DNA of 64,000 nucleotides from a virus, in IMG/VR virus record IMGVR_UViG_3300023174_002851, positions 1 through 64,000 of that record. One strand, 5' to 3'. The notes under the pieces are model-generated. The model made no database searches and was not told the DNA's origin. It worked only from the letters and a program-made list of their open reading frames with translations. Positions 1 through 64,000 of this stretch are shown here, piece after piece (the stretch's first letter is position 1; each line of letters begins with the position of its first letter). Position numbers and translations under genes: made by a program.

Positions 1-986
1 GTGGTTGAACATTCCATAACTGGAATACCTGCTTTGGCCAAACGGTATTTTAGTTTGCGGGCACGTTCTTGATGCTTGTCACGTATTTCGTTGTGTTCTT
101 TTAGATACTTGACAGCGGCCAACGCACCTGCACAGGTAACTGGCGACATCGATGTTGTAAAGATAAAGCCCGCTGCCACGCTGCGTATTCCATCTATCAC
201 ATCAGCATCCCCAGCGATGTAGCCACCCTGCACACCAAACGCTTTTCCCAAGGTTCCGTTGACTATGTCAACTCTATCCTGCAGACCAAGTTCTTCTATT
301 TTGCCCGCACCGTGTGCCCCATATAACCCAACTGCATGTACTTCGTCTATGTAGGTAATGGCACGATACTTGTCTGCAAGATCGCATATTTCTTTCATTG
401 GGCTAACATCGCCGTCCATACTGTAAACGCTTTCAAAAACAATACAGGGAGTGTGTCCTGATAGTGTAGCTGCCACTAACTTGTCTTCAAGATCCTGCAT
501 ATTGTTGTGTTCAAATATCTGCTTGCTCGCACGACTATGACTGATACCAATGATCAAACTGTTGTGATTGTTTGAATCTGAAATAAACTGAATGTTAGGA
601 ATGATCTTGCTTAGTGCAATCATTGACCATTCGTTGGCCACATAGGCACTAGAAAACAATAAACTGCGTTGTTTACTATGCAGAGTAGCAAGCTCGTGCT
701 CTAGTGCTTTATGATAGTGACTGCTACCCCCAATATTGCGAGTGCCGCCGCTGCCACTGCCCGTATGGTCTAGGGCTGTGTGCATGGCATCTAGCACAAC
801 TTTGTGCTGACCCATACCTAGATAATCATTGGAACACCAGTTGATAATGTTTTTGATGTTGTAAGGGCCGTACCAAATAGCAGTAGGAAACTTGCCTGCT
901 TCTCTAACAATGTCGTTGAATACTCGGTATTTGCCGCTGTCTTTCAGCGTTTGCAGTAATTGTGTAAAGGGTTTTTTATCAATCAT
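1..986 (-). CDS. hemA: 5-aminolevulinate synthase, C-terminus cut by window edge
   Basis: PLP enzyme condensing glycine and succinyl-CoA to 5-aminolevulinate, the first step of tetrapyrrole synthesis by the Shemin route. The 328 visible residues match the ALAS family closely: [13 protein letters not shown] (49-61), [10 protein letters not shown] (76-85), SHYHKALE (89-96), ESVYSMDGD (185-193), DEVHAVG (214-220) and the PLP lysine K248 in NGTLGKAFG. As I remember the Rhodobacter enzymes, K248 has the same number there. About 75 C-terminal residues lie outside the window. The start follows a late-type octamer by 8 nt with no Shine-Dalgarno. Related acyltransferases (KBL, BioF) are less likely because the [10 protein letters not shown] and [13 protein letters not shown] signatures are ALAS-type. 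Works logically with the heme oxygenase and bilin reductase at 47.8-49.0 kb. Confidence 0.93.
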
Positions 987-994
987 AGTAAAGC

Positions 995-1012
995 TATTTA
1001 ACCGAATAAATA
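995..1012. promoter_or_regulatory. Divergent T4-type late promoters
   Basis: GTTAAATA on the minus strand (1002 to 995) sits 8 nt before the ALA synthase ATG, and AATAAATA on the plus strand (1005-1012) sits 7 nt before the ATG at 1020. Both resemble the T4 gp55-dependent octamer TATAAATA. There is no room for a Shine-Dalgarno on either side. Confidence 0.6.
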
Positions 1013-1019
1013 CATGACT

Positions 1020-1256
1020 ATGGATATTATTAAACTCGACGTTCCCCTCTTCATTCGCCTGCTAGAGCTAGCCCGCGAAGAAATCAAGGACGATGCCGAC
1101 ATCCACGATGTTGCAGAAATCGTTACAAAACTCAGCCAGCACGGTGTTGTTGGCATGGAGCAATACAACGAAATTGCCAGCTTTATGAGCAAACAGGGCG
1201 ATGATTCCGAGTTAGAAAGAATACGCAAACTCAGTGGAATGAACAGCAATGACTAA
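1020..1256 (+). CDS. Conserved small phage protein, function unknown
   Basis: 78 residues, starting [11 protein letters not shown] and mostly helical and acidic. I do not recognise a functional domain; proteins with a similar opening occur in T4-like cyanophages. An ATG also exists at 1014, but the ATG at 1020 is better placed relative to the late octamer (predicted transcript start falls on or next to it). The 3' end overlaps the next start by 8 nt (ATGACTAA), suggesting translational coupling with the fibre gene downstream. Confidence 0.7.
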
Positions 1257-2019
1257 ACAAACGATCAATATTGGAAGAACACCTAACGACAACCAAGGTG
1301 ATAGTTTACGAGTTGCTTTTAGCAAGATCAATGCCAACTTCACTGAAGTATATACCAACGCTGCAAGCGGTGGTGCAAGCGTAACTGAAAGCGTAACTCC
1401 GCCAATCAGTCCAGTTGCTGGAGATCTATGGTATGATACGGCTGGCGGTAGACTATATGTGTTTTATGACCATAATTGGGTTGATTCAAATCCTACTCCG
1501 TATCCTGCTGTACAGATACAAAGCGATTGGACACAGACAAATAATACAGCACTTGACTATATCAAGAACAAGCCAACTATACCGGCCGCACAAGTGCCTA
1601 GCGATTGGACAGCTACCAGCGGTGTGAGCCGAATACTAAACAAACCAACTATACCTACTAGCTTTAATGAATTGGTCAACGGTAGTTACAACTTTACATT
1701 AGGGGTTGATGGCACAATCAACTTTGATCCAGCAGCCAACGGTAAAGGTGTATTACAAACTACGGCGGATCTATGGTTTAATGCTAACGGTGCAATATAT
1801 AACTTTGGCGCTAATGGTAGTATGACATTTCCAGATGCAACTGTTCAAACCACTGCCTATCAGAAAGTAGCAGTTCCGGCGCACAGTTATGGATCGGCAG
1901 GTGACAAAGCTGGTATGTTAGCATTTGATAGTACATACATTTATTATTGTACAGCTGACTATGTCAACAATTCAACTAATATATGGAAACGTACAGCACA
2001 CGGTGCGGGTACATGGTAA
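1249..2019 (+). CDS. Tail-fibre-like structural protein
   Basis: 256 residues. Two copies of the fibre motif SDWT...(A/S)...I.NKPTIP occur at about residues 92-136 (DYIKNKPTIP and SRILNKPTIP), and the segment GDLWYDTAGGRLYVFYDHNW (about 58-77) is the W/Y-rich element repeated in the 782-residue fibre at 10664. Central part is a beta-rich stretch ending in TMFPDATVQTTAY-like fibre sequence. Probably part of the virion adsorption apparatus. First of a run of structural genes; overlaps the upstream small gene. Confidence 0.75.
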   Translation: MTKQTINIGRTPNDNQGDSLRVAFSKINANFTEVYTNAASGGASVTESVTPPISPVAGDLWYDTAGGRLYVFYDHNWVDSNPTPYPAVQIQSDWTQTNNTALDYIKNKPTIPAAQVPSDWTATSGVSRILNKPTIPTSFNELVNGSYNFTLGVDGTINFDPAANGKGVLQTTADLWFNANGAIYNFGANGSMTFPDATVQTTAYQKVAVPAHSYGSAGDKAGMLAFDSTYIYYCTADYVNNSTNIWKRTAHGAGTW

Positions 2020-2043
2020 TAAACAAATAACAAGGACAACAAG

Positions 2044-5000
2044 ATGGCAATATTAAATTTTCCAGACAATCCCCGAACTAACGATCAGTACACGGGCGAT
2101 AATGGCACCACATACATATACGATGGCGAAAAGTGGTTAGGGCGAGCCGCAGGCGGAGCCGCTGGTACAAACAGCCTACAGAACAACGGACATACGGTAC
2201 AGGTCGATGTGGATGGTAACCTTGTTATTCCCACAGGCAAAGTTATCAAAGATGCCAGTGGCGCAACCTACGGTGGTGGTGGCGGATCGCTTACATCCGT
2301 CAGCAGTATTGATGTACAAACTGGTGATACGGATCGTTGGTTTGTACGCCTACGCAGAGAAGACAGTGAGGAGAATCCCAGTTTTAGAGGTGTAACTGTT
2401 TACAGCACCAACTATGACAGTGCCGGCAATGCTATTTTAGTTGGTAAGCTGGATCTCAATCAGGGTGGACAGGGTGTAGTGGTTGCCAAGTTCACACCCG
2501 CAGGTGAGTTGGTTTGGAAGAAGAGTCTAGGTACTCTTGGCACTGATTATTACTATCCAGAAAGCAATGCTGTGATTGACAGCGACAACAACATCCTGCT
2601 GGCGATAAATCCAGATGATAGCCAAGTTAAAACCATTGTCAAAATCAACGGTGCTACTGGTGCTGTCATATTCAGCAAAGTTATAGAGTTTACCAGTAAT
2701 TTTTGGATCAAGGCCATGGCCCTTGACAGTGCCCTCAACATCATCATTGGTGGTTACTTTGACTTGGAAGGCAATAACACACCATTTGTGGCCAAACTGA
2801 ATCCCACTGCTACCACAATCACTTGGCAAAGGTCCTTGGCACAAGCCGAGCCTGGTTATTCACACATTTACTCAGTGGCCGTTGATTTCAACGACGACAT
2901 CATTGTGGCTGGCGATGCCCTAGTTGAGATCACAGTCAACGGCGAACCAAACATAAACCCTCAAATTCTAGTGGCCAAGATCACTGAGGCAGGCGGAATA
3001 GGCTGGCAAAAGACCGTGAGTCTTGCCAGTGAAACACCTTATGGCGCGGCCTCTGGTCTAAGTCTCGACAGTGTGGGCAACATCTATGTCACTGGCACAT
3101 ACTTGGTTGACAGCGCAGACCCAGATAGTTTTGCTGGCGGACCACCACAGCCAGGCAGTCTAAAAAGCAATTCTGTGGTCATATTCAAGATGACCACGCT
3201 GGGCACAATGGTATGGGATCGTAGAGTTGGGCCAGGCCCATGTAGTTGGGTGGGTGTTGGCACAGCAGTGGGTGAAGATGGTGACCTGTATTTGTATGCC
3301 AGCACTTATCAAAGAAACTCAGCAGGCAGCGCAGATCCAAGTTTAGGTTTCTGGAACAGCACATTGGCACTGGCCCGCTACAATAAAACCACAGGTGCTG
3401 TGATCTGGCAAAGTTATTTTGACAATCCTAACTCACAAGAAATTCCAGGTCTACTGAACGATGCGCCTTGGTTTGGCTGGGACAACGTGCCAGGAACAGA
3501 TCTAATGGCCGTTAAAGGCGGCAAGATACTCATAGGCGGCTCAGTTAGACTGGGAGCAAGTGGTCTAGACCTGGTCTTAGGTGGAGGCGAAGATTATTTC
3601 ACGCAAGGCTTCCTAGCACAGTTTGACACTGCGGCCACTGCATGGTCAGCAGAAGGTTGGTCACTATCGACCAGCCGTATTCCCGGCAAATTGACCAACA
3701 CGCTAGTGGCAGTCAACGGACCGGTGACTCTGGCCAATGACATTGCCATGACTCCCGAAGGCAATGCCAACCTTGCCACACAGGTAGTGGGCGTCAGCGT
3801 AAGACGCAATACCAGCAAGATCAACACTTGGCAGTTCGGCAAAGACGGCACATTCACAGCACCAGCAGATGCCAATATTCGTCTACAACAACAGCAGTTG
3901 GGCTCAGCCACCCTGTATGGTGTATTCCCTAACACCAGCGATGACATTTGGTTTGAAAGCGTATGTCACGACGCAGACGGATTTGCCTATACTTTGGGCA
4001 GTAACTGGTGGTCTAGCAATCGTGCTTTCATTCAGAAGTTCACACCAGAAGGCACAGTGGTATGGAATCGCCAAGTATTCAGCGGTAGTGGTGCCAGTTT
4101 TGATGTCACTGCGGAAAATGGAGTCTACACTTCTGCGACAGTAGACAGTGGTGGTTCAGGCTACAAGGTAGGTGATAGAATTATTTTAAGTGGCCGCGAC
4201 CTCGCTGGCTTTGCCGCAAATTCACTGGTGTTGACAGTGGCCACCATAACCAATCAAAACAACTATGTTGGCGAAGTGGCTACAGTTACCATTGTGAGCG
4301 GCACAGCGGCAAATGGCGCTACTGGTCCTTATGCCGCTACTGACAACAACGACAATGCCAAGTGTGAAGTGCGCTCAATGACCTATGATCCAGTGTCGGG
4401 CAACATCATGGTCATTGTCACAACACCCACAATGTTGGGAGGTGAATTCACAAGCATACAAGGCGATGCTGAATGGACTGAAACTGTGGTCATGGAAATT
4501 GATTCAGGTTCAGGAACCATAGTCCGCACAACCACACTACAGGATGAAGGCGATGTCTATGCCATGGACACTGATGTCAGCGCAACTGGTAAGATTGCTG
4601 TTGTTGGACAAAAGTTCAATGAATATGCGGAATACGGTACTATTACTCCGTTGGCAGGTAGCCCACAGGGCAAGATATGGGTTGCCAAGGCAGACATTGA
4701 TGCTGAACATTTTCCAGGTGAAGCATTTAGCAATTACGCCGACTGGTGGATCACTGGCACTGGTATCACAGATCAGGCTCAAGTCACTAATGTAAACTAT
4801 TATCAAACTCTAAGCGGCATGGTAGAAGCCCCAAATGAAGCAGTGGCCGCAGTGTTCAGCGTTGACATTGTTTCCGGAGCATACACCAATATCCAAGCCA
4901 CTACTCCAGGTGTAGGATACCGTGCTGGTCAAAAGTTCAAGATACTGGGATCCAGTCTTGGTGGTGCCACTCCTGATAACGACCTAACATTTACTGTGGG

Positions 5001-6753
5001 AGTTGATGGCGGTGGTGGTGTAAATCTTGTGGTCAATCCTACGGGTACTGCTACTGGCGGTGATAGATCATACACATCTCGTATTCCATTCAGGGTGCGT
5101 GGTACTGGGGCAACCTTTTATCTAGTGTTTGATCCAACCACTGGTGCTGTTGTAGACTCTGGAGTTGAGAGTTCAGGACAAGACTATCTTGTGAGTGATG
5201 AGATTACGATTCTAGGCACAAGTTTTGCTGGTGGCACAGTACCGGCCAAGAACATCACCATAACAGTCAATTCTGTAGATGGCTCTGGTGCGATTACTGG
5301 ATCTGTAACCCCAAGTGGTACTCATCCCTCAACGCACTTACAGTTGACTACCGGTGCCTATATTGACTACACCACACCCGGTTCCACATTTGCCATCAAG
5401 CAGAATTTGGGCGGTGAAGCATTTATATGGACTCCAGATTTTACCAAAGCCATTGGCGGACCAAGTGGCGACATGTTTAGTGGGGTAGTATGGAATGCCG
5501 CTGGCACAAGTCTATATGCTGTGGGTAATGGACGCTATGAAGTCAACTATGACCAAGCACTAGTGGTAAAATTCTCCAGCACAGGCACAATCACAGCCAG
5601 CAAGTTTGTCAACGACAACATGAGCAATGAAAGTGCCACTAGGGGAGCAGTGGCTCTAATGGCCAATGACAGCATAGTTGTAGTTCATAACATGTACAAC
5701 ACTTATAGAGATCATACTGATGAAGTGTTGGTCACCAAGTTGGACAGCAGTCTAAACATTGTGTGGCAACAGTTCATTGGGGTCAACAGTGATGGTTGGG
5801 AAAGTCCAGACGGCAACATCAGTGTAGCAGTTGATCCTGCCACAGATGAAATCTTACTTGCTTGGCGTACTTACAACGATGAAATCTTTGGTGACGATGC
5901 TATCTACTTTGTGAAATTGGACACTGATGGTGAAGTCATATGGAAGCGTATATGGGGTGTTCACGAAAGCGACACCAGAATGAACTACATGGGCTATGGC
6001 AACAAGGCCTTGAGCATACATGGCAACAAGTTTACTCTTGCGGGTAATTGCGATGCTCCTGATAATAACAATAGCAATGGATTTATAGTTACACTGCCAT
6101 TAGACGGCACAGGTGTTGGCGAGCACGGCCTATGGACCTATGTGGAACCCACAGATGACATTGTCAAAGTTTGGCGTCTAAGTGATAGAACAAGCACAAC
6201 ATTTGACCCCACAGTTCATGCCAACAGTATCACAACCGCTAACAATCTCAAGTATTATTACGCTGGCTACCCCAACGATGAATTCACATTCTATCCTGAA
6301 ACCATACTGAGCAATCAAGGCGGTGCTATTGAGTTTAGTGATGGCAGCAAGCAGTCATTCAGCACAGCCATTGTGCCACAGGTGAAAATCAGTGGTGGTC
6401 GTTATGTACTGCGTCCAGAAGATAGTGGTAGACACATACTGATTGAAAACAGTCACTACTCAGTGCGTATTCCCAACTGGGAAAAGGTCACACTGCCAGT
6501 GGGCTATACAGTGACTTTGGTCAACATCAGCGAAGAGGATGCTTATGTGGAGTGTGAAGGAAGTGACAGCCTTAGAGGTCAAATGTGGTTTTCAGGTGGC
6601 AACCAAAAGACTGCTTATATTGGATTCCCTGACCATGGTTCAGGACAGATGATTACACTGATCAAGATCAAAGAAGGCACACGTTCAGATGACAGTGAAA
6701 ATCACGGCGATATTTGGATGGTTGCTGGTGCTGACATTTACAACGACGACTAA
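2044..6753 (+). CDS. Giant tail fibre/adhesin with beta-propeller-type repeats
   Basis: 1569 residues, the longest gene here. It opens with a fibre-type head (FPDNPRTNDQYTGDNGTTY, then YDGEKWLG). The body carries many degenerate repeats of the form V.K(F/L)...G.(V/I).W(K/Q)(K/R), for example VAKFTPAGELVWKKSLG, VAKITEAGGIGWQKTV, IQKFTPEGTVVWNRQV and FVKLDTDGEVIWKRIWG, each followed by a D..GN(I/Y)...G strand. This is the pattern of bacterial surface beta-propeller (SBBP-like) repeats. The last ~120 residues (from SGGRYVLRPEDSGRHILIE) look like a separate tip domain. Ribosome site AACAAGGACAACAAG precedes the ATG. Likely a receptor-binding fibre; glycan or protein target unknown. Confidence 0.75.
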   Translation: MAILNFPDNPRTNDQYTGDNGTTYIYDGEKWLGRAAGGAAGTNSLQNNGHTVQVDVDGNLVIPTGKVIKDASGATYGGGGGSLTSVSSIDVQTGDTDRWFVRLRREDSEENPSFRGVTVYSTNYDSAGNAILVGKLDLNQGGQGVVVAKFTPAGELVWKKSLGTLGTDYYYPESNAVIDSDNNILLAINPDDSQVKTIVKINGATGAVIFSKVIEFTSNFWIKAMALDSALNIIIGGYFDLEGNNTPFVAKLNPTATTITWQRSLAQAEPGYSHIYSVAVDFNDDIIVAGDALVEITVNGEPNINPQILVAKITEAGGIGWQKTVSLASETPYGAASGLSLDSVGNIYVTGTYLVDSADPDSFAGGPPQPGSLKSNSVVIFKMTTLGTMVWDRRVGPGPCSWVGVGTAVGEDGDLYLYASTYQRNSAGSADPSLGFWNSTLALARYNKTTGAVIWQSYFDNPNSQEIPGLLNDAPWFGWDNVPGTDLMAVKGGKILIGGSVRLGASGLDLVLGGGEDYFTQGFLAQFDTAATAWSAEGWSLSTSRIPGKLTNTLVAVNGPVTLANDIAMTPEGNANLATQVVGVSVRRNTSKINTWQFGKDGTFTAPADANIRLQQQQLGSATLYGVFPNTSDDIWFESVCHDADGFAYTLGSNWWSSNRAFIQKFTPEGTVVWNRQVFSGSGASFDVTAENGVYTSATVDSGGSGYKVGDRIILSGRDLAGFAANSLVLTVATITNQNNYVGEVATVTIVSGTAANGATGPYAATDNNDNAKCEVRSMTYDPVSGNIMVIVTTPTMLGGEFTSIQGDAEWTETVVMEIDSGSGTIVRTTTLQDEGDVYAMDTDVSATGKIAVVGQKFNEYAEYGTITPLAGSPQGKIWVAKADIDAEHFPGEAFSNYADWWITGTGITDQAQVTNVNYYQTLSGMVEAPNEAVAAVFSVDIVSGAYTNIQATTPGVGYRAGQKFKILGSSLGGATPDNDLTFTVGVDGGGGVNLVVNPTGTATGGDRSYTSRIPFRVRGTGATFYLVFDPTTGAVVDSGVESSGQDYLVSDEITILGTSFAGGTVPAKNITITVNSVDGSGAITGSVTPSGTHPSTHLQLTTGAYIDYTTPGSTFAIKQNLGGEAFIWTPDFTKAIGGPSGDMFSGVVWNAAGTSLYAVGNGRYEVNYDQALVVKFSSTGTITASKFVNDNMSNESATRGAVALMANDSIVVVHNMYNTYRDHTDEVLVTKLDSSLNIVWQQFIGVNSDGWESPDGNISVAVDPATDEILLAWRTYNDEIFGDDAIYFVKLDTDGEVIWKRIWGVHESDTRMNYMGYGNKALSIHGNKFTLAGNCDAPDNNNSNGFIVTLPLDGTGVGEHGLWTYVEPTDDIVKVWRLSDRTSTTFDPTVHANSITTANNLKYYYAGYPNDEFTFYPETILSNQGGAIEFSDGSKQSFSTAIVPQVKISGGRYVLRPEDSGRHILIENSHYSVRIPNWEKVTLPVGYTVTLVNISEEDAYVECEGSDSLRGQMWFSGGNQKTAYIGFPDHGSGQMITLIKIKEGTRSDDSENHGDIWMVAGADIYNDD

Positions 6754-6762
6754 GGATACACA

Positions 6763-8277
6763 ATGAGTATTATTCAAGCAGTAATAGGTGCTGTTGTCAG
6801 CGGTGGTAATTACACTCCTCCTCCAACTTACACACTGACACCATCGGCCAACAATGTTGATGAAGGTGCGAGTCTAACATTCACAGTTGGAGGCTCTAAC
6901 ATTGTTGACGGCACTTATTATTGGAGGTCTCCAAATGCTAATTCCAGTGATCTCGAGGCAGTTTCTGGCTCAGTTACTGTTACTAACAATTATGGCACAT
7001 TCTCTGTAACAGCTATTGCTGACACTACTACTGAAGGAGCAGAGTCATTCACTGTCTGGCTCCTACCAACAAGCAACGGTGGCACAATACTGGCAACCTC
7101 TACTATAACCATCAATGACACAAGTGTTACCCAGACTACTGGTAGTTTTTCATTTACTGCTCAGACCAGTCAGTATATAACACTGGGTGAAAATTTAAGT
7201 GATTGGGCCTTGGACAAAACAGGTACTATAGAATGGTGGCAGAAAGCCCCTAATAGTAATTCTTTTGGTGGAAACTTTAACGGTGGAATGATCACACAGG
7301 GCAATCAAGGTGGAGATGGTGGCCACGGCTTAGACATATTTGCCGCCGGTGGCAATATTGCCTTGGGACTTGGTGGAGGCGGCGTAATGCCTTACGTGGT
7401 CGAACCTGCCAGCACTACCACTTGGACACACGTGGCAATATCTTTTGCTCCTAATCCTGACAATCTCAATGTTGGTAAATCTCGTGTTTATTTCAACGGT
7501 GTAGAACAATCAATAAACAACACCAGTGTGCTATTGACCAACAGCACTGACGCAATACATATTGGATCAAGAGTCCCTGACGCAAATTATCAAAACTTTA
7601 CAGGCAAAATTACCAACATACACATCAGCACAGCCAATCTATACACCAGTAACTTTACTCCAACAATAAGAACTGAACCTACTACAGGAACAGTATTTTT
7701 GATGAACAGTAGTAATCCAACAACTGATCTATCTTATGGTGAGTTGAATAATGTGCCAGTTATTACCTCAGGCAACGGCAACATATATGTATCAACAAGT
7801 CTTTATCCCAATTTAGATAAACAGATTCGAGTGGGCGGCACTATAACAGTTGCTGGTGACAATTCTCGTTTCACAACAGTTAGGGCACCAGTGTTTTTAT
7901 CAGACCCGGCAGCATGGGGTGTTCCAACAACAAATACCTTATTCCAGCCTGGAGTTAGTGTAAACATAACCGATATTAGACGACACACTATAACTGGTGG
8001 AATCTATTCATTGTCTGCAGATGTTGTGAACTTACACACTGCCACACACGCACTGGCCAATGGCGGTTCCAGCGATGTTTGGATACTCAGTAATCCTGCT
8101 AACGATGCTTGGGCGGCAAGTATGCCTGTAGGAGCAACTATTATATCTCAGTTCAGTGGTAGACACACAGTGACTTCTGTAGAACGAGACCAAAGCGGCC
8201 AAAACTGGATTATTGGTGCTGGCACAGGCGGCTATGGTATTTTTGTTGCTGGTGAAACTCACACGTTTATTTGGTAA
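6763..8277 (+). CDS. Calx-beta plus LamG-like lectin adhesin
   Basis: 504 residues. Residues ~20-125 look like a Calx-beta domain (SANNVDEGASLTFTV ... ADTTTEGAESFTVWLLP ... STITINDTS). Residues ~127-330 resemble a concanavalin A/LamG fold (FTAQTSQYITLGENLSDWAL, WEWW-like tryptophans, WTHVAISF, RVYFNGVEQ, IHIGSR, GKITNIHIS). The C-terminal 150 residues are unassigned beta-rich sequence. No signal peptide, consistent with a virion fibre rather than an exported host-surface protein. Follows the giant fibre by 9 nt (AAGGATACACA ribosome site). Confidence 0.7.
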   Translation: MSIIQAVIGAVVSGGNYTPPPTYTLTPSANNVDEGASLTFTVGGSNIVDGTYYWRSPNANSSDLEAVSGSVTVTNNYGTFSVTAIADTTTEGAESFTVWLLPTSNGGTILATSTITINDTSVTQTTGSFSFTAQTSQYITLGENLSDWALDKTGTIEWWQKAPNSNSFGGNFNGGMITQGNQGGDGGHGLDIFAAGGNIALGLGGGGVMPYVVEPASTTTWTHVAISFAPNPDNLNVGKSRVYFNGVEQSINNTSVLLTNSTDAIHIGSRVPDANYQNFTGKITNIHISTANLYTSNFTPTIRTEPTTGTVFLMNSSNPTTDLSYGELNNVPVITSGNGNIYVSTSLYPNLDKQIRVGGTITVAGDNSRFTTVRAPVFLSDPAAWGVPTTNTLFQPGVSVNITDIRRHTITGGIYSLSADVVNLHTATHALANGGSSDVWILSNPANDAWAASMPVGATIISQFSGRHTVTSVERDQSGQNWIIGAGTGGYGIFVAGETHTFIW

Positions 8278-8279
8278 GT

Positions 8280-8870
8280 CTAACGTATACCCTGCTCACG
8301 TAGTTTCACACAAGTATCGCATCGTCCACAAGGTGCGATACTTTTTTCTGTATACACTGGCCGCCGGCACGACCAAAACATATCGCGCAGGCTTTCAGGC
8401 AGACTAAGATATATCTCACGCTTGGTCATATCCAGCACAGGATATATTTTTTTAACATCAGTGAATGCTGCCAGTATCTTGTCAGCACGTTTACGCCTTT
8501 CCTCTAATGCTAGATTACCATCGTTGGCCTGCATACCTAGGGCAACTTTTACAATGCTAGGATTAGTAGAGCAAATATAGCCAGCAAAGTAGCTCATAGT
8601 ATCACTGTCATACATAAAACTGCCATTATAGGGCTGTGATCCTATTTCACTTTCACTGTAGACAAAACTATGGCCCAACTGTCGTAGTTCTTTGACAGTA
8701 TGTTCTGCCGCAACGGCTTCTGCCCGCCAACGTTTCTCCACGTTCTTGTTGTGTACGTGGTGTATGTGTACAGCATAGTCTTTATACTCTTCTTTAGTTA
8801 GCAGTTTGTACACCATGCCTAGGCTGTCTAAGCCGCCTGAGTACATGGCTAATATTGTTTGTTGTTCCAT
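8280..8870 (-). CDS. QueC-like 7-cyano-7-deazaguanine synthase
   Basis: 196 residues of the adenine-nucleotide alpha-hydrolase (PP-loop) superfamily. The loop SGGLDS is at residues 11-16, and the C-terminus has WSCRRPVYTE then CGRCDTC, the QueC-type zinc cysteine set. QueC makes preQ0, the precursor of queuosine and archaeosine in tRNA and of deazaguanine DNA modifications in some phages. It is shorter than typical QueC (about 220-230). Overlaps the upstream methyltransferase-like gene by 22 nt. No other queuosine-pathway gene is visible in the window, so the product's fate is unknown. A different PP-loop ligase is possible. Confidence 0.75.
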   Translation of the reverse strand: MEQQTILAMYSGGLDSLGMVYKLLTKEEYKDYAVHIHHVHNKNVEKRWRAEAVAAEHTVKELRQLGHSFVYSESEIGSQPYNGSFMYDSDTMSYFAGYICSTNPSIVKVALGMQANDGNLALEERRKRADKILAAFTDVKKIYPVLDMTKREIYLSLPESLRDMFWSCRRPVYTEKSIAPCGRCDTCVKLREQGIR

Positions 8871-9304
8871 ATGTAAAATGTGTAAACTTCGTTGACGGGG
8901 TGTTCTTGTGGTTGCGGATCAAGTTCCTCAGCACGGGGAAAGTATACTGCGTACTTTGTAGGCCAATTAGGGTTTAGGAAAGCACGGGCAACAAAAGTAT
9001 CACAATGTTTGAGTACTATGGGCAACAATCGTTTGACGAACTCTTCTCCATAACTTAGCCCGCCATCTATAATAACGGTATCCCAGTGACTATCTAAGGT
9101 AAACCAATCTTTCGCTAGAATTTTAGGGTCATCATAGACAGGCTCTAGGTCCCAGGCTTCTGTGCATAAAGGTAGGAGCAATCGAGTGCTGCCCAACAGC
9201 AATACACGACCCTTACAATAATGCTCAAATACAGCGTAATCGTCTAGATTAGGTGCTGCGGGCCATTTCAAGCTAGTCCAATACTGCGGATCGTTGTTTA
9301 TCAT
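8849..9304 (-). CDS. Possible class I methyltransferase-fold protein
   Basis: 151 residues. GRVLLLGSTRLLLPLC (about 32-47) resembles motif I of a Rossmann-type methyltransferase, followed by an acidic position (AWDLEP) and DTVIIDGGLSYGEEFVKRLL (about 75-94) as strand 4. No catalytic NPPY or PC motif is present, so activity is unproven. Starts 7 nt after a minus-strand CTTAAATA late octamer, so its transcript may be leaderless. Paired with the QueC-like gene. Confidence 0.5.
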   Translation of the reverse strand: MINNDPQYWTSLKWPAAPNLDDYAVFEHYCKGRVLLLGSTRLLLPLCTEAWDLEPVYDDPKILAKDWFTLDSHWDTVIIDGGLSYGEEFVKRLLPIVLKHCDTFVARAFLNPNWPTKYAVYFPRAEELDPQPQEHPVNEVYTFYIWNNKQY

Positions 9305-9311
9305 CGTGAGC

Positions 9312-9327
9312 TATTTAAGGCTAAATA
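9312..9327. promoter_or_regulatory. Back-to-back late promoters
   Basis: CTTAAATA on the minus strand (9319 to 9312) serves the gene ending at 8849; GCTAAATA on the plus strand (9320-9327) serves the gene at 9347. The two octamers abut. The plus transcript has a leader with the ribosome site AGAGGA (9333-9338). Confidence 0.6.
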
Positions 9328-9346
9328 CTGACAGAGGACAAAAATA

Positions 9347-10336
9347 ATGGCCGCAAACGGAATATCAAATCTATCAACAAAACAGCTAAAGCAAGAAGGC
9401 AAACTAACCATTGCTACCGCCAAACGTCAGGGCAAAGTTGTAGCAGTTGATGGAACAGTTACTGGTAGTGTAGACGCAACTAAACCCTACTATAGAGCCG
9501 CCAACACGTTAGATATAACGCTATTACCAACAAAATATAGTGGAAACGGTATTACTGACAACCCTAACGTAGGCGGACTAGTAGAAGGGCGTCCTTGGTC
9601 AACAACCAATCCAGATACTGCTATTACAGTTATTGAAACAGCAGCAAGTGGAGCAACACTGATTTTGAACTTAGACAGTCGCAACACCAACAGTTTGGCA
9701 CGTGGTGCCAGTCCGGGTACTTGGTATGATCTAACCAGCAATCACAACGATGCTACTATCTACGGAACAGTAGCATACGGAACACTTGGTGGACAAAACT
9801 GTGCGGTATTCCCAGGCGGTAATGCCAACTATGTTCAAGCTCTAAGCGGAGCATATTTTACAGGTACTTCATTCACTGTGCAGAGCTGGGTCTATGTCAC
9901 CGCAGTTCTAAACTGGAATCGCATCTTTGACTTTGGCAACGGCGCAGGTTCAAACAATGTGCTGTTGGCTAATAGTTTTGGTGTATCAGGTAAGCCTGGT
10001 ATCTACATCGAAGGACAGCAGTTCCAATCAACCTATCCCGGAGCCAGTACAGTGTTGCTAAATGCTTGGCATCAAATCTGTTGTACATTCAACTATGTTA
10101 GTGGTGCTAACGGTACAGCCACTATCTATGTAGATGGACAGCCAGCAGGCTCGGGCTCACTGCCTAAGCCAGTGAACGTAGTAAGAAACAACTGCTACAT
10201 CGGTCGTTCAAATTGGGGTTTTGGTGATCCAAATATGAATGGCGGTATTGGTAGCCTACAGATCTATAACGGACTGCTAACAGACGCAGAAATGTTATCA
10301 AACTATAACACAACCAAATCCTATTACGGACTATGA
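9347..10336 (+). CDS. LamG-type lectin virion protein
   Basis: 329 residues. The N-terminal ~90 residues are unassigned. From about residue 100 the sequence follows a concanavalin A-like LamG_3 domain: ILNLDSRNTNS, WYDLTSNHNDATIYG, SFTVQSWVYVT, AWHQICCTFNY, ATIYVDGQPAGSG, CYIGRSNWG, GSLQIYNGLLTDAEM. Such domains bind carbohydrate or protein and are common in phage adhesins. No signal peptide. Likely a decoration or adsorption protein of the virion. Confidence 0.72.
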   Translation: MAANGISNLSTKQLKQEGKLTIATAKRQGKVVAVDGTVTGSVDATKPYYRAANTLDITLLPTKYSGNGITDNPNVGGLVEGRPWSTTNPDTAITVIETAASGATLILNLDSRNTNSLARGASPGTWYDLTSNHNDATIYGTVAYGTLGGQNCAVFPGGNANYVQALSGAYFTGTSFTVQSWVYVTAVLNWNRIFDFGNGAGSNNVLLANSFGVSGKPGIYIEGQQFQSTYPGASTVLLNAWHQICCTFNYVSGANGTATIYVDGQPAGSGSLPKPVNVVRNNCYIGRSNWGFGDPNMNGGIGSLQIYNGLLTDAEMLSNYNTTKSYYGL

Positions 10337-10356
10337 GAATTTAAGGAAACAAAATT

Positions 10357-10659
10357 ATGAAAATGTCGGATATATTACACAACATAGCAGAGCTGTTAGA
10401 TCAGCAGGAACAACAGTCTGCACCAGCTGAGCCAAAAGATTTTGCTCAACCTGAACAGGATGACGGCGATGCAGACGGTGTGATGATTCCGCCACTACAG
10501 CAAAAGCTAGAGCTACTGAAAAAAGCAGTAGGAGTTCCTAGTGCATTTGATCAGGACGGTAATGGTGTTCCAGACGAACTAGATGCCATTAGAAAAAATG
10601 CCGGTATCAATCCAGCAGTAGTTCATGTTGCCGGCGAAGATAACGACGTTGTAGGATAA
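10357..10659 (+). CDS. Small acidic protein with an EF-hand-like loop
   Basis: 100 residues, rich in Asp, Glu and Gln. Residues about 66-77 read DQDGNGVPDELD, the spacing of a calcium-binding EF-hand/dockerin or thrombospondin type 3 loop. Lies between two fibre genes, with AATTTAAGGAAAC as ribosome site, so it may be a fibre-assembly or calcium-dependent accessory protein. Function is not established. Confidence 0.6.
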   Translation: MKMSDILHNIAELLDQQEQQSAPAEPKDFAQPEQDDGDADGVMIPPLQQKLELLKKAVGVPSAFDQDGNGVPDELDAIRKNAGINPAVVHVAGEDNDVVG

Positions 10660-10663
10660 GGCA

Positions 10664-13012
10664 ATGTCATTCATACAGAAGTTTTTCACAGGACGTGGCA
10701 ATTACTCAGACGGTGACGCTCGCGTAGGCGAGATAGGCCGTTTGTGGTACGACGGTAAAACAAACACCATTCGCATTGGTGACGGCAGCCCAGGCGGCAG
10801 AATTGTCAGCGGTACTGGACTGGGAGCCAACGTACACGAAGGTGCTGATCCACCTACAAGCCCGCCACCAGTTGAAGGCGACTTATGGTGGCATACAGAT
10901 GATGGTAGAATGTACATCTACTACGACGGCAATTGGGTTGACTCAAATCCCCTAGGCGGATACCAAGACCGTATTGTTAGCCCAAACGGGATATACTCAA
11001 CCATCATAGACAACACAGGTATTTCTACGTTTAATAGCAGTCTTGTTCCCGCCCTGGATAACGATGTTGACCTAGGCAATGCCAATCATCGATTTGCCAA
11101 CTTGTATCTTGGTACTCAAGGCCTATTCCTTGCAGATACAATTACAGATGCTAATATCAACATTGTTGCCACTAACGGCACACTATTCTTAAACGGTGCT
11201 CAAAACTTACGTTTGGGTAATCTAGCCATTCGTGATACCACCCTGACCAGCGCCAACGCTACACTAGACATCTCAGTTGGTGACGCAGGCGACACTGGCT
11301 TCTTCTATGTCAAGCGTAAAGCACAGATAGACAACACCACATTCAGTTCAACTCAGGCCATGTTGGGTATCAATGCGTCAGGCGGTGCAGAACCTACTAC
11401 CTTATTCCCAGACACACTGGTACAGGCAACTGGCAGACCCAACAAGAACAGTCGTATAGTTCAACGTAGTTACGGTAGCACAGGCACAGTAGGTGGAGAC
11501 AACAGCTACGCAGTATGGGCCAGTTATGCCGCCCGTGGCTCAGTGGCCGGCCCAGCCGCATTGAAGGCCAATGACATCTTAGCCCGCATCAGTGCCAACG
11601 GTTACGGAACTACTACTTGGGGTTCAGGAGGTGCTAGAATTGAATTTCTAGCACTGGAGGACTTTACTGACTCGGCCAAAGGCACCAAGATCAATTTCTG
11701 GACTACTCCTGCGGGACAGATAACCTCGCAGAATGTAGCATCAATCAACAGCACAGGAGTTGCGACACAGAGTATAAAATTCAGCGGCGACGAAACAGTA
11801 CAAACCACAGCAGGTATTCCACTGACACAAAAGGGTGCATCGTCTGGTGTAGCCACTTTGGGGGTAGACGGCAAACTCACTGCCGCACAGATTCCCGATA
11901 GTCTATCAGGTGCTGTGGTGTTTAAGGGTGTATGGAACGCTAACACTAACACTCCTACTCTAAGCGATAGTTCACCTGCAGGATTGATAGCAGGTTGGGA
12001 ATACATTGTTGAAGTAGGCGGAACTCGCAACATTGGTGACGGTAGTAAACTATTCGTTTCAGGCGACTTTGTTATATTCGATGGCACACATTGGAAACAG
12101 GTTCCTAGTGGCAACTTATTCACCAGCCTAACAGGTGGCGGTGGTATCACGGTCAGTCAATCAACTGGTGCTATCACACTAGGTAGCACGGCTACACCAT
12201 TGTCCAATGTCAGTACTATCGTCAGCAGAGACAGTTCAGGTAACTTTGCTGCCAATGTGATTACAGCCAGTTTAACGGGTAATGTTACAGGGAATGTCAC
12301 TGGCAATGTAAGCGGTAATGCTGGCACAGTGACTAACGGTGTTGTTACCACCGGTTCATACAGCGACCCATCCTGGCTAACACTATCTAAATCCAAAGTT
12401 GGTTTGGGCAATGTAGAAAACACAGCCCTATCTACCAGCACACACTATGTTGGTACAACCAGTATTCAATACAACAGAGCCAGTGCCGCACAAAGCCTAA
12501 CTGGTGTAAGCATTGATGGAAATGCCGGCACAGTGACCAATGGTGTTTATACTACAGACACTGGCACAGTCACAAATACCATGCTGGCTGGGTCAATTGC
12601 CAACGCAAAACTGGTCAATAGTTTAGTCACAGTAAATGGTACTGCAATAGCATTAGGTGCTAGCGGTACAGTCACAGCGGCTGCTGGTACACTAACTGGT
12701 ACTACCTTAAACTCAACAGTGGTCACCAGTAGCCTAACAGCACTGGGCGGTATGAGTGATATCAAGGCTGGTGAAGTCAGCATTGATCCAGCTAACATTG
12801 GTAAACAAACTATCGCTGTTCAAACGGTTACAGTTACAGGACTAACAACCAGTCACAAGGTTGTGGTTACAGCTGGTTCCGAACTGCCAGCAGGATTATT
12901 TGTAGCGGCAGCTTGGGTCAGTGCTACTAACACACTAAGCGTAAACTTCCATAACTGGAGCGGCGGTGTTGACGCAAGTGCGTTTAATCTACGCTACTTT
13001 GCCTGGGTATAA
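10664..13012 (+). CDS. Tail fibre protein
   Basis: 782 residues. The start QKFFTGRGNYSDGDARVG with RLWYDGKTNTIRIGDGSPGG is a phage fibre/baseplate-attachment opening. Next comes GDLWWHTDDGRMYIYYDGNW, shared with the 256-residue fibre at 1249. The middle is beta-rich; about residues 530-560 hold short NVTGNVTGNVSGNAG repeats typical of trimeric fibre shafts, and a related NAGTVTNGV unit recurs downstream. The stop overlaps the next ATG (TAATG). Proposed role is host recognition. Confidence 0.8.
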   Translation: MSFIQKFFTGRGNYSDGDARVGEIGRLWYDGKTNTIRIGDGSPGGRIVSGTGLGANVHEGADPPTSPPPVEGDLWWHTDDGRMYIYYDGNWVDSNPLGGYQDRIVSPNGIYSTIIDNTGISTFNSSLVPALDNDVDLGNANHRFANLYLGTQGLFLADTITDANINIVATNGTLFLNGAQNLRLGNLAIRDTTLTSANATLDISVGDAGDTGFFYVKRKAQIDNTTFSSTQAMLGINASGGAEPTTLFPDTLVQATGRPNKNSRIVQRSYGSTGTVGGDNSYAVWASYAARGSVAGPAALKANDILARISANGYGTTTWGSGGARIEFLALEDFTDSAKGTKINFWTTPAGQITSQNVASINSTGVATQSIKFSGDETVQTTAGIPLTQKGASSGVATLGVDGKLTAAQIPDSLSGAVVFKGVWNANTNTPTLSDSSPAGLIAGWEYIVEVGGTRNIGDGSKLFVSGDFVIFDGTHWKQVPSGNLFTSLTGGGGITVSQSTGAITLGSTATPLSNVSTIVSRDSSGNFAANVITASLTGNVTGNVTGNVSGNAGTVTNGVVTTGSYSDPSWLTLSKSKVGLGNVENTALSTSTHYVGTTSIQYNRASAAQSLTGVSIDGNAGTVTNGVYTTDTGTVTNTMLAGSIANAKLVNSLVTVNGTAIALGASGTVTAAAGTLTGTTLNSTVVTSSLTALGGMSDIKAGEVSIDPANIGKQTIAVQTVTVTGLTTSHKVVVTAGSELPAGLFVAAAWVSATNTLSVNFHNWSGGVDASAFNLRYFAWV

Positions 13013-13290
13013 TGAGTGAAGTTATTTGGATCAATCCCGTTGTTAAAGGTTCATGCGATCCGTTTGGCGAGTGTGGTGGCGGTTGTTGTAAAATAAAGGT
13101 ATATCGCCCAGGCAACAAGGAATATGATCTACAATGGTGCGAACACTTTGATGAAACAGCTCGTAGATGTAAGATTTATGAAACCCGCCCCAATGGATGT
13201 AGAACATATCCGTTGGTAAGGAACTTACAGCACAATGTTTGGAGTATTCCTGGCTGCGGATACTATTTAGAAGAGGCGGAAAATGTATAG
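13012..13290 (+). CDS. YkgJ-type cysteine-cluster protein
   Basis: 92 residues with the CxxxCxxxCC pattern (CDPFGECGGGCCKIKV), then WCEHFD, RCKIYETRPNGCRTYP. This is the layout of the YkgJ/UPF0153 family, thought to chelate zinc or iron, perhaps as an Fe-S cluster. Eight or more cysteines are in place. First of three consecutive cysteine-rich small genes, each overlapping or closely following the previous one. Confidence 0.8.
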   Translation: MSEVIWINPVVKGSCDPFGECGGGCCKIKVYRPGNKEYDLQWCEHFDETARRCKIYETRPNGCRTYPLVRNLQHNVWSIPGCGYYLEEAENV

Positions 13291-13684
13291 AAAGTATATC
13301 AACATAGTAGAAGCAGCCAACAAGGGATGTCCCATTGCTACACACGACTTAGAAGAGAATGTAAAGAATCGTCAAGTTGCTATTGACAAACATCACTATG
13401 GTCCTGCCAATCCAGACGAGCCAGGCAACTATTGGAAAGACAGTGCCAAGCAATGGGACATAACAGAAAAGACAGCCAAGACAATGACCTGCGGTAATTG
13501 TGCGGCTTTCAACATCACTGACGAAATGTACAAGTGTATGGAAGACGGGATGGGTCAAGAAGCCTACCAAGCAGAAAAAACCCGTGAAGCCGCTGACTTA
13601 GGCTACTGTAATCTACTTCACTTTAAATGTGCGGGCACAAGATCGTGCCAATTATGGATCACCGGCGGCCCAATAGTAAAATAA
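13283..13684 (+). CDS. Cysteine-motif small protein, unknown role
   Basis: 133 residues. The C-terminal half holds MTCGNCAAFN, KCMEDG, GYCNLLHFKCAG and RTC-like SCQLWITGGPI, six cysteines spaced as for one metal site or a HiPIP-like Fe-S cluster. The N-terminal half is charged and helical. Start overlaps the upstream stop by 8 nt (ATGTATAG). I do not know a named family for it. Confidence 0.65.
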   Translation: MYRKYINIVEAANKGCPIATHDLEENVKNRQVAIDKHHYGPANPDEPGNYWKDSAKQWDITEKTAKTMTCGNCAAFNITDEMYKCMEDGMGQEAYQAEKTREAADLGYCNLLHFKCAGTRSCQLWITGGPIVK

Positions 13685-13694
13685 GGAGCGTACC

Positions 13695-13853
13695 TTGGAA
13701 GACAATGACACAACATATCAACGATTAAAACCCAAATGCCCTTGTTGGTGTACCTCACACTGCGGTTTCAGCTGTATGACAGACGGATGCGATTGCAACG
13801 AATGTGCATGTTTAGATTGTGTAGATAAAAATGTCCAAAGTAGTTCTAACTGA
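13695..13853 (+). CDS. Metallothionein-like cysteine-rich peptide (TTG start)
   Basis: 52 residues from a TTG codon 4 nt after the strong ribosome site AAGGAGCG. Ten cysteines fall in CPCWC, HCGFSC, GCDCNECACLDC, giving many CxC and CxxC pairs as in metallothioneins or other metal-thiolate proteins. It ends 23 nt inside the next gene. It could bind zinc, copper or iron; the third cysteine-rich product in a row supports a metal theme. Start codon choice rests on the ribosome site and on the absence of an upstream ATG. Confidence 0.6.
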   Translation: MEDNDTTYQRLKPKCPCWCTSHCGFSCMTDGCDCNECACLDCVDKNVQSSSN

Positions 13854-14475
13854 CAGTCAGTTCGATCCCAACGGTTACTGGGATAAACCCGTAGAAAAGA
13901 TTGTTTATCTACCCACAGCAGAAGATGTTGCTCTGTTTGATCAAAACGGCTACGATCTCACTGAGCTAGAAAAACACTATGCCTACAGCAATTGGTCAAA
14001 ACCCAAGAAACACAGAGAACATCGTGTGGCCCTAAAACAGCCGTGGTTCCTGCAATCATTACCGCAGATAGAGGGTAGTGTATTAAATCACAGTCTACTA
14101 TTTGAACGTAAAGGCTATGTAGGTGATGCACTAGCAGAATTACACAACTGGGCAAAAACACTACCGCTAATACACAAAGTCATAGCCATACAACCCAAAT
14201 GGGGCTTGGACTTTTCAATGGATTGGGTTGACCGTGACGGCAATGCCTTTGAAGTGCTACATTGGGAATGGGATAGCTTTGACTACGATGAAATTGAAAC
14301 TGTCCGTAAAACTATTGAACCCATACTATTAAACATTGATTGGCGTGACGCTGGCCATCAGATCCTAGCACACAAGTCACAGTGGCATCATTTAGATTTC
14401 TTTGCTCAAAGCAGTTGGAAATGCCGTTATTTTGGCATCCCTGAAGAGCGATTTAAAATGGTTGCGTGGTCATAA
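13831..14475 (+). CDS. Hypothetical phage protein
   Basis: 214 residues, rich in Trp and His (for example HWEWDSFDYDEIE near residue 149 and SQWHHLDFFAQSSW near 187). No signal peptide or membrane segment, and I recognise no domain. It overlaps the metallothionein-like gene at its 5' end, and the late octamer of the following nuclease gene lies inside its final codons. Confidence 0.6.
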   Translation: MSKVVLTDSQFDPNGYWDKPVEKIVYLPTAEDVALFDQNGYDLTELEKHYAYSNWSKPKKHREHRVALKQPWFLQSLPQIEGSVLNHSLLFERKGYVGDALAELHNWAKTLPLIHKVIAIQPKWGLDFSMDWVDRDGNAFEVLHWEWDSFDYDEIETVRKTIEPILLNIDWRDAGHQILAHKSQWHHLDFFAQSSWKCRYFGIPEERFKMVAWS

Positions 14476-14478
14476 ATA
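14471..14478 (+). promoter_or_regulatory. Late promoter, probably giving a leaderless mRNA
   Basis: CATAAATA followed by exactly 5 nt and then the ATG at 14484. With T4 spacing the transcript would begin at the A of the start codon. Confidence 0.6.
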
Positions 14479-14483
14479 ATTGT

Positions 14484-15302
14484 ATGAAAAAACTACTCAC
14501 TTTATTATTGGCGTTTGCGGCATCAACTGCATTTGCCTGGGAGCAACGTGCTCCACTACCTGTACAATCTTGTGCTGTCCACAGCCCATACGGCTTTGCT
14601 CAAACAGCTCGTACAGCACAACCAATATGCAGAGAAGCTTACCTAGTTGCCTATGACGCACCTGTAAAGATTCCTGTCTATGTAGCATACACTCTGCTAC
14701 CCCAAAACGCACTAGGTTGCTTTCCACGTACCAACGCTTTTGTAGCTGATCAAAGTCTTGGTGGTACAGGTGCCCGCCCAGATGACTATGCTGGTACAGG
14801 CTATGACAAAGGCCATGCTGCTCCGGACGGTGATTTATCGTGGAGTCAGCAAGTGGAATATGAAAGTTTTTTAATGTCAAACATGTACCCTCAACACGGC
14901 TCTTTAAACAGGGGAATTTGGAAATTGTTGGAGACATCCGTCCGAGGCTGGACAGTCCAACTCAACCAACCATTCACTATATACGTGGGGGCATTATATG
15001 GCGCTGGTGATCCTACAATTGGCAATGGCGTTATCGTTCCACATGGTTACTACAAGATTGTAATCAACAATCAAACCAAACAAGTTGCTGGTTGGGTATT
15101 TCCACATACTAAACCCTACGTGAATCTGGGCAACGATCTAACTGTGTTCCGTAAACCAATTGCTGAAATAGAAAAAGTAGCAGGAGTTGATTATAAATTT
15201 CCTAAAGGCGCCATTGAACTTGCTCCGGGACAAGAATGGCCGGTAGATTTTGGTGCATTGACCAATGCTAAACGTGCCCGATGCGGGAAGAACGCTGAAT
15301 AA
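14484..15302 (+). CDS. Exported DNA/RNA non-specific endonuclease (NucA/NucM type)
   Basis: 272 residues with signal peptide MKKLLTLLLAFAASTAFA. The beta-beta-alpha-metal core is visible: YDKGHAAPDGD (about 107-117; H111 is the expected general base, in place of the usual DRGH) and MSNMYPQHGSLNRGIWKLLE (131-150; N142 the expected Mg ligand). Expected site is periplasm or outside the cell. Roles could include degrading host or competitor DNA, or matrix DNA. An upstream GTG (14466) is in frame but would precede the late promoter's start point, so I reject it. Confidence 0.88.
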   Translation: MKKLLTLLLAFAASTAFAWEQRAPLPVQSCAVHSPYGFAQTARTAQPICREAYLVAYDAPVKIPVYVAYTLLPQNALGCFPRTNAFVADQSLGGTGARPDDYAGTGYDKGHAAPDGDLSWSQQVEYESFLMSNMYPQHGSLNRGIWKLLETSVRGWTVQLNQPFTIYVGALYGAGDPTIGNGVIVPHGYYKIVINNQTKQVAGWVFPHTKPYVNLGNDLTVFRKPIAEIEKVAGVDYKFPKGAIELAPGQEWPVDFGALTNAKRARCGKNAE

Positions 15303-15414
15303 AGAACACCTACCTTAGGACGTTATACGTTACTTCAGGTGTGCCCGGCTGCTGGGCTAGAATATATAGGAGTCGTGCCCTGGAATGTATTCTTGAAGTG
15401 AGCACTTTTTTACG
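15303..15414 (+). other. Intergenic region with hairpins, probable terminator
   Basis: Contains ACACCT...AGGTGT, a GCCC...GGGC hairpin near 15344 and GTGC...GCAC followed by TTTTTT at 15406-15411. It probably ends the nuclease transcript before the next late promoter. No gene seen. Confidence 0.4.
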
Positions 15415-15422
15415 GCTAAATA
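15415..15422 (+). promoter_or_regulatory. Late promoter for the desaturase
   Basis: GCTAAATA, 4 nt before the ATG at 15427; no Shine-Dalgarno, so translation may start from a leaderless message. Confidence 0.55.
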
Positions 15423-15426
15423 TTGT

Positions 15427-16128
15427 ATGGATAAAATTATAGCAACGTTAGTGATGACGCACATCACCATAGTGTGTGTGACACTATACCTACATAGATG
15501 CCAAGCACATAGAGGCATTGAATTTCACCCTGTACTCAGTCATTTTATGCGTTTTTGGTTATGGATAACTACAGGAATGACTACCAAAGCATGGGTAGCT
15601 GTACATCGCAAACATCATCAAAATACAGACGTAGAGGGCGATCCGCATAGTCCACACGTATTTGGTATTAAACGATTATTGTTAGGTGGTTGGAGTTTGT
15701 ACCACGAAGCAACCAAAGATCCCAACATGGTTATCAAATACGGAGCAGGTACTCCTAAGGATCGTGTTGAAGTTTTCTATACTAGATATCACCGCCACGG
15801 CATTCTTGTAATGCTGGTCATAGACCTATTGTTATTTGGGCTGTGGGGTTTTCTAATATGGGGTGTACAAATGATATGGATTCCGTTCTGGGCCGCTGGA
15901 TTTATCAATGGCATTGGACATTGGTGGGGGTATCGTAATGGTGAAACTAAAGATCATAGTCGTAATATTGTGCCTTGGGGCATTGTTATTGGTGGCGAAG
16001 AATTGCATAACAACCACCACTTGGACCCAGCGAGTCCCAAGCTCAGCAAAAATTGGTGGGAGTTTGATATAGGCTGGATGTGGTTTAAACTGTTTAGTTA
16101 TATTGGTCTAGCTAAACTTAGAACATAA
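15427..16128 (+). CDS. Membrane fatty-acid desaturase (delta-9 acyl type)
   Basis: 233 residues with the three histidine boxes of diiron membrane desaturases: HRCQAH (23-28), HRKHH (60-64) and HNNHH (194-198). Hydrophobic segments lie at about 3-22, 37-55, 123-148 and 150-165. The family introduces a double bond into acyl chains of membrane lipids using ferredoxin or cytochrome b5. It is shorter than most homologues (about 270-400) but all boxes are present, so probably active. It may act together with the lipid-remodelling pair at 36.8-38.8 kb. Confidence 0.88.
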   Translation: MDKIIATLVMTHITIVCVTLYLHRCQAHRGIEFHPVLSHFMRFWLWITTGMTTKAWVAVHRKHHQNTDVEGDPHSPHVFGIKRLLLGGWSLYHEATKDPNMVIKYGAGTPKDRVEVFYTRYHRHGILVMLVIDLLLFGLWGFLIWGVQMIWIPFWAAGFINGIGHWWGYRNGETKDHSRNIVPWGIVIGGEELHNNHHLDPASPKLSKNWWEFDIGWMWFKLFSYIGLAKLRT

Positions 16129-16131
16129 AGA

Positions 16132-16154
16132 AAAAGCACCCTTAGGGTGCTTTT
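16132..16154. terminator. Bidirectional intrinsic terminator
   Basis: AAAAGCACCC-TTA-GGGTGCTTTT, a perfect 10-bp hairpin with A/T tracts on both sides, between two converging genes. Confidence 0.9.
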
Positions 16155-16188
16155 CCATTTCTATAATATACTGCTATGCAGTCAATAA

Positions 16189-16479
16189 TTATTTCTTCAG
16201 ACCACTGTTTACAAATCCGTACATCTTTTCAGCAGCTTCTAAAACTTTATCTAAACCTGGAAATTCTGGCATTGTAACTGTGCTAACAAGTTGACCACTC
16301 TTTTCGTCACGCTTGGCTGTAATTTCCCAACCTGCGTACTTGGCCTTGTACTCTTGCTCAACATGCTCTTTAGCCATTGCTAGGATGTCTGTACGAATCT
16401 CGTAGCCGTTTTTATTAAATTTAACTTCTGGTGCTTTTACCATTTCTGCAAATACGTTTCCGCCATTATTGTTTGACAT
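16189..16479 (-). CDS. Conserved phage hypothetical protein
   Basis: 96 residues; charged, with GWEITAKRDEKSG in the middle and MPEFPGLDKVLEAAEKMYGF near the end. I do not recognise a function. It has its own early-type promoter (TTGCTT-N17-TATAAT) and a good ribosome site (AAGGAGA), so it is probably well expressed early. Confidence 0.7.
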   Translation of the reverse strand: MSNNNGGNVFAEMVKAPEVKFNKNGYEIRTDILAMAKEHVEQEYKAKYAGWEITAKRDEKSGQLVSTVTMPEFPGLDKVLEAAEKMYGFVNSGLKK

Positions 16480-16541
16480 AATAATCTCCTTGTGTGTGTA
16501 TGTCTACTTCTCAACAGCTACTTGTTTTTCACTGTTGTACT

Positions 16542-16570
16542 ATTATATATGCCTATCGGCATAAAAGCAA
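16542..16570 (-). promoter_or_regulatory. Early (sigma70-type) promoter
   Basis: Minus strand TTGCTT (16570 to 16565), 17-nt spacer, TATAAT (16547 to 16542). Drives the 96-residue gene at 16189-16479. Confidence 0.65.
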
Positions 16571-16571
16571 C

Positions 16572-17147
16572 TTATTTCTTGAACTTGTTTACTCGTTCTC
16601 GAATTAGGTCTACCACTTGGTCACTGAGAACAACTTCATAGTGGTTGTAATCAACTTCTATCAGTTCCATATCTACATGATGTTTTTGACTGGCCACTGT
16701 GACTACTCCGTCATTATGTGCCAGCATAAACGGGCTTTGCCCTTTTACTGTTACAATGTTAGTCCATGGATGCTGTATTTTGATCTTGTCAGCTTGTTTA
16801 AAAGCCCAGCTGTTAGGCCCAATATCACGCATCAATCTGCTGAAGGGTAGGAAGTATTTGGCATATTCTGCTACTTCTGCGCCCCCATAGGGTGTGCTTA
16901 GTGTAACAGCACCACGTACTTGATTAGGTATGGCATTGGCAACATGCAGGCTGTAGATACCGCCTAGACTGTGTGCCACAAACGCTATGTCCTTTATGGG
17001 TTTTAAGTGCTCAATAATTTCAGCTAGATTGTTTTCAAACCCATTGCGGCTGTCATAATTGATGTCTATACCATCACCTAACTTGCTTCTAATGTAGTTA
17101 AAACTTTCACTAGTAGCACTAGCACCGTGTATGTAAACAAGTGTCAT
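16572..17147 (-). CDS. Alpha/beta hydrolase
   Basis: 191 residues. VYIHGAS (4-10) is the oxyanion strand, VAHSLGG (57-63) the nucleophile elbow with S60, HNDGVVTV (144-151) carries the acid D146 and YNHYEVV the base H169. This is a complete Ser-Asp-His triad of the lipase/esterase class. No signal peptide, so cytoplasmic. Substrate unknown; ester or lipid hydrolysis is plausible. Only 3 nt from the cupin gene upstream, so probably co-transcribed with it. Confidence 0.85.
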   Translation of the reverse strand: MTLVYIHGASATSESFNYIRSKLGDGIDINYDSRNGFENNLAEIIEHLKPIKDIAFVAHSLGGIYSLHVANAIPNQVRGAVTLSTPYGGAEVAEYAKYFLPFSRLMRDIGPNSWAFKQADKIKIQHPWTNIVTVKGQSPFMLAHNDGVVTVASQKHHVDMELIEVDYNHYEVVLSDQVVDLIRERVNKFKK

Positions 17148-17150
17148 TGT

Positions 17151-17567
17151 TTACTCCCAAGGAGTTGGATTGGGTATCGCGCATGGTCCTTCAGCAGGTT
17201 CTGTACCGTAATCGGCCGGAGTAATGATTTCCAAATATTCCATGTCTGGGCTGTAGTCGTACAAGTAGTGTACAATGCCTGGACGTTGTTGTACGCAGTC
17301 CCCTGCTTCAACTAGGTGGATTTTGTCTTCATACATGAACTTGGCCCAACCCTTTAGCATGTAAACGATTTGGAACTCAGCCACGTGAATGTGCCAACCA
17401 GTACCGCCCGAACCTTCTGGTGGTAAGTTGGCTTTGGTAATGTGTGCAAGCACACGCCCGTGTGTTGCATCTGCCACGCCAAGATCTTTGTATAGGAAAA
17501 AGTCACGTAATCCGCCACCCTTAAACTCTACCTCAGATCCTTTGACGTGTGAAAATTTCGTAGTCAT
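17151..17567 (-). CDS. Cupin-domain protein
   Basis: 138 residues with one cupin barrel: GTGWHIHVAEFQIVYMLKG is motif 1 (two His and a Glu-like ligand set), and GDCVQQRPGIVHYLYDY is motif 2. Probably metal-binding; it could be a sugar-binding, dioxygenase or regulatory cupin. Strong ribosome site GGAGG (minus strand, 17580 to 17576) and a CGTAAATA late octamer upstream. Confidence 0.75.
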   Translation of the reverse strand: MTTKFSHVKGSEVEFKGGGLRDFFLYKDLGVADATHGRVLAHITKANLPPEGSGGTGWHIHVAEFQIVYMLKGWAKFMYEDKIHLVEAGDCVQQRPGIVHYLYDYSPDMEYLEIITPADYGTEPAEGPCAIPNPTPWE

Positions 17568-17590
17568 CTAGAAGACCTCCTGTGTGTATG

Positions 17591-17598
17591 TATTTACG
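17591..17598 (-). promoter_or_regulatory. Late promoter for the cupin-hydrolase pair
   Basis: CGTAAATA on the minus strand, 23 nt before the cupin start, with a GGAGG ribosome site between. Confidence 0.55.
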
Positions 17599-17613
17599 TC
17601 TTGCGACGCAATA

Positions 17614-17682
17614 TTATTGGGTTATTACTAGGTAAGCAACGATTGCCAATATCAGCAGACTTGCAACTTTTTCACTGTCCAT
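17614..17682 (-). CDS. 22-residue membrane peptide
   Basis: MDSEK followed by a hydrophobic stretch VASLLILAIVAYLVITQ, a single transmembrane segment. Its start overlaps the preceding gene's last codons by 11 nt, as in the rest of this small operon. It is too short for homology; support comes from the overlap pattern and the hydrophobicity. Confidence 0.4.
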   Translation of the reverse strand: MDSEKVASLLILAIVAYLVITQ

Positions 17683-17791
17683 ATAGTGCTTTAGCCTCCG
17701 CTACTTTACCTTGACGAGCAAGAAATGCTGCGTGACGTGCTTCGCCAACTGATACTAAAATTTGCCAAATATTGTGTAATACGGTTTTCAT
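17672..17791 (-). CDS. 39-residue hypothetical protein
   Basis: MKTVLHNIWQILVSVGEARH then AAFLARQGKVAEAKALYGQ; amphipathic helical sequence. The start overlaps the upstream stop (ATGA), which indicates coupled translation. Function unknown. Confidence 0.5.
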   Translation of the reverse strand: MKTVLHNIWQILVSVGEARHAAFLARQGKVAEAKALYGQ

Positions 17792-17964
17792 AGATAACGT
17801 TCCTTTTGGGAGTTGTATTGTCGGATGTAGTTTTCCAACTGTGCGGCATCGGTAATGCCTTTGTCTGCTAGATAAGCATCTAGACTTGATTGATAGCTAG
17901 ATCCCGGAAACATTTCGGTTAAACGTTCCAAGATGGCCAGCATCTTTTCTGATAAGTATTTCAT
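17788..17964 (-). CDS. 58-residue hypothetical protein
   Basis: Starts MKYLSEKMLAILERLTEMFP; helical, with a C-terminal NYIRQYNSQKERYL. Ribosome site AGAGGA on the minus strand and a GCTAAATA late octamer at 18019 to 18012 support it as the first gene of a three-gene micro-operon. Similar tiny genes occur in T4-like phages; role unknown. Confidence 0.6.
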   Translation of the reverse strand: MKYLSEKMLAILERLTEMFPGSSYQSSLDAYLADKGITDAAQLENYIRQYNSQKERYL

Positions 17965-18011
17965 TTTGTGTATCCTCTGTATGTGTGTAGTAACTCATGG
18001 TTTCTACTGAG

Positions 18012-18082
18012 TATTTAGCTTGCTCTTGTGTAACCACATATATTTCAGTACAATGTTATTATTGATTAAAATGAGTTAAATA
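18012..18082. promoter_or_regulatory. Divergent late promoters
   Basis: GCTAAATA on the minus strand (18019 to 18012) for the micro-operon, and GTTAAATA on the plus strand (18075-18082) for the gene at 18101, whose ribosome site is AGGAAGG. Confidence 0.55.
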
Positions 18083-18100
18083 TAACAATAGGAAGGTGCT

Positions 18101-18382
18101 ATGAAAATTAAAACTAGATCAATTCTGCAGGAATTAAATGAAATCGCACAGCGCCGAAGCAATGACTCTTTGGTTGAAAGCCGCGCCACTAACATCATCA
18201 ATTCTGCTATCAATTTACTAGAAAGCATTCATCAGAATTATGATGCTGATACAGCTGGCGAACTAGAGCGTAGGTTTATCAATGCTATCAAAGGGCAAGA
18301 TCCTAACAAATTTATTCGCGGTGTCCGCAAGATCGCAGAGGCCCGTAAAACTAAACAAATTTTAGAAGAAAATGAGAAATAA
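18101..18382 (+). CDS. Hypothetical helical protein
   Basis: 93 residues, nearly all helix-forming and charged (LESIHQNYDADTAGELERRF in the middle). It overlaps the next start by 11 nt, suggesting a partner role for the nucleotidyltransferase-like protein downstream. No family recognised. Confidence 0.65.
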   Translation: MKIKTRSILQELNEIAQRRSNDSLVESRATNIINSAINLLESIHQNYDADTAGELERRFINAIKGQDPNKFIRGVRKIAEARKTKQILEENEK

Positions 18383-19142
18383 TCTATTCGAAGGTGGTAA
18401 CGTATTTAAAGACGATGCCGGCACAATACTAACTAAACGTATTGCCCGTGCTGATGTAATTCCTACGGTTCAATGGCTAGAAACTATCACAGGACTAGAG
18501 CTTACAGATCACATGCTAGGAACTACTGGTAAAAAAGAAACCAGCGGTGACCTAGATCTAGCCATTGATGCTAACGAAGTAAACAAAGACGAATTTGCCA
18601 AAAAGCTAGCAGACTACATTGGCAAACAAGGCGGCAACCCTAAAGAGTGGATTAAAAAGAGTGGCGTTAGCGTACACTTCAAAACTCCTATCAAAGGCGA
18701 TGAAAAGAACGGCTATGTGCAAGCAGACTTTATGTTTGGTGAGCGTGACTGGATGAAGTTTTCAATGACAGGCGGCGGCGAAAATAGCCCTTACAAAGGC
18801 GCACATCGTCACATGCTTCTAAGCAGTATTGCCAAGGCACGTGGAATGAAGTGGAGTTTTCAAAACGGCCTAATGAATCGTGAAACCAACGAAATCATTA
18901 CCAAAGATCCTAACGAAATTGCTAAAAAATTGTTGGGGCAAATGGCTTCTGCAAAACATCTAGAAAGCGTGGAAAGTATATTAGACGTTATCATGAAGCT
19001 GCCAAACTATGATGAACTAGTTGCAGATGCACGTGAAAGCCTAGCCAAAGACGGTGTTGAACTACCTAAGAAAGCGCAAATTGAAAGCTATCAAACTGGC
19101 ACACCTAGTTGGTTCCGCCGCATGATGGCCGCTGTAAAATAA
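18372..19142 (+). CDS. Nucleotidyltransferase-fold-like protein
   Basis: 256 residues. TSGDLDLAID (57-66) resembles the G(S)xDxD metal site of the pol-beta nucleotidyltransferase superfamily, and VQADFMFGERDWMKFS (about 116-131) would supply the third acidic strand. C-terminal SYQTGTPSWFRRMM is basic. Possible roles include nucleotide or protein modification; the substrate is not predictable. The small helical protein upstream could be a cognate partner, as in two-gene NTase modules, but this is inference. Confidence 0.55.
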   Translation: MRNNLFEGGNVFKDDAGTILTKRIARADVIPTVQWLETITGLELTDHMLGTTGKKETSGDLDLAIDANEVNKDEFAKKLADYIGKQGGNPKEWIKKSGVSVHFKTPIKGDEKNGYVQADFMFGERDWMKFSMTGGGENSPYKGAHRHMLLSSIAKARGMKWSFQNGLMNRETNEIITKDPNEIAKKLLGQMASAKHLESVESILDVIMKLPNYDELVADARESLAKDGVELPKKAQIESYQTGTPSWFRRMMAAVK

Positions 19143-19181
19143 TCAAAATCACACCGTATCTGCTTGATTTCTCCAAACCAA

Positions 19182-19213
19182 AATAAATAAACATGCCGAC
19201 CCCGGAGCGGGGT
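19182..19213 (+). promoter_or_regulatory. Late promoter and 5' leader hairpin
   Basis: AATAAATA (19182-19189), then ACCCCG-GAG-CGGGGT hairpin (19199-19213) at the predicted start of the mRNA, then ribosome site TTAAGGAGA. The hairpin may protect the message from decay. Confidence 0.6.
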
Positions 19214-19237
19214 TACATAATTTAAGGAGAACTTATC

Positions 19238-19609
19238 ATGGCAGACGTAAAATCACTAGCAGTTGGCTCAACAACATTTGGCGCTAACTATCTAAAACAC
19301 GCAATCAGCACTTCCGACGCAGGTCGTACTCTTATCATCAAAATTGCTAAGACAGACATCACTAACACTGAATTAGACACAATTATCGCTTACATGACAA
19401 CAAGTCATGGTTCAAGTGGTTCTGGTGATTCAGCATTCACAGTAGCAGGTGTTGGTACAGCAGACGGCACACCTTTTGTAAGCGGTACAACAGACAACGT
19501 ATTCCTACGTTTACAAGGTACAGGCGATTACACAGTAGTTGGTTCTAACGCACACGGTGTTACTGGTGCAGTTACATCACTAATTGCAGTGTTCCAACCA
19601 GCAGCCTAA
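19238..19609 (+). CDS. Small abundant structural-type protein
   Basis: 123 residues, Gly/Thr/Ser/Ala-rich and low in charge, beta-type sequence with no Cys. It has its own late promoter, a strong ribosome site and its own terminator, so it is an isolated single-gene unit as expected for a high-copy virion protein (decoration or tail component). The family is not recognised. Confidence 0.65.
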   Translation: MADVKSLAVGSTTFGANYLKHAISTSDAGRTLIIKIAKTDITNTELDTIIAYMTTSHGSSGSGDSAFTVAGVGTADGTPFVSGTTDNVFLRLQGTGDYTVVGSNAHGVTGAVTSLIAVFQPAA

Positions 19610-19649
19610 TTGTATAATTAGTTTTTTCTCAGGGATGGGAAGCATTAAA

Positions 19650-19669
19650 GGACCGAAAGGTCCTTTTTT
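19650..19669 (+). terminator. Intrinsic terminator
   Basis: GGACC-GAAA-GGTCC followed by TTTTTT. Confidence 0.85.
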
Positions 19670-19706
19670 GTTGGCCGCTGCATCTAGACGTAAATAGAAG
19701 CACATT

Positions 19707-20123
19707 ATGGCAATCTACGAAGTAATTACTCTAATAGACATCACTAGGTCTAATCCCTCAAGAACCGAGACTGACAGGATTCTTCTTGGCCAACAGGCCA
19801 ACTTTAACACACTCATGCAGGCCATTGGCCTACGTGCTAACTTTGATTGGCGCCAAGATCCCGTTCGACATATGGGTAGACTGCCTGAACCTATGACAGG
19901 TCGAGGCGCCTATTGGATATGGCAATTTGAAACTGAACGTGATTTTCTATTTGAAAAAAATGGGGATTCTACTTTCTTGCTGCGACAAGACCTAGAAAAC
20001 ATTCCTGTAGTGCCACAACTAAATAACACAATAGACATTGAACCTGCAGCATTTAAAACGCAAGGCCCAAAAATCAATATTTGGGTAAATGAAATAAATA
20101 CATTTACTGAGGCAAACAATTAG
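19707..20123 (+). CDS. Hypothetical phage protein
   Basis: 138 residues; starts MAIYEVITLIDITRSNPSRT and is rich in aromatic residues (AYWIWQFETERDF near 70). CGTAAATA late octamer lies 10 nt upstream of the ATG. No known domain seen; probably a virion or assembly protein. Confidence 0.65.
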   Translation: MAIYEVITLIDITRSNPSRTETDRILLGQQANFNTLMQAIGLRANFDWRQDPVRHMGRLPEPMTGRGAYWIWQFETERDFLFEKNGDSTFLLRQDLENIPVVPQLNNTIDIEPAAFKTQGPKINIWVNEINTFTEANN

Positions 20124-20165
20124 GCATATTTCAATCATACATTAGGCACATGGCTCGGAGCGAGC
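20093..20165 (+). promoter_or_regulatory. Late octamer and leader hairpin
   Basis: AATAAATA (20093-20100) at the end of the preceding gene, and GCTCG-GAG-CGAGC (20153-20165) in the leader of the gene at 20196. The GAG loop closed by C-G resembles the leader hairpin at 19199. Confidence 0.4.
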
Positions 20166-20195
20166 ACTTGACTTAAAACATTGGAGAGCCCCTAA

Positions 20196-20597
20196 ATGGC
20201 CACGAAAGAAGCAGTTGCACAACTAGCACTACTACCAGAGCGAGTTGCCGTAGTTGAAATAAAAGTAAACAACATTGAAGATAAACTCGTTGACCTCAAA
20301 AGCGACGTCAAAGACATGCACGACTGCCTAGATCAAACACGTGAAACAGTGGTAGCACAACTACATATGATGACTGACGAATATCGTAGTAATGCTGAAA
20401 AGTATTATGAACATGCAAATACATTAAATGCACAACAGACTGCTCAGCATGAAGAACTAGCAGGTAAGATCTCAGAGTTAGAAAAGATTAAAAGCAAATG
20501 GACCATGTATGCTATGGTGGCCCTAGCATTTGCCGCAGGCAGTGGTTGGGTAAACGCTGTCAATTTTCCACATATACTCAAGTTCCTGGGACTATAA
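20196..20597 (+). CDS. Coiled-coil protein with C-terminal membrane anchor
   Basis: 133 residues. Residues ~10-105 are heptad-rich (VAVVEIKVNNIEDKLVDLKS onward) and 108-125 are hydrophobic (MVALAFAAGSGWVNAV). This shape is seen in XhlA/holin-accessory and tail-needle-like phage proteins. It could be a lysis or membrane-attachment protein; not proven. Confidence 0.6.
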   Translation: MATKEAVAQLALLPERVAVVEIKVNNIEDKLVDLKSDVKDMHDCLDQTRETVVAQLHMMTDEYRSNAEKYYEHANTLNAQQTAQHEELAGKISELEKIKSKWTMYAMVALAFAAGSGWVNAVNFPHILKFLGL

Positions 20598-20607
20598 AAT
20601 ACACACA

Positions 20608-20636
20608 CGTAAATAAGGACCATAGGTCCTTTTTTT
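20608..20636 (+). promoter_or_regulatory. Overlapping late promoter and terminator-like hairpin
   Basis: CGTAAATA (20608-20615), GGACC-ATA-GGTCC (20617-20629) and seven T residues directly before the ATG at 20637. It can end the upstream transcript and, from the late promoter, put a hairpin at the 5' end of the next one. Confidence 0.6.
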
Positions 20637-21077
20637 ATGACTAATGTTTCTAAGAAACTAGCTGATTTAATATCCAGCACCCACAAGAAACTGATTGATC
20701 AAAACAAGATCATGCCAGTGAAAACGCCTGACGGCATTTTGGTAGGATCTGTACTAATTGTCAGTGAAAACAACGTAAAGCATCTAGTAAAAAATTCTCA
20801 AGTAGTGTATCATAATATATCACTAAATGTAGTGGCAATCAAATTGGCAAACATGCTGGCTAACAATTATCCTAGCTATCAGATGGATACACTGTATAGG
20901 GCAGATCAAGAATACGGACGGTGGTATATTGACAGTCAGTTTTTGTCGGCCAGTCATTATCGAGCAGTTGCAGCCCATGATCATGATCGATCGGATATGC
21001 TATGGGCCCGGTACATTGAAAGCAAAGATCGAGCCGTTACTGCTAAAAAGAAGGCAGAGGCGTTGGCTGCGTTCTGA
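20637..21077 (+). CDS. Hypothetical phage protein
   Basis: 146 residues; YRADQEYGRWYIDSQFL (about 87-103) and a basic, helical C-terminus (DRAVTAKKKAEALAAF). No domain recognised. The start codon immediately follows the T-tract of a hairpin, leaving no clear ribosome site. Confidence 0.6.
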   Translation: MTNVSKKLADLISSTHKKLIDQNKIMPVKTPDGILVGSVLIVSENNVKHLVKNSQVVYHNISLNVVAIKLANMLANNYPSYQMDTLYRADQEYGRWYIDSQFLSASHYRAVAAHDHDRSDMLWARYIESKDRAVTAKKKAEALAAF

Positions 21078-21111
21078 CATAAATACTACATCATTCTGGA
21101 TACGACAAAAA

Positions 21112-22611
21112 ATGAAAACAACAGATCTTTTTAAAACAAGTGCTAAGAAACTGAACGAAAGTTTATCTAAAACATTTGGCCAAAAACTAAACTTAGAAGA
21201 TTTTGATACTCCTAAGCTAGAAGATGCACGTAACAAACTACGTACACAGGTTAGCCAAGTTCGCAATGAAAGCGGTTTTAACGAAACTATCGAAAACGAA
21301 GCTCTTACTAAAGCACAATGGATGTTGGACAGCATCAACGCAGAAATTGCAGAACGTGCTGAGCACATTGTAGACAATGCAGTACAAGAAGGTCCAGAAA
21401 CAGATCCAGACGAATTATTCGACCAGTGGATGAACAGTGAATATGCTCCAATGGACGATGACAGTGGCGATGAAAATGTTGTATTCAACAAAGCCCTACG
21501 TTTCCTAGACGGGCAAGTTCCAGAGCATGATCTAGAAGGATATGCTGAAGAGCTAGCAAATAGATTCCACGGCGGAACATATGATGATGAAGGCGGCGAA
21601 ACTGACGACGGTTACGCACTGGCATCAGCAGGCTTTGGCAGTGATGAAGACTACGGCGACTACGGTGGCCATGATGAAAGCATTGCTATGGAACGTGATA
21701 GAGATCCAGAAGATTGGGACGAAGGTAATACAGAACCTGCTAACAACTTTGCAGTATACATCAATGGCAAGCCATGGAAGGTGTTTAAAGGTCGCGGACA
21801 GTATGCCGACGATCAAAGAGAAAGACAACACTATCGTCAACTACAAGACTGGGCTGCAAAGAAATCAGCATCAACAGGCAAGAAGTGGACTGTGCATGTT
21901 ACAGGACAAGATGCAACAGAAAGTATTGAAGAAAAAGCGCCACCAACTGCTAAAGGTGAGCGTATGGTCAAACATATCAAGAAAGGCTATGCTCAAGATG
22001 GCAAGCTGACTGATAAAGAAAAGAGCATTGCTTATGCAACAGCATGGAAAGCTCATAACAAAAACGAAAGCATAGAACAAACAGGAGATAATATGCGTAA
22101 TCTAAGAGAAGGCGAGATCCAACAAGCTAGTGCGATCGTAACCGCTAAAACAATGGTTGACAGAGTCGGTCGCTGGATCGAAGAACTTTCTGGAATGGAG
22201 AACGACACTCTATTACAGTTAGGCGATAGCATCCGTGACGAAATGGGCCAAGAGCAGGCAAAGAGTTTCATCAGCGCAGTTGCTCCAGCTATCCAAGCAG
22301 CATTAGAAAACTTAAAAACAACTCGCGACACATTGTCAACAGGTGTACGCCAATTGGCAACAGGTGAGCAACCAGACGAAATGTTAGGTGCTGAGCCAGG
22401 TGCTGAAATGGGTGGCGAACCAGGTGCTGAAATGGGCGGCGACGAAATGGGTGCAGCTGAACCTGATGCAATGAACATGGGTGCAGAAGAACCAGCAGAA
22501 GACGAGTTCGGTGCTAGTGATGCAGCAGCAGGCGGCCTAGAAACAGCTGGTCGTGAAAAGCGTGAAAGCATTGAGTTTGAAAGCAAACTGTTAAAAGTAT
22601 TAGCAGGATGA
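21112..22611 (+). CDS. Large acidic head/scaffold-like protein
   Basis: 499 residues from MKTTDLFKTSAKKLNESLSK. Very acidic in the middle (DDEGGETDDGY, GFGSDEDYGDYGG) and near the C-terminus (AEPGAEMGGEPGAEMGGDEM, a short tandem repeat). From about residue 326 a helical domain begins (MRNLREGEIQQASAIVTAKT). Acidic helical proteins of this type form prohead scaffolds or core proteins in T4-like phages, so I infer a head-assembly role. CATAAATA late promoter at 21078-21085; an upstream-extended frame exists but precedes the promoter's start point. Confidence 0.55.
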   Translation: MKTTDLFKTSAKKLNESLSKTFGQKLNLEDFDTPKLEDARNKLRTQVSQVRNESGFNETIENEALTKAQWMLDSINAEIAERAEHIVDNAVQEGPETDPDELFDQWMNSEYAPMDDDSGDENVVFNKALRFLDGQVPEHDLEGYAEELANRFHGGTYDDEGGETDDGYALASAGFGSDEDYGDYGGHDESIAMERDRDPEDWDEGNTEPANNFAVYINGKPWKVFKGRGQYADDQRERQHYRQLQDWAAKKSASTGKKWTVHVTGQDATESIEEKAPPTAKGERMVKHIKKGYAQDGKLTDKEKSIAYATAWKAHNKNESIEQTGDNMRNLREGEIQQASAIVTAKTMVDRVGRWIEELSGMENDTLLQLGDSIRDEMGQEQAKSFISAVAPAIQAALENLKTTRDTLSTGVRQLATGEQPDEMLGAEPGAEMGGEPGAEMGGDEMGAAEPDAMNMGAEEPAEDEFGASDAAAGGLETAGREKRESIEFESKLLKVLAG

Positions 22612-22868
22612 AATTATTTGATCTTGTCACAGAAGCGGAGCTAGGTAGGCTGCAAGAATTAGCGCCACCTGCTCCTCCACCTACTGGTTCACCTGCGCCT
22701 AACACTCCACCTGCTGGGCAGCAGCCTCCTGATCCTCAAATGCAGGCCAAGATGATGGCACAACAGGCATTGGATCGCATGAATCAGAAAAAAGCCGTTC
22801 AAGATCAAATAAAACAAAAGCAAGAAGAACTTGCGGCATTACAAAAACAATTGGCGTCTATAAAATGA
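22608..22868 (+). CDS. Proline-rich coiled-coil protein with possible capsid-targeting N-terminus
   Basis: 86 residues: MKLFDLVTEAE, then a proline-rich linker (APPAPPPTGSPAPNTPP), then a Gln/Lys coiled coil to the end. The opening resembles the capsid-targeting sequences of T4 internal head proteins (of the type MKTYQEFIAEA). Overlaps both neighbours by ATGA junctions, so it is coupled with the acidic protein upstream. Confidence 0.55.
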   Translation: MKLFDLVTEAELGRLQELAPPAPPPTGSPAPNTPPAGQQPPDPQMQAKMMAQQALDRMNQKKAVQDQIKQKQEELAALQKQLASIK

Positions 22869-23254
22869 GATTTTTTGAATTCCAGGGTGACGATAACGGC
22901 GTAGATAAATTTGTTATGATACTACGCAATCTTGTTGGCAGAGCCAGCAGTAAGAAAGCCCCTGCAAAATTAAATTGGGCCGCTCTAAGCAAAATGGCAC
23001 AGGACACTGGAGTTGAACTAGCAGCAGACTATGAAACTTTTAAGTCTATGTATGATTCTAATCCAGTAATCCAAACCCTGGTTAAAAACTTCAACGATGA
23101 CGGAGTTGAATTAAATGTACCAGGAGCACCAGACTCTGCGCCAAAAGGCGACGGTACTAAAGGTCCTGAAGACAGCCAAGCGGCTGTGGATCAAACTGCT
23201 GCCTCTGCAGCCGCAGGTCAATTGGCACAAGCACAAGCAACACCCCAGGCTTGA
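22865..23254 (+). CDS. Hypothetical protein, possible head-associated
   Basis: 129 residues: MRFFEFQGDDNG at the start, a helical middle (WAALSKMAQDTGVELAADYE) and an Ala/Gln/Pro-rich tail ending AQATPQA. Its N-terminus is of the same short amphipathic kind as its two upstream neighbours. Its TGA stop is part of the TTGACA of the next promoter. Confidence 0.55.
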   Translation: MRFFEFQGDDNGVDKFVMILRNLVGRASSKKAPAKLNWAALSKMAQDTGVELAADYETFKSMYDSNPVIQTLVKNFNDDGVELNVPGAPDSAPKGDGTKGPEDSQAAVDQTAASAAAGQLAQAQATPQA

Positions 23255-23279
23255 CATCTTAAAACATTTCCTGTAATAT
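23251..23279 (+). promoter_or_regulatory. Early-type promoter
   Basis: TTGACA (23251-23256), 17-nt spacer, TAATAT (23274-23279). The -35 hexamer contains the stop codon of the preceding gene. Confidence 0.5.
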
Positions 23280-23286
23280 ATAAAGT

Positions 23287-24009
23287 ATGAATATATTACC
23301 TCCTCCCTTTGTAGAAAAGTTTCAGTATAAAAACTGCGTCCAAGTAAATGACCCAGTTACACGCAAAAGAGTTTATCAAACTCCCGACGGTGAAACATTG
23401 CCCAGCGTGACCACAATCCTTAGTGCTACCAAAGACATGACCCATTTGAACGAATGGAAAAATCGTATTGGACATGCCAAGGCACAACAGATTACCACAG
23501 AAGCTGCCGGAGTAGGTACTGCCATGCACGGCAACCTAGAACGTTTTGTATGCGGAGTACAACGTCAGCCTGGTAACAATCCTGTTCATGTACAGGCCAA
23601 CAAGATGGCTGATGTTATTATTGAGCATGGCCTAAGCAAGGTAAATGAGATTTGGGCAATGGAACAGAGTCTTTACTTCCCAGGCCTGTTCTCAGGAACC
23701 ACTGACCTAGTAGGTGTACACGAAGGCGAGCCTGCTGTAATGGACTACAAGCAGACTAATAAGCCTAAGAAAGCAGAGTGGGTAGAAGATTACTACCTAC
23801 AGTTGATGGCTTATATATTAGCACATAATGAAGTCTACGGTACAGACATCCGCAAAGGTGTTATCTTTATGTGCAGTCGTGATTTTCAATATCAACAGTT
23901 TACGCTTGAACCTGCAGACTTTAACAAGTGGCAAGATGCTTGGCTAAACAAGGTTGAAGAGTACTATACAACGGGCTTACAGGGCTACAAGCAACTGCTC
24001 ACCCAATAG
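23287..24009 (+). CDS. PD-(D/E)XK nuclease, RecB/Cas4-like
   Basis: 240 residues. H81 in GTAMHGNLER, D140 in FSGTTDLVG, D153-Y-K155 in VMDYKQTNKP and the following YYLQLMAYILAH (QxxxY) are the complete RecB-family exonuclease signature. Expected role is processing of DNA ends in replication, recombination or host-DNA breakdown. No iron-sulfur cysteine cluster like that of Cas4 is present. Has its own early-type promoter. Confidence 0.85.
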   Translation: MNILPPPFVEKFQYKNCVQVNDPVTRKRVYQTPDGETLPSVTTILSATKDMTHLNEWKNRIGHAKAQQITTEAAGVGTAMHGNLERFVCGVQRQPGNNPVHVQANKMADVIIEHGLSKVNEIWAMEQSLYFPGLFSGTTDLVGVHEGEPAVMDYKQTNKPKKAEWVEDYYLQLMAYILAHNEVYGTDIRKGVIFMCSRDFQYQQFTLEPADFNKWQDAWLNKVEEYYTTGLQGYKQLLTQ

Positions 24010-24040
24010 GCTAAATACTAGAAACAGAAGTTTCTAGGAG
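24010..24040 (+). promoter_or_regulatory. Late promoter with perfect 8-bp leader hairpin
   Basis: GCTAAATA (24010-24017), CTAGAAAC-AGAA-GTTTCTAG (24018-24037), with the AGGAG ribosome site starting at the hairpin's end. Opening or stability of the hairpin could tune translation. Confidence 0.6.
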
Positions 24041-24046
24041 ATTACC

Positions 24047-25639
24047 GTGGCTGTTGTCCAAATATCGAAAATCCAGGTCCGCAGAGGACAAAAAAATTCA
24101 AATACTGGTATACCCCAACTGAGCTCAGCTGAGTTTGCGTGGGCAGTTGATTCTCAAGAATTATTCATTGGTAACGGCTCTGTTGCAGAAGGTGCTCCTT
24201 ATGTAGGTAACACAAAGATTCTTACCGAGCATGATAACATCCTAGAACTAGCGGCCAGTTATCAATTTGCAGAAAATGATTACTCTATCATTTACAGTGT
24301 TCCTAGAAGTTTACAAAGCAAACTAGACGAATATGTTTCTGTACTAGACTTTGGTGCAGTAGGCGATGGTAGTACAGATTGTGTTGCCGCTTTTGAAACT
24401 GCCTTCGAACAATTATTTAGAAATGCAAACGGCAACTTTAAAAAAGTATTGGTCATACCTAACGGCGAATATCTTTTCACTACTGACTTGAGAATTCCTA
24501 GTACAGCTATCATCCAAGGCGAAACAAGAGATGGCGTTATTCTAAACATTGGTGCTAACAACATTCAGTTTATCACCGAAGACGGCCTGCAGGTAGCATC
24601 GTTTACCAGCGTGAATAGACCAACTAATGTACACATATCAAATCTAACAATAGGTCGTACTACTGGCCAATGCGTTATTACGGGAGTGAACAACTCAAAA
24701 TTTCATAACGTGAACTTCAGAGGATCATATATATTAGGCGATACTGTTGGCACAATTGCCAGTACGCCTGCGGCGGTATTTTGGAGTAACAACTCTTTAG
24801 CCCTAGCTGTTACAGATATTGTATTTGAACAATGCCAATTTGATTCAAACACCCTGTCAGTCAAATGTACGCAGACTCTCAGTTTCCAAACCAAGATTGA
24901 TTTTAAAGATTGCAAATTCTATGTCAACGAATGGGGTGTGTATGTAGCGGGTGTGGTAGGACAAGACACTAGATGGCAATTCAAAAGAACAGACTTTGAA
25001 GAAATTTCTAAACAGGCATTTGTATCCACTGCCGGCAGAAACACCTCATTCCATCAATGTGATTTTACCAACTGTGGTAACGGACAGAATCTTGCATCTT
25101 CACCTTTATCGAGCATTGTGGTATTTGGCGAATCGTTTGGTAATAAGATTTCTAGTTCAACATCGAATAGACACCAAGCGGCCAATTTTACATCTGTAGA
25201 AACCACAAAAGGATTTACTGACGTTGAAAATGCCAGCAAGGTAGTTTTGTTTGATAGAAACTATTCTGACATTTATATTTCAGACAGCTTTAGACCGCTA
25301 TCGGCATTATCAACTGCAAACAAATATACCTACATCGAGTATTCCTTACGCATCGGTGCTGGCACACAGAAACAAACACGAGCCGGAAAGTTGACTATTA
25401 CTGTAGATGACGATCTCAGTACAGTGGCTATCACAGACGAATATCAATATTCAGCTCCCAATCACGACGATAGAAATTACCCACATGGAGGAACCCTTAT
25501 GACTAATTTTGAATTCACAGCAGAACTAAAGGACAATGACACTGACAGTGGCATTGATACTGTTCTAGTGTCTTATAAGAATCCTCTAGCTACTGGTGCT
25601 ACAGGCACTATTTCATACAACGTAACCTACGGTGTTTGA
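24047..25639 (+). CDS. Tail spike/fibre with pectate-lyase-type beta-helix (GTG start)
   Basis: 530 residues. The N-terminus (VQISKIQVRRGQ, PQLSSAEFAWAVDSQELFIG, NTKILTEHDNIL) is the head domain common to T4-like cyanophage fibres. VSVLDFGAVGDGSTDCVAAF (about 97-116) opens a Pectate_lyase_3 beta-helix, followed by N- and G-rich turns (HISNLTIGRTTG, HNVNFRGSY, FEQCQFDSN, HQCDFTNCGNG). Probably recognises or cleaves host surface polysaccharide. GTG start fits the ribosome site AGGAG at 24036-24040. Confidence 0.8.
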   Translation: MAVVQISKIQVRRGQKNSNTGIPQLSSAEFAWAVDSQELFIGNGSVAEGAPYVGNTKILTEHDNILELAASYQFAENDYSIIYSVPRSLQSKLDEYVSVLDFGAVGDGSTDCVAAFETAFEQLFRNANGNFKKVLVIPNGEYLFTTDLRIPSTAIIQGETRDGVILNIGANNIQFITEDGLQVASFTSVNRPTNVHISNLTIGRTTGQCVITGVNNSKFHNVNFRGSYILGDTVGTIASTPAAVFWSNNSLALAVTDIVFEQCQFDSNTLSVKCTQTLSFQTKIDFKDCKFYVNEWGVYVAGVVGQDTRWQFKRTDFEEISKQAFVSTAGRNTSFHQCDFTNCGNGQNLASSPLSSIVVFGESFGNKISSSTSNRHQAANFTSVETTKGFTDVENASKVVLFDRNYSDIYISDSFRPLSALSTANKYTYIEYSLRIGAGTQKQTRAGKLTITVDDDLSTVAITDEYQYSAPNHDDRNYPHGGTLMTNFEFTAELKDNDTDSGIDTVLVSYKNPLATGATGTISYNVTYGV

Positions 25640-26054
25640 TACATTTGGCACCGAAAGGTTGACCAAATGGAAAGAATTTAGAACAACACTCGAAACGAGC
25701 GAATCTCCATTGGAGAAAGTTGCCGAGTTCTGGTCTAAAGCCCCATTCGTTAGTCCTTTCTTAAATCCCCAAAATAGCACCGAATGGCCCGATCCATGGC
25801 ATTTGGTGTTAGACAATCGCTATGACCAGCTTGCAATCGTGCTTGGAATGCTGTATACTGTTAAATTATCACAGCGGTTTATTCATGCTCATTGTGAGAT
25901 ACATACGTCTATAAGCTCAAATAAAAATGAACCCAATTTTTTTCTAGTTATAGATAAAACACACGCATTGAATTACGATTATGGCACAGTTACAGACTAC
26001 AATACAATTACAAATCAAACCAACATATTATGGGCTGGCTCTCAGCTGCCATAA
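25632..26054 (+). CDS. Conserved T4-like phage protein (GTG start)
   Basis: 140 residues; LTKWKEFRTTLETSESPLEK at residues 10-29, then FWSKAPFV and WPDPWHLV. I recall this type of short protein in T4-like cyanophages, without known function. Overlaps the fibre gene by 8 nt; no in-frame ATG fits better. Confidence 0.6.
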   Translation: MFDTFGTERLTKWKEFRTTLETSESPLEKVAEFWSKAPFVSPFLNPQNSTEWPDPWHLVLDNRYDQLAIVLGMLYTVKLSQRFIHAHCEIHTSISSNKNEPNFFLVIDKTHALNYDYGTVTDYNTITNQTNILWAGSQLP

Positions 26055-26057
26055 ATA
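26050..26057 (+). promoter_or_regulatory. Late promoter before nrdA
   Basis: CATAAATA, 17 nt before the nrdA ATG, overlapping the stop of the preceding gene. Confidence 0.5.
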
Positions 26058-26074
26058 AAATCCAAGAGACAAAT

Positions 26075-28408
26075 ATGACAACAATTACAGTAATTAAAAG
26101 AAATGGCGAGCGAGAGCCTCTAACAATCGAGAAGTGGCAGGCACAGGTAGCAAAGGTTTGTGCAGGTATTGCAGATGTAAGTCAATCAATGATTGAAATC
26201 AAAGCGCAGTTACATTTTTACGATGGTATCACAACTGAAGACATTGACGGTATCACACTAAGAGCCATTGTGGATCTTATTGACGTTGAACAAAATCCAG
26301 ACGTTGGACACACTAACTATCAATACGTAGCAGGTAAACAGAGATTATCGATGTTGCGTAAAGATGTCTATGGAAGTTATCAAGTCCCCCACCTTTATGA
26401 AATTGTCAAGAAAAATGTAGCCACAGGTCTTTACACTCCGGAACTACTTGAGTGGTATAGTGAAGATGATTGGAATCGAATGAATGATTTTATTGATCAC
26501 GCAAAAGACGAAGACTATGGATATGCTGCCATTGAACAGCTAATTGAGAAGTATCTTGTTAAAAATCGTGCCACAAAGGAGATTTATGAAACACCTCAAA
26601 TTAGATACATGGTCGCAGCCGCTACTGTGTTCCATAAAGAAGAGCCTAACGCCGCTCGTATGCGCTATATCAAAGAGTATTATAACGCTGCTTCAGATGG
26701 CCTGTTTACTCTTGCTACTCCCGTTCTGGCTGGTCTTGGAACTCCTACTAAGCAATTTAGTAGTTGCGTTCTTATTCGTAGCGATGATGATTTGGATTCC
26801 ATTTTTGCCTCTGGTGAAATGATGGCCAAGTATGCCAGCAAACGTGCAGGCATTGGTTTGGAAATTGGACGTCTACGATCATTGGGCTCTCCCATCAGAG
26901 GAGGGGAGATACAACATACAGGTATGATCCCATTCCTAAAGAAATGGTTTGGAGATTTAAGAAGTTGTTCACAAGGAGGCATTCGAAATGCTAGTGCTAC
27001 AGTTTTTTACCCTATCTGGCATCATCAGTTTGATGATCTTATTGTGCTTAAAAATAATCAAGGAACGGAAGAAACTCGTGTCCGTCACATGGACTACGGT
27101 GTGGTCTTGTCTGCGTTCTTCTGGAGACGATTCAAGAACAAAGAAAACATAACTTTCTTTGATCCAAACGAAGTGCCAGACTTGTATGAAGCCTTTTATA
27201 ACAATACAGATCGTTTTGAAGAACTGTATGTCAAGTATGAACGTCGTAAAGACCTACGCAAGAAAACTATGAGTGCTGAAGAAGTATTTAAGAGTGGTAT
27301 TCTGAAAGAGCGCACTGATACAGGACGTATCTATCTTGTGTTTATTGACAATGTCATGAACCAAGGACCGTTTGATCCTGAGTACCACACAATTTATCAA
27401 AGTAATTTATGCTGTGAAATCCTATTACCTACTAAACCTTTTAAGCGTCTTGATGATGCTGACGGCCGCATTGCTCTTTGCACACTCGGCTCAATCAACT
27501 GGGGGGCATTCCGTAATCCAGAAGACATGCGCCGTGCTTGCCGCATTCTACAGCGTAGTCTATGCAATATACTTGACTACCAAGATTTTTTAAGCATACA
27601 AAGCAAACTAAGCAATGATGAAATCCAACCATTGGGTATTGGTGTTACTAACCTAGCCTACTGGCATGCCAAGCGTGGATTCAAATATGGCGAAAAAGAT
27701 GCCTTGCAAGATGTTAAAAGTTGGATGGAACATCAAGCCTACTATTTGACAGAAGCCACAGTAGAGCTTGCCAAAGAACGTGGTGCATGTCTGCATAGTA
27801 GCAAGACACGCTACGGTCAAGGCACCTTCCCGTGGGAACTACGTGCTAAAGGTGCTAACGATCTAGCAGACTTTACACCTGAACTTGATTGGGAAACACT
27901 ACGCACACAAATGAAAGAGTACGGTGTTCGTAATGCTACTCTAATGGCAATTGCTCCTGTAGAGAGTTCAAGTGTTGTTATCAATTCAACTAATGGCATT
28001 GAAATGCCAATGAGTTTAATTAGCACTAAAGAGTCTAAGGCAGGTAGTTTTACACAGGTTGTTCCCGAGTATCATAAACTCAAGAACAAGTATCAACTGA
28101 TGTGGGAACAACGAGACTGCGACGGCTATTTAAAGACAGCGGCTGTACTAGCAGCTTACGTTGATCAGTCAATCAGTACAAACACATTCTACAACCCAGC
28201 ACACTTTCCAGATCGCAAAGTGCCAACTACATTGATTATTAAAAATCTAATGCAGGCTCATATCTGGGGATTGAAAACATTCTACTATAGTTTGATCAAC
28301 AAGGCTGGCAGTAAAGTAGTTGATGCAACGCCTGAGGTACATTACAACGGCTTCCACAATGAAAGAGAACTCATTGAAGACGACGACTGTGAGGCCTGCA
28401 AGCTATGA
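26075..28408 (+). CDS. nrdA: Ribonucleoside-diphosphate reductase alpha subunit (class Ia)
   Basis: 777 residues. N-terminal ATP-cone (VIKRNGEREPLTIEKWQAQV), then the alpha-chain core: redox cysteine C231 in QFSSCVLIRSDDDLDS, GIGLEIGRLRSLGSPIRGGE, RNASATVFYPIWHH, the active-site SNLCCEILLPT and the radical-transfer end, with a C-terminal DDDCEACKL giving the CxxC that accepts electrons from glutaredoxin. Reduces NDPs to dNDPs with NrdB (29407-30507). An in-frame upstream start at 26030 exists, but the ATG at 26075 follows a ribosome site (AAGAGA). Next gene overlaps by 4 nt. Confidence 0.96.
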   Translation: MTTITVIKRNGEREPLTIEKWQAQVAKVCAGIADVSQSMIEIKAQLHFYDGITTEDIDGITLRAIVDLIDVEQNPDVGHTNYQYVAGKQRLSMLRKDVYGSYQVPHLYEIVKKNVATGLYTPELLEWYSEDDWNRMNDFIDHAKDEDYGYAAIEQLIEKYLVKNRATKEIYETPQIRYMVAAATVFHKEEPNAARMRYIKEYYNAASDGLFTLATPVLAGLGTPTKQFSSCVLIRSDDDLDSIFASGEMMAKYASKRAGIGLEIGRLRSLGSPIRGGEIQHTGMIPFLKKWFGDLRSCSQGGIRNASATVFYPIWHHQFDDLIVLKNNQGTEETRVRHMDYGVVLSAFFWRRFKNKENITFFDPNEVPDLYEAFYNNTDRFEELYVKYERRKDLRKKTMSAEEVFKSGILKERTDTGRIYLVFIDNVMNQGPFDPEYHTIYQSNLCCEILLPTKPFKRLDDADGRIALCTLGSINWGAFRNPEDMRRACRILQRSLCNILDYQDFLSIQSKLSNDEIQPLGIGVTNLAYWHAKRGFKYGEKDALQDVKSWMEHQAYYLTEATVELAKERGACLHSSKTRYGQGTFPWELRAKGANDLADFTPELDWETLRTQMKEYGVRNATLMAIAPVESSSVVINSTNGIEMPMSLISTKESKAGSFTQVVPEYHKLKNKYQLMWEQRDCDGYLKTAAVLAAYVDQSISTNTFYNPAHFPDRKVPTTLIIKNLMQAHIWGLKTFYYSLINKAGSKVVDATPEVHYNGFHNERELIEDDDCEACKL

Positions 28409-28785
28409 GTTACAGCGACAAGGTCATTGACCATTACGAAAATCCTCGTAATGTAGGATCGTTTGAAAAGGGTGATGACAGTGTTGGTACGGGTATGGTA
28501 GGAGCACCTGCTTGTGGCGACGTGATGAAACTACAGATAAAGGTGGATCATGATACAGGTATTATTACAGATGCAAAATTTAAAACGTATGGCTGCGGAT
28601 CGGCTATCGCAAGTTCGAGCCTTGTCACAGAGTGGCTCAAAGGAAAAACTCTCGACGAAGCCGGAACAATCAAAAACAAAGAGATAGCAGAAGAACTAGC
28701 ACTGCCTCCAGTAAAAATACATTGTAGTATTCTAGCAGAAGATGCTATCAAGGCAGCAGTAGAAGATTACAGAAAGAGACACTGA
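28405..28785 (+). CDS. iscU: Iron-sulfur cluster scaffold protein IscU
   Basis: 126 residues, full length for IscU. Cluster ligands C37 (GAPACGDVM), C64 (TYGCGSAIA) and C107 (KIHCSIL), with D39 and H106 in the expected places. The LPPVK motif (100-104) that the HscA chaperone binds in host IscU is intact, so it could feed clusters into host machinery. It sits between nrdA and nrdB with ATGA coupling. It could support Fe-S or iron demand of phage enzymes, though class Ia NrdB itself uses a diiron site. Confidence 0.95.
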   Translation: MSYSDKVIDHYENPRNVGSFEKGDDSVGTGMVGAPACGDVMKLQIKVDHDTGIITDAKFKTYGCGSAIASSSLVTEWLKGKTLDEAGTIKNKEIAEELALPPVKIHCSILAEDAIKAAVEDYRKRH

Positions 28786-29405
28786 TGTTAGAAACAATAT
28801 GTGACATAATGGTAGACGCTTACAAGCGTAATTGGATTACCAGCCGTGATGGTAATGTAAGTATCCGTCATCACGACCGTGACCACTTTTACATTACTCC
28901 TAGTGGTGTACGTAAGCAGACACTACAGCCTGATCAATTTAAAAAGATCGCTATCTACAACAATGCATGGATGGAACTGGACTATACTGACATTAGTGCT
29001 AACTTAAAGCCCAGTGGAGAAATTCCATTGCACTTTGGTCTACAACGAGCAATGGGACAGCATAGCGGAGAAGTTCGTGTAGTTGTACACGTTCATCCTA
29101 CTTATTGCATTGCCGCTATGCATGCCGGTATTGATCTTAGCACTATCAGTGATGCGTTTCCAGAACTCAATCGTTATACCAAAGTAGCACCCAATGTTGG
29201 AGATGTGCCACCAATTAGTCAAGAGCTTGCAGACCAATGCCATAAGCAGTTACAATTAGACAACAACGGAAACATTGCCTATGACATTGTAGGTATCAAA
29301 GGACACGGGGTAGTCGCAATCGATACAAGTCCATGGCGTGCCTATGAGCACATAGAGAGATTAGAACACATTTGCAAGATAGTACTTGCATCAGGAAAAT
29401 ATTAA
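28785..29405 (+). CDS. Class II aldolase/adducin family protein
   Basis: 206 residues. SRDGNVSIR (20-28) and PSGVRKQTL are the phosphate-binding regions, HVHPTY the zinc-ligand pair and KGHGVVAI the third His. Relatives include L-fuculose-phosphate aldolase and methylthioribulose-phosphate dehydratase. The substrate cannot be told from sequence. It is unusual inside an nrd operon; overlap of 1 nt with iscU indicates coupled expression. Confidence 0.88.
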   Translation: MLETICDIMVDAYKRNWITSRDGNVSIRHHDRDHFYITPSGVRKQTLQPDQFKKIAIYNNAWMELDYTDISANLKPSGEIPLHFGLQRAMGQHSGEVRVVVHVHPTYCIAAMHAGIDLSTISDAFPELNRYTKVAPNVGDVPPISQELADQCHKQLQLDNNGNIAYDIVGIKGHGVVAIDTSPWRAYEHIERLEHICKIVLASGKY

Positions 29406-29406
29406 A

Positions 29407-30507
29407 ATGAGCAAAGAACAATACAACTTACACACAAAAACAGACTATCTAAATCGCAAGATGTTTTTAGATCCTGCTGGCCCAGTTACTATTCAACGTT
29501 TTGAAGAAGTAAAATATAAAAAGATTGCAGATTTTGAAGCTACTGCACGTGGCTTCTTTTGGCAACCAGAAGAAATCAGCCTAAGCAAGGACGCCAACGA
29601 CTTTAAGGATGCATCAGATGCAGTTAAACATATCTTCACTAGTAACCTGCTTAGGCAAACTGCTCTTGACAGTCTGCAAGGTCGCGGCCCAAGTCAAGTG
29701 TTTACTCCGGTCGTGAGTCTGCCAGAACTAGAAGCCCTAGTCTATAACTGGACTTTCTACGAAACAAACATTCACTCAAAGAGTTACAGTCACATTATCC
29801 GTAACATCTATAACGTGCCTAAGGAAGTTTTTAACACAATTCACGATACCAAAGAAATCGTTGAAATGGCGTCAAGTGTTGGCAACTATTATGATGCGTT
29901 GCACAAAGTAAACTGTCGTAAAGAAATTGGCGAAGTGGTGGATGAGAAAGAACACATCCGAGCAATCTGGATGGCGCTACATGCTAGCTATGCACTTGAA
30001 GCGTTCCGCTTTATGGTTAGCTTTGCTACAAGTCTAGCAATGGTAGAGAACAAGATTTTTATTGGTAATGGCAACATCATCAGCCTAATCCTGCAAGACG
30101 AACTGCTACACAAAGGATGGACTGCCTTCTTGATCAATCAAGTGGTCAAGGAAGACAGTCGTTTCGCACAGGCCAAAATAGATTGCGAAGCAGAAGTCTA
30201 CGCATTGTACATGGATGTAATCCGTGAAGAAAAAGACTGGGCAACCTATCTATTTAAAATGGGTCCGGTTATTGGATTAAATGCAAACATTCTCAAAGAC
30301 TTTGTGGATTATACAGCAGTCGGCGCATTAAAAGACATCGGTATCAAATATAATAACCCTGCTCCAAGAAGCACTCCTATTCCTTGGTTCAACAAACACG
30401 TAGATACCAGCAAGAAACAAACAGCATTACAAGAAAACGAAAGCACAAATTATGTAATTGGAGTTATGTCAGAAGGCATCGACTACGATCAACTGCCAGC
30501 TATATAA
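29407..30507 (+). CDS. nrdB: Ribonucleoside-diphosphate reductase beta subunit
   Basis: 366 residues. Diiron and tyrosyl-radical region is FYETNIHSKSYSHIIRN, where the usual ETIHSRSY of E. coli has one extra residue (N) between Glu and His. Second metal helix is LILQDELLHKGWTAF (E and H ligands). Provides the radical for NrdA. Start ATG 29407 chosen rather than the in-frame 29386, which lies within the aldolase gene. Followed by glutaredoxin. Confidence 0.94.
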   Translation: MSKEQYNLHTKTDYLNRKMFLDPAGPVTIQRFEEVKYKKIADFEATARGFFWQPEEISLSKDANDFKDASDAVKHIFTSNLLRQTALDSLQGRGPSQVFTPVVSLPELEALVYNWTFYETNIHSKSYSHIIRNIYNVPKEVFNTIHDTKEIVEMASSVGNYYDALHKVNCRKEIGEVVDEKEHIRAIWMALHASYALEAFRFMVSFATSLAMVENKIFIGNGNIISLILQDELLHKGWTAFLINQVVKEDSRFAQAKIDCEAEVYALYMDVIREEKDWATYLFKMGPVIGLNANILKDFVDYTAVGALKDIGIKYNNPAPRSTPIPWFNKHVDTSKKQTALQENESTNYVIGVMSEGIDYDQLPAI

Positions 30508-30508
30508 T
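30503..30508 (+). promoter_or_regulatory. Possible early promoter for glutaredoxin
   Basis: TATAAT over the nrdB stop, with a TCGACT-like -35 at 30479-30484 (18-nt spacer). The -35 is weak, so the glutaredoxin gene may simply be read through from nrdB. Confidence 0.35.
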
Positions 30509-30525
30509 ATATTAAAGAGGTAAAC

Positions 30526-30756
30526 ATGAAAGCAATAGTATGGTCAAAGTATCAGTGCCCATATTGCGATCAAGCAAAAGCATTACTAAAATCTAAAGGT
30601 ATTGTATTTGAAGAGCGCAAAATCGGTGACGGTTGGACAAAAGAAGAATTACTAGAAGCTGTACCAACAGCAAGATCAGTACCACAGATTTTCTTAGACG
30701 AAGAATTGATTGGTGGTTTTACAGAATTAAAGAAAAGGTTAGAAGATGCTAATTGA
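30526..30756 (+). CDS. Glutaredoxin
   Basis: 76 residues with the CPYC active site (YQCPYCDQAK, about 9-18), the cis-proline SVPQIF and the GGFTEL glutathione site. Supplies electrons to ribonucleotide reductase; corresponds functionally to T4 NrdC. Overlaps the next start by 11 nt. Confidence 0.95.
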   Translation: MKAIVWSKYQCPYCDQAKALLKSKGIVFEERKIGDGWTKEELLEAVPTARSVPQIFLDEELIGGFTELKKRLEDAN

Positions 30757-31036
30757 TAAAGGCGTAACAGCCGGTGAAGTGGTAACAGTTAAATTGATCA
30801 ACGGTGACGAACTATTGACAAGATTAGTTGAAGAAAAAGATACACACTATACTGTATCAAAGCCAATGTTATTGACTGTGAATCAACAGGGAATTGGAAT
30901 GATGCCTTATATGTTTACTGTCGATCCAGATAAGGATATCAAAATCAATAGAGCATTAGTCATTGTTATTGCCAATGCTGAAAAAACATTTGCAAATCAA
31001 TACCTAGAAGGTACCACAGGCATTAAATTAGCCTAA
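30746..31036 (+). CDS. Small Sm-like (LSm-type) phage protein
   Basis: 96 residues. GEVVTVKLINGDELLTRLVE (11-30) and HYTVSKPMLLTV fit the first strands of an LSm/Hfq-type barrel (hydrophobic strand, NG turn, E/D strand). C-terminus ANQYLEGTTGIKL is conserved in my memory of cyanophage homologues. RNA binding is possible but not shown. Confidence 0.55.
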   Translation: MLIDKGVTAGEVVTVKLINGDELLTRLVEEKDTHYTVSKPMLLTVNQQGIGMMPYMFTVDPDKDIKINRALVIVIANAEKTFANQYLEGTTGIKLA

Positions 31037-31045
31037 GGAGTAGAT

Positions 31046-31360
31046 ATGCCAGGAATTGCTAGAGCCAGCGGAACAGACACAGTTGCTAGTCCGCACGGAA
31101 CAGGAAGAAATTGTACAAGTCCCACCACACAGGCAACAGCCGCAGGGTCGGGTGACATCATTGTCAACAACAAAGGTGTTGTCCGTGAAGGTGATGCAAT
31201 GACCACTCACAATCAACCTGGCTGTACTCCCCATGCACCTGGACTGAGCAGTTTCAGTGGAACTGTATATGCTAACGGTAAACGAGTTGGCCGAGTCGGT
31301 GATGCCTACGGTGGCGAACACAAGATCACTTCTGGTAGCGCAGACATAATTGTAGGATAA
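31046..31360 (+). CDS. PAAR-repeat spike-tip protein
   Basis: 104 residues: SPHGTGRNCTSPTTQATAAG, GSGDIIVNNKGVVREGDAM, then HNQPGCTPHAPGLSSFSGTV, and GSADIIVG at the end. This is the PAAR fold that caps the T4 gp5 needle (gp5.4) and type VI secretion spikes, with His/Cys ligands for one metal. Ribosome site AAGGAG. Places a contractile-tail spike component in this genome. Confidence 0.9.
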   Translation: MPGIARASGTDTVASPHGTGRNCTSPTTQATAAGSGDIIVNNKGVVREGDAMTTHNQPGCTPHAPGLSSFSGTVYANGKRVGRVGDAYGGEHKITSGSADIIVG

Positions 31361-31362
31361 CA

Positions 31363-31773
31363 ATGAGAAAACTATTTTGGAATGCTGTAGGATTTTTAAG
31401 TTTAGGAATGGCCTATATTGGATTTGTTACTCCTGGTATTCCTTTTAGTATTTTCTTAGTTTTTTCAGCTTATTGTTTTGCCAAAGTCAATCCCAAGATG
31501 CATGCCTGGCTCTACAATCACAAATGGTTTGGACCGTTCCTAACCAATTGGGGCGAAAAACGAGTATTTCCAAAAAGTGGTAAAGTACTAATGGTACTCA
31601 TGATGGAAAGCAGTTTGATCATCATGTGGTTTACAACTCACAATGTCAAGGCAGTGGTGGCAACAGGCATAACTATGTTACTAGTTGCTATATGGGCTTG
31701 GCGTTATCCAAGCACAGTAGAAGAATTCACTCGTAGAAAAAATGATGGAAAGAAAATAGGATGGCTAAAGTAA
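31363..31773 (+). CDS. DUF454 (YbaN-like) inner-membrane protein
   Basis: 136 residues. YIGFVTPGIPFSIFLVFSAY, CFAKVNPKMHAWLYNHKWFG and FLTNWGEKRVFPKSGK match the YbaN/DUF454 layout: two N-terminal and two C-terminal membrane segments with the conserved W-L-x-N-H-x-WFGP loop. Biochemical function of the family is unknown. Confidence 0.85.
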   Translation: MRKLFWNAVGFLSLGMAYIGFVTPGIPFSIFLVFSAYCFAKVNPKMHAWLYNHKWFGPFLTNWGEKRVFPKSGKVLMVLMMESSLIIMWFTTHNVKAVVATGITMLLVAIWAWRYPSTVEEFTRRKNDGKKIGWLK

Positions 31774-32417
31774 ATAATTTCAGTGTAACTCCGTTATTTG
31801 CAATTCCTTTATATCAAACTTCTCTAGGAAGTCTTGATGTCAAAATGAAAGATTTCATCATAAACACAGAATTTGAAAGGATGCCTGCCAACAACGGCGA
31901 CTATTCTGTAAACAAATATATCCTAGATTGTCCAGAACTTGCAGGTCTTAAAGAAAAGATCATGACACACGTACATAACTTTGTCTACGAAGTTCTAGAC
32001 TCCAAAAAGAATATGGATTTTCAAATGGAGAACAGCTGGGTCAACAGACATTACAGCAACGACTTCTCCGGAGAACACTATCACGGAAACAGCCTAATCA
32101 GCGGAGTTTACTATATAGAAACTACTCCAGACTCCGGAGCCATTGTATTTCACAAAGATAAAGGTAACTATAATCTTTGGACAGAAACAATTCGAGTAGA
32201 TTTTAACTATCAAGATAACTTCGACGAAGGTAAACTAAATGTTTACAATGCACAGGGTTGGGGACTGCGTCCCAAGAAAAACGACCTAGTGCTATTTCCC
32301 TCATTGCTAAATCATTCGGTAGAAGACAACCGATCTGATATAGTAAGATATAGTTTGGCCTTTAACATTTTCCCAAGGGGAAAAGCGGGCGGGCCTATAA
32401 ACACGCTAACTGTGTAA
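31761..32417 (+). CDS. 2-oxoglutarate/Fe(II) oxygenase-like protein (TIGR02466 type)
   Basis: 218 residues. NSWVNRHYSNDFSGEHYHGN, SGVYYIETTPDSGAIVFHKD, LFPSLLNHSVEDNRSD and RYSLAFNIFP fit the His-x-Asp/Glu...His double-stranded beta-helix of phage 2OG oxygenases common in T4-like cyanophages. Probably hydroxylates an unknown substrate. Overlaps DUF454 by 13 nt. Confidence 0.82.
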   Translation: MAKVNNFSVTPLFAIPLYQTSLGSLDVKMKDFIINTEFERMPANNGDYSVNKYILDCPELAGLKEKIMTHVHNFVYEVLDSKKNMDFQMENSWVNRHYSNDFSGEHYHGNSLISGVYYIETTPDSGAIVFHKDKGNYNLWTETIRVDFNYQDNFDEGKLNVYNAQGWGLRPKKNDLVLFPSLLNHSVEDNRSDIVRYSLAFNIFPRGKAGGPINTLTV

Positions 32418-32437
32418 ACTATTTTTGCTCTTTAGGC

Positions 32438-32445
32438 GTTAAATA
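32438..32445 (+). promoter_or_regulatory. Late promoter
   Basis: GTTAAATA 26 nt before the ATG at 32472; strong ribosome site AAAGGAGA between. Confidence 0.55.
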
Positions 32446-32471
32446 TAAACAAGCTCTTAAAGGAGACGAGT

Positions 32472-32774
32472 ATGAACAAAATTTTAGCTACATTTTTGAT
32501 ATTGATTTCTAGTTCTGCATTTGCAGACCCACACCATGGACATGGTTATGGACACGGGTACGGACACAGATACAACCAAAATTGGAATTGGGTTGCTCCG
32601 GCAATTATTGGAGGGGCTGTAGTGTATGCCGCTACAAGACCCGTGGTTGTTCAACCGCAGCCAGTAATAGTTCAACAGCAACCAATCGACGTTATCTATA
32701 TCGATGGGTTTGCATACCGTAGACAAATTATGGTAATCAACGGGGTTGCACAAGAAGTACTTGTGAAGCTATAA
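32472..32774 (+). CDS. Exported His/Gly/Tyr-rich protein
   Basis: 100 residues with signal peptide MNKILATFLILISSSAFA. The mature start HHGHGYGHGYGHRYNQNW is a potential metal-binding stretch. A hydrophobic segment (APAIIGGAVVYAAT) and a Pro/Val/Gln stretch (PQPVIVQQQPI) follow. Likely periplasmic or outer-membrane associated. No domain recognised. Confidence 0.65.
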   Translation: MNKILATFLILISSSAFADPHHGHGYGHGYGHRYNQNWNWVAPAIIGGAVVYAATRPVVVQPQPVIVQQQPIDVIYIDGFAYRRQIMVINGVAQEVLVKL

Positions 32775-32775
32775 T
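32746..32775 (+). promoter_or_regulatory. Early-type promoter for the cold-shock gene
   Basis: TTGCAC (32746-32751), 18-nt spacer, TATAAT (32770-32775), overlapping the end of the preceding gene. Confidence 0.5.
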
Positions 32776-32804
32776 ATAGATTGAAATAACAAAAAGGTAA
32801 TACA

Positions 32805-33008
32805 ATGGTAACAGGTAAAGTAAAATGGTTTAATGATGCAAAAGGTTTTGGATTCATTACTCCAGATCAAGGTGGCGCAGATGTATTTGCACACTTTTCG
32901 CAAATCAATTCAAGTGGCTTCAAGAGCTTGAAAGAAGGACAATCAGTGAGTTTTGAACTTACTGTAGGGCCAAAAGGCGAGCAGGCTAGCAATATCCAGC
33001 CAGCCTAA
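32805..33008 (+). CDS. Cold-shock domain protein
   Basis: 67 residues. [20 protein letters not shown] and DVFAHFSQI carry the RNP1 and RNP2 motifs of CspA-type single-stranded nucleic-acid chaperones. Full length, ending [12 protein letters not shown]. It stops 2 nt before the tmRNA acceptor region, so both may share a transcript. Confidence 0.95.
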
Positions 33009-33009
33009 G

Positions 33010-33388
<379 letters not shown>

Positions 33389-33392
33389 AACC

Positions 33393-33419
33393 AAAAAGCG
33401 GCAGAAATGTCGCTTTTTT
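33393..33419 (+). terminator. Intrinsic terminator of the tmRNA
   Basis: AAAAAGCGGCA-GAAA-TGTCGCTTTTTT: 11-bp stem with a GAAA tetraloop and T-tract. Confidence 0.92.
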
Positions 33420-33420
33420 C

Positions 33421-33450
33421 TTGACTATTTGTAGTCATGAGCTATATAAT
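33421..33450 (+). promoter_or_regulatory. Early promoter for the outer-membrane protein
   Basis: TTGACT (33421-33426), 18-nt spacer, TATAAT (33445-33450); ribosome site AAAGGAGA precedes the ATG at 33490. Confidence 0.7.
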
Positions 33451-33489
33451 AGTTGATACTGTTTTAACAGTTACACAAAAGGAGATTTT

Positions 33490-33942
33490 ATGAAGAAATT
33501 AGCAATCGCATCAATGTTGGCATTGGCCGCATTTTCAGCAAGTGCTGTAGAAGTTGGAGTCAACGGCAGCTACGATTTTGGCGGATCAAATGATCGTCCA
33601 GGCGCAGGCGTTACTGTAGGCCAAAAGTTTAACAAATTTGGCGTAACAGCAGGATTTGATCGTTACACCAAAGGTGGCGATACTAACAAGTACAGCCTAG
33701 TTGGCTCATACGATGTTGCCACTATTGCCACTGCTACAGTTGCAGTTAAAGCAGGTGTTGCATACGTTGATAATACTGGCCGTACCGCTGACGGTTATGC
33801 CGCACTAGTTGGTGCAGGTGTTAGCTATCCATTGACAACAAAATTGGCTGCTACAGTTGACTATCGCTATCAAGCTGGTCAAAGCAAGATCAACAGCCAA
33901 GACGGTAGCACAGTTTCTGCTGGTATCAAGTATTCATTCTAA
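33490..33942 (+). CDS. Outer-membrane beta-barrel protein
   Basis: 150 residues. Signal peptide MKKLAIASMLALAAFSASA, then alternating strands (VEVGVNGSYDFGG, GAGVTVGQKFNKFGVTAGFD, TKLAATVDYRYQAG) and a terminal aromatic YSF, the BAM-recognition end of bacterial outer-membrane proteins. Length fits an eight-strand barrel. A phage copy could alter the infected cell's surface, for example by masking a receptor against superinfection. Driven by a sigma70-type promoter. Confidence 0.85.
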   Translation: MKKLAIASMLALAAFSASAVEVGVNGSYDFGGSNDRPGAGVTVGQKFNKFGVTAGFDRYTKGGDTNKYSLVGSYDVATIATATVAVKAGVAYVDNTGRTADGYAALVGAGVSYPLTTKLAATVDYRYQAGQSKINSQDGSTVSAGIKYSF

Positions 33943-33958
33943 TTTAATTAGATATTAC

Positions 33959-33995
33959 AAAGGGGCTTGACGGCCCCTTTCTTTTTCTATATAAT
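33959..33995 (+). promoter_or_regulatory. Fused terminator and promoter
   Basis: AAAGGGGC-TTGACG-GCCCCTTT (33959-33980) terminates the barrel gene. Its 6-nt loop, TTGACG, is also the -35 of the next promoter (TATAAT at 33990-33995, 17-nt spacer). The predicted transcript start falls on the ATG at 34002. Confidence 0.75.
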
Positions 33996-34001
33996 ATAAC
34001 A

Positions 34002-34784
34002 ATGACAACAGAATTGATTATTGTAGGCGGATGTCGAATTCCTGTAACTGACGATATTCAAGCCAACAAAGAAGAAATAAAAAAAGCTATTGACTGGGCG
34101 GCGAACGAACATGTCGAATTGTTCAGCACACCAGAATGCTCTCTTAGCGGCTATATGTGGAAGCCAGACAGTCAAGATGATCCACGCATTGAAGAATTAG
34201 ATCTTGCTCTACAAGAAGTCATGGCCTATTCTAAAGAAAAAGCCGTTGACCTTGTGCTAGGTACCGCATGGTTTGATGAAAAAGATCAATGGCGCAATAC
34301 TCAGGCATTTATTGTTGACGGAGAGTGTCGTCAGGTACACTATAAAAATTTATTGTACCATCAGGAAAAAGAAATCTACGTTGCAGGCACAGAAGTTGGT
34401 TGGATGAACTATAAAGGTTTTAGAGTGGCTGGCATGATATGCAACGACTATTGGAGTCATCCACAGGCCTTCCCAGGGGAATCTGCCAAGCTGCTAAATT
34501 ATCTCAAAGATAATCAAATGGACATAGTATTCCTTAGTGCATTTATGCCGCAGATGGATGCCATGCAAGAATTCATTTACAATTTCAATGAAGCCAGCAT
34601 CAGTTTGATCAGCGCCTACAGTTTCTTTGACACAGTGGTCAGTGATGTTGCCAATGGTTACAAAAATACAGCCTGCGGAATGGTTGATGGGGATAATGGC
34701 AAATGGATTATTAGGGCCAAAGATACAGAAACAGACTATTTCAAAGATGTACTTTGTAAGAGAGTACACGTTAAACGTTATTGA
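34002..34784 (+). CDS. Nitrilase-superfamily carbon-nitrogen hydrolase
   Basis: 260 residues. Catalytic Glu-Lys-Cys: E45 in FSTPECSLSG, K115 in HYKNLLYH, C147 in GMICNDYW. Members hydrolyse amides, nitriles or carbamoyl groups, including NAD synthetase glutaminase-type and N-carbamoyl-putrescine amidases. Substrate unclear. The ATG is 6 nt from the -10 box, so the mRNA is probably leaderless. Confidence 0.88.
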   Translation: MTTELIIVGGCRIPVTDDIQANKEEIKKAIDWAANEHVELFSTPECSLSGYMWKPDSQDDPRIEELDLALQEVMAYSKEKAVDLVLGTAWFDEKDQWRNTQAFIVDGECRQVHYKNLLYHQEKEIYVAGTEVGWMNYKGFRVAGMICNDYWSHPQAFPGESAKLLNYLKDNQMDIVFLSAFMPQMDAMQEFIYNFNEASISLISAYSFFDTVVSDVANGYKNTACGMVDGDNGKWIIRAKDTETDYFKDVLCKRVHVKRY

Positions 34785-34827
34785 TTTTTTCTATAATCGT
34801 TATTAAAATAATTATTGTAAAAACCTA

Positions 34828-34857
34828 TTGATTTTGCATTTCAATAGACTATATAAT
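34828..34857 (+). promoter_or_regulatory. Early promoter for the ahpC-terC-ahpD operon
   Basis: TTGATT (34828-34833), 18-nt spacer, TATAAT (34852-34857). An AGAAC-ACAC-GTTCT inverted repeat (34866-34879) lies just past the start point and may be an operator or leader hairpin. The 127-nt intergenic stretch holds nothing else. Confidence 0.65.
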
Positions 34858-34911
34858 ATACACATAGAACACACGTTCTTATAAGTTTTTCATCACACAC
34901 AAGGAGACAAT

Positions 34912-35451
34912 ATGAAAACAGTTGGAGAGAGATTAGATCCGTTCGTGGTTACAGGAGTTCGTCCAGGACAGCTAGAAGATGCATTTTTTGACATCACAGA
35001 AAAATCATTCGAAGGCAAGTGGAAGGTAATTGTTTACTATCCAAAAGACTTCACATTCGTTTGCCCTACAGAAATTGTAGCCTATGACAAACTAACAAGC
35101 GACTTCGCTGACCGTGACGCAGTATTGCTAACAGGCAGCACAGACAATGAGTTCTGCAAAGTGGCTTGGCAAAAGGCACATGCAGATCTACAAAAGATCA
35201 CTCACACACAGTTTGCAGACACAGCCCGTGATGACCGCAGCCTAGTTCATCAGTTAGGTGTATTTTACTGGCCAGCTGGTGCCGCACTTCGTGCTACATT
35301 CATTGTTGATCCAAACAATGAAATCCAACACGTTAGCGTAAACAACTTGAATGTTGGTCGTAGCCCAGAAGAAACATTACGTATTCTTGATGCATTGCAA
35401 ACTGGCGAACTATGTGCCTGTAACCGTACTGTAGGCGGAGAGACACTATAA
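34912..35451 (+). CDS. ahpC: Peroxiredoxin, AhpC type
   Basis: 179 residues. Peroxidatic C51 in FTFVCPTE, WQKAHADL and the resolving region LCACNR (C168, C170). Reduces hydrogen, alkyl and nitrogen peroxides. Homologues of this subtype are recycled by AhpD, which is encoded two genes downstream, so the pair is self-consistent. Ribosome site AAGGAGA. Stop TAATG overlaps the next start. Confidence 0.94.
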   Translation: MKTVGERLDPFVVTGVRPGQLEDAFFDITEKSFEGKWKVIVYYPKDFTFVCPTEIVAYDKLTSDFADRDAVLLTGSTDNEFCKVAWQKAHADLQKITHTQFADTARDDRSLVHQLGVFYWPAGAALRATFIVDPNNEIQHVSVNNLNVGRSPEETLRILDALQTGELCACNRTVGGETL

Positions 35452-36113
35452 TGTTAGAAATGCTCTGGGCCTTAGCGGCCATTATATTGATTGATGTAGT
35501 GCTCGGCGGCGAGAATGCTTTGGTTATTGCAATGGCTTCAAGACAACTACCAGAGCATTTACGCAAACGTGCCATGTTATGGGGCACGTTCGGTGCAGTA
35601 GCAGTTCGATTTGCCAGTGTTGCTGTTCTTACTTACTTGTTGATGATTCCAGGTCTGCGACTTGTAGGCGGTCTTGCTTTAATCTATATCGCCTGGAAGT
35701 TGACGTCTAACAATCAAGATCACAGCAATGTAAAAACAGCCGCTACCTTCTGGGGCGCAATGGGTACTATTGTTTGGGCCGATGCAGTTATGGGCCTAGA
35801 TAATGCACTGGCCATTGCAGGTGCCGCGGGTGGTAATTGGTGGTTGATTATATTTGGTTTGTTAGTTAGTGTGCCTATCATCTTGTTTGGTAGCACACTG
35901 GTTGCTCGACTTATAGACAAATATCCAGACTGTGTTTTCGTTGGAGCATTTGTTTTATACGTAGTAGCAATCAAAATGATTGTACATGAGCCATTTATTG
36001 ATAATCATCTTGATCCAATGCATGACTTTTATGAAAATGTACTGCCTTGGGCAGGCGGACTTGTACTAACTGCTAAACAGTATTATAGAACTAACATTAG
36101 GAGAATAGAATGA
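35451..36113 (+). CDS. TerC-family membrane protein
   Basis: 220 residues with about seven membrane segments. The two conserved acidic repeats are present: IDVVLGGENALVIA (15-28) and WADAVMGLDNALAIAGA (about 104-120). The TerC/YjbE/MeeY family exports manganese or aids metal loading of exported proteins. Between ahpC and ahpD, this suggests linked metal and peroxide defence. A tellurite-resistance role is historical naming only. Confidence 0.88.
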   Translation: MLEMLWALAAIILIDVVLGGENALVIAMASRQLPEHLRKRAMLWGTFGAVAVRFASVAVLTYLLMIPGLRLVGGLALIYIAWKLTSNNQDHSNVKTAATFWGAMGTIVWADAVMGLDNALAIAGAAGGNWWLIIFGLLVSVPIILFGSTLVARLIDKYPDCVFVGAFVLYVVAIKMIVHEPFIDNHLDPMHDFYENVLPWAGGLVLTAKQYYRTNIRRIE

Positions 36114-36616
36114 GTTTTGTTGAATCTATTAAAGGTGCGTTGCCAGACTATGCAAAAGACACCAAGTTAAATCTTGACGCTGTCCTGCTACGTAGTACCT
36201 TAGATGCTGATGTGGCCATGGGATGTGCTGTGGCCGCACTCGCTGCAACAGGCAACGGTAAGGTACTTGGCGTTATGTTAGCAGATGCTCCTGTTCACGC
36301 AGATGCCGCAATGACAGCCGCAAGTATTATGGCACAGAACAATGTATGGTATCCTTACGTTGAGATGGCCGATGATCCTGCCCTAAAAGGATTGCCTGCA
36401 CAGTTACGTATGAACGCTATTGCAAGTCATGGCGGGACTACCAAGTCAAACTTTGAAGCATTTAGTTTGGCCGCGAGTATTGTGGGCAAATGCGAGTTTT
36501 GCGTAAAAGCCCATTATGACACATTAAAAACGGAAGGCTATACTGTGGAACAACTTCGTGACATTGGACGTATTGCCAGTGTTATGAACTCAGTAGCTAA
36601 AGTTTTAAACAGTTAA
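36110..36616 (+). CDS. ahpD: Alkylhydroperoxidase AhpD
   Basis: 168 residues. CEFCVKAH (128-135) with E116 gives the Glu-Cys-Cys-His set (E116, C128, C131, H135) of AhpD. It reduces AhpC using lipoamide-type donors in mycobacteria. Starts 4 nt inside terC (ATGA). Third gene of the stress operon. Confidence 0.94.
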   Translation: MSFVESIKGALPDYAKDTKLNLDAVLLRSTLDADVAMGCAVAALAATGNGKVLGVMLADAPVHADAAMTAASIMAQNNVWYPYVEMADDPALKGLPAQLRMNAIASHGGTTKSNFEAFSLAASIVGKCEFCVKAHYDTLKTEGYTVEQLRDIGRIASVMNSVAKVLNS

Positions 36617-36639
36617 ATAAAGTATAGGAGGACTCAACC

Positions 36640-36798
36640 ATGAAACAGAAAAAGCTATTAGCCAAACTGTACAGGGCTTGCGTCGACCACGATACAGAAA
36701 CGGTTTCCAAACTTCGTAAAAAAGAGTTTGCTAAGATACTGAAACACAAGGCCGAAGGCAAACCATTTACAGCTAAATGGACCTTGGTAAGGATTTAA
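36640..36798 (+). CDS. 52-residue basic protein
   Basis: MKQKKLLAKLYRACVDHDTE then Lys-rich helix (SKLRKKEFAKILKHKAEGK) and TAKWTLVRI. Strong ribosome site AGGAGG and a GTTAAATA late octamer (36612-36619) upstream. Could bind nucleic acid; not recognised. Confidence 0.6.
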   Translation: MKQKKLLAKLYRACVDHDTETVSKLRKKEFAKILKHKAEGKPFTAKWTLVRI

Positions 36799-36837
36799 GT
36801 TTGTAACAGAACTGCAATCTTTGTAGCACAATACTGC

Positions 36838-36845
36838 GATAAATA
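36838..36845 (+). promoter_or_regulatory. Late promoter, leaderless arrangement
   Basis: GATAAATA with exactly 5 nt to the ATG at 36851, so the predicted transcript start is the A of ATG. Confidence 0.6.
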
Positions 36846-36850
36846 TTGGT

Positions 36851-37699
36851 ATGACGCCAAAAACTTATCGCAGTATTTTTATTTCAGACGTTCATCTAGG
36901 TACCCGCGATTGTAAGGCGGAACAGCTGAACAACTTTCTCAAACACAACACATGCGAAACACTCTACATGGTAGGGGACATCATCGACGCATGGCGTATA
37001 CAACAAAACAAATGGCGATGGAAACAGTCACATACTAATGTGGTCCGTAGGGTTATGGGGCATGCCAAACGTGGAACTCGTGTAGTTTACATTGCAGGCA
37101 ACCACGATGAATTTCTAAGACCACTGATGCCTTATGGTATTGGATTTGGTTTGATTGAAGTTTGTAATCAATATGAACATATCGGAGTAGACGGTAAACA
37201 TTATCTAGTTACTCACGGTGACTTGTTTGACGGTATTACTAGACTAGCACCTTGGATAGCGTTCCTTGGCGATAAGGCATATGACTTTGTGTTAGCACTC
37301 AATAGTAAATTTAACTGGCTACGTCACCGTATGGGATTTGGTTATTGGAGTTTAAGTAAGTATCTCAAAGGCCGTGTCAAGAAAGCAGTGGACTTTATGT
37401 TTCAGTTTGAAAAGAATCTAGCAACATATTGTAAGAAGCGTGGGTTCGATGGTGTTATCTGTGGTCATATACACCACGCAGAGATCAAGGATATAGACGG
37501 AATCATTTACATGAATGACGGCGACTGGGTTGAAAGTTGTACAGCACTTGTAGAACATTGGGACGGTCGTTGGGAAATAGTAACTTGGACCAAGGAGAGC
37601 GACAATGTGGTTATTGATAATACTGGCAATACACGTAAACGATCCAAAGGACAATCCGGGGAAAGTGACACTGGCATTTCCTACACAAATCGAATGTGA
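36851..37699 (+). CDS. Metallophosphoesterase, PlcP/LpxH-like
   Basis: 282 residues of the calcineurin-type phosphoesterase fold: SDVHLGTRD (12-20), GDIIDAW, GNHDEFL, THGDLFDG and GHIHHAEI hold the dimetal ligands. Resembles both UDP-2,3-diacylglucosamine hydrolase LpxH and PlcP, the phospholipase C-like enzyme used for lipid remodelling under phosphate starvation. Adjacency to a glycosyltransferase favours PlcP: it would release diacylglycerol from phospholipid for glycosylation. The choice between PlcP and LpxH is inference. Confidence 0.85.
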   Translation: MTPKTYRSIFISDVHLGTRDCKAEQLNNFLKHNTCETLYMVGDIIDAWRIQQNKWRWKQSHTNVVRRVMGHAKRGTRVVYIAGNHDEFLRPLMPYGIGFGLIEVCNQYEHIGVDGKHYLVTHGDLFDGITRLAPWIAFLGDKAYDFVLALNSKFNWLRHRMGFGYWSLSKYLKGRVKKAVDFMFQFEKNLATYCKKRGFDGVICGHIHHAEIKDIDGIIYMNDGDWVESCTALVEHWDGRWEIVTWTKESDNVVIDNTGNTRKRSKGQSGESDTGISYTNRM

Positions 37700-37759
37700 G
37701 AGAGCGCGATCAACTATGACTAGTTGGCTTAAATTTGAAAGTTTTAAGGTAGTAAGCGA

Positions 37760-38761
37760 ATGCAAAAAACAATCCTAATAGTAACAGACAACTTACCGGA
37801 GCAGATCAATGGCGTGGTTACGACCTACAAAAATATTGAGGAACACGCGATTCGCGATAACTATCGTGTTGTATATCTTGATCCCGGGAGGTTCCGCTAT
37901 GTTGATTGCCCTGGCTACAACGAAGTCAAGATTGCCTTTCCCAGGAAGGTGGGCAAGATACTTGAGGAGATCAATCCGGATCATATCCACATCGCCACAG
38001 AGGGTCCTGTTGGTCTGTGTGCTAGACAATATCTTGACAAACACGGTTATCGCTACAATACTGCTTATCATACTAAGTTTCCAGAAGGACTTAGAAAACT
38101 ATTTGGCATACCTGAAAGTATTACTTGGCCTTTAGTACGTTGGTTCCATAAGCACAGTGGTAAAGTGCTAACTACTACAGACACTATGGTCGAAGAATTA
38201 AAATCACACGGGTTTGATGGAGAAGTTATTCCCTGGACACGCGGTGTTGATCGTAGCATATTTTATCCTAATTCTGCACGAACTAGAACAAAACGTCCTA
38301 TTCTAGTATGTGTTAGCCGTGTAAGTAAAGAAAAGAATTTAGAAGCGTTCTTTGAAATGGAATATACAGGTGCCCGTAAAATTATGGTAGGCGACGGCCC
38401 TATGCTAGAAGAATACAAAGAGCGATATCCTAATGTAGAGTTTGTGGGAGCCAAGCGTGGTGTTGAGTTAGGCGACTACTATCGCATGGCAGATGTATTC
38501 GTGTTTCCGAGTCGTTGGGAAACATTCGGGTTGGTAATGATTGAAGCAATGGCGTGTGGTACCCCAGTCGCTGCCTATCCTGTTCAAGGCCCATTAGACG
38601 TAGTGGATGAAGGCGTTACTGGATGTATGAACGAAGATTTAAAACAAGCTACTAAAGACGCACTTATGCTAGACCGTACAAAAGTTTGGGAAGGTAGCAG
38701 TCGTTGGACTTGGGAACATGCTTGGGAAATATTTAAAGTAAATTTAATTACTATCAAATAA
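37760..38761 (+). CDS. GT4-family glycosyltransferase, Agt/MgtA-like
   Basis: 333 residues. GT-B fold: N-terminal LPEQINGVVTTYKN, HIHIATEGPVGLCAR, then VSRVSKEKNL, MVGDGPMLEE and the donor-site ETFGLVMIEAMACGTPVAAY (E-x7-E). In phosphate-limited proteobacteria an Agt next to PlcP makes glycolipids from diacylglycerol; this gene's place is the same. A general alpha-mannosyl or glucosyl transferase is the alternative. Ribosome site AAGGTAG. Confidence 0.88.
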   Translation: MQKTILIVTDNLPEQINGVVTTYKNIEEHAIRDNYRVVYLDPGRFRYVDCPGYNEVKIAFPRKVGKILEEINPDHIHIATEGPVGLCARQYLDKHGYRYNTAYHTKFPEGLRKLFGIPESITWPLVRWFHKHSGKVLTTTDTMVEELKSHGFDGEVIPWTRGVDRSIFYPNSARTRTKRPILVCVSRVSKEKNLEAFFEMEYTGARKIMVGDGPMLEEYKERYPNVEFVGAKRGVELGDYYRMADVFVFPSRWETFGLVMIEAMACGTPVAAYPVQGPLDVVDEGVTGCMNEDLKQATKDALMLDRTKVWEGSSRWTWEHAWEIFKVNLITIK

Positions 38762-38796
38762 TGATTTTCAGTATGTGAAACACAATGTTTCTACCA

Positions 38797-38830
38797 TATA
38801 ATAACGATACATACTAATGCAGTATGTTTT
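38797..38830 (+). promoter_or_regulatory. Promoter and inverted repeat upstream of pqqA
   Basis: TATAAT (38797-38802) with a weak -35 (TGTGAA at 38774-38779), then ACATACT-AATGC-AGTATGT (about 38810-38828), a perfect 7-bp inverted repeat in the leader that may be an operator. A GAAACA-CAA-TGTTTC repeat lies just upstream. Confidence 0.5.
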
Positions 38831-38848
38831 ATTAAAAGGAGAACTACT

Positions 38849-38920
38849 ATGTGGACTACACCATCAGCACAAGAAATGCGTTTTGGTTTTGAAGTTACAA
38901 TGTACGTAATGAACAAGTAA
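38849..38920 (+). CDS. pqqA: PQQ precursor peptide PqqA
   Basis: 23 residues: MWTTPSAQEM then RFGFEVTMYVMNK. Length and residues match PqqA, whose Glu and Tyr (here E15 and Y19, ExxxY) are joined to make pyrroloquinoline quinone by host PqqB-E. The MW start, the aromatic-Glu-Val-Thr-x-Tyr core and the NK end match betaproteobacterial methylotroph PqqA as I remember it. The ribosome site is AAAAGGAGAA, 8 nt upstream. No other pqq gene is in the window, so the peptide would depend on host enzymes. It is short enough to be missed by gene callers. Confidence 0.88.
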   Translation: MWTTPSAQEMRFGFEVTMYVMNK

Positions 38921-38934
38921 GATCCAAAATAGGC

Positions 38935-38963
38935 TTGACAACCTCTAAACTTTCTGTTATACT
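38935..38963 (+). promoter_or_regulatory. Early promoter
   Basis: TTGACA (38935-38940), 17-nt spacer, TATACT (38958-38963); drives the gene at 39003. Confidence 0.8.
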
Positions 38964-39002
38964 AGTTCTATAGTTTAACAAGTTTGGAGGTTTCTTTTGA
39001 GT

Positions 39003-39392
39003 ATGCACTTAGAAGGCCCGTGGCTTAGTACCACAGGCAAGAAGAAAACGAAACGTAAATTTGCAAGTGCGGAACACGCACGAAAGGCTAGAGAATTGGA
39101 CGAAAGTTGGAAAGAATTACTTAAACGACAAGGCATCGAATCCGAAGAGCGAAAGCGTACTCGAGGTTTAAGTGCTCCTAGTTTGAGCAGTTCATACAGT
39201 TTGAAAATACCAGAAGGCCGTAATACTACCGCTCATATTCCTAGTAGAGACACAGGTGGTAACGCAACCTTGAAACCTGCCAAAGTCTATACAGGTGATA
39301 AAGTTAAAGGCATTGCTACGATGCATAAATCAAACGCTGTCCCAGTCTTTTCAGACGAAGAAGCTGTTGATATCTCCAAAATGCGCCGATAA
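39003..39392 (+). CDS. Basic phage protein of unknown function
   Basis: 129 residues from MHLEGPWLSTTGKKKTKRKF; very basic, low-complexity Ser region (LSAPSLSSSYSLKI). Reminiscent of short T4-like and pelagiphage early proteins with the same opening. A TTG at 38997 (6 nt after GGAGG) is an alternative start adding two residues; the ATG spacing of 12 nt is longer than usual. Confidence 0.7.
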   Translation: MHLEGPWLSTTGKKKTKRKFASAEHARKARELDESWKELLKRQGIESEERKRTRGLSAPSLSSSYSLKIPEGRNTTAHIPSRDTGGNATLKPAKVYTGDKVKGIATMHKSNAVPVFSDEEAVDISKMRR

Positions 39393-39497
39393 TTACCTGT
39401 TTTCACCCATGAATCCAAAACAAGAACTATATATTACTACGTTTCGCAAAGAAACTAAGATAGTAGGTTTAGTTTGATGAGATTCATTTTATTAAAC

Positions 39498-39632
39498 CCG
39501 CGAGTCTTGGCCAATGAGAAACCCGTTATTTCGGGAAGCCAGGCTTGCCAAAGGTACTGCATGAGTTATGAACATGCGGTGGCTGATGGAGAAGACGTCA
39601 CGAACTAAGGGTTCTGTTATTGAGCCTCGTGG
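39498..39632 (+). ncRNA. Possible structured RNA (multi-branched fold)
   Basis: Within the 214-nt gap before the cell-wall hydrolase, five stems nest cleanly. Closing stem CCGCGAG (39498-39504) / CTCGTGG (39626-39632). CTTGGC (39506) / GCCAGG (39538), enclosing CCCG-CGGG. ACTGCATG (39556) / CATGCGGT (39573). GAAC (39602) / GTTC (39611). A 43-codon frame (39478-39609) overlaps it but lacks a ribosome site. No known RNA class recognised. Folded by eye, so tentative. Confidence 0.35.
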
Positions 39633-39692
39633 AAGAAACTCCCTTTATGTAATGTGTTTGCAGTTTGAACACACCAAGTCAAAGGAGACAAT

Positions 39693-40238
39693 ATGGAAAA
39701 GTTATTTAAATTGACCACCTATCTAGTTGGTCTAGTAGTAGTCTGCATTTTGGTACAAAGTGTCACTCAAGCCAAAATGGAAAAGCTACGCTCAAGTGGG
39801 CTCACTAACGCCCCAGATGTAGTATCAATTCAAACACGTGAACGCCAATTGGACTGTATGGCCATGAACATTTATCGCGAAGCCGGTCACGAACCCTTCG
39901 AAGGTAAAGTTGCCGTGGCACAAGTCACTATGAATCGAGTCAAAGACGGACGATTTGGTGATGATGTTTGCGGTGTTATCTACAAGAAAAGTGTTATAAT
40001 GGACAAGGTAGTATGCCAATTCTCATGGGCATGTGATTCCGCTGCCAAAACACGCCCAGTGAACAATGCGGCATATCAAGAAAGTTATGCTGTGGCTAAA
40101 AAAGTACTGTTAGAAGGATTTAAACTTGACATACTAAGAAGCGCACTGTATTATCATGCTAACTATGTGAATCCGCAATGGCCATTGGAAAAGATTGGCC
40201 AAATTGGAAATCATATTTTTTATAAACCAAAAAACTAA
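39693..40238 (+). CDS. Cell-wall hydrolase, SleB/CwlJ type, membrane-anchored
   Basis: 181 residues. An N-terminal membrane segment (LTTYLVGLVVVCILVQSV) is followed by the Hydrolase_2 domain: DCMAMNIYREAGHEPFEGKV, TMNRVKDGRFG, VCGVIYKK, CQFSWACD, ALYYHANYVNPQW. The Glu in REAGHEP is the expected catalytic residue. Probably the phage endolysin, with the membrane segment acting as signal-anchor. Next to a putative holin. Confidence 0.85.
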   Translation: MEKLFKLTTYLVGLVVVCILVQSVTQAKMEKLRSSGLTNAPDVVSIQTRERQLDCMAMNIYREAGHEPFEGKVAVAQVTMNRVKDGRFGDDVCGVIYKKSVIMDKVVCQFSWACDSAAKTRPVNNAAYQESYAVAKKVLLEGFKLDILRSALYYHANYVNPQWPLEKIGQIGNHIFYKPKN

Positions 40239-40250
40239 GAAAGGCCTATT

Positions 40251-40559
40251 ATGAATTTTAATTTAGACATTACTCAAGTTAAAGAATTTGTTCAAAATAA
40301 AGTTTCTCATATTTCGGCAGAAACACTAGGATGGCTAGCAGTATTGATTCTACATGCCAGTACTATTCCTAGCCTGCTTGCTGTTATGAGCGGACTAACT
40401 GACCGACTACCAGGAGTTGATCTCGTTCTCCTAGTTTGGACAGGTCTTACATTATTGTTTGTCAAAGCCGCAGTCCAAAAAGACATGTTGAACATTGTTA
40501 CTATTGGATTTGGTTTTATTGTACAGGCCGTTTTAATGGCTTTGATCTTCTTTAAGTAA
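40251..40559 (+). CDS. Small multi-pass membrane protein, putative holin
   Basis: 102 residues with three membrane segments (about 25-46, 56-73, 80-100; for example VDLVLLVWTGLTLLFVKAAV). A holin role is inferred only from size, topology and its position 12 nt after the cell-wall hydrolase. Ribosome site AAGAAAGG. Confidence 0.6.
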   Translation: MNFNLDITQVKEFVQNKVSHISAETLGWLAVLILHASTIPSLLAVMSGLTDRLPGVDLVLLVWTGLTLLFVKAAVQKDMLNIVTIGFGFIVQAVLMALIFFK

Positions 40560-40576
40560 ATTGGTAGACATCACGG

Positions 40577-40605
40577 TTGACTTTGAGCAGCCGTGGTGCT
40601 ATACT
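40577..40605 (+). promoter_or_regulatory. Early promoter for lipoprotein operon
   Basis: TTGACT (40577-40582), 17-nt spacer, TATACT (40600-40605). Confidence 0.7.
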
Positions 40606-40640
40606 AGTAATACTGTAACAACACACACAGAAAGGCAAAT

Positions 40641-41129
40641 ATGAAAAAGGCAATTTTAGTAGGTTTGATGGCAGCGGCGATTACAGGCTGTTCTTCGATG
40701 AAATCAATCGACGAGCGTAAAACTTATGCTCAACCTGATTGGTATCAAGACTGTGCGCAAAGTGGCACAGAAGGTTGGTTCTGGTGGAGCAAAGAGTATG
40801 CTTATGCTTGCGGTGCAGGTGAAAGTATTCATGCACAAGCGGCAGAAGAACAAATGTATGCTATTGCTATGAACAACTTTGCTAAACGTATCAACAGCGA
40901 AGTAAACAGTTCAACAGAAATCAATTTTGACAATGACAAGAAAACAACTAAGACTCGTATTTCATATCAAGTCAAGAACACAACAATTCGTGAACACTTG
41001 AATCGCGAAGTTGGACAATTTACAATGAATGGTCGTCATTATACTTTTGTTCGTTTGAAAATGCCTAAGGGTGTATTTGATCAATTGATTGCTGAAGCTA
41101 AAGCAGAGAAATTGGCAAAGGCACAATAA
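40641..41129 (+). CDS. LPP20-like outer-membrane lipoprotein
   Basis: 162 residues. Lipobox ITGC with C17 (MKKAILVGLMAAAITGC). The mature part contains CAQSGTEGWFWW, YACGAGES and a repeat-free alpha/beta domain (KTRISYQVKNTTIREHLN), resembling LPP20 lipoproteins. Exported to the periplasmic face of a membrane. Could be a spanin component or surface modifier; unknown. Overlaps the next start (TAATG). Confidence 0.7.
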   Translation: MKKAILVGLMAAAITGCSSMKSIDERKTYAQPDWYQDCAQSGTEGWFWWSKEYAYACGAGESIHAQAAEEQMYAIAMNNFAKRINSEVNSSTEINFDNDKKTTKTRISYQVKNTTIREHLNREVGQFTMNGRHYTFVRLKMPKGVFDQLIAEAKAEKLAKAQ

Positions 41130-41482
41130 TGCATCCATACCGAGTTAAAGAATATATGTGGCTGGTGATCGTTCTCATGTTCACCGTTATAACATTCCTG
41201 TCTGGTTGTAGTTCTGCACCGAAGGTGGCAGCAAACAAACCGCAGTATTGTTATACTAGCCAAACTATTAAAACTCAAAATGGCGACACAGTGAATAGCG
41301 AAACTACCCTTGATTGTACAGACGATCAAATCAAACGCATTGCAATAAAGCGTATGGGTATGGCTCCGAACTGTGGCGAATTTACATATCGAATGATGAT
41401 CGGAGGAACCTATGTCCAGCAAAAAGGCATCAGTTGTCAAAAACTTGATGGTAGTTGGGAAATTGTCAATGCTTCTATGTAG
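41129..41482 (+). CDS. Lipoprotein with surface-antigen-like C-terminus
   Basis: 117 residues. Signal anchor YMWLVIVLMFTVITFLSGC (lipobox LSGC, C27). C-terminal half (CGEFTYRMMIGGTYVQQKGI then SCQKLDGSWEIV) resembles 16-17 kDa surface antigen domains. Role unknown; second gene of a three-gene exported-protein operon. Confidence 0.65.
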   Translation: MHPYRVKEYMWLVIVLMFTVITFLSGCSSAPKVAANKPQYCYTSQTIKTQNGDTVNSETTLDCTDDQIKRIAIKRMGMAPNCGEFTYRMMIGGTYVQQKGISCQKLDGSWEIVNASM

Positions 41483-41837
41483 CACTTTGGTTGTGGCACA
41501 GGATATTTCTAATCCTAAATTTTTCGATTATCGATCTGGAGGGTTTGTCAATCAATTAGTTGATATGACGTTTGGTTGGTTTAAGACTTTGGATACGCAA
41601 CAAAAAATTGCCTATAACTCTGCATTGACTCATGCTATAATGTATGCAGAAAATGGTAAGGCAGTTCAATGGTATCAAGGGGATGCCAGTGGCGTTGCAG
41701 TGCCTGTAATGACTTGGCCGAGCAGTGATGGTTATTGTCGCAGGGTACATATCAGTGCTATTGCATATAATGTAGAAAAATCCATGGCGGCTACTGCATG
41801 TTACTCCGAAACAGAGAAACGCTGGCGATGGATATAA
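41412..41837 (+). CDS. Exported surface-antigen-like protein
   Basis: 141 residues as drawn; hydrophobic LMVVGKLSMLLCSTLVVAQD is a signal peptide. The C-terminus (DGYCRRVHISAIAYNVEKSM then ATACYSETEKRWRWI) parallels its neighbour, so the two may be paralogs. The start is uncertain: ATGs at 41448 or 41469 would shorten the 71-nt overlap with the preceding gene. Confidence 0.55.
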   Translation: MSSKKASVVKNLMVVGKLSMLLCSTLVVAQDISNPKFFDYRSGGFVNQLVDMTFGWFKTLDTQQKIAYNSALTHAIMYAENGKAVQWYQGDASGVAVPVMTWPSSDGYCRRVHISAIAYNVEKSMAATACYSETEKRWRWI

Positions 41838-41839
41838 CA

Positions 41840-41847
41840 AATAAATA
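41840..41847 (+). promoter_or_regulatory. Late promoter
   Basis: AATAAATA, 7 nt before the ATG at 41855; no ribosome site between. Confidence 0.5.
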
Positions 41848-41854
41848 ATAGTTC

Positions 41855-43276
41855 ATGAAGATATATACTAGCGAAAAAATTATAGCATGGCTGGCATTAC
41901 TCAGCGGATTATCAATATCCGCTGTTGCCGTTTATTACTCAGTTGCAGGATTGGTTTCAATCTTTGCCGCCGCGGCCATCCCTATTATGATTATGGGGGT
42001 AGTTTTAGAACTTAGTAAATTGGTTGCCACTGTCTGGTTAAAAATCAATTGGACCAAAGCACCAAATCTTATTCGATCATACCTTATAGTAGCAATTACT
42101 ATTTTGATGATAATTACATCAATGGGTATTTTTGGGTACTTGTCAAAGGCACACCTTGACCAAGCAGTTCCTACGGGAGATGTCGTTGATCAAGTTGCTC
42201 TTATTGATGAGAAAATCAAAACTCAAAAGGAGAACGTTGATGCTTCTAGAAAAGCTCTTAAACAGATGGACGAAGCTGTTGATCAAGTTATGGCAAGGTC
42301 ATCAGACGAGAAAGGTGCAGACAAAGCGGCTAACCTACGCAGAAGTCAGCAAAAAGAAAGATCTCAACTCCAAAATGATATCGCTAAGGCCCAGAAAGAA
42401 ATTTCAGTTCTCAATAACGAGCGAGCACCGATCGCTAAAGAGTTGCGTAAAGTTGAAGCTGAAGTCGGTCCGATCAAATACATTGCTGCACTAATCTACG
42501 GAGACAACCCAGACTCTAGTCTATTAGAATCAGCAGTTCGTTGGGTGATCATTACAATTGTGATAGTGTTTGATCCTTTAGCAGTTATTCTATTGTTAGC
42601 TAGCCAATACAGTTTTATGTGGTTCCGTAAAGCTGAAGAAGATGACGAAGAAGCTGTAAACAAATGGTTCGAAGATGGCAAAGATCGTGCTCGTGAATTA
42701 GACAAAGAAGCTGCTGAGCAAGCGGAAGAAACCAAAAATACTGATTGGCCACCCGTTAGTTCTTTATGGCCGTTCCCTAGTGCATGGTCTAAGCCCGAAA
42801 CAGCAGTTGAAGAACCTGAAGTTGAATTGCCAGTTGAAGAACCAGTACCTGAACAAGAGTTAGAAGAAGCCGCTGAAGAATTTCATGATGACGAAGACGA
42901 CGAAGATGATTCGGAAGACACTGAAGAAATCAAAATAGCTAAACGTGATTGGAAACATGACAATCCGTTTGATAGTTTAAAACGTCAACGTAAATTATAT
43001 GACTCAGGTGCCATAACTAAACTTCCTTGGGAAGATTACATAAAACCTCAGGCTGATTTTACAGACGACGAAGCTGCTGAAGAAGCAGCCAAGTGGGCCC
43101 AAGAACAACTTGAAAAGAAAGCCTCCGAAGAGGAATCTAAAAAAAAAGATATTGACGTGGATGGAGAGGGAAGGCAAACAGCAGATAATTCGACAAGTGG
43201 AGAAGTAGGCTATACACAAAATGCCGAACAAAATCAAAGCACACTTTGGAATAAACTGCAACAGGCCAAAAACTAA
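41855..43276 (+). CDS. Multi-pass membrane protein with coiled coil and acidic tail
   Basis: 473 residues. Membrane segments at about 10-30, 33-58 and 75-95, a long coiled coil (125-205: EKIKTQKENVDASRKALKQM onward), a fourth segment (about 220-250, VIITIVIVFDPLAVILLLAS) and a strongly acidic C-terminal tail (EFHDDEDDEDDSEDTEE). I recall similar proteins in marine T4-like phages; function unknown. Possibly organises phage processes at the host membrane. Confidence 0.7.
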   Translation: MKIYTSEKIIAWLALLSGLSISAVAVYYSVAGLVSIFAAAAIPIMIMGVVLELSKLVATVWLKINWTKAPNLIRSYLIVAITILMIITSMGIFGYLSKAHLDQAVPTGDVVDQVALIDEKIKTQKENVDASRKALKQMDEAVDQVMARSSDEKGADKAANLRRSQQKERSQLQNDIAKAQKEISVLNNERAPIAKELRKVEAEVGPIKYIAALIYGDNPDSSLLESAVRWVIITIVIVFDPLAVILLLASQYSFMWFRKAEEDDEEAVNKWFEDGKDRARELDKEAAEQAEETKNTDWPPVSSLWPFPSAWSKPETAVEEPEVELPVEEPVPEQELEEAAEEFHDDEDDEDDSEDTEEIKIAKRDWKHDNPFDSLKRQRKLYDSGAITKLPWEDYIKPQADFTDDEAAEEAAKWAQEQLEKKASEEESKKKDIDVDGEGRQTADNSTSGEVGYTQNAEQNQSTLWNKLQQAKN

Positions 43277-43659
43277 TGCATAGCCAAACACTTGTGGTAA
43301 CTCCGCCAGACGATGTGCTGTTAGATGGCATCCGTTTTTTACTATTTGATCTAACACCTGAACAAACACAAATTGTATCTGACAGTTTAAGAGATATCGA
43401 TTATCAAGAGCGCATTATCCTCTATCACTGCGACACCAGCAATGCCAACTGGATGTTTGACAAGAAGCTCAAATCCGATTTAATTATTTTTAATGCAGAA
43501 AGCTCAAATGAGCTTTTGGTTGGGTATTTGTCTGCACATGCAAATGCCCATTATATTGGCACACTCAGATCTTTAGATGCAGTAACGGGTCGTGCTATAT
43601 ATACTATAGATCAGTGCAAACAACTTTTAATGAACTGTATCGAAAACTATGAAATATGA
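43276..43659 (+). CDS. Hypothetical phage protein
   Basis: 127 residues. [20 protein letters not shown] near the start and [20 protein letters not shown] in the middle look like a Rossmann-like alpha/beta fold without a clear motif. Starts on the stop of the previous gene; overlaps rpsU by 11 nt. Confidence 0.6.
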
Positions 43660-43885
43660 CAACAAATTAAACGGCAGCAAGGTCACTGTAAAAGAAGGTG
43701 AGTACATTGATAAAGCCCTAAGACGCTTCAAGAAGAAAATTGAAGAAAGCGGTCTCATGGAAGATCTTCGCAAACGCGAACATTATATCAAGCCAACTAC
43801 CCTTCGCAAAACCAAAAAAGCTGCGGCTAAATCTCGTTGGGCCAAAAAGCTCAGAGAACAGCAATTACCTAAAAAAATGTATTGA
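43649..43885 (+). CDS. rpsU: Ribosomal protein bS21
   Basis: 78 residues. [20 protein letters not shown] and [20 protein letters not shown] followed by a Lys/Arg tail match bS21. bS21 binds the 30S near the anti-Shine-Dalgarno region; phage copies are known in aquatic phages and may steer ribosomes to phage messages. This bears on the many leader-less late messages here. Its TGA is inside the -35 of the next promoter. Confidence 0.93.
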
Positions 43886-43910
43886 CATTACTCTAGTATT
43901 CTGTTATAAT
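43882..43910 (+). promoter_or_regulatory. Early promoter
   Basis: TTGACA (43882-43887), 17-nt spacer, TATAAT (43905-43910): full consensus. Drives the exonuclease and MazG genes. Confidence 0.88.
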
Positions 43911-43939
43911 GTATTATACACATTATAGAAAGAGAAGAA

Positions 43940-44521
43940 ATGCTAACTGACGTAATGATCGATTTAGAAACATTAGACGTACTTCCTACAGCCACAATCC
44001 TTACAATCGGAGCAGTTAAATTTGATCCGTTTGGTATGGACATTGAAGAACCATCCTGCCAAAAATTCTATGTAAAAGTTGACCTTGATAGTTGTGACCG
44101 CTACGGTGGCACAGTCAGTCAGTCAACTGTAGACTGGTGGGCTGGACAAAGCAAAGAAGCACAAGACGAAGCATTTAGCGCAGACGGCCGTATTCCAATT
44201 GAAGACGCTATGAACCAACTGTATAAATTTTGTTGGGGCGCCAAACGTGTTTGGAGTCACGGTGCAGGATTTGACGTTATTATCCTAGAACACTATTTCC
44301 GCAAGGTAGGCAAAGCTATTCCCTGGCAGTTCTGGGAAGTTCGCGACACTCGGACTATTTTTGATCTTGGTATCAATCCTAATCGTCCTCCTGTGTTAGC
44401 CCACCATGCTCTAGAAGATGCATGGAATCAAGCAGTAGGCGTACAAAATGTTCTTAGAGCATTGCGTAGTTCTACAAAATATGACGGAGGCATGATCCTC
44501 CCTTTTGCAAAGACTAATTAA
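43940..44521 (+). CDS. DEDD-type 3'-5' exonuclease, DexA-like
   Basis: 193 residues. IDLETL (D8, E10), SHGAGFDVIILEHYF and HHALEDAWNQ give the Asp-Glu-Asp-His-Asp metal set (DEDDh). T4 DexA and related exoribonucleases share the TVDWWAGQSKEAQDEAF region. Probable role in nucleic-acid turnover early in infection. Confidence 0.88.
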   Translation: MLTDVMIDLETLDVLPTATILTIGAVKFDPFGMDIEEPSCQKFYVKVDLDSCDRYGGTVSQSTVDWWAGQSKEAQDEAFSADGRIPIEDAMNQLYKFCWGAKRVWSHGAGFDVIILEHYFRKVGKAIPWQFWEVRDTRTIFDLGINPNRPPVLAHHALEDAWNQAVGVQNVLRALRSSTKYDGGMILPFAKTN

Positions 44522-44522
44522 A

Positions 44523-44807
44523 ATGGACTCACAAACTAAAGAAGTAATGGATATCCTCCAAGAAGAATGTGCTGAAGTAATTCAAGCGGTAAGTAAAATC
44601 AGCCGCTTTGGCCTGGATAATTTTAAACCAGGAAAACCCAAAACTAATAGGGAACACTTGGAAGAAGAACTAGGCGATATGATGGCCATGATTGATATTT
44701 TGCAAAGCATGGATATCGTTAGCTACACTAACATTGAACGTGCTCAAGAAGCCAAAATTGAAAAGCTAAAAAAGTGGTCAAATATTCAGAATTTAGAGAA
44801 TATTTGA
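44523..44807 (+). CDS. MazG-like nucleotide pyrophosphohydrolase
   Basis: 94 residues. EECAEVIQAVSKISRFG (EExxE) and EELGDMMAMID (ExxD) form the Mg site of all-alpha NTP pyrophosphatases. Phage MazG proteins hydrolyse NTPs such as dGTP/dCTP, possibly to recycle host nucleotides or affect ppGpp signalling. ATG 44523 follows the exonuclease stop directly. Confidence 0.88.
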   Translation: MDSQTKEVMDILQEECAEVIQAVSKISRFGLDNFKPGKPKTNREHLEEELGDMMAMIDILQSMDIVSYTNIERAQEAKIEKLKKWSNIQNLENI

Positions 44808-44815
44808 TATAAATA
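44808..44815 (+). promoter_or_regulatory. Late promoter for dnaK (perfect TATAAATA)
   Basis: TATAAATA, the exact T4 late consensus, overlapping the MazG stop codon and 81 nt before the dnaK ATG. Confidence 0.75.
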
Positions 44816-44843
44816 AAATTTGTAGACTACACCAAAAGTGGGT

Positions 44844-44887
44844 AGTTTATAGAGCATAGTGCTCAAACTAGATCTTACTTTATAAGG
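44844..44887 (+). promoter_or_regulatory. RNA-thermometer-like leader of dnaK
   Basis: Hairpin 1: AGTTT-ATA-GAGCA-TAG-TGCTC-AAACT (44844-44869). Hairpin 2: TCTTA (44873-44877) can pair with TAAGG (44883-44887), the core of the ribosome site, across the loop CTTTA. The same two elements precede hsp20. Confidence 0.55.
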
Positions 44888-44896
44888 AGATGACAC

Positions 44897-46807
44897 ATGT
44901 CAAAGATCATCGGTATTGACCTCGGCACCACCAACTCATGCGTGGCTGTTATCGAGAACGGAAAATCCAAAGTTATTGAAAACGCAGAAGGTGCAAGAAC
45001 TACACCTAGTATCGTTGCCTACGCAAACGACGAAGTGTTAGTTGGTGCTTCAGCAAAGCGTCAAGCAGTAACAAATCCAAAGAACACCATCTACGCAAGT
45101 AAGCGTTTGATTGGTCGTAAGTTTAAAGAACAAGCAGTACAAAAAGACATTGACCTAATGCCATACGAAATCATGGAAGCCGCTAATGGTGACGCATGGG
45201 TACGAGCAGTAGGCAAAGAATTAGCACCACCACAAATTTCAGCAGAAGTCCTTCGCAAGATGAAGAAGACCGCTGAAGACTATTTGGGTCACGATGTAAC
45301 ACAGGCTGTTATCACAGTTCCCGCATACTTCAACGACAGCCAACGTCAAGCTACTAAAGATGCTGGACAAATTGCTGGACTAGAAGTCTTACGTATTATC
45401 AATGAACCAACTGCGGCTGCATTGGCCTACGGTGTAGACAAAGATGAAAAAGCAGATCGTAAGATTGCGGTATACGACTTAGGTGGTGGTACATTCGACG
45501 TTTCCATCATTGAGATTGCCAACGTAGATGGCGACAAGCAAATTGAAGTGCTGTCCACAAACGGCGACACATTCTTAGGCGGTGAAGACTTTGACCAACG
45601 CATTATGGATCACTTGGTTGACGAGTTCAAGAAAGAAAGCGGTGTTGACCTCAAGAAAGACATGCTTGCTCTACAGCGTTTGAAAGACTCTGCTGAAAAG
45701 GCTAAAATTGAGTTGTCAAGTTCAACTCAAACAGAAGTCAATTTACCATACATCACAGCAGATGCAAGCGGACCAAAACACCTTGTGGTAAAACTAACAC
45801 GTAGTAAATTGGAAAGTCTTGTTGACGAACTAGTTCAGCGTTCATTAGAGCCATGCCGCATTGCTTTGAAAGATGCAGGCGTGAGTGCCTCTGACATTGA
45901 CGAAGTTATCTTGGTTGGCGGTCAAACACGTATGCCTAAGGTACAAGAAGCAGTTGAGAAATTGTTCGGTAAAGCACCACGTAAAGATGTCAACCCAGAC
46001 GAAGCTGTTGCTGTCGGTGCTGCCATTCAAGGTGCTGTTCTAGGCGGTGATCGCAATGACGTTCTATTATTAGACGTTACCCCACTATCATTGGGCATTG
46101 AAACACTAGGCGGTGTGATGACCAAGTTGATCAAGAAGAACACCACAATCCCAACTAAGGCTAGCCAAACATTCTCTACAGCAGAAGACAATCAGCCAGC
46201 TGTAACTATCAAAGCGTTCCAAGGTGAGCGTGAGCTTGTGCAGTATAACAAGTTGCTTGGCGAATTCAATCTTGAAGGTATTGCTCCGGCACCACGTGGA
46301 TTGCCGCAAGTTGAAGTTACCTTTGACATTGACGCTAACGGTATCATGCATATCAGCGCCAAAGATAAAGCCACTGGCAAAGAAAACAAAATCACAATTA
46401 AATCCAATAGCGGTTTAAGTGATGAAGAAGTACAACGCATGATTCGTGAAGCAGAAGAAAATGCTGAAGCTGACAAAAAGGCTCGCGAATTGATCGATGC
46501 TAGAAATAGTGCAGACGCACAGTTGCACTCTTTCAAGAAAGATCTAGAAGAGTTTGGCGATCAGATCACTGAAGAACAAAAAGCTGAAATTGAAGGTGCT
46601 ATCAAATCAGTCGAAGAAGCAGTAAGCGGCAACGATGCTGAAAGAATCACTGAAGAATTGAATAAAGCATATCCAGCAATGAAAGCATTGTTAGACAGGC
46701 GTTCAGAAGCAGAAGCTGCTAAACAACAAGCCGATGCTCAGCCAGAAGCCAAAGTAGACGACAATGTTGTCGATGCTACATTTACTGAAACAAAAGAGTC
46801 TAAGTAA
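44897..46807 (+). CDS. dnaK: Chaperone DnaK (Hsp70)
   Basis: 636 residues, full length. ATPase [46 protein letters not shown]; linker [18 protein letters not shown]; substrate domain to [20 protein letters not shown]; helical lid and tail ending [15 protein letters not shown]. Folds or reactivates proteins in an ATP cycle; would need host DnaJ and GrpE, not seen here. Complete DnaK in phages is rare. Leader shares sequence with hsp20. Confidence 0.97.
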
Positions 46808-46808
46808 A

Positions 46809-46994
46809 ATGGCACACGAAGCTGGTAAAGGCAGTAAGCCTCGTCCTTTTAGCGTAAGTCAAAAAGAGTTCGATAACAGCTTTGAACGTATTTTTGGCAA
46901 CAAGAAAAAGACAGAGGCAGAAAGGTTCGACGACCAGGTCATTATGAAAGAAGAACATTATGATCTGGACGACGAAAAAAAGCAAGGTACCTAA
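46809..46994 (+). CDS. Small conserved phage protein
   Basis: 61 residues: MAHEAGKGSKPRPFSVSQKE then FDNSFERIFGNKKKTEAERF and an acidic tail. The HEAGKGxKxRP opening is common in short phage proteins of unknown role. One base after dnaK's stop, so co-transcribed. Confidence 0.72.
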   Translation: MAHEAGKGSKPRPFSVSQKEFDNSFERIFGNKKKTEAERFDDQVIMKEEHYDLDDEKKQGT

Positions 46995-47008
46995 ATGGGC
47001 TTTGCATC

Positions 47009-47043
47009 GAGCATAGTGCTCAATTGTTCTTACTTTTTAAGGA
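47009..47043 (+). promoter_or_regulatory. RNA-thermometer-like leader of hsp20
   Basis: GAGCA-TAG-TGCTC (47009-47021), identical to the dnaK leader hairpin core, then TTCTTA (47027-47032) able to pair with TAAGGA (47038-47043) over the ribosome site with loop CTTTT. Confidence 0.55.
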
Positions 47044-47050
47044 GACTTTT

Positions 47051-47491
47051 ATGAACAACATTACTATACAACGTATCGACGCTCTAAACAGAGCACTAAT
47101 TGGTTTTGATCAAATGTTTGACCAAATGGAACGCCGTTTTGCAAACAGTGTATCAAACAATTATCCTCCGCACAATGTACTCAGAACTAGTGAAAATCAA
47201 TATGAGATTCACATGGCTGTGACAGGCTTTGACAAGTCAGAAATTTCTGTACAAGTTGAACAGAATGTTCTTACAGTAACAGGTACTAGTGTTACTCCAA
47301 ACGAAAGCACAGAGATTGTTTACCTACATCGTGGGCTAGCAACTCGTGACTTTGCCAAAGAGTTTCCTCTTGCCGAACACATGGAAGTTACTGGCGCAGA
47401 GATCAAGAATGGCATGTTAGTTGTTAAACTAATCCGCAACATTCCTGAATCCGAAAAGGCCCGTATCATTGATGTGGTTGAGGTAAAATAA
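47051..47491 (+). CDS. Small heat-shock protein Hsp20
   Basis: 146 residues. Alpha-crystallin domain from about residue 33 (PPHNVLRTSENQYEIHMAVT) to ITGA-type AEIKNGMLVVKL; ends IPESEKARIIDV. Close to IbpA in layout. Holds unfolding proteins for refolding by DnaK, which is encoded just upstream. An earlier in-frame start (47024) lies in the leader hairpin and is rejected because ATG 47051 follows AAGGAGA. Confidence 0.93.
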   Translation: MNNITIQRIDALNRALIGFDQMFDQMERRFANSVSNNYPPHNVLRTSENQYEIHMAVTGFDKSEISVQVEQNVLTVTGTSVTPNESTEIVYLHRGLATRDFAKEFPLAEHMEVTGAEIKNGMLVVKLIRNIPESEKARIIDVVEVK

Positions 47492-47494
47492 TGT

Positions 47495-47516
47495 ATAGGG
47501 GGAGCAATCCCCCTAT
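47495..47516 (+). other. Strong hairpin between hsp20 and clpS
   Basis: ATAGGGGG-AGCAAT-CCCCCTAT, a perfect 8-bp stem followed by CTTAGATT and not a T-tract; may be an attenuator, RNA processing site or weak terminator. Confidence 0.55.
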
Positions 47517-47533
47517 CTTAGATTGGAGAAAAA

Positions 47534-47833
47534 ATGACAACAGACGTACAAATTGAAGAAAAAGTAAAAATTGCAATCCAACCTCCAAAGTTGTGGAAGG
47601 TAGTATTCTTTAACGATGACTCCACCCCGATGGATTTTGTTGTTGAACTATTGACTAGTATCTTTAAACACTCTGTTGAACGAGCCAAGGATCTTACATT
47701 AGAGATTCACAATACTGGCAGCGCAGTTGCAGGAATTTACTCTTTTGAAATTGCAGAACATAAAGCAGTAGAGTCGACACATTTGTCTAGAGCAAATGGT
47801 TTTCCTTTACGCATAACGGCAGAAGAAGAATGA
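47534..47833 (+). CDS. clpS: ClpS adaptor
   Basis: 99 residues. WKVVFFNDDSTPMDFVVELL (22-41) is the N-degron pocket and AVAGIYSFEIAEHKAVE the C-terminal strand-helix. ClpS delivers N-end-rule substrates to ClpAP and blocks other substrates. Phage copies may redirect host Clp protease; Clp also degrades tmRNA-tagged proteins. Confidence 0.92.
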   Translation: MTTDVQIEEKVKIAIQPPKLWKVVFFNDDSTPMDFVVELLTSIFKHSVERAKDLTLEIHNTGSAVAGIYSFEIAEHKAVESTHLSRANGFPLRITAEEE

Positions 47834-48375
47834 GTCTAAAAGATATTACTAGTGATCTGCATCACGAAGCAGAAACAACAACATTTGCCAAGATGTTGCT
47901 CAGTGGAAAGATTGAAAAACAAGATTACAGAAATTATCTGTATAACCTAATGGCAGTGTACGATCCAATCGAATGGTATTGCCAGCGCCAAGGCTTTCTA
48001 GTCGCAATGCCTGACTTACCTCGTCTACGTGCTATCCATGCAGATTTTTTAGAATTAGATGACGGAAGTTATTGTTATCTAACTCCAGCAACACTTGAGT
48101 ATCAAGCATACTTACATAAACTAGGCAACGATGAACACCGTAAACATCTTATTAAAGCGCATCTATACTGCCGCCATATGGGCGACCTATTCGGTGGTCA
48201 AATCATTAAAAAACAAGTAGCACACATCAGTAGTGGCAAGTTCTATGATTTTGAAAACGGCGATGCTATGAAAATGGCTATTCGTCAAACACTTACAGAT
48301 GACCTCGGAGACGAAGCTCGTGTAGCATTTGAGTATGCTATTAAAATGATGCGAGATTTGTATCGTGGAGAGTAA
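47830..48375 (+). CDS. Heme oxygenase
   Basis: 181 residues. Proximal heme ligand H11 in SDLHHEAE and the distal-helix motif HLYCRHMGDLFGGQ (111-124), where the usual GDLSGGQ has Phe for Ser. Opens heme to biliverdin, CO and Fe2+ using reduced ferredoxin. Overlaps clpS by 4 nt and the bilin reductase by 11 nt. With the reductase this is a ho-bilin reductase cassette like those in cyanophages and in alphaproteobacterial-type phage contigs. Confidence 0.9.
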   Translation: MSLKDITSDLHHEAETTTFAKMLLSGKIEKQDYRNYLYNLMAVYDPIEWYCQRQGFLVAMPDLPRLRAIHADFLELDDGSYCYLTPATLEYQAYLHKLGNDEHRKHLIKAHLYCRHMGDLFGGQIIKKQVAHISSGKFYDFENGDAMKMAIRQTLTDDLGDEARVAFEYAIKMMRDLYRGE

Positions 48376-49048
48376 TGTTTGGAACACGCTGATTGAGATC
48401 CAACAGCTTTTAGAAAGTAGTTTTGATGAAACAGGAACAGAAGTCTTTGAACCGGGTATGGATCGCTTTAATCAGCCTGGTTGGGTCAATCGTGTTTGGA
48501 CCAGTAGCAGTTATCGCAGGGCTCACGTTGATGTTGTGGATGCTAGGGAGACCAAAGGTCTCTGGATGATGCATTGTTGCATCTTTCCACATACACACAA
48601 TCCAGCACCAATTTACGGCTTTGACGTTATTGCCGGCAAGAACAAGATCACAGGTTGTTTTCACGATTATTCAAAAGCGGGTGATCCCGAACATCCTATG
48701 ATGCAGTGGTTTCATGATGAAGTTGCCAAACTAGAATGGCGTAAAGAGCGCAAGTTGCCAGAGTGGGCCACTAACATATTCAGCGGTAGTATGGTTGCTG
48801 CGGGCAATGTCAGCGATGAATCGGAATTAGAACAGATCACAGATCTAGCTCGAACTACCGTAGAACACTATCTAAGCACAGTAGCAGAAACCAACAATAC
48901 TGTAGCAGATACTACAGAAGCACAGAACTACTATTGTCTAAATCAAAAATGTAATCCGCATACACCCAGAGTTATGGTTAGTTTAGGGCTTTCTGAGGAA
49001 GATGTACAGCATTTTATACAAGAATGCCTGTTCCCTGAGATTCGATAA
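48365..49048 (+). CDS. Ferredoxin-dependent bilin reductase (PcyA/PcyX-like)
   Basis: 227 residues from a GTG codon; no in-frame ATG is available early. RRAHVDVVDARETKGLWMMH and CIFPHTHNPAPIYGFDVIAG then CFHDYSKAGD (D101 at the usual proton-donor Asp), with a C-terminal YYCLNQKCNPHTPRVMVSLG, follow the FDBR family pattern. Reduces biliverdin to a phycobilin such as phycoerythrobilin or phycocyanobilin; which isomer cannot be told. Directly downstream of heme oxygenase, its substrate source. I prefer the PcyX-like group known from phages, but PebS or PcyA types remain possible. Confidence 0.82.
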   Translation: MESNVWNTLIEIQQLLESSFDETGTEVFEPGMDRFNQPGWVNRVWTSSSYRRAHVDVVDARETKGLWMMHCCIFPHTHNPAPIYGFDVIAGKNKITGCFHDYSKAGDPEHPMMQWFHDEVAKLEWRKERKLPEWATNIFSGSMVAAGNVSDESELEQITDLARTTVEHYLSTVAETNNTVADTTEAQNYYCLNQKCNPHTPRVMVSLGLSEEDVQHFIQECLFPEIR

Positions 49049-49051
49049 ATA
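49044..49051 (+). promoter_or_regulatory. Late promoter
   Basis: GATAAATA, overlapping the bilin reductase stop and 7 nt before the ATG at 49059. Confidence 0.55.
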
Positions 49052-49058
49052 TTGTACT

Positions 49059-50447
49059 ATGAGAGCATTTGAATTACTAACTGAAGCTAAATTGCAGCCA
49101 GGCGAGCTATTTGTACCAAAACATCTAGATTGGCGCCCGCAAGCATTTTTACAAAAACTTAAAGACAGAACTCCGTTTGTTCAAAAAATTGGAGGCGAGG
49201 AATTTATTCCAGCACCAGGCGAATACAAGCGTCTTAAACCTGAAGTCGAAGCCGCTGTTAAAGCAAGATTAGAAAATCCTAGTGCATCTGTTCCAAGTTT
49301 TATTATCAAGACTGATAAGGGTGATATACCGTTGAGCCAGTTTGAAAAAGCAGATTTGCAAACTTCTAAAGGCCAAGCAACAACCACTGTCAATGTACAA
49401 CCGATAGGTATTGGCGTTGCAGCCGATGCTGTAGATAAAGATGTTGATGTTGAAACAGAAATTAAACAGGCAATAGCTAACAATAAAGCTATCCAAGGTG
49501 CTAACTTACATAAAATAATTTTAGATAATCAAATATTGGATCAAGCAGGGCCGCTGGGCGTTGCTATTAAAAAAGCAACATCTGATATCGTTGCAGGACA
49601 GTCCCCAATAGTTAAAACATATGATAAAAAAACACAATCAGTTATAGCTATCGATGCAGGAGAATACCTAGGTATACTACAAATGGTTCATAACACAGCT
49701 AATTTTCCAAAAAAAGATGCGTTTATGAAATTTTTAGAAACTAATAATCTAGATAACATGATGGTTATTTTTCCAGGATCTCAGAACAGTCAATTACAAG
49801 ATAGTTACGGTGTTCAAAATACTGCAACTGGGCATAGCATTATGATTAGCAGTAAGGGTGGAGTTGGTAGTACCGCTGTTGGCGCTGCCCCCGCACTAAG
49901 CGGTTTAAAAGTTCCTGATTCGTTAGTCAAGAAACGCAAACCCGGGAACGGCATTGACTTTATTCTAACAATGCAAGGATTATCTGTAAAACAACAACCA
50001 TTTGCAGGAATGAATTTTTTACACAGATTTTATCCTGATTCAGTTCCTGACATGTACAAAAAAATATTGCCGTTTACCTTTGAAGATATGCAAATAATCT
50101 TAGATAACATATCAGGTAAGGGCGGAAATTTGCCTGCAAAATATAACAAAATACTCCAAAGTAGAAACGTTAAAGCAAGGGCTCGTGCAGGCGGCATACT
50201 ATTTTATGCTACTGCAAAAGATCTAGTTGAGGTATTTAATAATCTTCAACCGGTTCCTGATTTTAGACAAACTGTACTAGAAATTTTAGATATGAATTTT
50301 GTACAGATATTTTCAAGAGTTGTCGGCGGCAATTTAAATGCAGATGTATTATGGCCCGGCAAAGTTGACGGCAATGTCCTACTATGGACCAAAGCCGAAG
50401 CAGCTAATCCTTCAAGTGCAGGATTTAGCTTTAAAGTGGTAGACTAA
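49059..50447 (+). CDS. Large phage protein with possible capsid-targeting start
   Basis: 462 residues from MRAFELLTEAKLQPG. The opening resembles T4 internal-protein targeting peptides with an L-x-E/A cleavage site (LTE-A). The body is soluble alpha/beta (IKTDKGDIPLSQFEKADLQT, VIFPGSQNSQLQDSYG, SIMISSKGGVGSTAVGAAPA), function unknown; the GG-rich VGSTAVG is not a Walker motif. The late promoter placement supports ATG 49059 over the in-frame start at 49002. Confidence 0.6.
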   Translation: MRAFELLTEAKLQPGELFVPKHLDWRPQAFLQKLKDRTPFVQKIGGEEFIPAPGEYKRLKPEVEAAVKARLENPSASVPSFIIKTDKGDIPLSQFEKADLQTSKGQATTTVNVQPIGIGVAADAVDKDVDVETEIKQAIANNKAIQGANLHKIILDNQILDQAGPLGVAIKKATSDIVAGQSPIVKTYDKKTQSVIAIDAGEYLGILQMVHNTANFPKKDAFMKFLETNNLDNMMVIFPGSQNSQLQDSYGVQNTATGHSIMISSKGGVGSTAVGAAPALSGLKVPDSLVKKRKPGNGIDFILTMQGLSVKQQPFAGMNFLHRFYPDSVPDMYKKILPFTFEDMQIILDNISGKGGNLPAKYNKILQSRNVKARARAGGILFYATAKDLVEVFNNLQPVPDFRQTVLEILDMNFVQIFSRVVGGNLNADVLWPGKVDGNVLLWTKAEAANPSSAGFSFKVVD

Positions 50448-50479
50448 TAAACTAGTCTTTTAATCAAATACAAGTTCGC

Positions 50480-50487
50480 TCTAAATA
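50480..50487 (+). promoter_or_regulatory. Late promoter of the curli locus
   Basis: TCTAAATA, 29 nt before the csgF-like ATG. The leader has a CGGGTATTACCG hairpin and GGGAGCG ribosome site. Confidence 0.55.
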
Positions 50488-50516
50488 CTATACGGGTATT
50501 ACCGGGAGCGAATCAA

Positions 50517-50999
50517 ATGAAAAAAACCATAGCGTCCATTGGGGTGATGCTTATTGTCACCTCCGCTAGTGCAGCGGAATTACAGCACTCTTTTAACAGT
50601 CCTAGTTTCTCCGGATCTGGTTACAGTTCACATGTTCTAACTATCAAACAGTTAGAAGATCAACAGAAAGAAAAAAATCAAGCTAAAATTGATTCAGAAA
50701 AGGCCAAAGCATTGCAAGATGCTGCCAACACTCCAACTGCAAGATTCCTATCTAACCTAGAATCAAGAGTCTATGCGCAGTTGGCAAAACAACTTACAGA
50801 TTCCATGTTTGGCGAAGGTGCATCATGCACTACAGCAGGAGTAGTATGCGGCACAATTCCAGACTTAGGTGGTAACTCTGTTACTTGGAAACTTGGTGCT
50901 GGCAGCGACACAGGCATGATTATTATTACAATTGTAAACAACAGTAACTCTAGCCAAATAACAACAATGAAAGTACCGACTGGTACATTTGCGTTCTAA
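50517..50999 (+). CDS. CsgF-like curli assembly protein
   Basis: 160 residues. Signal peptide MKKTIASIGVMLIVTSASA. Mature start ELQHSFNSPSFSGSGYSSHV corresponds to the CsgF N-terminus (FxNPxFGGN) that plugs into the CsgG pore; then a helix RFLSNLESRVYAQLAKQL and a C-terminal beta part ending TMKVPTGTFAF. CsgF couples curlin secretion to surface anchoring. First gene of the locus; the csgG-like gene follows 11 nt later. Confidence 0.82.
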   Translation: MKKTIASIGVMLIVTSASAAELQHSFNSPSFSGSGYSSHVLTIKQLEDQQKEKNQAKIDSEKAKALQDAANTPTARFLSNLESRVYAQLAKQLTDSMFGEGASCTTAGVVCGTIPDLGGNSVTWKLGAGSDTGMIIITIVNNSNSSQITTMKVPTGTFAF

Positions 51000-51010
51000 G
51001 GATAACAAAA

Positions 51011-52234
51011 ATGAAAAATACAATTATATCCTTGGCAGTAGTGGCCTTACTAGGCGGATGTGCTACAGGATCAGCGTTACGTGAAAAGATGACAGGCAAT
51101 CAATTTGACGAGCCAGTTATAGAACAAAGTAAATTTTTAAAGAAAGACAAGAATAAACTAGCACCTCCAGCAAGTGGTCCGATTCCTGTAGCAGTGTATG
51201 GCTTTACAGATAAGACTGGACAGCGTAAGAGCATGCCAAACATTGCCAGTTTGAGTTCAGCAGTTACACAGGGTGCAGAAAGTTATCTAATCAAGGCTCT
51301 ACAAGATGCAGGCGATCAGCGTTGGTTCACTGTACTTGAGCGTGTAGGCCTAGACAATCTAATTAAAGAACGTCAGATGATTCGTCAGATGCGTGAACAG
51401 TATCAAGGCCGTGAAGCCAAGCCATTACCTCCTATGATATTTGCAGGAATTATTATGGAAGGTGGTATTGTTGGTTATGATTCAAACACACTAACAGGCG
51501 GCAGTGGTGTAAGAATTTTTGGTATTGGTGCAAGTACTCAATATCAATCAGACACAGTGACAGTAACACTACGAACAGTAAGTGTAAGCACAGGAGAAAT
51601 CCTAACTTCAGTAACTGTAACCAAAACCGTGTTGAGCTATATGGACAAAATGACATTGTTGCGTTTTGTCGGTGATGGCACAACAGTGGGCGCCAACGCC
51701 ACAGCACTAGAAGGCGAAATTGGTGGAAGCATAAACGAAAGCATCAACAAGGCTATCGATATTGCTGTTCAGGCAGCAGTAATAAACACTATCCAAGAAG
51801 GTGCAAGAAAAGGTCATTGGGCATTTAAGTCAGACGTTGTCCAATCTTATCCAGCACCGGTGATTGCTGTTCCTGTCAAGGAAGAGCCAAAGATAGAAGA
51901 AAAGAAAGAAGAAGTTAAAGTAGAGGAGAAGAAAGATGTCGTGGTTCAACCACAAGCCAAATCCGAAACGAAAACAGAAGCCGCACCCAGTGCCGCCGCA
52001 GAAGTAAAGAAAGAAGAACCAAAAAACCCAGTAGCACTATTTGATCCTAGGTTTTTAAAACAAGATTCTTTTATCTATAAAGAAGCAAATGAAAATAGTC
52101 AACGAACTTGGCAATTTAAAAAGGGCACTGAATTAAAAATAATTACTCCTGGACCCGAAGGTTGGCATTATGTATCGGACTCCAAGAACCAGAAAGGTTT
52201 TGTCAAACAGGATGTACTGACTGACAAACCTTAA
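51011..52234 (+). CDS. CsgG-like outer-membrane secretion channel
   Basis: 407 residues. Lipoprotein signal with lipobox LGGC (C17). The CsgG domain spans about 55-280: VAVYGFTDKTGQRK, RWFTVLERVGLDNLIKERQM, IIMEGGIVGYDSNT, FGIGASTQYQSDTVTVTLRT, VSTGEILTSVTVTKTVLSY and EGEIGGSINESINKAID. E. coli CsgG (262 residues) forms a nonameric pore exporting curlin. An extra Lys/Glu/Val linker (about 290-330) and an SH3-like C-terminal domain (WQFKKGTELKIITPGPEGWH) are additions to the E. coli layout. Confidence 0.93.
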   Translation: MKNTIISLAVVALLGGCATGSALREKMTGNQFDEPVIEQSKFLKKDKNKLAPPASGPIPVAVYGFTDKTGQRKSMPNIASLSSAVTQGAESYLIKALQDAGDQRWFTVLERVGLDNLIKERQMIRQMREQYQGREAKPLPPMIFAGIIMEGGIVGYDSNTLTGGSGVRIFGIGASTQYQSDTVTVTLRTVSVSTGEILTSVTVTKTVLSYMDKMTLLRFVGDGTTVGANATALEGEIGGSINESINKAIDIAVQAAVINTIQEGARKGHWAFKSDVVQSYPAPVIAVPVKEEPKIEEKKEEVKVEEKKDVVVQPQAKSETKTEAAPSAAAEVKKEEPKNPVALFDPRFLKQDSFIYKEANENSQRTWQFKKGTELKIITPGPEGWHYVSDSKNQKGFVKQDVLTDKP

Positions 52235-52436
52235 AGTGTTAAATTTTTGACGGTGTTGGAAATCTAACATGTTGAAAATTTAACAGCGGCATTTAATTTG
52301 TAGGCATAACAAATTAAATAAAATTACAAGCATTAAATCTACTCGAGGGGGATAGTAGATAGAGAAGTAGTCTAATAACTATAGGTCAAAGACCAAGGAA
52401 CTTGTCGGCGAATAATAAACCGACATTAAATCAAGG
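52235..52436 (+). promoter_or_regulatory. Structured leader of the curlin gene
   Basis: No gene in these 202 nt. It has AATTTGT/AACAAATT (near 52296-52312), ATTAAATA late octamer (52313-52320), TCTACT...AGTAGA (near 52337-52358) and TGTCGG...CCGACA (near 52403-52425) hairpins. Possibly post-transcriptional control of the amyloid subunit. Confidence 0.5.
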
Positions 52437-53234
52437 ATGAAAAAAAGTATGAAAGGCTCTGGTAAGTTGTCGAGAAAATTACTTACAAGTCTGGTGTTGT
52501 CTGGAATGGCAGCACTGGGAACCAGTGTTCATGCTCAGGCGTTGAATACTAACTCAGCAAATTCAACCGGCCCAAACACTGTTTATATCGAACAGTTGGG
52601 TTCTAGCAACGTGGTAATCATAGAACAAGTTGGTGGTAGTAACAAGGTTGGCGGTACTGCTAATACCACTCCGAGCGACACAAATTATGCGACTATAAAT
52701 GGAAGCTCCAATGCTGTTACGCTGACGCAAACTGGCGACGGTAACTTGAGTCAATATCTTATCAAGGGTAACAACAACATTTATACCAGTACAATTTTAG
52801 GCACAAGCAACACAAGTACATTGACTATGGGCAATCAAAATACCAATACTCTACGTTCAACTGTAACTGAAACTATCACAGGTAGCAATAACACTGTGAT
52901 ACAAAATGTTGTTGGCAATGACATTACCAGTCTATTAAATATCACTGGTAACTACAATGAAGTTACTAAAAATTTATTGAGCACCAATGGCAACAGTAAT
53001 GTGTCTATCACTGGTAGCAATAACAAAGTAGATGCACAGCAAATAGATTCTGCAGGTGCAGGTGGTCATCAATTGATTCAGACTACTGTTGGTGATTATA
53101 ACAGTATTGTGACACAACAACAAGGAACCAATGATACAACTGTAAACATTGCCACTAACGGCAGTCATAATGCTATTACTGTAAGAACTAGTAGCAGCGC
53201 AATTGTATTACCAGTAACTGCATTAGCGAGATAA
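52437..53234 (+). CDS. Curlin-repeat amyloid subunit (CsgA/CsgB-like)
   Basis: 265 residues. Signal peptide up to about residue 35 (GMAALGTSVHAQ). Repeats of curlin pattern, N-x-V-x-(I/L)-x-Q-x-G-x-x-N: NTVYIEQLGSSNVVIIEQVG, NAVTLTQTGDGNLSQY, NVSITGSNNKV, NSIVTQQQGTNDTTVN. Such repeats stack as beta-solenoid amyloid. First ATG (52437) is drawn; ATG 52449 is also possible. The ribosome site is weak (CAAGG), so the structured leader may matter. Confidence 0.85.
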   Translation: MKKSMKGSGKLSRKLLTSLVLSGMAALGTSVHAQALNTNSANSTGPNTVYIEQLGSSNVVIIEQVGGSNKVGGTANTTPSDTNYATINGSSNAVTLTQTGDGNLSQYLIKGNNNIYTSTILGTSNTSTLTMGNQNTNTLRSTVTETITGSNNTVIQNVVGNDITSLLNITGNYNEVTKNLLSTNGNSNVSITGSNNKVDAQQIDSAGAGGHQLIQTTVGDYNSIVTQQQGTNDTTVNIATNGSHNAITVRTSSSAIVLPVTALAR

Positions 53235-53236
53235 TC

Positions 53237-54334
53237 ATGCGTGGTTTTACTGTTGCTCTATTCCTGTTGTTATCTGCTAACAGTTGGGCAGGAATAGGTA
53301 CTGTAACAGATGTTAAAGGTACTGCTTGCTCCATTGAAAGAAACAAGACAAAACTCAATGGAGCAAAAGGTGCTGAGATAGAAAGTATGGATGCTTATGT
53401 TACTGGTTCGTGTGTTAGTAACATAACATTCAAAGATGACACCAAAGTCAAAGTAACAGAAAACAGTCGTCTACTTATAGATGACTTTGTGTATGATCCA
53501 AAGAAAAGTGACGCAGGAAAACTTGCGCTCAAAGTAGGTATGGGGTCTGTTCGCTATGCTAGCGGACAGATTGCCAAAAACAATCCCCAACAAGTAGATA
53601 TCAAAACTCCTACAGCCACAATCGCTGTTCGTGGAACAGACTTCAACATGGTTGTTGACGAAACAGGACAGAGTCTCGTTATCCTATTACCTAGTTGCAA
53701 GGATGATACAGAAGTTAAACAATACGAACTTGAAGAAAATAAATGCAAGGTGGGAAAAATTGAAGTTAGCACACTTGCCGGTTCTGTAACACTGGAAGAA
53801 GCATTTGCAGGCACCTATGTTTTTTCAGCAAATACATTGCCTACACCTCCTAGAGTTATCAATATTGTAGAAAGTAATATTGGTAATCAATTACTGTTGG
53901 CACATCCAAAAGAAGTTAGACAGGCTATTCGAGAAGCTACTGGTCGAGATCAAGACGAAAGAAAACAACAACAGCAAGAATTAGACATAGCTAGAGATCA
54001 AGCCAATAATCGAGGCGGACAAGGTATGAGCGGCAAGGATGCAGAACTATTAAAATCGTCCAAGGATGCAGGTGCTGTTTGTAATCCTTCTGCTACCATC
54101 TGTGTAAATTGGGAAAGAACCGACACCCCAGATTTACAGATGCGCGGCCGCGGGGTTGCGTATAGAACACAGCCAGGCGATCACTATGCCGAAGTTAAAA
54201 CACAGGGATATAGTAGTAACACAATAGTAACAGTTACACAAAATGATAGTCCTAGTACAGAAATATTAGGAGACGGCAGTCCAGGAGGTAACATTGTTGT
54301 TATAACACAGAGTTTGGGGATTAGAAGACGATGA
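53237..54334 (+). CDS. FecR-domain protein with curlin-like tail
   Basis: 365 residues. Signal peptide MRGFTVALFLLLSANSWAG. FecR domain: GTVTDVKGTACSIERNKTKL, FKDDTKVKVTENSRLLIDDF, VRYASGQIA, VDIKTPTATIAVRGTDFNMV. A Gln/Arg linker follows and the last ~40 residues have curlin-type strands (NTIVTVTQNDSPSTEI, NIVVITQSLG). Periplasmic; FecR modules sense surface or envelope states. The fused tail suggests that it nucleates on, or senses, the amyloid encoded upstream. Confidence 0.85.
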   Translation: MRGFTVALFLLLSANSWAGIGTVTDVKGTACSIERNKTKLNGAKGAEIESMDAYVTGSCVSNITFKDDTKVKVTENSRLLIDDFVYDPKKSDAGKLALKVGMGSVRYASGQIAKNNPQQVDIKTPTATIAVRGTDFNMVVDETGQSLVILLPSCKDDTEVKQYELEENKCKVGKIEVSTLAGSVTLEEAFAGTYVFSANTLPTPPRVINIVESNIGNQLLLAHPKEVRQAIREATGRDQDERKQQQQELDIARDQANNRGGQGMSGKDAELLKSSKDAGAVCNPSATICVNWERTDTPDLQMRGRGVAYRTQPGDHYAEVKTQGYSSNTIVTVTQNDSPSTEILGDGSPGGNIVVITQSLGIRRR

Positions 54335-56013
54335 AACGTTTTATATTACTATTCTCTTTTTTAATTACATTTTGTTTAAGCGCACACAGCCAAGCCACTG
54401 GCCTTGCTGATTTAAAATTTGGTCGCTACCAAATCGCTGACAGTCAATGGAACGTTAGTGCGTGTATGTACACAGCCACCTGTCAAATCTACAGTAAGAA
54501 TCCTGGAACAGCGTATAAAATTCCTTGGACCAGCGGGCAAATACAATGGGACACAGGTGACTATATTGGATTTATGGACAATTCAAACAAGGATGCCAAC
54601 AATCCGTGGTTGGCCGTACAATATGGTAGCAATGGTGTTGCCAAAACAAATATGGGTACTGGACATATTATCAATATGGGTACAAACTATTTCTTCTTTG
54701 TGGGTAATGATAACAATACCGGACAGTTGTTTAGTATGACACAGGGCTTTGCTAATACTAGTGGTGTCACTTGGACTGGAACATTGAATCCTACGGTTAC
54801 ACAAGTAAACAACTATGCTACGAATGGATCAACTACACCATTGGCAGCAGGTCAGACAGCCGCGCCAGCTGGGCCACCGCCTCCTGCTCCGACTGCCATT
54901 TACATGAACAATGCTACTGTAAAAATTACAAGAGCAATTCCAACAACTAGTAACAGTCCAAACGGCGAAGGTCCTAACAATGCGTTTGATAATAGTCCGT
55001 ATACCAAATACTTGAACTTTGATAAAAAGAATGCAGGTGTTACTGTTCAACTAAATTCAGGTAGAGCAGTTACAGGATTTACAGTTACTACAGCTAATGA
55101 CTTTAGTGGCCGTGATCCTACAAGCTATAAACTTTATGGTAGCAATGATGGTTCAACTTGGACACTGATTAAAGAAAATGCCATCACGCTAAGTGATAAT
55201 CGCTATACAACCAGTGCAGTAGTTGACGTTGCTAACACTACAGCATATACCTATTACTTTATGTTGTTTCCAACTACCAAAGCAGGCGACGGTTGCGGAT
55301 TGGACTGTAACAGTATGCAGATTGCCGAACTAACATATTACTACGATGCTAACAGCACAGCAACATCAACCGCTTCAAGCTCTACTATTGTTGACCCTGT
55401 GACAGCGGCTAACACTCCTGCATTGTGTTGTGGCGGATCTGCGGCACCATTTAATGCTAGTGCTACTAATACTGCAAAAGTTATGTCTTTTGTAAATCGC
55501 ACTACACAAGACAGTCAAGTGTACATCACACAGATAGGTAATCAAAATACTATAATGGTCAACCAAAGCGGCACAAAGAATAACTATTTTTCCTACGACG
55601 GTAACGGTTCTAATAATACTATTACCGCCACTCAAACTGGAACCGCTGCCACGCAGGCAAACTACATTGATCTCACAGTCAACGGTAGCAGTAATAATGT
55701 AAATATATTACAGCAAAGCACAGGTGGCACTAAGGGAGCATTTGTAAATATACAAGACAGTAACAACAGTCTAATATTACAGCAAAAAGATTCTGGAAGC
55801 CATTATGCAGATGTAAGTCTTATAGGTGGCGGCAAGAACGTTGATATATTACAACAAGGATCAGCTAGTCATATGGCTAAAATAGCACTAACTGGATTAC
55901 CGGTTGATTTAAGTTTAACACAAACTGGATCGACTCAGAACTTTTATAGCATAAACTTCAATTGTGCTACTGTAGGCGGCTGTGCAAAAATAACGGTGCA
56001 ACAAGGACAATGA
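54331..56013 (+). CDS. Discoidin-domain protein with curlin repeats
   Basis: 560 residues. Signal peptide (FILLFSFLITFCLSAHSQA). About residues 20-160 form an unassigned domain (LKFGRYQIADSQWNVSACMY). A Pro-rich linker (AAPAGPPPPAPTAIY) leads to an F5/8 type C-like discoidin domain (about 205-340: NAFDNSPYTKYLNFDK, DPTSYKLYGSNDGSTWTLI). The C-terminal third carries curlin repeats (VYITQIGNQNTIMVNQSG, NNTITATQTGTAATQ, NNVNILQQSTGG). Looks like a carbohydrate-binding tip or anchor for the fibre. Overlaps both neighbours by 4 nt. Confidence 0.8.
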   Translation: MKRFILLFSFLITFCLSAHSQATGLADLKFGRYQIADSQWNVSACMYTATCQIYSKNPGTAYKIPWTSGQIQWDTGDYIGFMDNSNKDANNPWLAVQYGSNGVAKTNMGTGHIINMGTNYFFFVGNDNNTGQLFSMTQGFANTSGVTWTGTLNPTVTQVNNYATNGSTTPLAAGQTAAPAGPPPPAPTAIYMNNATVKITRAIPTTSNSPNGEGPNNAFDNSPYTKYLNFDKKNAGVTVQLNSGRAVTGFTVTTANDFSGRDPTSYKLYGSNDGSTWTLIKENAITLSDNRYTTSAVVDVANTTAYTYYFMLFPTTKAGDGCGLDCNSMQIAELTYYYDANSTATSTASSSTIVDPVTAANTPALCCGGSAAPFNASATNTAKVMSFVNRTTQDSQVYITQIGNQNTIMVNQSGTKNNYFSYDGNGSNNTITATQTGTAATQANYIDLTVNGSSNNVNILQQSTGGTKGAFVNIQDSNNSLILQQKDSGSHYADVSLIGGGKNVDILQQGSASHMAKIALTGLPVDLSLTQTGSTQNFYSINFNCATVGGCAKITVQQGQ

Positions 56014-56165
56014 TTCCGCTGAGCATTCCGCCCGTCTGCCTAGTACCTAACTGTCAAAATGGGCGTCAAATCCTTTCAAAAGAAGGCGGTAGTACACGTT
56101 ATATGCTTACGTGCCGCAGCCATCACTCAGGTTTAATTCCAAAAAAGACAACAAAAACAGCATAA
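56010..56165 (+). CDS. 51-residue Cys/His protein
   Basis: MIPLSIPPVCLVPNCQNGRQ, then ILSKEGGSTRYMLTCRSHHS: Cys-x4-Cys...Cys-x2-His-His could bind one zinc. Starts within the previous stop (ATGA). Its last codons contain the next late promoter. Small zinc proteins of this type are common in phages. Confidence 0.6.
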   Translation: MIPLSIPPVCLVPNCQNGRQILSKEGGSTRYMLTCRSHHSGLIPKKTTKTA

Positions 56166-56168
56166 ATA
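56161..56168 (+). promoter_or_regulatory. Late promoter of the cyclase
   Basis: CATAAATA, 4 nt before the ATG at 56173; leaderless arrangement. Confidence 0.55.
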
Positions 56169-56172
56169 TTTC

Positions 56173-58215
56173 ATGCTGAAAAAAATCCTAACTAGTCCTT
56201 GGACTGCCCTAATTACGTTGGCACTTATTTTAAGTATAAGAATTGCCGATCCTGTCTTTGTAGAAAGTGTAAGATTACGCTACTTTGACACACTAATAAC
56301 TTCTAAAGAACCTACTGCCAATAACATCTATACTGTAAACATAGATGAATCAGCATTAGACAAATACGGCCAATGGCCGCTACCAAGGGCAGAATATGCA
56401 AAAATTATTAAAGATCTTTATGCTCGCGGTGCTGGCCTTGTTGTGCTCAATGTTATCATGGCTGAGTCTGATCGTACTGGCGGAGATGCTACTCTTGCCG
56501 CAGCTCTTAAAAATAATCCCGTAGTACTGCCTAGTGCTCCTAGTCAAAAAACAAAGAACACACCGCGTGTTCCTGGTAGTGCAGTATTAGGTCCAGAGTG
56601 GTTAGATCAAATAGTCACTTATCCTGGACTGATAGCCAACATTCCCCAATTAGAAAATAATGCTGTAGGTGTAGGCATTATCAGTACTTTACCTGAAGTT
56701 GACGGTGTCAATCGTCGATTACCGCTAATAGCAGCGATAGACGGCAAATTATATCCTAGCATAGCTATGGAAACGCTGAGGGTAGCTGCCGGTGATTCAA
56801 CATTTCAGGTAAAACTATTTGAAGGTGGCGTTGAGAAAATGCGCATACCTAAATTTGGTCCTGTAACAACAGACAACCTAGGTCGTGTTTGGATTGATTG
56901 GAGTCAAGAAAACAAGCAGGTAAGCCTTATGGACTTGCCCAAGAACTTTAATGGTGCTATAGTTATAGTAGGTCCTACCGCTGCTGGTATTAGTAATCCT
57001 GTGCCAACTGCCCGAGGTGCTGTATTCCCACAAGATGTGCAGGCTGCTGCAATTAGCACTATGATCAATGGAGTGGTTATTCAACGTCCTGACTGGGCAG
57101 ATGGCGCAGAGATATTGTTATTTTTAGCCGCAGGTATTTTATTATTATTTTTGACAAGGTGGACTTATGTTGGTATTGGGGCAGGTATTGTTATCATTGG
57201 CGCTGTTGTACCTTTATGTGGATACGCATATAGCAGTAGCTCGTGGCTTGTGGACGCGACTCTTCCGGTCGGCGGCCTTGTTTTGGTTATGCTTCATGCT
57301 TATGGTGTCAAGTTTGTAAGTGAGTTCTTACAGAAGCAGGCAATCAAGAAACAGTTTGCTGGCTATTGCTCTAAGGAAGTTGTAGAGCTACTACAAAAAG
57401 ATCCAGACCTAATCAAGCGTGGTGTACGTAAAGACGTATCAGTTATGTTCAGTGACTTGCGCGGCTTTACTCCTATTGGTGAACACTATGGTGATGACGT
57501 CGCTGGACTAGGCAAGTACATGAACGGCTACATGGATGCTATCAGTCAGCCGATGCTGGACAACAAAGGTATGGTTATCAAGTATGTAGGTGATGCAAGT
57601 ATGCACATACATGGCGCACCTATTGAAGATCCTAACCACGCACGAACAATCGTTGCTGTTGGACTACAGATGTTAGATGCTGTAGACGAGTACACTAAGA
57701 TAATGGAAGTACAAGGCCTACCCCCTGCCGCGATGGGTTGGGGTTGTAATACTGGTATTGGCTTTATTGGCGAGATGGGATCAACTGAACGACACAGCTA
57801 TGACATCTTGGGTGATATGGTTTCAACTGCGGCACGACTAGAAGCACGTTGTAAAGCCTATGGCGTACTATGCATTATTGGTGCTGAAACATACAACCGT
57901 ACTAAAGATGATTTCTTCTATTTGTTGCTAGACAACTTACAACCAAAAGGTAAAACTGTTGCTGATTTGATTTATACAGCACTACGCACAAAAGGTGCTG
58001 ATTACAGTAAAGAACTTGAAACACATAACAAGATGCATGCCTTGTACAAAGAGAAGCAGTTTGATGCCGCAGCCATCCTTTGTGGAGAACTAAAGGGCAA
58101 GTTTGGTGGACAGATGGACAAATATTACAAGATGTGGATCGAACGCTGTGCATTTATGAAACAGCAAGATCTAGGCGATAACTGGAACGGTGAATTTGTA
58201 GCACACGAAAAGTAA
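56173..58215 (+). CDS. CHASE2-domain class III nucleotidyl cyclase
   Basis: 680 residues. One N-terminal membrane segment, periplasmic CHASE2 sensor with its hallmark VNIDESALDKYGQWPLPR (near 55-72), three membrane segments (about 315-400) and a cytoplasmic cyclase domain. FSDLRGFTPIGEHYGDDV (near 425) and KYVGDASM (near 470) carry the metal Asp residues; SYDILGDMVSTAARLEAR (near 542-560) holds the purine and transition-state region. Makes cAMP or cGMP; specificity not certain. FecR plus CHASE2-cyclase is a known bacterial gene pairing. Complete, with no frameshift. Confidence 0.93.
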   Translation: MLKKILTSPWTALITLALILSIRIADPVFVESVRLRYFDTLITSKEPTANNIYTVNIDESALDKYGQWPLPRAEYAKIIKDLYARGAGLVVLNVIMAESDRTGGDATLAAALKNNPVVLPSAPSQKTKNTPRVPGSAVLGPEWLDQIVTYPGLIANIPQLENNAVGVGIISTLPEVDGVNRRLPLIAAIDGKLYPSIAMETLRVAAGDSTFQVKLFEGGVEKMRIPKFGPVTTDNLGRVWIDWSQENKQVSLMDLPKNFNGAIVIVGPTAAGISNPVPTARGAVFPQDVQAAAISTMINGVVIQRPDWADGAEILLFLAAGILLLFLTRWTYVGIGAGIVIIGAVVPLCGYAYSSSSWLVDATLPVGGLVLVMLHAYGVKFVSEFLQKQAIKKQFAGYCSKEVVELLQKDPDLIKRGVRKDVSVMFSDLRGFTPIGEHYGDDVAGLGKYMNGYMDAISQPMLDNKGMVIKYVGDASMHIHGAPIEDPNHARTIVAVGLQMLDAVDEYTKIMEVQGLPPAAMGWGCNTGIGFIGEMGSTERHSYDILGDMVSTAARLEARCKAYGVLCIIGAETYNRTKDDFFYLLLDNLQPKGKTVADLIYTALRTKGADYSKELETHNKMHALYKEKQFDAAAILCGELKGKFGGQMDKYYKMWIERCAFMKQQDLGDNWNGEFVAHEK

Positions 58216-58230
58216 CACGAAAGGATCAAC

Positions 58231-58875
58231 ATGAAAGGCCGAATAGCTCTTTTCTTACATCAACCAAAGTGTTCGATACAGAGTGGTAATGGTATTATGA
58301 AAGCCTTAGAGGATCACTATTCCTTTAAAATTTTCACTAGGCACGAACTAGAAGACGATTTCTTTGATAATGTTGATATGATTGCATTTCCTGGCGGAAT
58401 AGGAGATGCTGATAGTTTTGATTATCTAACTCAAGAACACAAGGATCGTATACAGCAATTTGTAACCCGTGGTGGTCGCTATCTTGGCATTTGCATGGGT
58501 GCCTATTGGGCAGGTAAAGACTATTTTAATCTAGTTCCTAACATAGACGCTTGTCAATATATCACAAGGCCCAATACTGATACTCGTAGGCCTCATGCTA
58601 AGTCGCTTGCAGTTACATGGCAAGGACAACAAGAGAAAATGTTTTTCTACGACGGGTGTGCTTTAATAGGTGATACTAGCAAGTTTGAAACTATAGCAAC
58701 CTACGCCAACGGAGATCCGATGGCCATAATACAAAACAGAATAGGTCTTATAGGCTGTCATCCCGAAAGCGAACGTCACTGGTATGAAAATTACAGCTGG
58801 ATGAAAAAAGAATGGCATGGTGGAAAACACCATGCCATTCTGTTAGACTTTGTCAACAATCTAATGAGTAGATAA
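58231..58875 (+). CDS. Class I glutamine amidotransferase-like (BPL_N type) protein
   Basis: 214 residues. FPGGIGDADSFDYL, RGGRYLGICMGAYWAG (nucleophile-elbow Cys in ICMG) and LIGCHPESERHWYEN (His-x-Glu) match the amidotransferase-like N-terminal domain of biotin-protein-ligase-type proteins. A free-standing BPL_N protein; function unknown. Ribosome site AAGGA. Confidence 0.8.
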   Translation: MKGRIALFLHQPKCSIQSGNGIMKALEDHYSFKIFTRHELEDDFFDNVDMIAFPGGIGDADSFDYLTQEHKDRIQQFVTRGGRYLGICMGAYWAGKDYFNLVPNIDACQYITRPNTDTRRPHAKSLAVTWQGQQEKMFFYDGCALIGDTSKFETIATYANGDPMAIIQNRIGLIGCHPESERHWYENYSWMKKEWHGGKHHAILLDFVNNLMSR

Positions 58876-58876
58876 A

Positions 58877-59230
58877 TTAGCTGCTTCCACCTGCTGCTTC
58901 TTTCTTGCTAATTTTATCAGCTTCGTCCATAGCTTCATGGAATTTCTTGTTAGCCTGTGCTTCAGTTATTGCGGTTTCCATAACACGATCACCTTCAATC
59001 ATCTTACCACGTAAATGTAGCACTGTGTTGACTTTTTGATTTAAACGAATCAGGTCATTGTCCAGCATACGTATACGATCAATAAGAGCAATAAGAACCG
59101 TATTGGCATCACTGATAACAGGTTTAACTTCTTTAGTGGCCCACTCCCAAACGTATTTGATGATAAAGCCCATTCCAACTGCCATAACAATGGGAAATCC
59201 ATATTTGTTTACTAATTCTACAACATCCAT
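58877..59230 (-). CDS. Membrane-anchored coiled-coil protein A
   Basis: 117 residues. N-terminal membrane segment (YGFPIVMAVGMGFIIKYVWE) and a coiled coil (LIALIDRIRMLDNDLIRLNQ), acidic tail ending EAAGGSS. It is a paralog of the protein encoded at 59747-60028, sharing D-x-R-(I/V)-x-x-(L/M)-(D/N)-x-D-(L/V)-I-R. Last gene of a five-gene minus-strand cassette. Confidence 0.7.
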   Translation of the reverse strand: MDVVELVNKYGFPIVMAVGMGFIIKYVWEWATKEVKPVISDANTVLIALIDRIRMLDNDLIRLNQKVNTVLHLRGKMIEGDRVMETAITEAQANKKFHEAMDEADKISKKEAAGGSS

Positions 59231-59232
59231 AA

Positions 59233-59382
59233 TTACCTCACTATGTAACCAAAAAAGAATCCCACCACCATAGCCACGCTACAAAATAGCGCAACATCCT
59301 TGTCGTGCCATAGTGGTTGTGTTTTTAAATACTCTTTAGTATGCGCAGGCAAGCTGTCATACCATTTAGTCCATTTGCTCAT
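59233..59382 (-). CDS. 49-residue single-pass membrane protein
   Basis: MSKWTKWYDSLPAHTKEYLK then WHDKDVALFCSVAMVVGFFF, a C-terminal membrane span. Ribosome site AAGGGAGA (minus strand). Overlaps the gene at 59366 by 17 nt. Confidence 0.6.
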   Translation of the reverse strand: MSKWTKWYDSLPAHTKEYLKTQPLWHDKDVALFCSVAMVVGFFFGYIVR

Positions 59383-59563
59383 TTTGTCTCCCTTCTTCTA
59401 TAAATTTAACTAGAGGATGCAGTTTAACTAACCGGCAACGACCGTTGACGTTGACTAGTTTAAAAAGATCACCACCACGCCAGCCCAGTTTATCCACGTT
59501 TAATTCTGCGTCTAATATAATACCGTTTTCGTCTAAATCCCAATCGTAATCGTAGTGTCTCAT
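59366..59563 (-). CDS. Small acidic hypothetical protein
   Basis: 65 residues: MRHYDYDWDLDENGIILDAE, then WRGGDLFKLVNVNGRCRLVK. Compact beta-type sequence. Similar short proteins occur in T4-like cyanophages as I recall. Role unknown. Confidence 0.65.
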   Translation of the reverse strand: MRHYDYDWDLDENGIILDAELNVDKLGWRGGDLFKLVNVNGRCRLVKLHPLVKFIEEGRQNEQMD

Positions 59564-59564
59564 T

Positions 59565-59747
59565 TTACGCTCTCTTTCGCTTGTTTCTTTCAGCTAACAT
59601 ACGGAACCATTCTTTTCTTGCTTCAAGGTCAGAACGCATTTGAGTCAAGCGATCATCACCGTTATCCAGCGTGTAGATATAAAATATCACAATAACGGCC
59701 AATATACATAGTACGTGGAATAGATCAACGGTAACTGTATACACCAT
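59565..59747 (-). CDS. 60-residue membrane protein
   Basis: One membrane segment (LFHVLCILAVIVIFYIYTL) and a basic C-terminal helix (EARKEWFRMLAERNKRKRA). Starts on the last base of the upstream stop. Possible holin/antiholin-size protein, unproven. Confidence 0.6.
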   Translation of the reverse strand: MVYTVTVDLFHVLCILAVIVIFYIYTLDNGDDRLTQMRSDLEARKEWFRMLAERNKRKRA

Positions 59748-60028
59748 CAGTCACGTCTCGCATCGTTTTTACCATCTGCTCGTGCAATACGGTCAACATC
59801 TGGTTTCAATCCTAATGCATTTGATACAACAGCGTCAATACGGATAACATCGTGATTCATTGTTTTTACACGGTTATCTAGAGCTGTAATAATACCAGCC
59901 ATGCCCTTGATTGATCCAAGTACACCCTGTAATAATAATTTAATTGTTAGGTATACAAAGTAGCCTCCGGCTAGTGCAGCCGCAACTGGCATGCCCAAAT
60001 CGCCTATGATTTTAAATATATCGCCCAT
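59747..60028 (-). CDS. Membrane-anchored coiled-coil protein B
   Basis: 93 residues from MGDIFKIIGDLGMPVAAALA. Membrane segment about 12-35, then GIITALDNRVKTMNHDVIRI, related to protein A. An ATG at 60064 is in frame but lies upstream of the minus-strand late octamer GTTAAATA (60061 to 60054), and the ribosome site CGGAGCG favours 60028. Confidence 0.7.
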   Translation of the reverse strand: MGDIFKIIGDLGMPVAAALAGGYFVYLTIKLLLQGVLGSIKGMAGIITALDNRVKTMNHDVIRIDAVVSNALGLKPDVDRIARADGKNDARRD

Positions 60029-60053
60029 TTTTCGCTCCGCTCTGTAATATGAG

Positions 60054-60093
60054 TATTTAACCATTTGACAGACTTTTAAACTGGTGCTATAAT
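60054..60093. promoter_or_regulatory. Late (minus) and early (plus) promoters side by side
   Basis: Minus strand GTTAAATA (60061 to 60054) for the membrane cassette. Plus strand TTGACA (60065-60070), 17 nt, TATAAT (60088-60093), full consensus, for the operon starting at 60121. Confidence 0.85.
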
Positions 60094-60120
60094 ATATACA
60101 TATATTTCCATAGGCGAATC

Positions 60121-60981
60121 ATGAAAATCAAATTGGTCTCAGACCTTCATTTAGAATTCAGCGATATAAACATCACAAACAATGACAATTGTGATGTACT
60201 CATTTTGGGCGGCGATATCTGTATTGCCCAAGATTTACACGATCATCCAGAGTCAACCAATACTGCTGATCAAGCGGCCATTGCTGCCGGTACAGGATTA
60301 GGTCGCAGGCAAGCATCTGCTCAACGTTACCGAGACTTTTTCAAGCGTTGTAGTTTTCAGTTCCCGCATGTAATTTACATTATGGGCAATCACGAATTCT
60401 ACAACGGCAAGTTCTATGCTGGTATTGATTACATGCGAGAAGAATGTGCCAAGTACCCTAATGTTTACTTGTTAGAGCAAGACACAAAGATCATTGACGA
60501 TGTGGTGTTTGTTGGCGGCACACTTTGGACCAACATGAACCGGCGTGATCCGCTGACCATGCATGCCATTGAAGGTATGATGAACGACTTCCGTATCATC
60601 CGCAACGATCATAGAGGTTATGCCACTATGAGTGCGTTGGACGTAGCAGTTCGACACGACCGCACACTTGGTTACATTAAAGTTATTGTTGAAGAACATA
60701 AAGACAAGCGTTGCGTGGTAGTTGGACATCATACACCTAGCTTCCAAAGTATGCATCCAATGTATGCTAACGATACCCTAATGAATGGCGGCTATCATAG
60801 TGACTTGAGCGAGTTCATTCTAGATCATCCTCAGATCAAATTGTGGACACATGGACATACCCATCATCCCTTTGATTATGTCATAGGTGAGACTCGTGTT
60901 GTGTGTAACCCACGTGGCTACGAGAATGACGGATACAGTGAAGACACAGGATGGAATCCCAACATTGTGTTGGAGGTCTAA
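60121..60981 (+). CDS. Calcineurin-like metallophosphoesterase
   Basis: 286 residues: SDLHLEF, ILGGDICIAQD, YIMGNHEFYNG, CVVVGHHTPS and WTHGHTHHPFDY contain the dimetal ligands. Similar phosphoesterases are common in T4-like cyanophages. Substrate unknown. First gene of an early operon whose following ten small genes are translationally coupled to it (TAATG junction). Confidence 0.88.
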   Translation: MKIKLVSDLHLEFSDINITNNDNCDVLILGGDICIAQDLHDHPESTNTADQAAIAAGTGLGRRQASAQRYRDFFKRCSFQFPHVIYIMGNHEFYNGKFYAGIDYMREECAKYPNVYLLEQDTKIIDDVVFVGGTLWTNMNRRDPLTMHAIEGMMNDFRIIRNDHRGYATMSALDVAVRHDRTLGYIKVIVEEHKDKRCVVVGHHTPSFQSMHPMYANDTLMNGGYHSDLSEFILDHPQIKLWTHGHTHHPFDYVIGETRVVCNPRGYENDGYSEDTGWNPNIVLEV

Positions 60982-61292
60982 TGAGCAAGCCTGTAGTAAT
61001 GTCTCCAAAGGCATGGGAAGGCGTATTAGCAAGGATTAAACAGAAGGAGAAACCTTCTGTTTATCTTTCACGTACCAAGATGAAAGAAGTGCTAGGATTC
61101 ACAGTACGTGATCACAGAGAGTATGTTAAAGATCCTGATTATGTTAGGCCAATTGATAATAGCGATTGGTTTAGTATACACATTGAAGGTTGGTACGAAG
61201 GAAAGATGAGTGTTCATACTGTTCGCTTGGATTTTTATAACGAAGAAAAACGCACAATGTTCCTATTAAAATATGGTAATGGCCAAGACTAA
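60981..61292 (+). CDS. LKW-module small protein 1
   Basis: 103 residues. Basic N-terminus, then DWFSIHIEGWYEGKMSVHTV and the C-terminal NEEKRTMFLLKYGNGQD, an instance of the (D/E)xxxTMFxLK(W/Y/F) ending shared by the next genes. Start ATG 60981 is coupled to the phosphoesterase stop; an upstream in-frame start at 60951 is rejected. Confidence 0.75.
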   Translation: MSKPVVMSPKAWEGVLARIKQKEKPSVYLSRTKMKEVLGFTVRDHREYVKDPDYVRPIDNSDWFSIHIEGWYEGKMSVHTVRLDFYNEEKRTMFLLKYGNGQD

Positions 61293-61515
61293 AGTTGGGT
61301 CACTCAATGATATTCTCAGCACTCGATCGAGGGCCACGTTTCCTTACAGAGTAAACTTTGACTCAATGAAGCGTACACAAATTGAAGAAATGGCAGTTTG
61401 GTGTATAACCAATTGCAAAGGCGTATGGCGTGAAGAACACAATCATGCTTTCTATTTTCAATTTGAAGATAATCTTGACGCAACCATGTTCATGTTAAAA
61501 TTTGGTGATAAATGA
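61279..61515 (+). CDS. LKW-module small protein 2
   Basis: 78 residues. MAVWCITNCKGVWREEHNHA then DNLDATMFMLKFGDK; the clearest form of the module: a W-C-x4-C helix, an aromatic strand, and the ATMFxLKF helix. ATG at 61273 is also in frame. Confidence 0.75.
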   Translation: MAKTKVGSLNDILSTRSRATFPYRVNFDSMKRTQIEEMAVWCITNCKGVWREEHNHAFYFQFEDNLDATMFMLKFGDK

Positions 61516-61907
61516 AACTAGAATCTTGGCAACTAAACATGTTAGATAAGATGACAAAATATAAAGGTAAAGGCTTTGTACAAATTACAGGGCGTCAAAC
61601 AGGAAAAAGTTTTATGAGCTCATCAGCATTTCAGCGATTATGGAACGATTTATACAGCTCACCTGTATCAGATTTAAAATTAGATGAAGGCACAGTGTAT
61701 GGTGCAAGGTATTACACAGTACAGCCCGAAGGCGGCAATTGGCGCGAAATGGAGTCTTGGTGTGTGGAAATGTTTGGCGATCGCGGTGAAAGTATTTGGG
61801 GAGAAGAAAAAGCACCGACACCTGCGCAACGATGGTACACCAACAATCGCAAGTTTTGGTTTCGCGATGAACAGGACAGAATGATATTCGTTCTGAAATG
61901 GCGATGA
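61512..61907 (+). CDS. LKW-module protein 3 with an ATPase-like N-terminus
   Basis: 131 residues. WQLNMLDKMTKYKGKGFVQI then ITGRQTGKSFMSSSAFQRLW, which looks like a terminase/helicase-type Walker A (GRQTGKS) without the rest of an ATPase. After residue ~80 the common module follows (MESWCVEMFGDRGESIW, FRDEQDRMIFVLKWR). It reads as a fusion of a captured ATPase fragment to the module. Confidence 0.7.
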   Translation: MKLESWQLNMLDKMTKYKGKGFVQITGRQTGKSFMSSSAFQRLWNDLYSSPVSDLKLDEGTVYGARYYTVQPEGGNWREMESWCVEMFGDRGESIWGEEKAPTPAQRWYTNNRKFWFRDEQDRMIFVLKWR

Positions 61908-62104
61908 TAAGAGTAAAGATTGACGACAAGGATTTTAACAAGGCATACTGTAATGCTCTAGCTGACTTCCCCAAGATTGCCCTGGAACGCCCAAGGCAAT
62001 TTTATCAACGATGGGAAGAAACATACAGTTGCCGTGTTAGAGGAGAGTATGTTGAATTCCCCAACGAAGAAACATACACTTGGTTTATACTAAAATATGC
62101 GTAA
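61904..62104 (+). CDS. LKW-module small protein 4
   Basis: 66 residues from MIRVKIDDKDFNKAYCNALA; ends NEETYTWFILKYA. Coupled by ATGATAA overlap; ATG 61898 is an alternative start. N-terminal half unrelated in sequence to the others. Confidence 0.7.
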   Translation: MIRVKIDDKDFNKAYCNALADFPKIALERPRQFYQRWEETYSCRVRGEYVEFPNEETYTWFILKYA

Positions 62105-62363
62105 CACATCCATTCACTACTGGCGATTCGATGACGGCACTAAGCCAATAAATCCCGGTAACCCATTTGGCGAAATGTTTGTGCCTCGTGGTTGGTACTG
62201 TTGGGTATATCCTAGCGATGATCAAGAGTTTGCCAATTGGATGGAACGTATGTGTCCTACTGCTGATGTAACACATCGATTTAACAACGGCAATCCCATG
62301 TGGACTGTGTATATTAGCGATGATGCAGAAGCAACACTATTTCAAGTAAGGTGGATGGGATGA
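62097..62363 (+). CDS. LKW-module small protein 5
   Basis: 88 residues. MRNTSIHYWRFDDGTKPINP at the start; FANWMERMCPTADVTHRFNN and SDDAEATLFQVRWMG at the end. Tryptophan-rich. Overlaps upstream by 8 nt. Confidence 0.7.
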   Translation: MRNTSIHYWRFDDGTKPINPGNPFGEMFVPRGWYCWVYPSDDQEFANWMERMCPTADVTHRFNNGNPMWTVYISDDAEATLFQVRWMG

Positions 62364-62617
62364 ATCTTGAAGATCAAATAATTGAAGAACTTGGCACACA
62401 AATGTCGAGTGAAATTGATAAAGAAATACTTTGGGGTATGCTGGCAAGCCTTGGATGGACTCGAGTGCTGTTACCTAGATTCGACAGTCGGGAACACTCG
62501 GTCGATGTTATTAAATGGTTGGAAGATAATTGTAAAAGTCCGTATGAACGTAAAGGCAGTGAAGTTATCTTTGAATCTGAACAAGAGGCGGCATGGTTCG
62601 TGTTAAAATGGCTGTGA
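62360..62617 (+). CDS. LKW-module small protein 6
   Basis: 85 residues; MNLEDQIIEELGTQMSSEID, then VDVIKWLEDNCKSPYERKGS and ESEQEAAWFVLKWL. ATGA overlap with the gene before. Confidence 0.72.
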   Translation: MNLEDQIIEELGTQMSSEIDKEILWGMLASLGWTRVLLPRFDSREHSVDVIKWLEDNCKSPYERKGSEVIFESEQEAAWFVLKWL

Positions 62618-62853
62618 AAATAGAACTTACTGAAACTCAAAAACAAGAATGGTTGTACTATGAAACTGGCTTTGAACAGTTAAATCCTCTTTTGGAAATA
62701 CATCATTGGATGGAGCAACGAGGTTACAAGTACGGGGACGATTGGTTCTGCATGAACGATCGAACAAATGGAAATAGGAAACGCTATTGGCTAGAGTTCC
62801 CCGATGAAGAGATAGCAACCATGTTTATGATTAGGTGGAGCTCTACGGCATGA
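62608..62853 (+). CDS. LKW-module small protein 7
   Basis: 81 residues from MAVKIELTETQKQEWLYYET; EIHHWMEQRGYKYGDDWFCM and PDEEIATMFMIRWSS. ATG 62593 also in frame. Overlaps neighbours on both sides. Confidence 0.7.
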   Translation: MAVKIELTETQKQEWLYYETGFEQLNPLLEIHHWMEQRGYKYGDDWFCMNDRTNGNRKRYWLEFPDEEIATMFMIRWSSTA

Positions 62854-63203
62854 GAGTAAATTGGCAACGGCACACCTTGGGGCATGAGTACATTTATTTG
62901 GGCAGGCCCCCTATCAAGGCTACATATCAGTATATGATAGTAGGAGACCGTGTGGAAGAGACTAAAGAACTAGTAGTACACGAATTTACCATGGGTGACG
63001 TAGAAGATCCAGATCTGTATGCTGCCCAACCATTGCACGAGTGGCAGACTAGCGATATAGGTAAATGGGTAATGGAGCATGCCGTTGAAACTCCCTGTTG
63101 GCACAGAATGGCAGATGTCATCAGTTACGGATACAAATATACCATCACTGCTAAACTACAAGGTGCAAGACTAACAGAATGGTTGTTGAGGAAAGGCAAA
63201 TGA
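62850..63203 (+). CDS. LKW-module-related protein 8, divergent
   Basis: 117 residues, the most divergent of the set. IGKWVMEHAVETPCWHRMAD and ITAKLQGARLTEWLLRKGK follow the same W-x3-H/C then aromatic-strand then WLLR order, though the final motif lacks MF-L-K. Earlier part (YLGRPPIKATYQYMIVGD) is a distinct beta-rich domain. Family membership is less certain. Confidence 0.65.
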   Translation: MRVNWQRHTLGHEYIYLGRPPIKATYQYMIVGDRVEETKELVVHEFTMGDVEDPDLYAAQPLHEWQTSDIGKWVMEHAVETPCWHRMADVISYGYKYTITAKLQGARLTEWLLRKGK

Positions 63204-63469
63204 GTAGTACGCCATATGAGATGAGAACCTCTACTATTTTCAAAGCTATCAAAGCAGAACATGATTTGAGGGCAGACGAACGTCTTATGAATCTGTTAGA
63301 AACCTATCACGATGTACATATTGGCAACGACATTGAGTTTGCTGAAAAACTCACATGGTGTCTAGAACATTGCCAAAGTAAGTTCCGTGACCTTAGTGAG
63401 CAAGATGGTAGAGTTTGGTATTTTGAAAATGAGCATGATGCAACAATGTTTGCCATGAAGTGGGCATGA
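63200..63469 (+). CDS. LKW-module small protein 9
   Basis: 89 residues: MSSTPYEMRTSTIFKAIKAE, then KLTWCLEHCQSKFRDLSEQD, VWYFENEHDATMFAMKWA. Very near the consensus module. ATGA coupling with the upstream gene. Confidence 0.73.
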   Translation: MSSTPYEMRTSTIFKAIKAEHDLRADERLMNLLETYHDVHIGNDIEFAEKLTWCLEHCQSKFRDLSEQDGRVWYFENEHDATMFAMKWA

Positions 63470-63684
63470 ATAGAAAAATCTTTTGGGTCAATACCGCTAA
63501 TCGTAACACATTAGCAGGTAGAGCAGAAGTAGGTCTACAGCTAGCGGTTGGACTCAACGAATCTGATATTGATCCAATTCAAGCGTGGTGTGAACAACAT
63601 AGCTGTGGAAAACGTATCAGTTTCGATATGTTTAAATTTCGAAACAAAAAAGAAATCACAATGTTTTTATTAAAATGGGGTTAG
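63466..63684 (+). CDS. LKW-module small protein 10
   Basis: 72 residues: MNRKIFWVNTANRNTLAGRA, PIQAWCEQHSCGKRISFDMF and RNKKEITMFLLKWG. ATGA overlap with the gene before; last of the array. ATG 63460 is in frame too. Confidence 0.73.
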   Translation: MNRKIFWVNTANRNTLAGRAEVGLQLAVGLNESDIDPIQAWCEQHSCGKRISFDMFKFRNKKEITMFLLKWG

Positions 63685-63685
63685 T

Positions 63686-64000
63686 ATGAAAATTTATCTA
63701 GACATGGATGATGTAGTAGCAGATTGGATGCCCGCGGCTCGCGCCATTGTCAATCGAAATTGGAACTACGGTGAACGTATTCCGGAACAAGATTGGGACA
63801 AGGTTAAAGCCAAAAAGCGTTTCTATCGTGATCTGCCAATCAAGCCAGGCGCACACGAACTAGTGGCCTACTGCCAAGACCTATTGAGCAAAGGTGTCAT
63901 TGAGCATTTGGCATTTCTAACAGCACTACCGCATGATGATGCCGTACAGTATGCAGCCAGCGATAAAGTATTTTGGGCACACGAACGCTTTCCGGGAATT
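63686..64000 (+). CDS. 5'(3')-deoxyribonucleotidase-like HAD protein, cut by window end
   Basis: First 105 residues. YLDMDDVVADWMPAA (4-18) is the HAD motif I (D-x-D-D), and HLAFLTALPHDDAVQ the motif II region of NT5C-type 5'(3')-deoxyribonucleotidases. These dephosphorylate dNMPs and are found in phages as nucleotide-pool enzymes. C-terminal half, with motifs III and IV, is beyond the window. Follows the array by 1 nt. Confidence 0.8.
   Translation, partial: MKIYLDMDDVVADWMPAARAIVNRNWNYGERIPEQDWDKVKAKKRFYRDLPIKPGAHELVAYCQDLLSKGVIEHLAFLTALPHDDAVQYAASDKVFWAHERFPGI

Follow-up and report, generated by a model that had tools for sequence, protein, structure and literature searches.

A predicted curli operon (type VIII secretion) in a large-genome T4-like phage and its lectin-headed curlin protein

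Curli operons of phages have been described in three papers on marine phages that appeared from 2020 to 2022, and their purpose has been debated in print since 2020. The csgF and csgG genes were reported from pelagimyophages, with the operon absent from freshwater fonsimyophages, and sibling capture was proposed as a function (PMC7029224). For the Methylophilales phage Melnitz, where csgA and csgB were held to be missing, a lysis-related pore was proposed instead (PMC9004378). Curlin subunits, FecR and the cyclase were subsequently identified in podo- and myo-pelagiphages, with superinfection defence and aggregation as suggested roles (PMC9599517). The gene order csgF-csgG-curlin-FecR-second curlin-cyclase of Pelagibacter phage HTVC008M is also that of the locus described here, and Melnitz displays the same order. 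Because of these gene orders and the proposals of the three papers, the main idea of a phage-encoded curli system is not new. A reading of the present locus made from sequence only had guessed that the amyloid holds progeny near cells, joins cells or blocks other phages, and these guesses were already in print for the marine relatives (PMC7029224, PMC9599517).

Genes of the operon

The window, i.e., the whole stretch of DNA that was analysed, consists of 64,000 bases out of a 70,800-base IMG/VR virus record. The operon occupies positions 50,517-58,215 and has six long intact open reading frames on the + strand. The sequence-only reading had assigned six consecutive same-strand genes to this region, and the reading frames and Pfam families agree with its assignments. 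The features are:

50517..50999, + strand: csgF, 160 aa; signal peptide by inspection; PF10614 at 6.6e-9, over the cut-off; phrog_35372 at 1.6e-34
51011..52234, + strand: csgG, 407 aa; lipobox Cys17; PF03783 at 9e-48; CsgG domain at aa 52-270, then a Glu/Lys-rich linker and a weak SH3-like tail at aa 354-403 (SH3_4, 0.016)
52437..53234, + strand: curlin-repeat subunit, 265 aa; long signal-peptide-like N-terminus
53237..54334, + strand: FecR-domain exported protein, 365 aa; PF04773 at 1.3e-9
54331..56013, + strand: lectin-headed curlin protein (disc), 560 aa; PF00754 (F5/8 type C) at 2.5e-11; N-terminal domain at aa 22-180, discoidin/CBM32 at aa 199-340, curlin tail at aa 384-558
56010..56165, + strand: small Cys/His-rich open reading frame, 51 aa; matched only in loci L011-L013, at 63%
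56173..58215, + strand: CHASE2 class III nucleotidyl cyclase, 680 aa; CHASE2 at 9e-40, Guanylate_cyc at 3.5e-14

The fecR and disc reading frames overlap by 4 nt. The small reading frame, earlier described as a zinc-type gene, is present but is not a core member of the operon, since it is found in one group of relatives only. The sequence-only reading had seen export signals on the proteins that would need them, and by inspection a signal-peptide-like start is present in each of the six main proteins except the cyclase. The lipobox Cys17 of CsgG is invariant in an alignment of 20 sequences, and the CsgG family profile matches the E. coli CsgG structures at about 3e-67. Thus the Pfam family, the structure-profile match and the lipobox Cys identify an outer-membrane pore lipoprotein of the curli type, and the PF10614 match identifies its CsgF accessory protein. 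The linker and SH3-like tail are found on CsgG in only part of the lineage; that the tail binds peptidoglycan is only a guess. A search of eight virus records, which are possibly fragments, found no CsgE gate (PF10627). This counts against a displayed amyloid; CsgE is reported not to be essential (PMC7029224).

As a single sequence the curlin gene falls under the Pfam cut-off (E 0.0054). The family profile, however, hits a solved curlin structure, 8c50 (1.2e-6), and the G..N.h.h motif is seen 6 times in the protein, with 0.8 expected. The identification as a curlin-repeat fibre subunit holds on these grounds. An AF2 model of the subunit is all-beta (pLDDT 78, pTM 0.72), though a Foldseek search with it gave no confident match, which also counts against a displayed amyloid.

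The FecR protein had been described as having a curlin-like tail. What can be seen is no more than a single degenerate repeat with an invariant Gln at its end; neither a Pfam hit nor the motif is present. Classical FecR is a sigma regulator. The protein has a signal-peptide-like start and inspection reveals no cytoplasmic part, so a role like that of classical FecR is unlikely. Its weak NCBIfam matches are to Leptospira surface proteins. In the cyclase alignment the metal Asp residues D428 and D474, the substrate Lys K470 and the Arg R555 are kept. Where a transition-state Asn is usual there is mostly Ser, another point counted against a displayed amyloid. The cyclase catalytic domains are of two types (VSTAAR and VNLAS), which are swapped among otherwise similar CHASE2 proteins. 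FecR and the CHASE2 cyclase may form a sensing pair. The two genes adjoin in Polaromonas. A general bacterial FecR-CHASE2 pairing was considered but found no support in Burkholderiales, as the upstream gene tested there is mostly that of an FHA protein.

Spread, selection and assembly

A scan with CsgG found 53 viral loci, most of them with the whole operon. A curlin scan then gave 76 newly fetched IMG/VR loci, some with short flanks and several on contigs that overlap the CsgG-scan set. Both csgF and csgG are present in 76/76 of these, FecR in 70, a match to the second curlin protein in 74 and the cyclase in 41. Curlin-type subunits are found in every curlin or csgG locus examined that has enough flank. 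The search of phage and metagenome contigs that had been suggested as a check thus finds the locus widely present in related phages. All operon genes are under strong purifying selection, with a median dN/dS per gene of 0.065-0.113 in close pairs. In the CsgG tree, the proteins of the window lineage form a branch separate from the HTVC008M and Melnitz CsgGs with a support of 100/99. Bacterial genomes gave no match in a first scan that had the CsgG of the window as its sole query. Some metagenome-assembled genome contigs with the full operon (e.g., L070, L071 and L074) perhaps come from phages and were binned with bacteria.

Two concerns that accompanied the sequence-only reading, a chimeric join and a host-like composition, bear on whether the operon belongs to the phage at all. 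A 353-kb T4-like jumbo-phage contig has most of the window genes in similar order across about 50 kb, and its operon has the same neighbours on either side. Among the proteins encoded on this contig are a major capsid protein of the Gp23 type and a terminase that shares 53% identity with the terminase of jumbo phage PA5oct. The GC content is 38-43% throughout the region and phage-like. Apart from the existence of bacterial curli operons, nothing was found in favour of host DNA misassigned to a phage, or of a chimera, and such an origin is improbable in the extreme in view of the shared neighbours, the dozens of loci, the phage-like GC and the supported CsgG clade. A chimeric assembly in particular is ruled out by the neighbours in the 353-kb contig together with the csgF and csgG genes of the curlin-scan loci. 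We have high confidence in the gene families and their conservation: the operon is real and conserved in phages. There is good support for a phage-coded type VIII secretion system that includes amyloid-type subunits of its own, from the CsgG, CsgF and curlin families, their spread and the lack of a join.

Control elements and neighbouring genes

Candidate control elements and a possible accessory cassette are as follows:

44897..47833, + strand: possible accessory cassette of DnaK (44897-46807), Hsp20 (47024-47491) and ClpS (47534-47833)
50480..50487, + strand: late-type promoter octamer TCTAAATA, 29 nt upstream of csgF
52237..52285, + strand: hairpin between csgG and the curlin gene; intergenic fold z -4.3, with compensatory changes in relatives
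52313..52320, + strand: octamer ATTAAATA, conserved in several relatives; the curlin start follows about 116 nt downstream
52384..52425, + strand: curlin leader with two short stem-loops around AAGGA, read by eye from the alignment

Late-phage octamers had been proposed upstream of csgF, the curlin gene and the cyclase. At csgF the proposal stands: of 38 distinct loci, 21 have an octamer of the [ACT]TAAATA type within 100 nt upstream of the gene, at 19-42 nt in 21/21. Within the same distance this octamer type is found upstream of csgG in 0/36 and of disc in 0/32 loci, and almost never upstream of fecR. This distribution fits one conserved late-type promoter, and such a promoter at csgF is plausible. 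The curlin octamer is conserved but distant from its gene, and the cyclase octamer, which ends 4 nt ahead of the ATG, is too close to be a promoter for that start. Across the window NATAAATA occurs 11 times on the + strand and 0 times on the - strand; the bias is weak evidence, because most window genes are on the + strand.

The hairpin after csgG could allow the pore and the subunit to be made in different amounts. Tandem TGTT-N8-AACA sites before the curlin gene were also considered as an operator, but their window-wide count does not exceed chance, and an RNA hairpin fits better because of the covariation. In the curlin leader, a stem-loop apparently lies between AAGGA and the start codon, perhaps drawing both together.

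The DnaK-Hsp20-ClpS cassette, a set of phage-coded genes for protein quality control, precedes the operon in most loci that have a full flank. The DnaK is full-length (999 bits, above the NCBIfam cut-off). The organisms listed for its matches include neither a Pelagibacter phage nor a Methylophilales phage. In E. coli, DnaK promotes curli formation and keeps CsgA and CsgB translocation-competent (PMC6123696). A dedicated curli chaperone is suggestive only, as csgG is missing within 10 kb at 19/42 DnaK loci with a full flank; thus the link between DnaK and curli is not specific.

Several other genes of the window should be mentioned. A heme oxygenase and then a ferredoxin-dependent bilin reductase are encoded at 47830-49048, and among phages the reductase is best matched in Pelagibacter phage Mosig (51%). 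Directly upstream of csgF, at 49002-50447, is a 481-aa gene without a known family; a 30% relative is also found upstream of csgF in locus L048. A permuted (two-piece) tmRNA gene at 32973-33438 matches the permuted and betaproteobacterial tmRNA models of Rfam, a weak hint of a betaproteobacterial host.

Exchangeable heads, possible roles and known systems

The second curlin protein was expected to combine a discoidin domain with curlin repeats. This is borne out by the PF00754 match, the fold and a C-terminal curlin region that is conserved among the relatives as far as HTVC008M and Melnitz. An AF2 model (mean pLDDT 72, pTM 0.37) displays the discoidin head and a tail of repetitive beta structure, and in Foldseek the head matches galactose-binding CBM32 structures. 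The N-terminal part varies among relatives and consists of discoidin/CBM32, PA14 or unnamed domains. The HTVC008M protein has the curlin tail as in the window but a PA14 head, and that of Melnitz has no Pfam-named head domain. A few of the proteins are without a head, possibly because of broken frames. When the head classes, assigned by small profiles built in this analysis, are placed on a CsgG tree of 55 loci, 28 changes are required, with a minimum possible of 9 and with 36 for shuffled labels. Thus the heads are partly inherited and often replaced. Near sisters may differ in the head, as do L210 and L213, and L272 and L281.

The exchange of heads bears on a reading in which CsgG and CsgF form a gated channel of the outer membrane that serves to time lysis or take up nutrients, and fibres are beside the point. 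A structural argument was made for such a pore in Melnitz (PMC9004378), and the gating may differ where CsgE is not found. However, this reading is improbable given that subunits of the curlin type accompany the pore wherever the flank suffices, are under purifying selection and have their heads exchanged. The swaps of predicted sugar-binding heads, which include the cultured HTVC008M, favour surface binding over a bare pore. Chances are about even that the head sets the specificity of the amyloid and is traded between phages like tail-fibre tips. If so, phages evolve what the surfaces of their victims stick to, besides what virions stick to.

Our preferred reading is a curli operon of a large-genome T4-like phage by which the infected cell probably displays a lectin-bearing amyloid. 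During infection, probably late, the host would make CsgG/CsgF pores in its outer membrane, through which the two kinds of curlin protein would be exported. The plain subunit would polymerise into amyloid. The subunit with the predicted sugar-binding head and a like curlin tail may enter or nucleate the fibre and set its binding specificity. FecR, itself exported, and the CHASE2 cyclase may signal the state of the envelope or of the fibre to the cytoplasm. The most likely outcome would be a lectin-bearing amyloid on the infected cell, binding neighbouring cells or surface sugars. This reading is favoured because of the CsgG, CsgF and curlin families, the constant presence of csgF and csgG in the curlin-scan loci, the low dN/dS, the csgF octamer, the hairpin, the CBM32-like head and the exchange of heads on a conserved tail. 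Melnitz cultures showed no aggregation (PMC9004378), which counts against it. Confidence in the displayed amyloid is moderate, and in any particular benefit low. The lectin heads do not pick among holding progeny, joining cells and blocking other phages.

It is possible, though doubtful, that the lectin-bearing amyloid instead coats the infected cell as a shield that blocks adsorption of rival phages and does not join cells. Superinfection defence was proposed for pelagiphages (PMC9599517), and exchangeable sugar-binding heads would track shifting surface glycans; the results here, however, do not separate a shield from cell capture.

With the E. coli csgBAC/csgDEFG system the window shares CsgG, CsgF and curlin-repeat subunits, whereas FecR, the lectin-headed curlin and the CHASE2 cyclase are additions, all placed in a single operon. 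Melnitz has a related cyclase (47%) and a CsgG about 40% identical to that of the window. The pelagiphage type VIII module differs in that the window CsgG lies in a clade separate from it, some CsgGs of the window lineage carry the linker and SH3-like tail, the operon travels with large T4-like genomes, and the gene directly upstream has no histidine-kinase family match in Pfam. The words PA14, adhesin, lectin, carbohydrate, jumbo and DnaK are all absent from PMC9599517. No paper describing the exchangeable-head curlin protein was found in searches of an open library of published papers, and both this feature and the distinct CsgG lineage appear to be undescribed. New here are thus the separate CsgG clade in large-genome T4-like phages with its linker and SH3-like tail in some members, the exchangeable head of the second curlin, the DnaK-Hsp20-ClpS genes usually just upstream and the covarying hairpin between csgG and the curlin gene. 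The curli trait is thereby extended past the phages of SAR11 and OM43 to large-genome T4-like phages.
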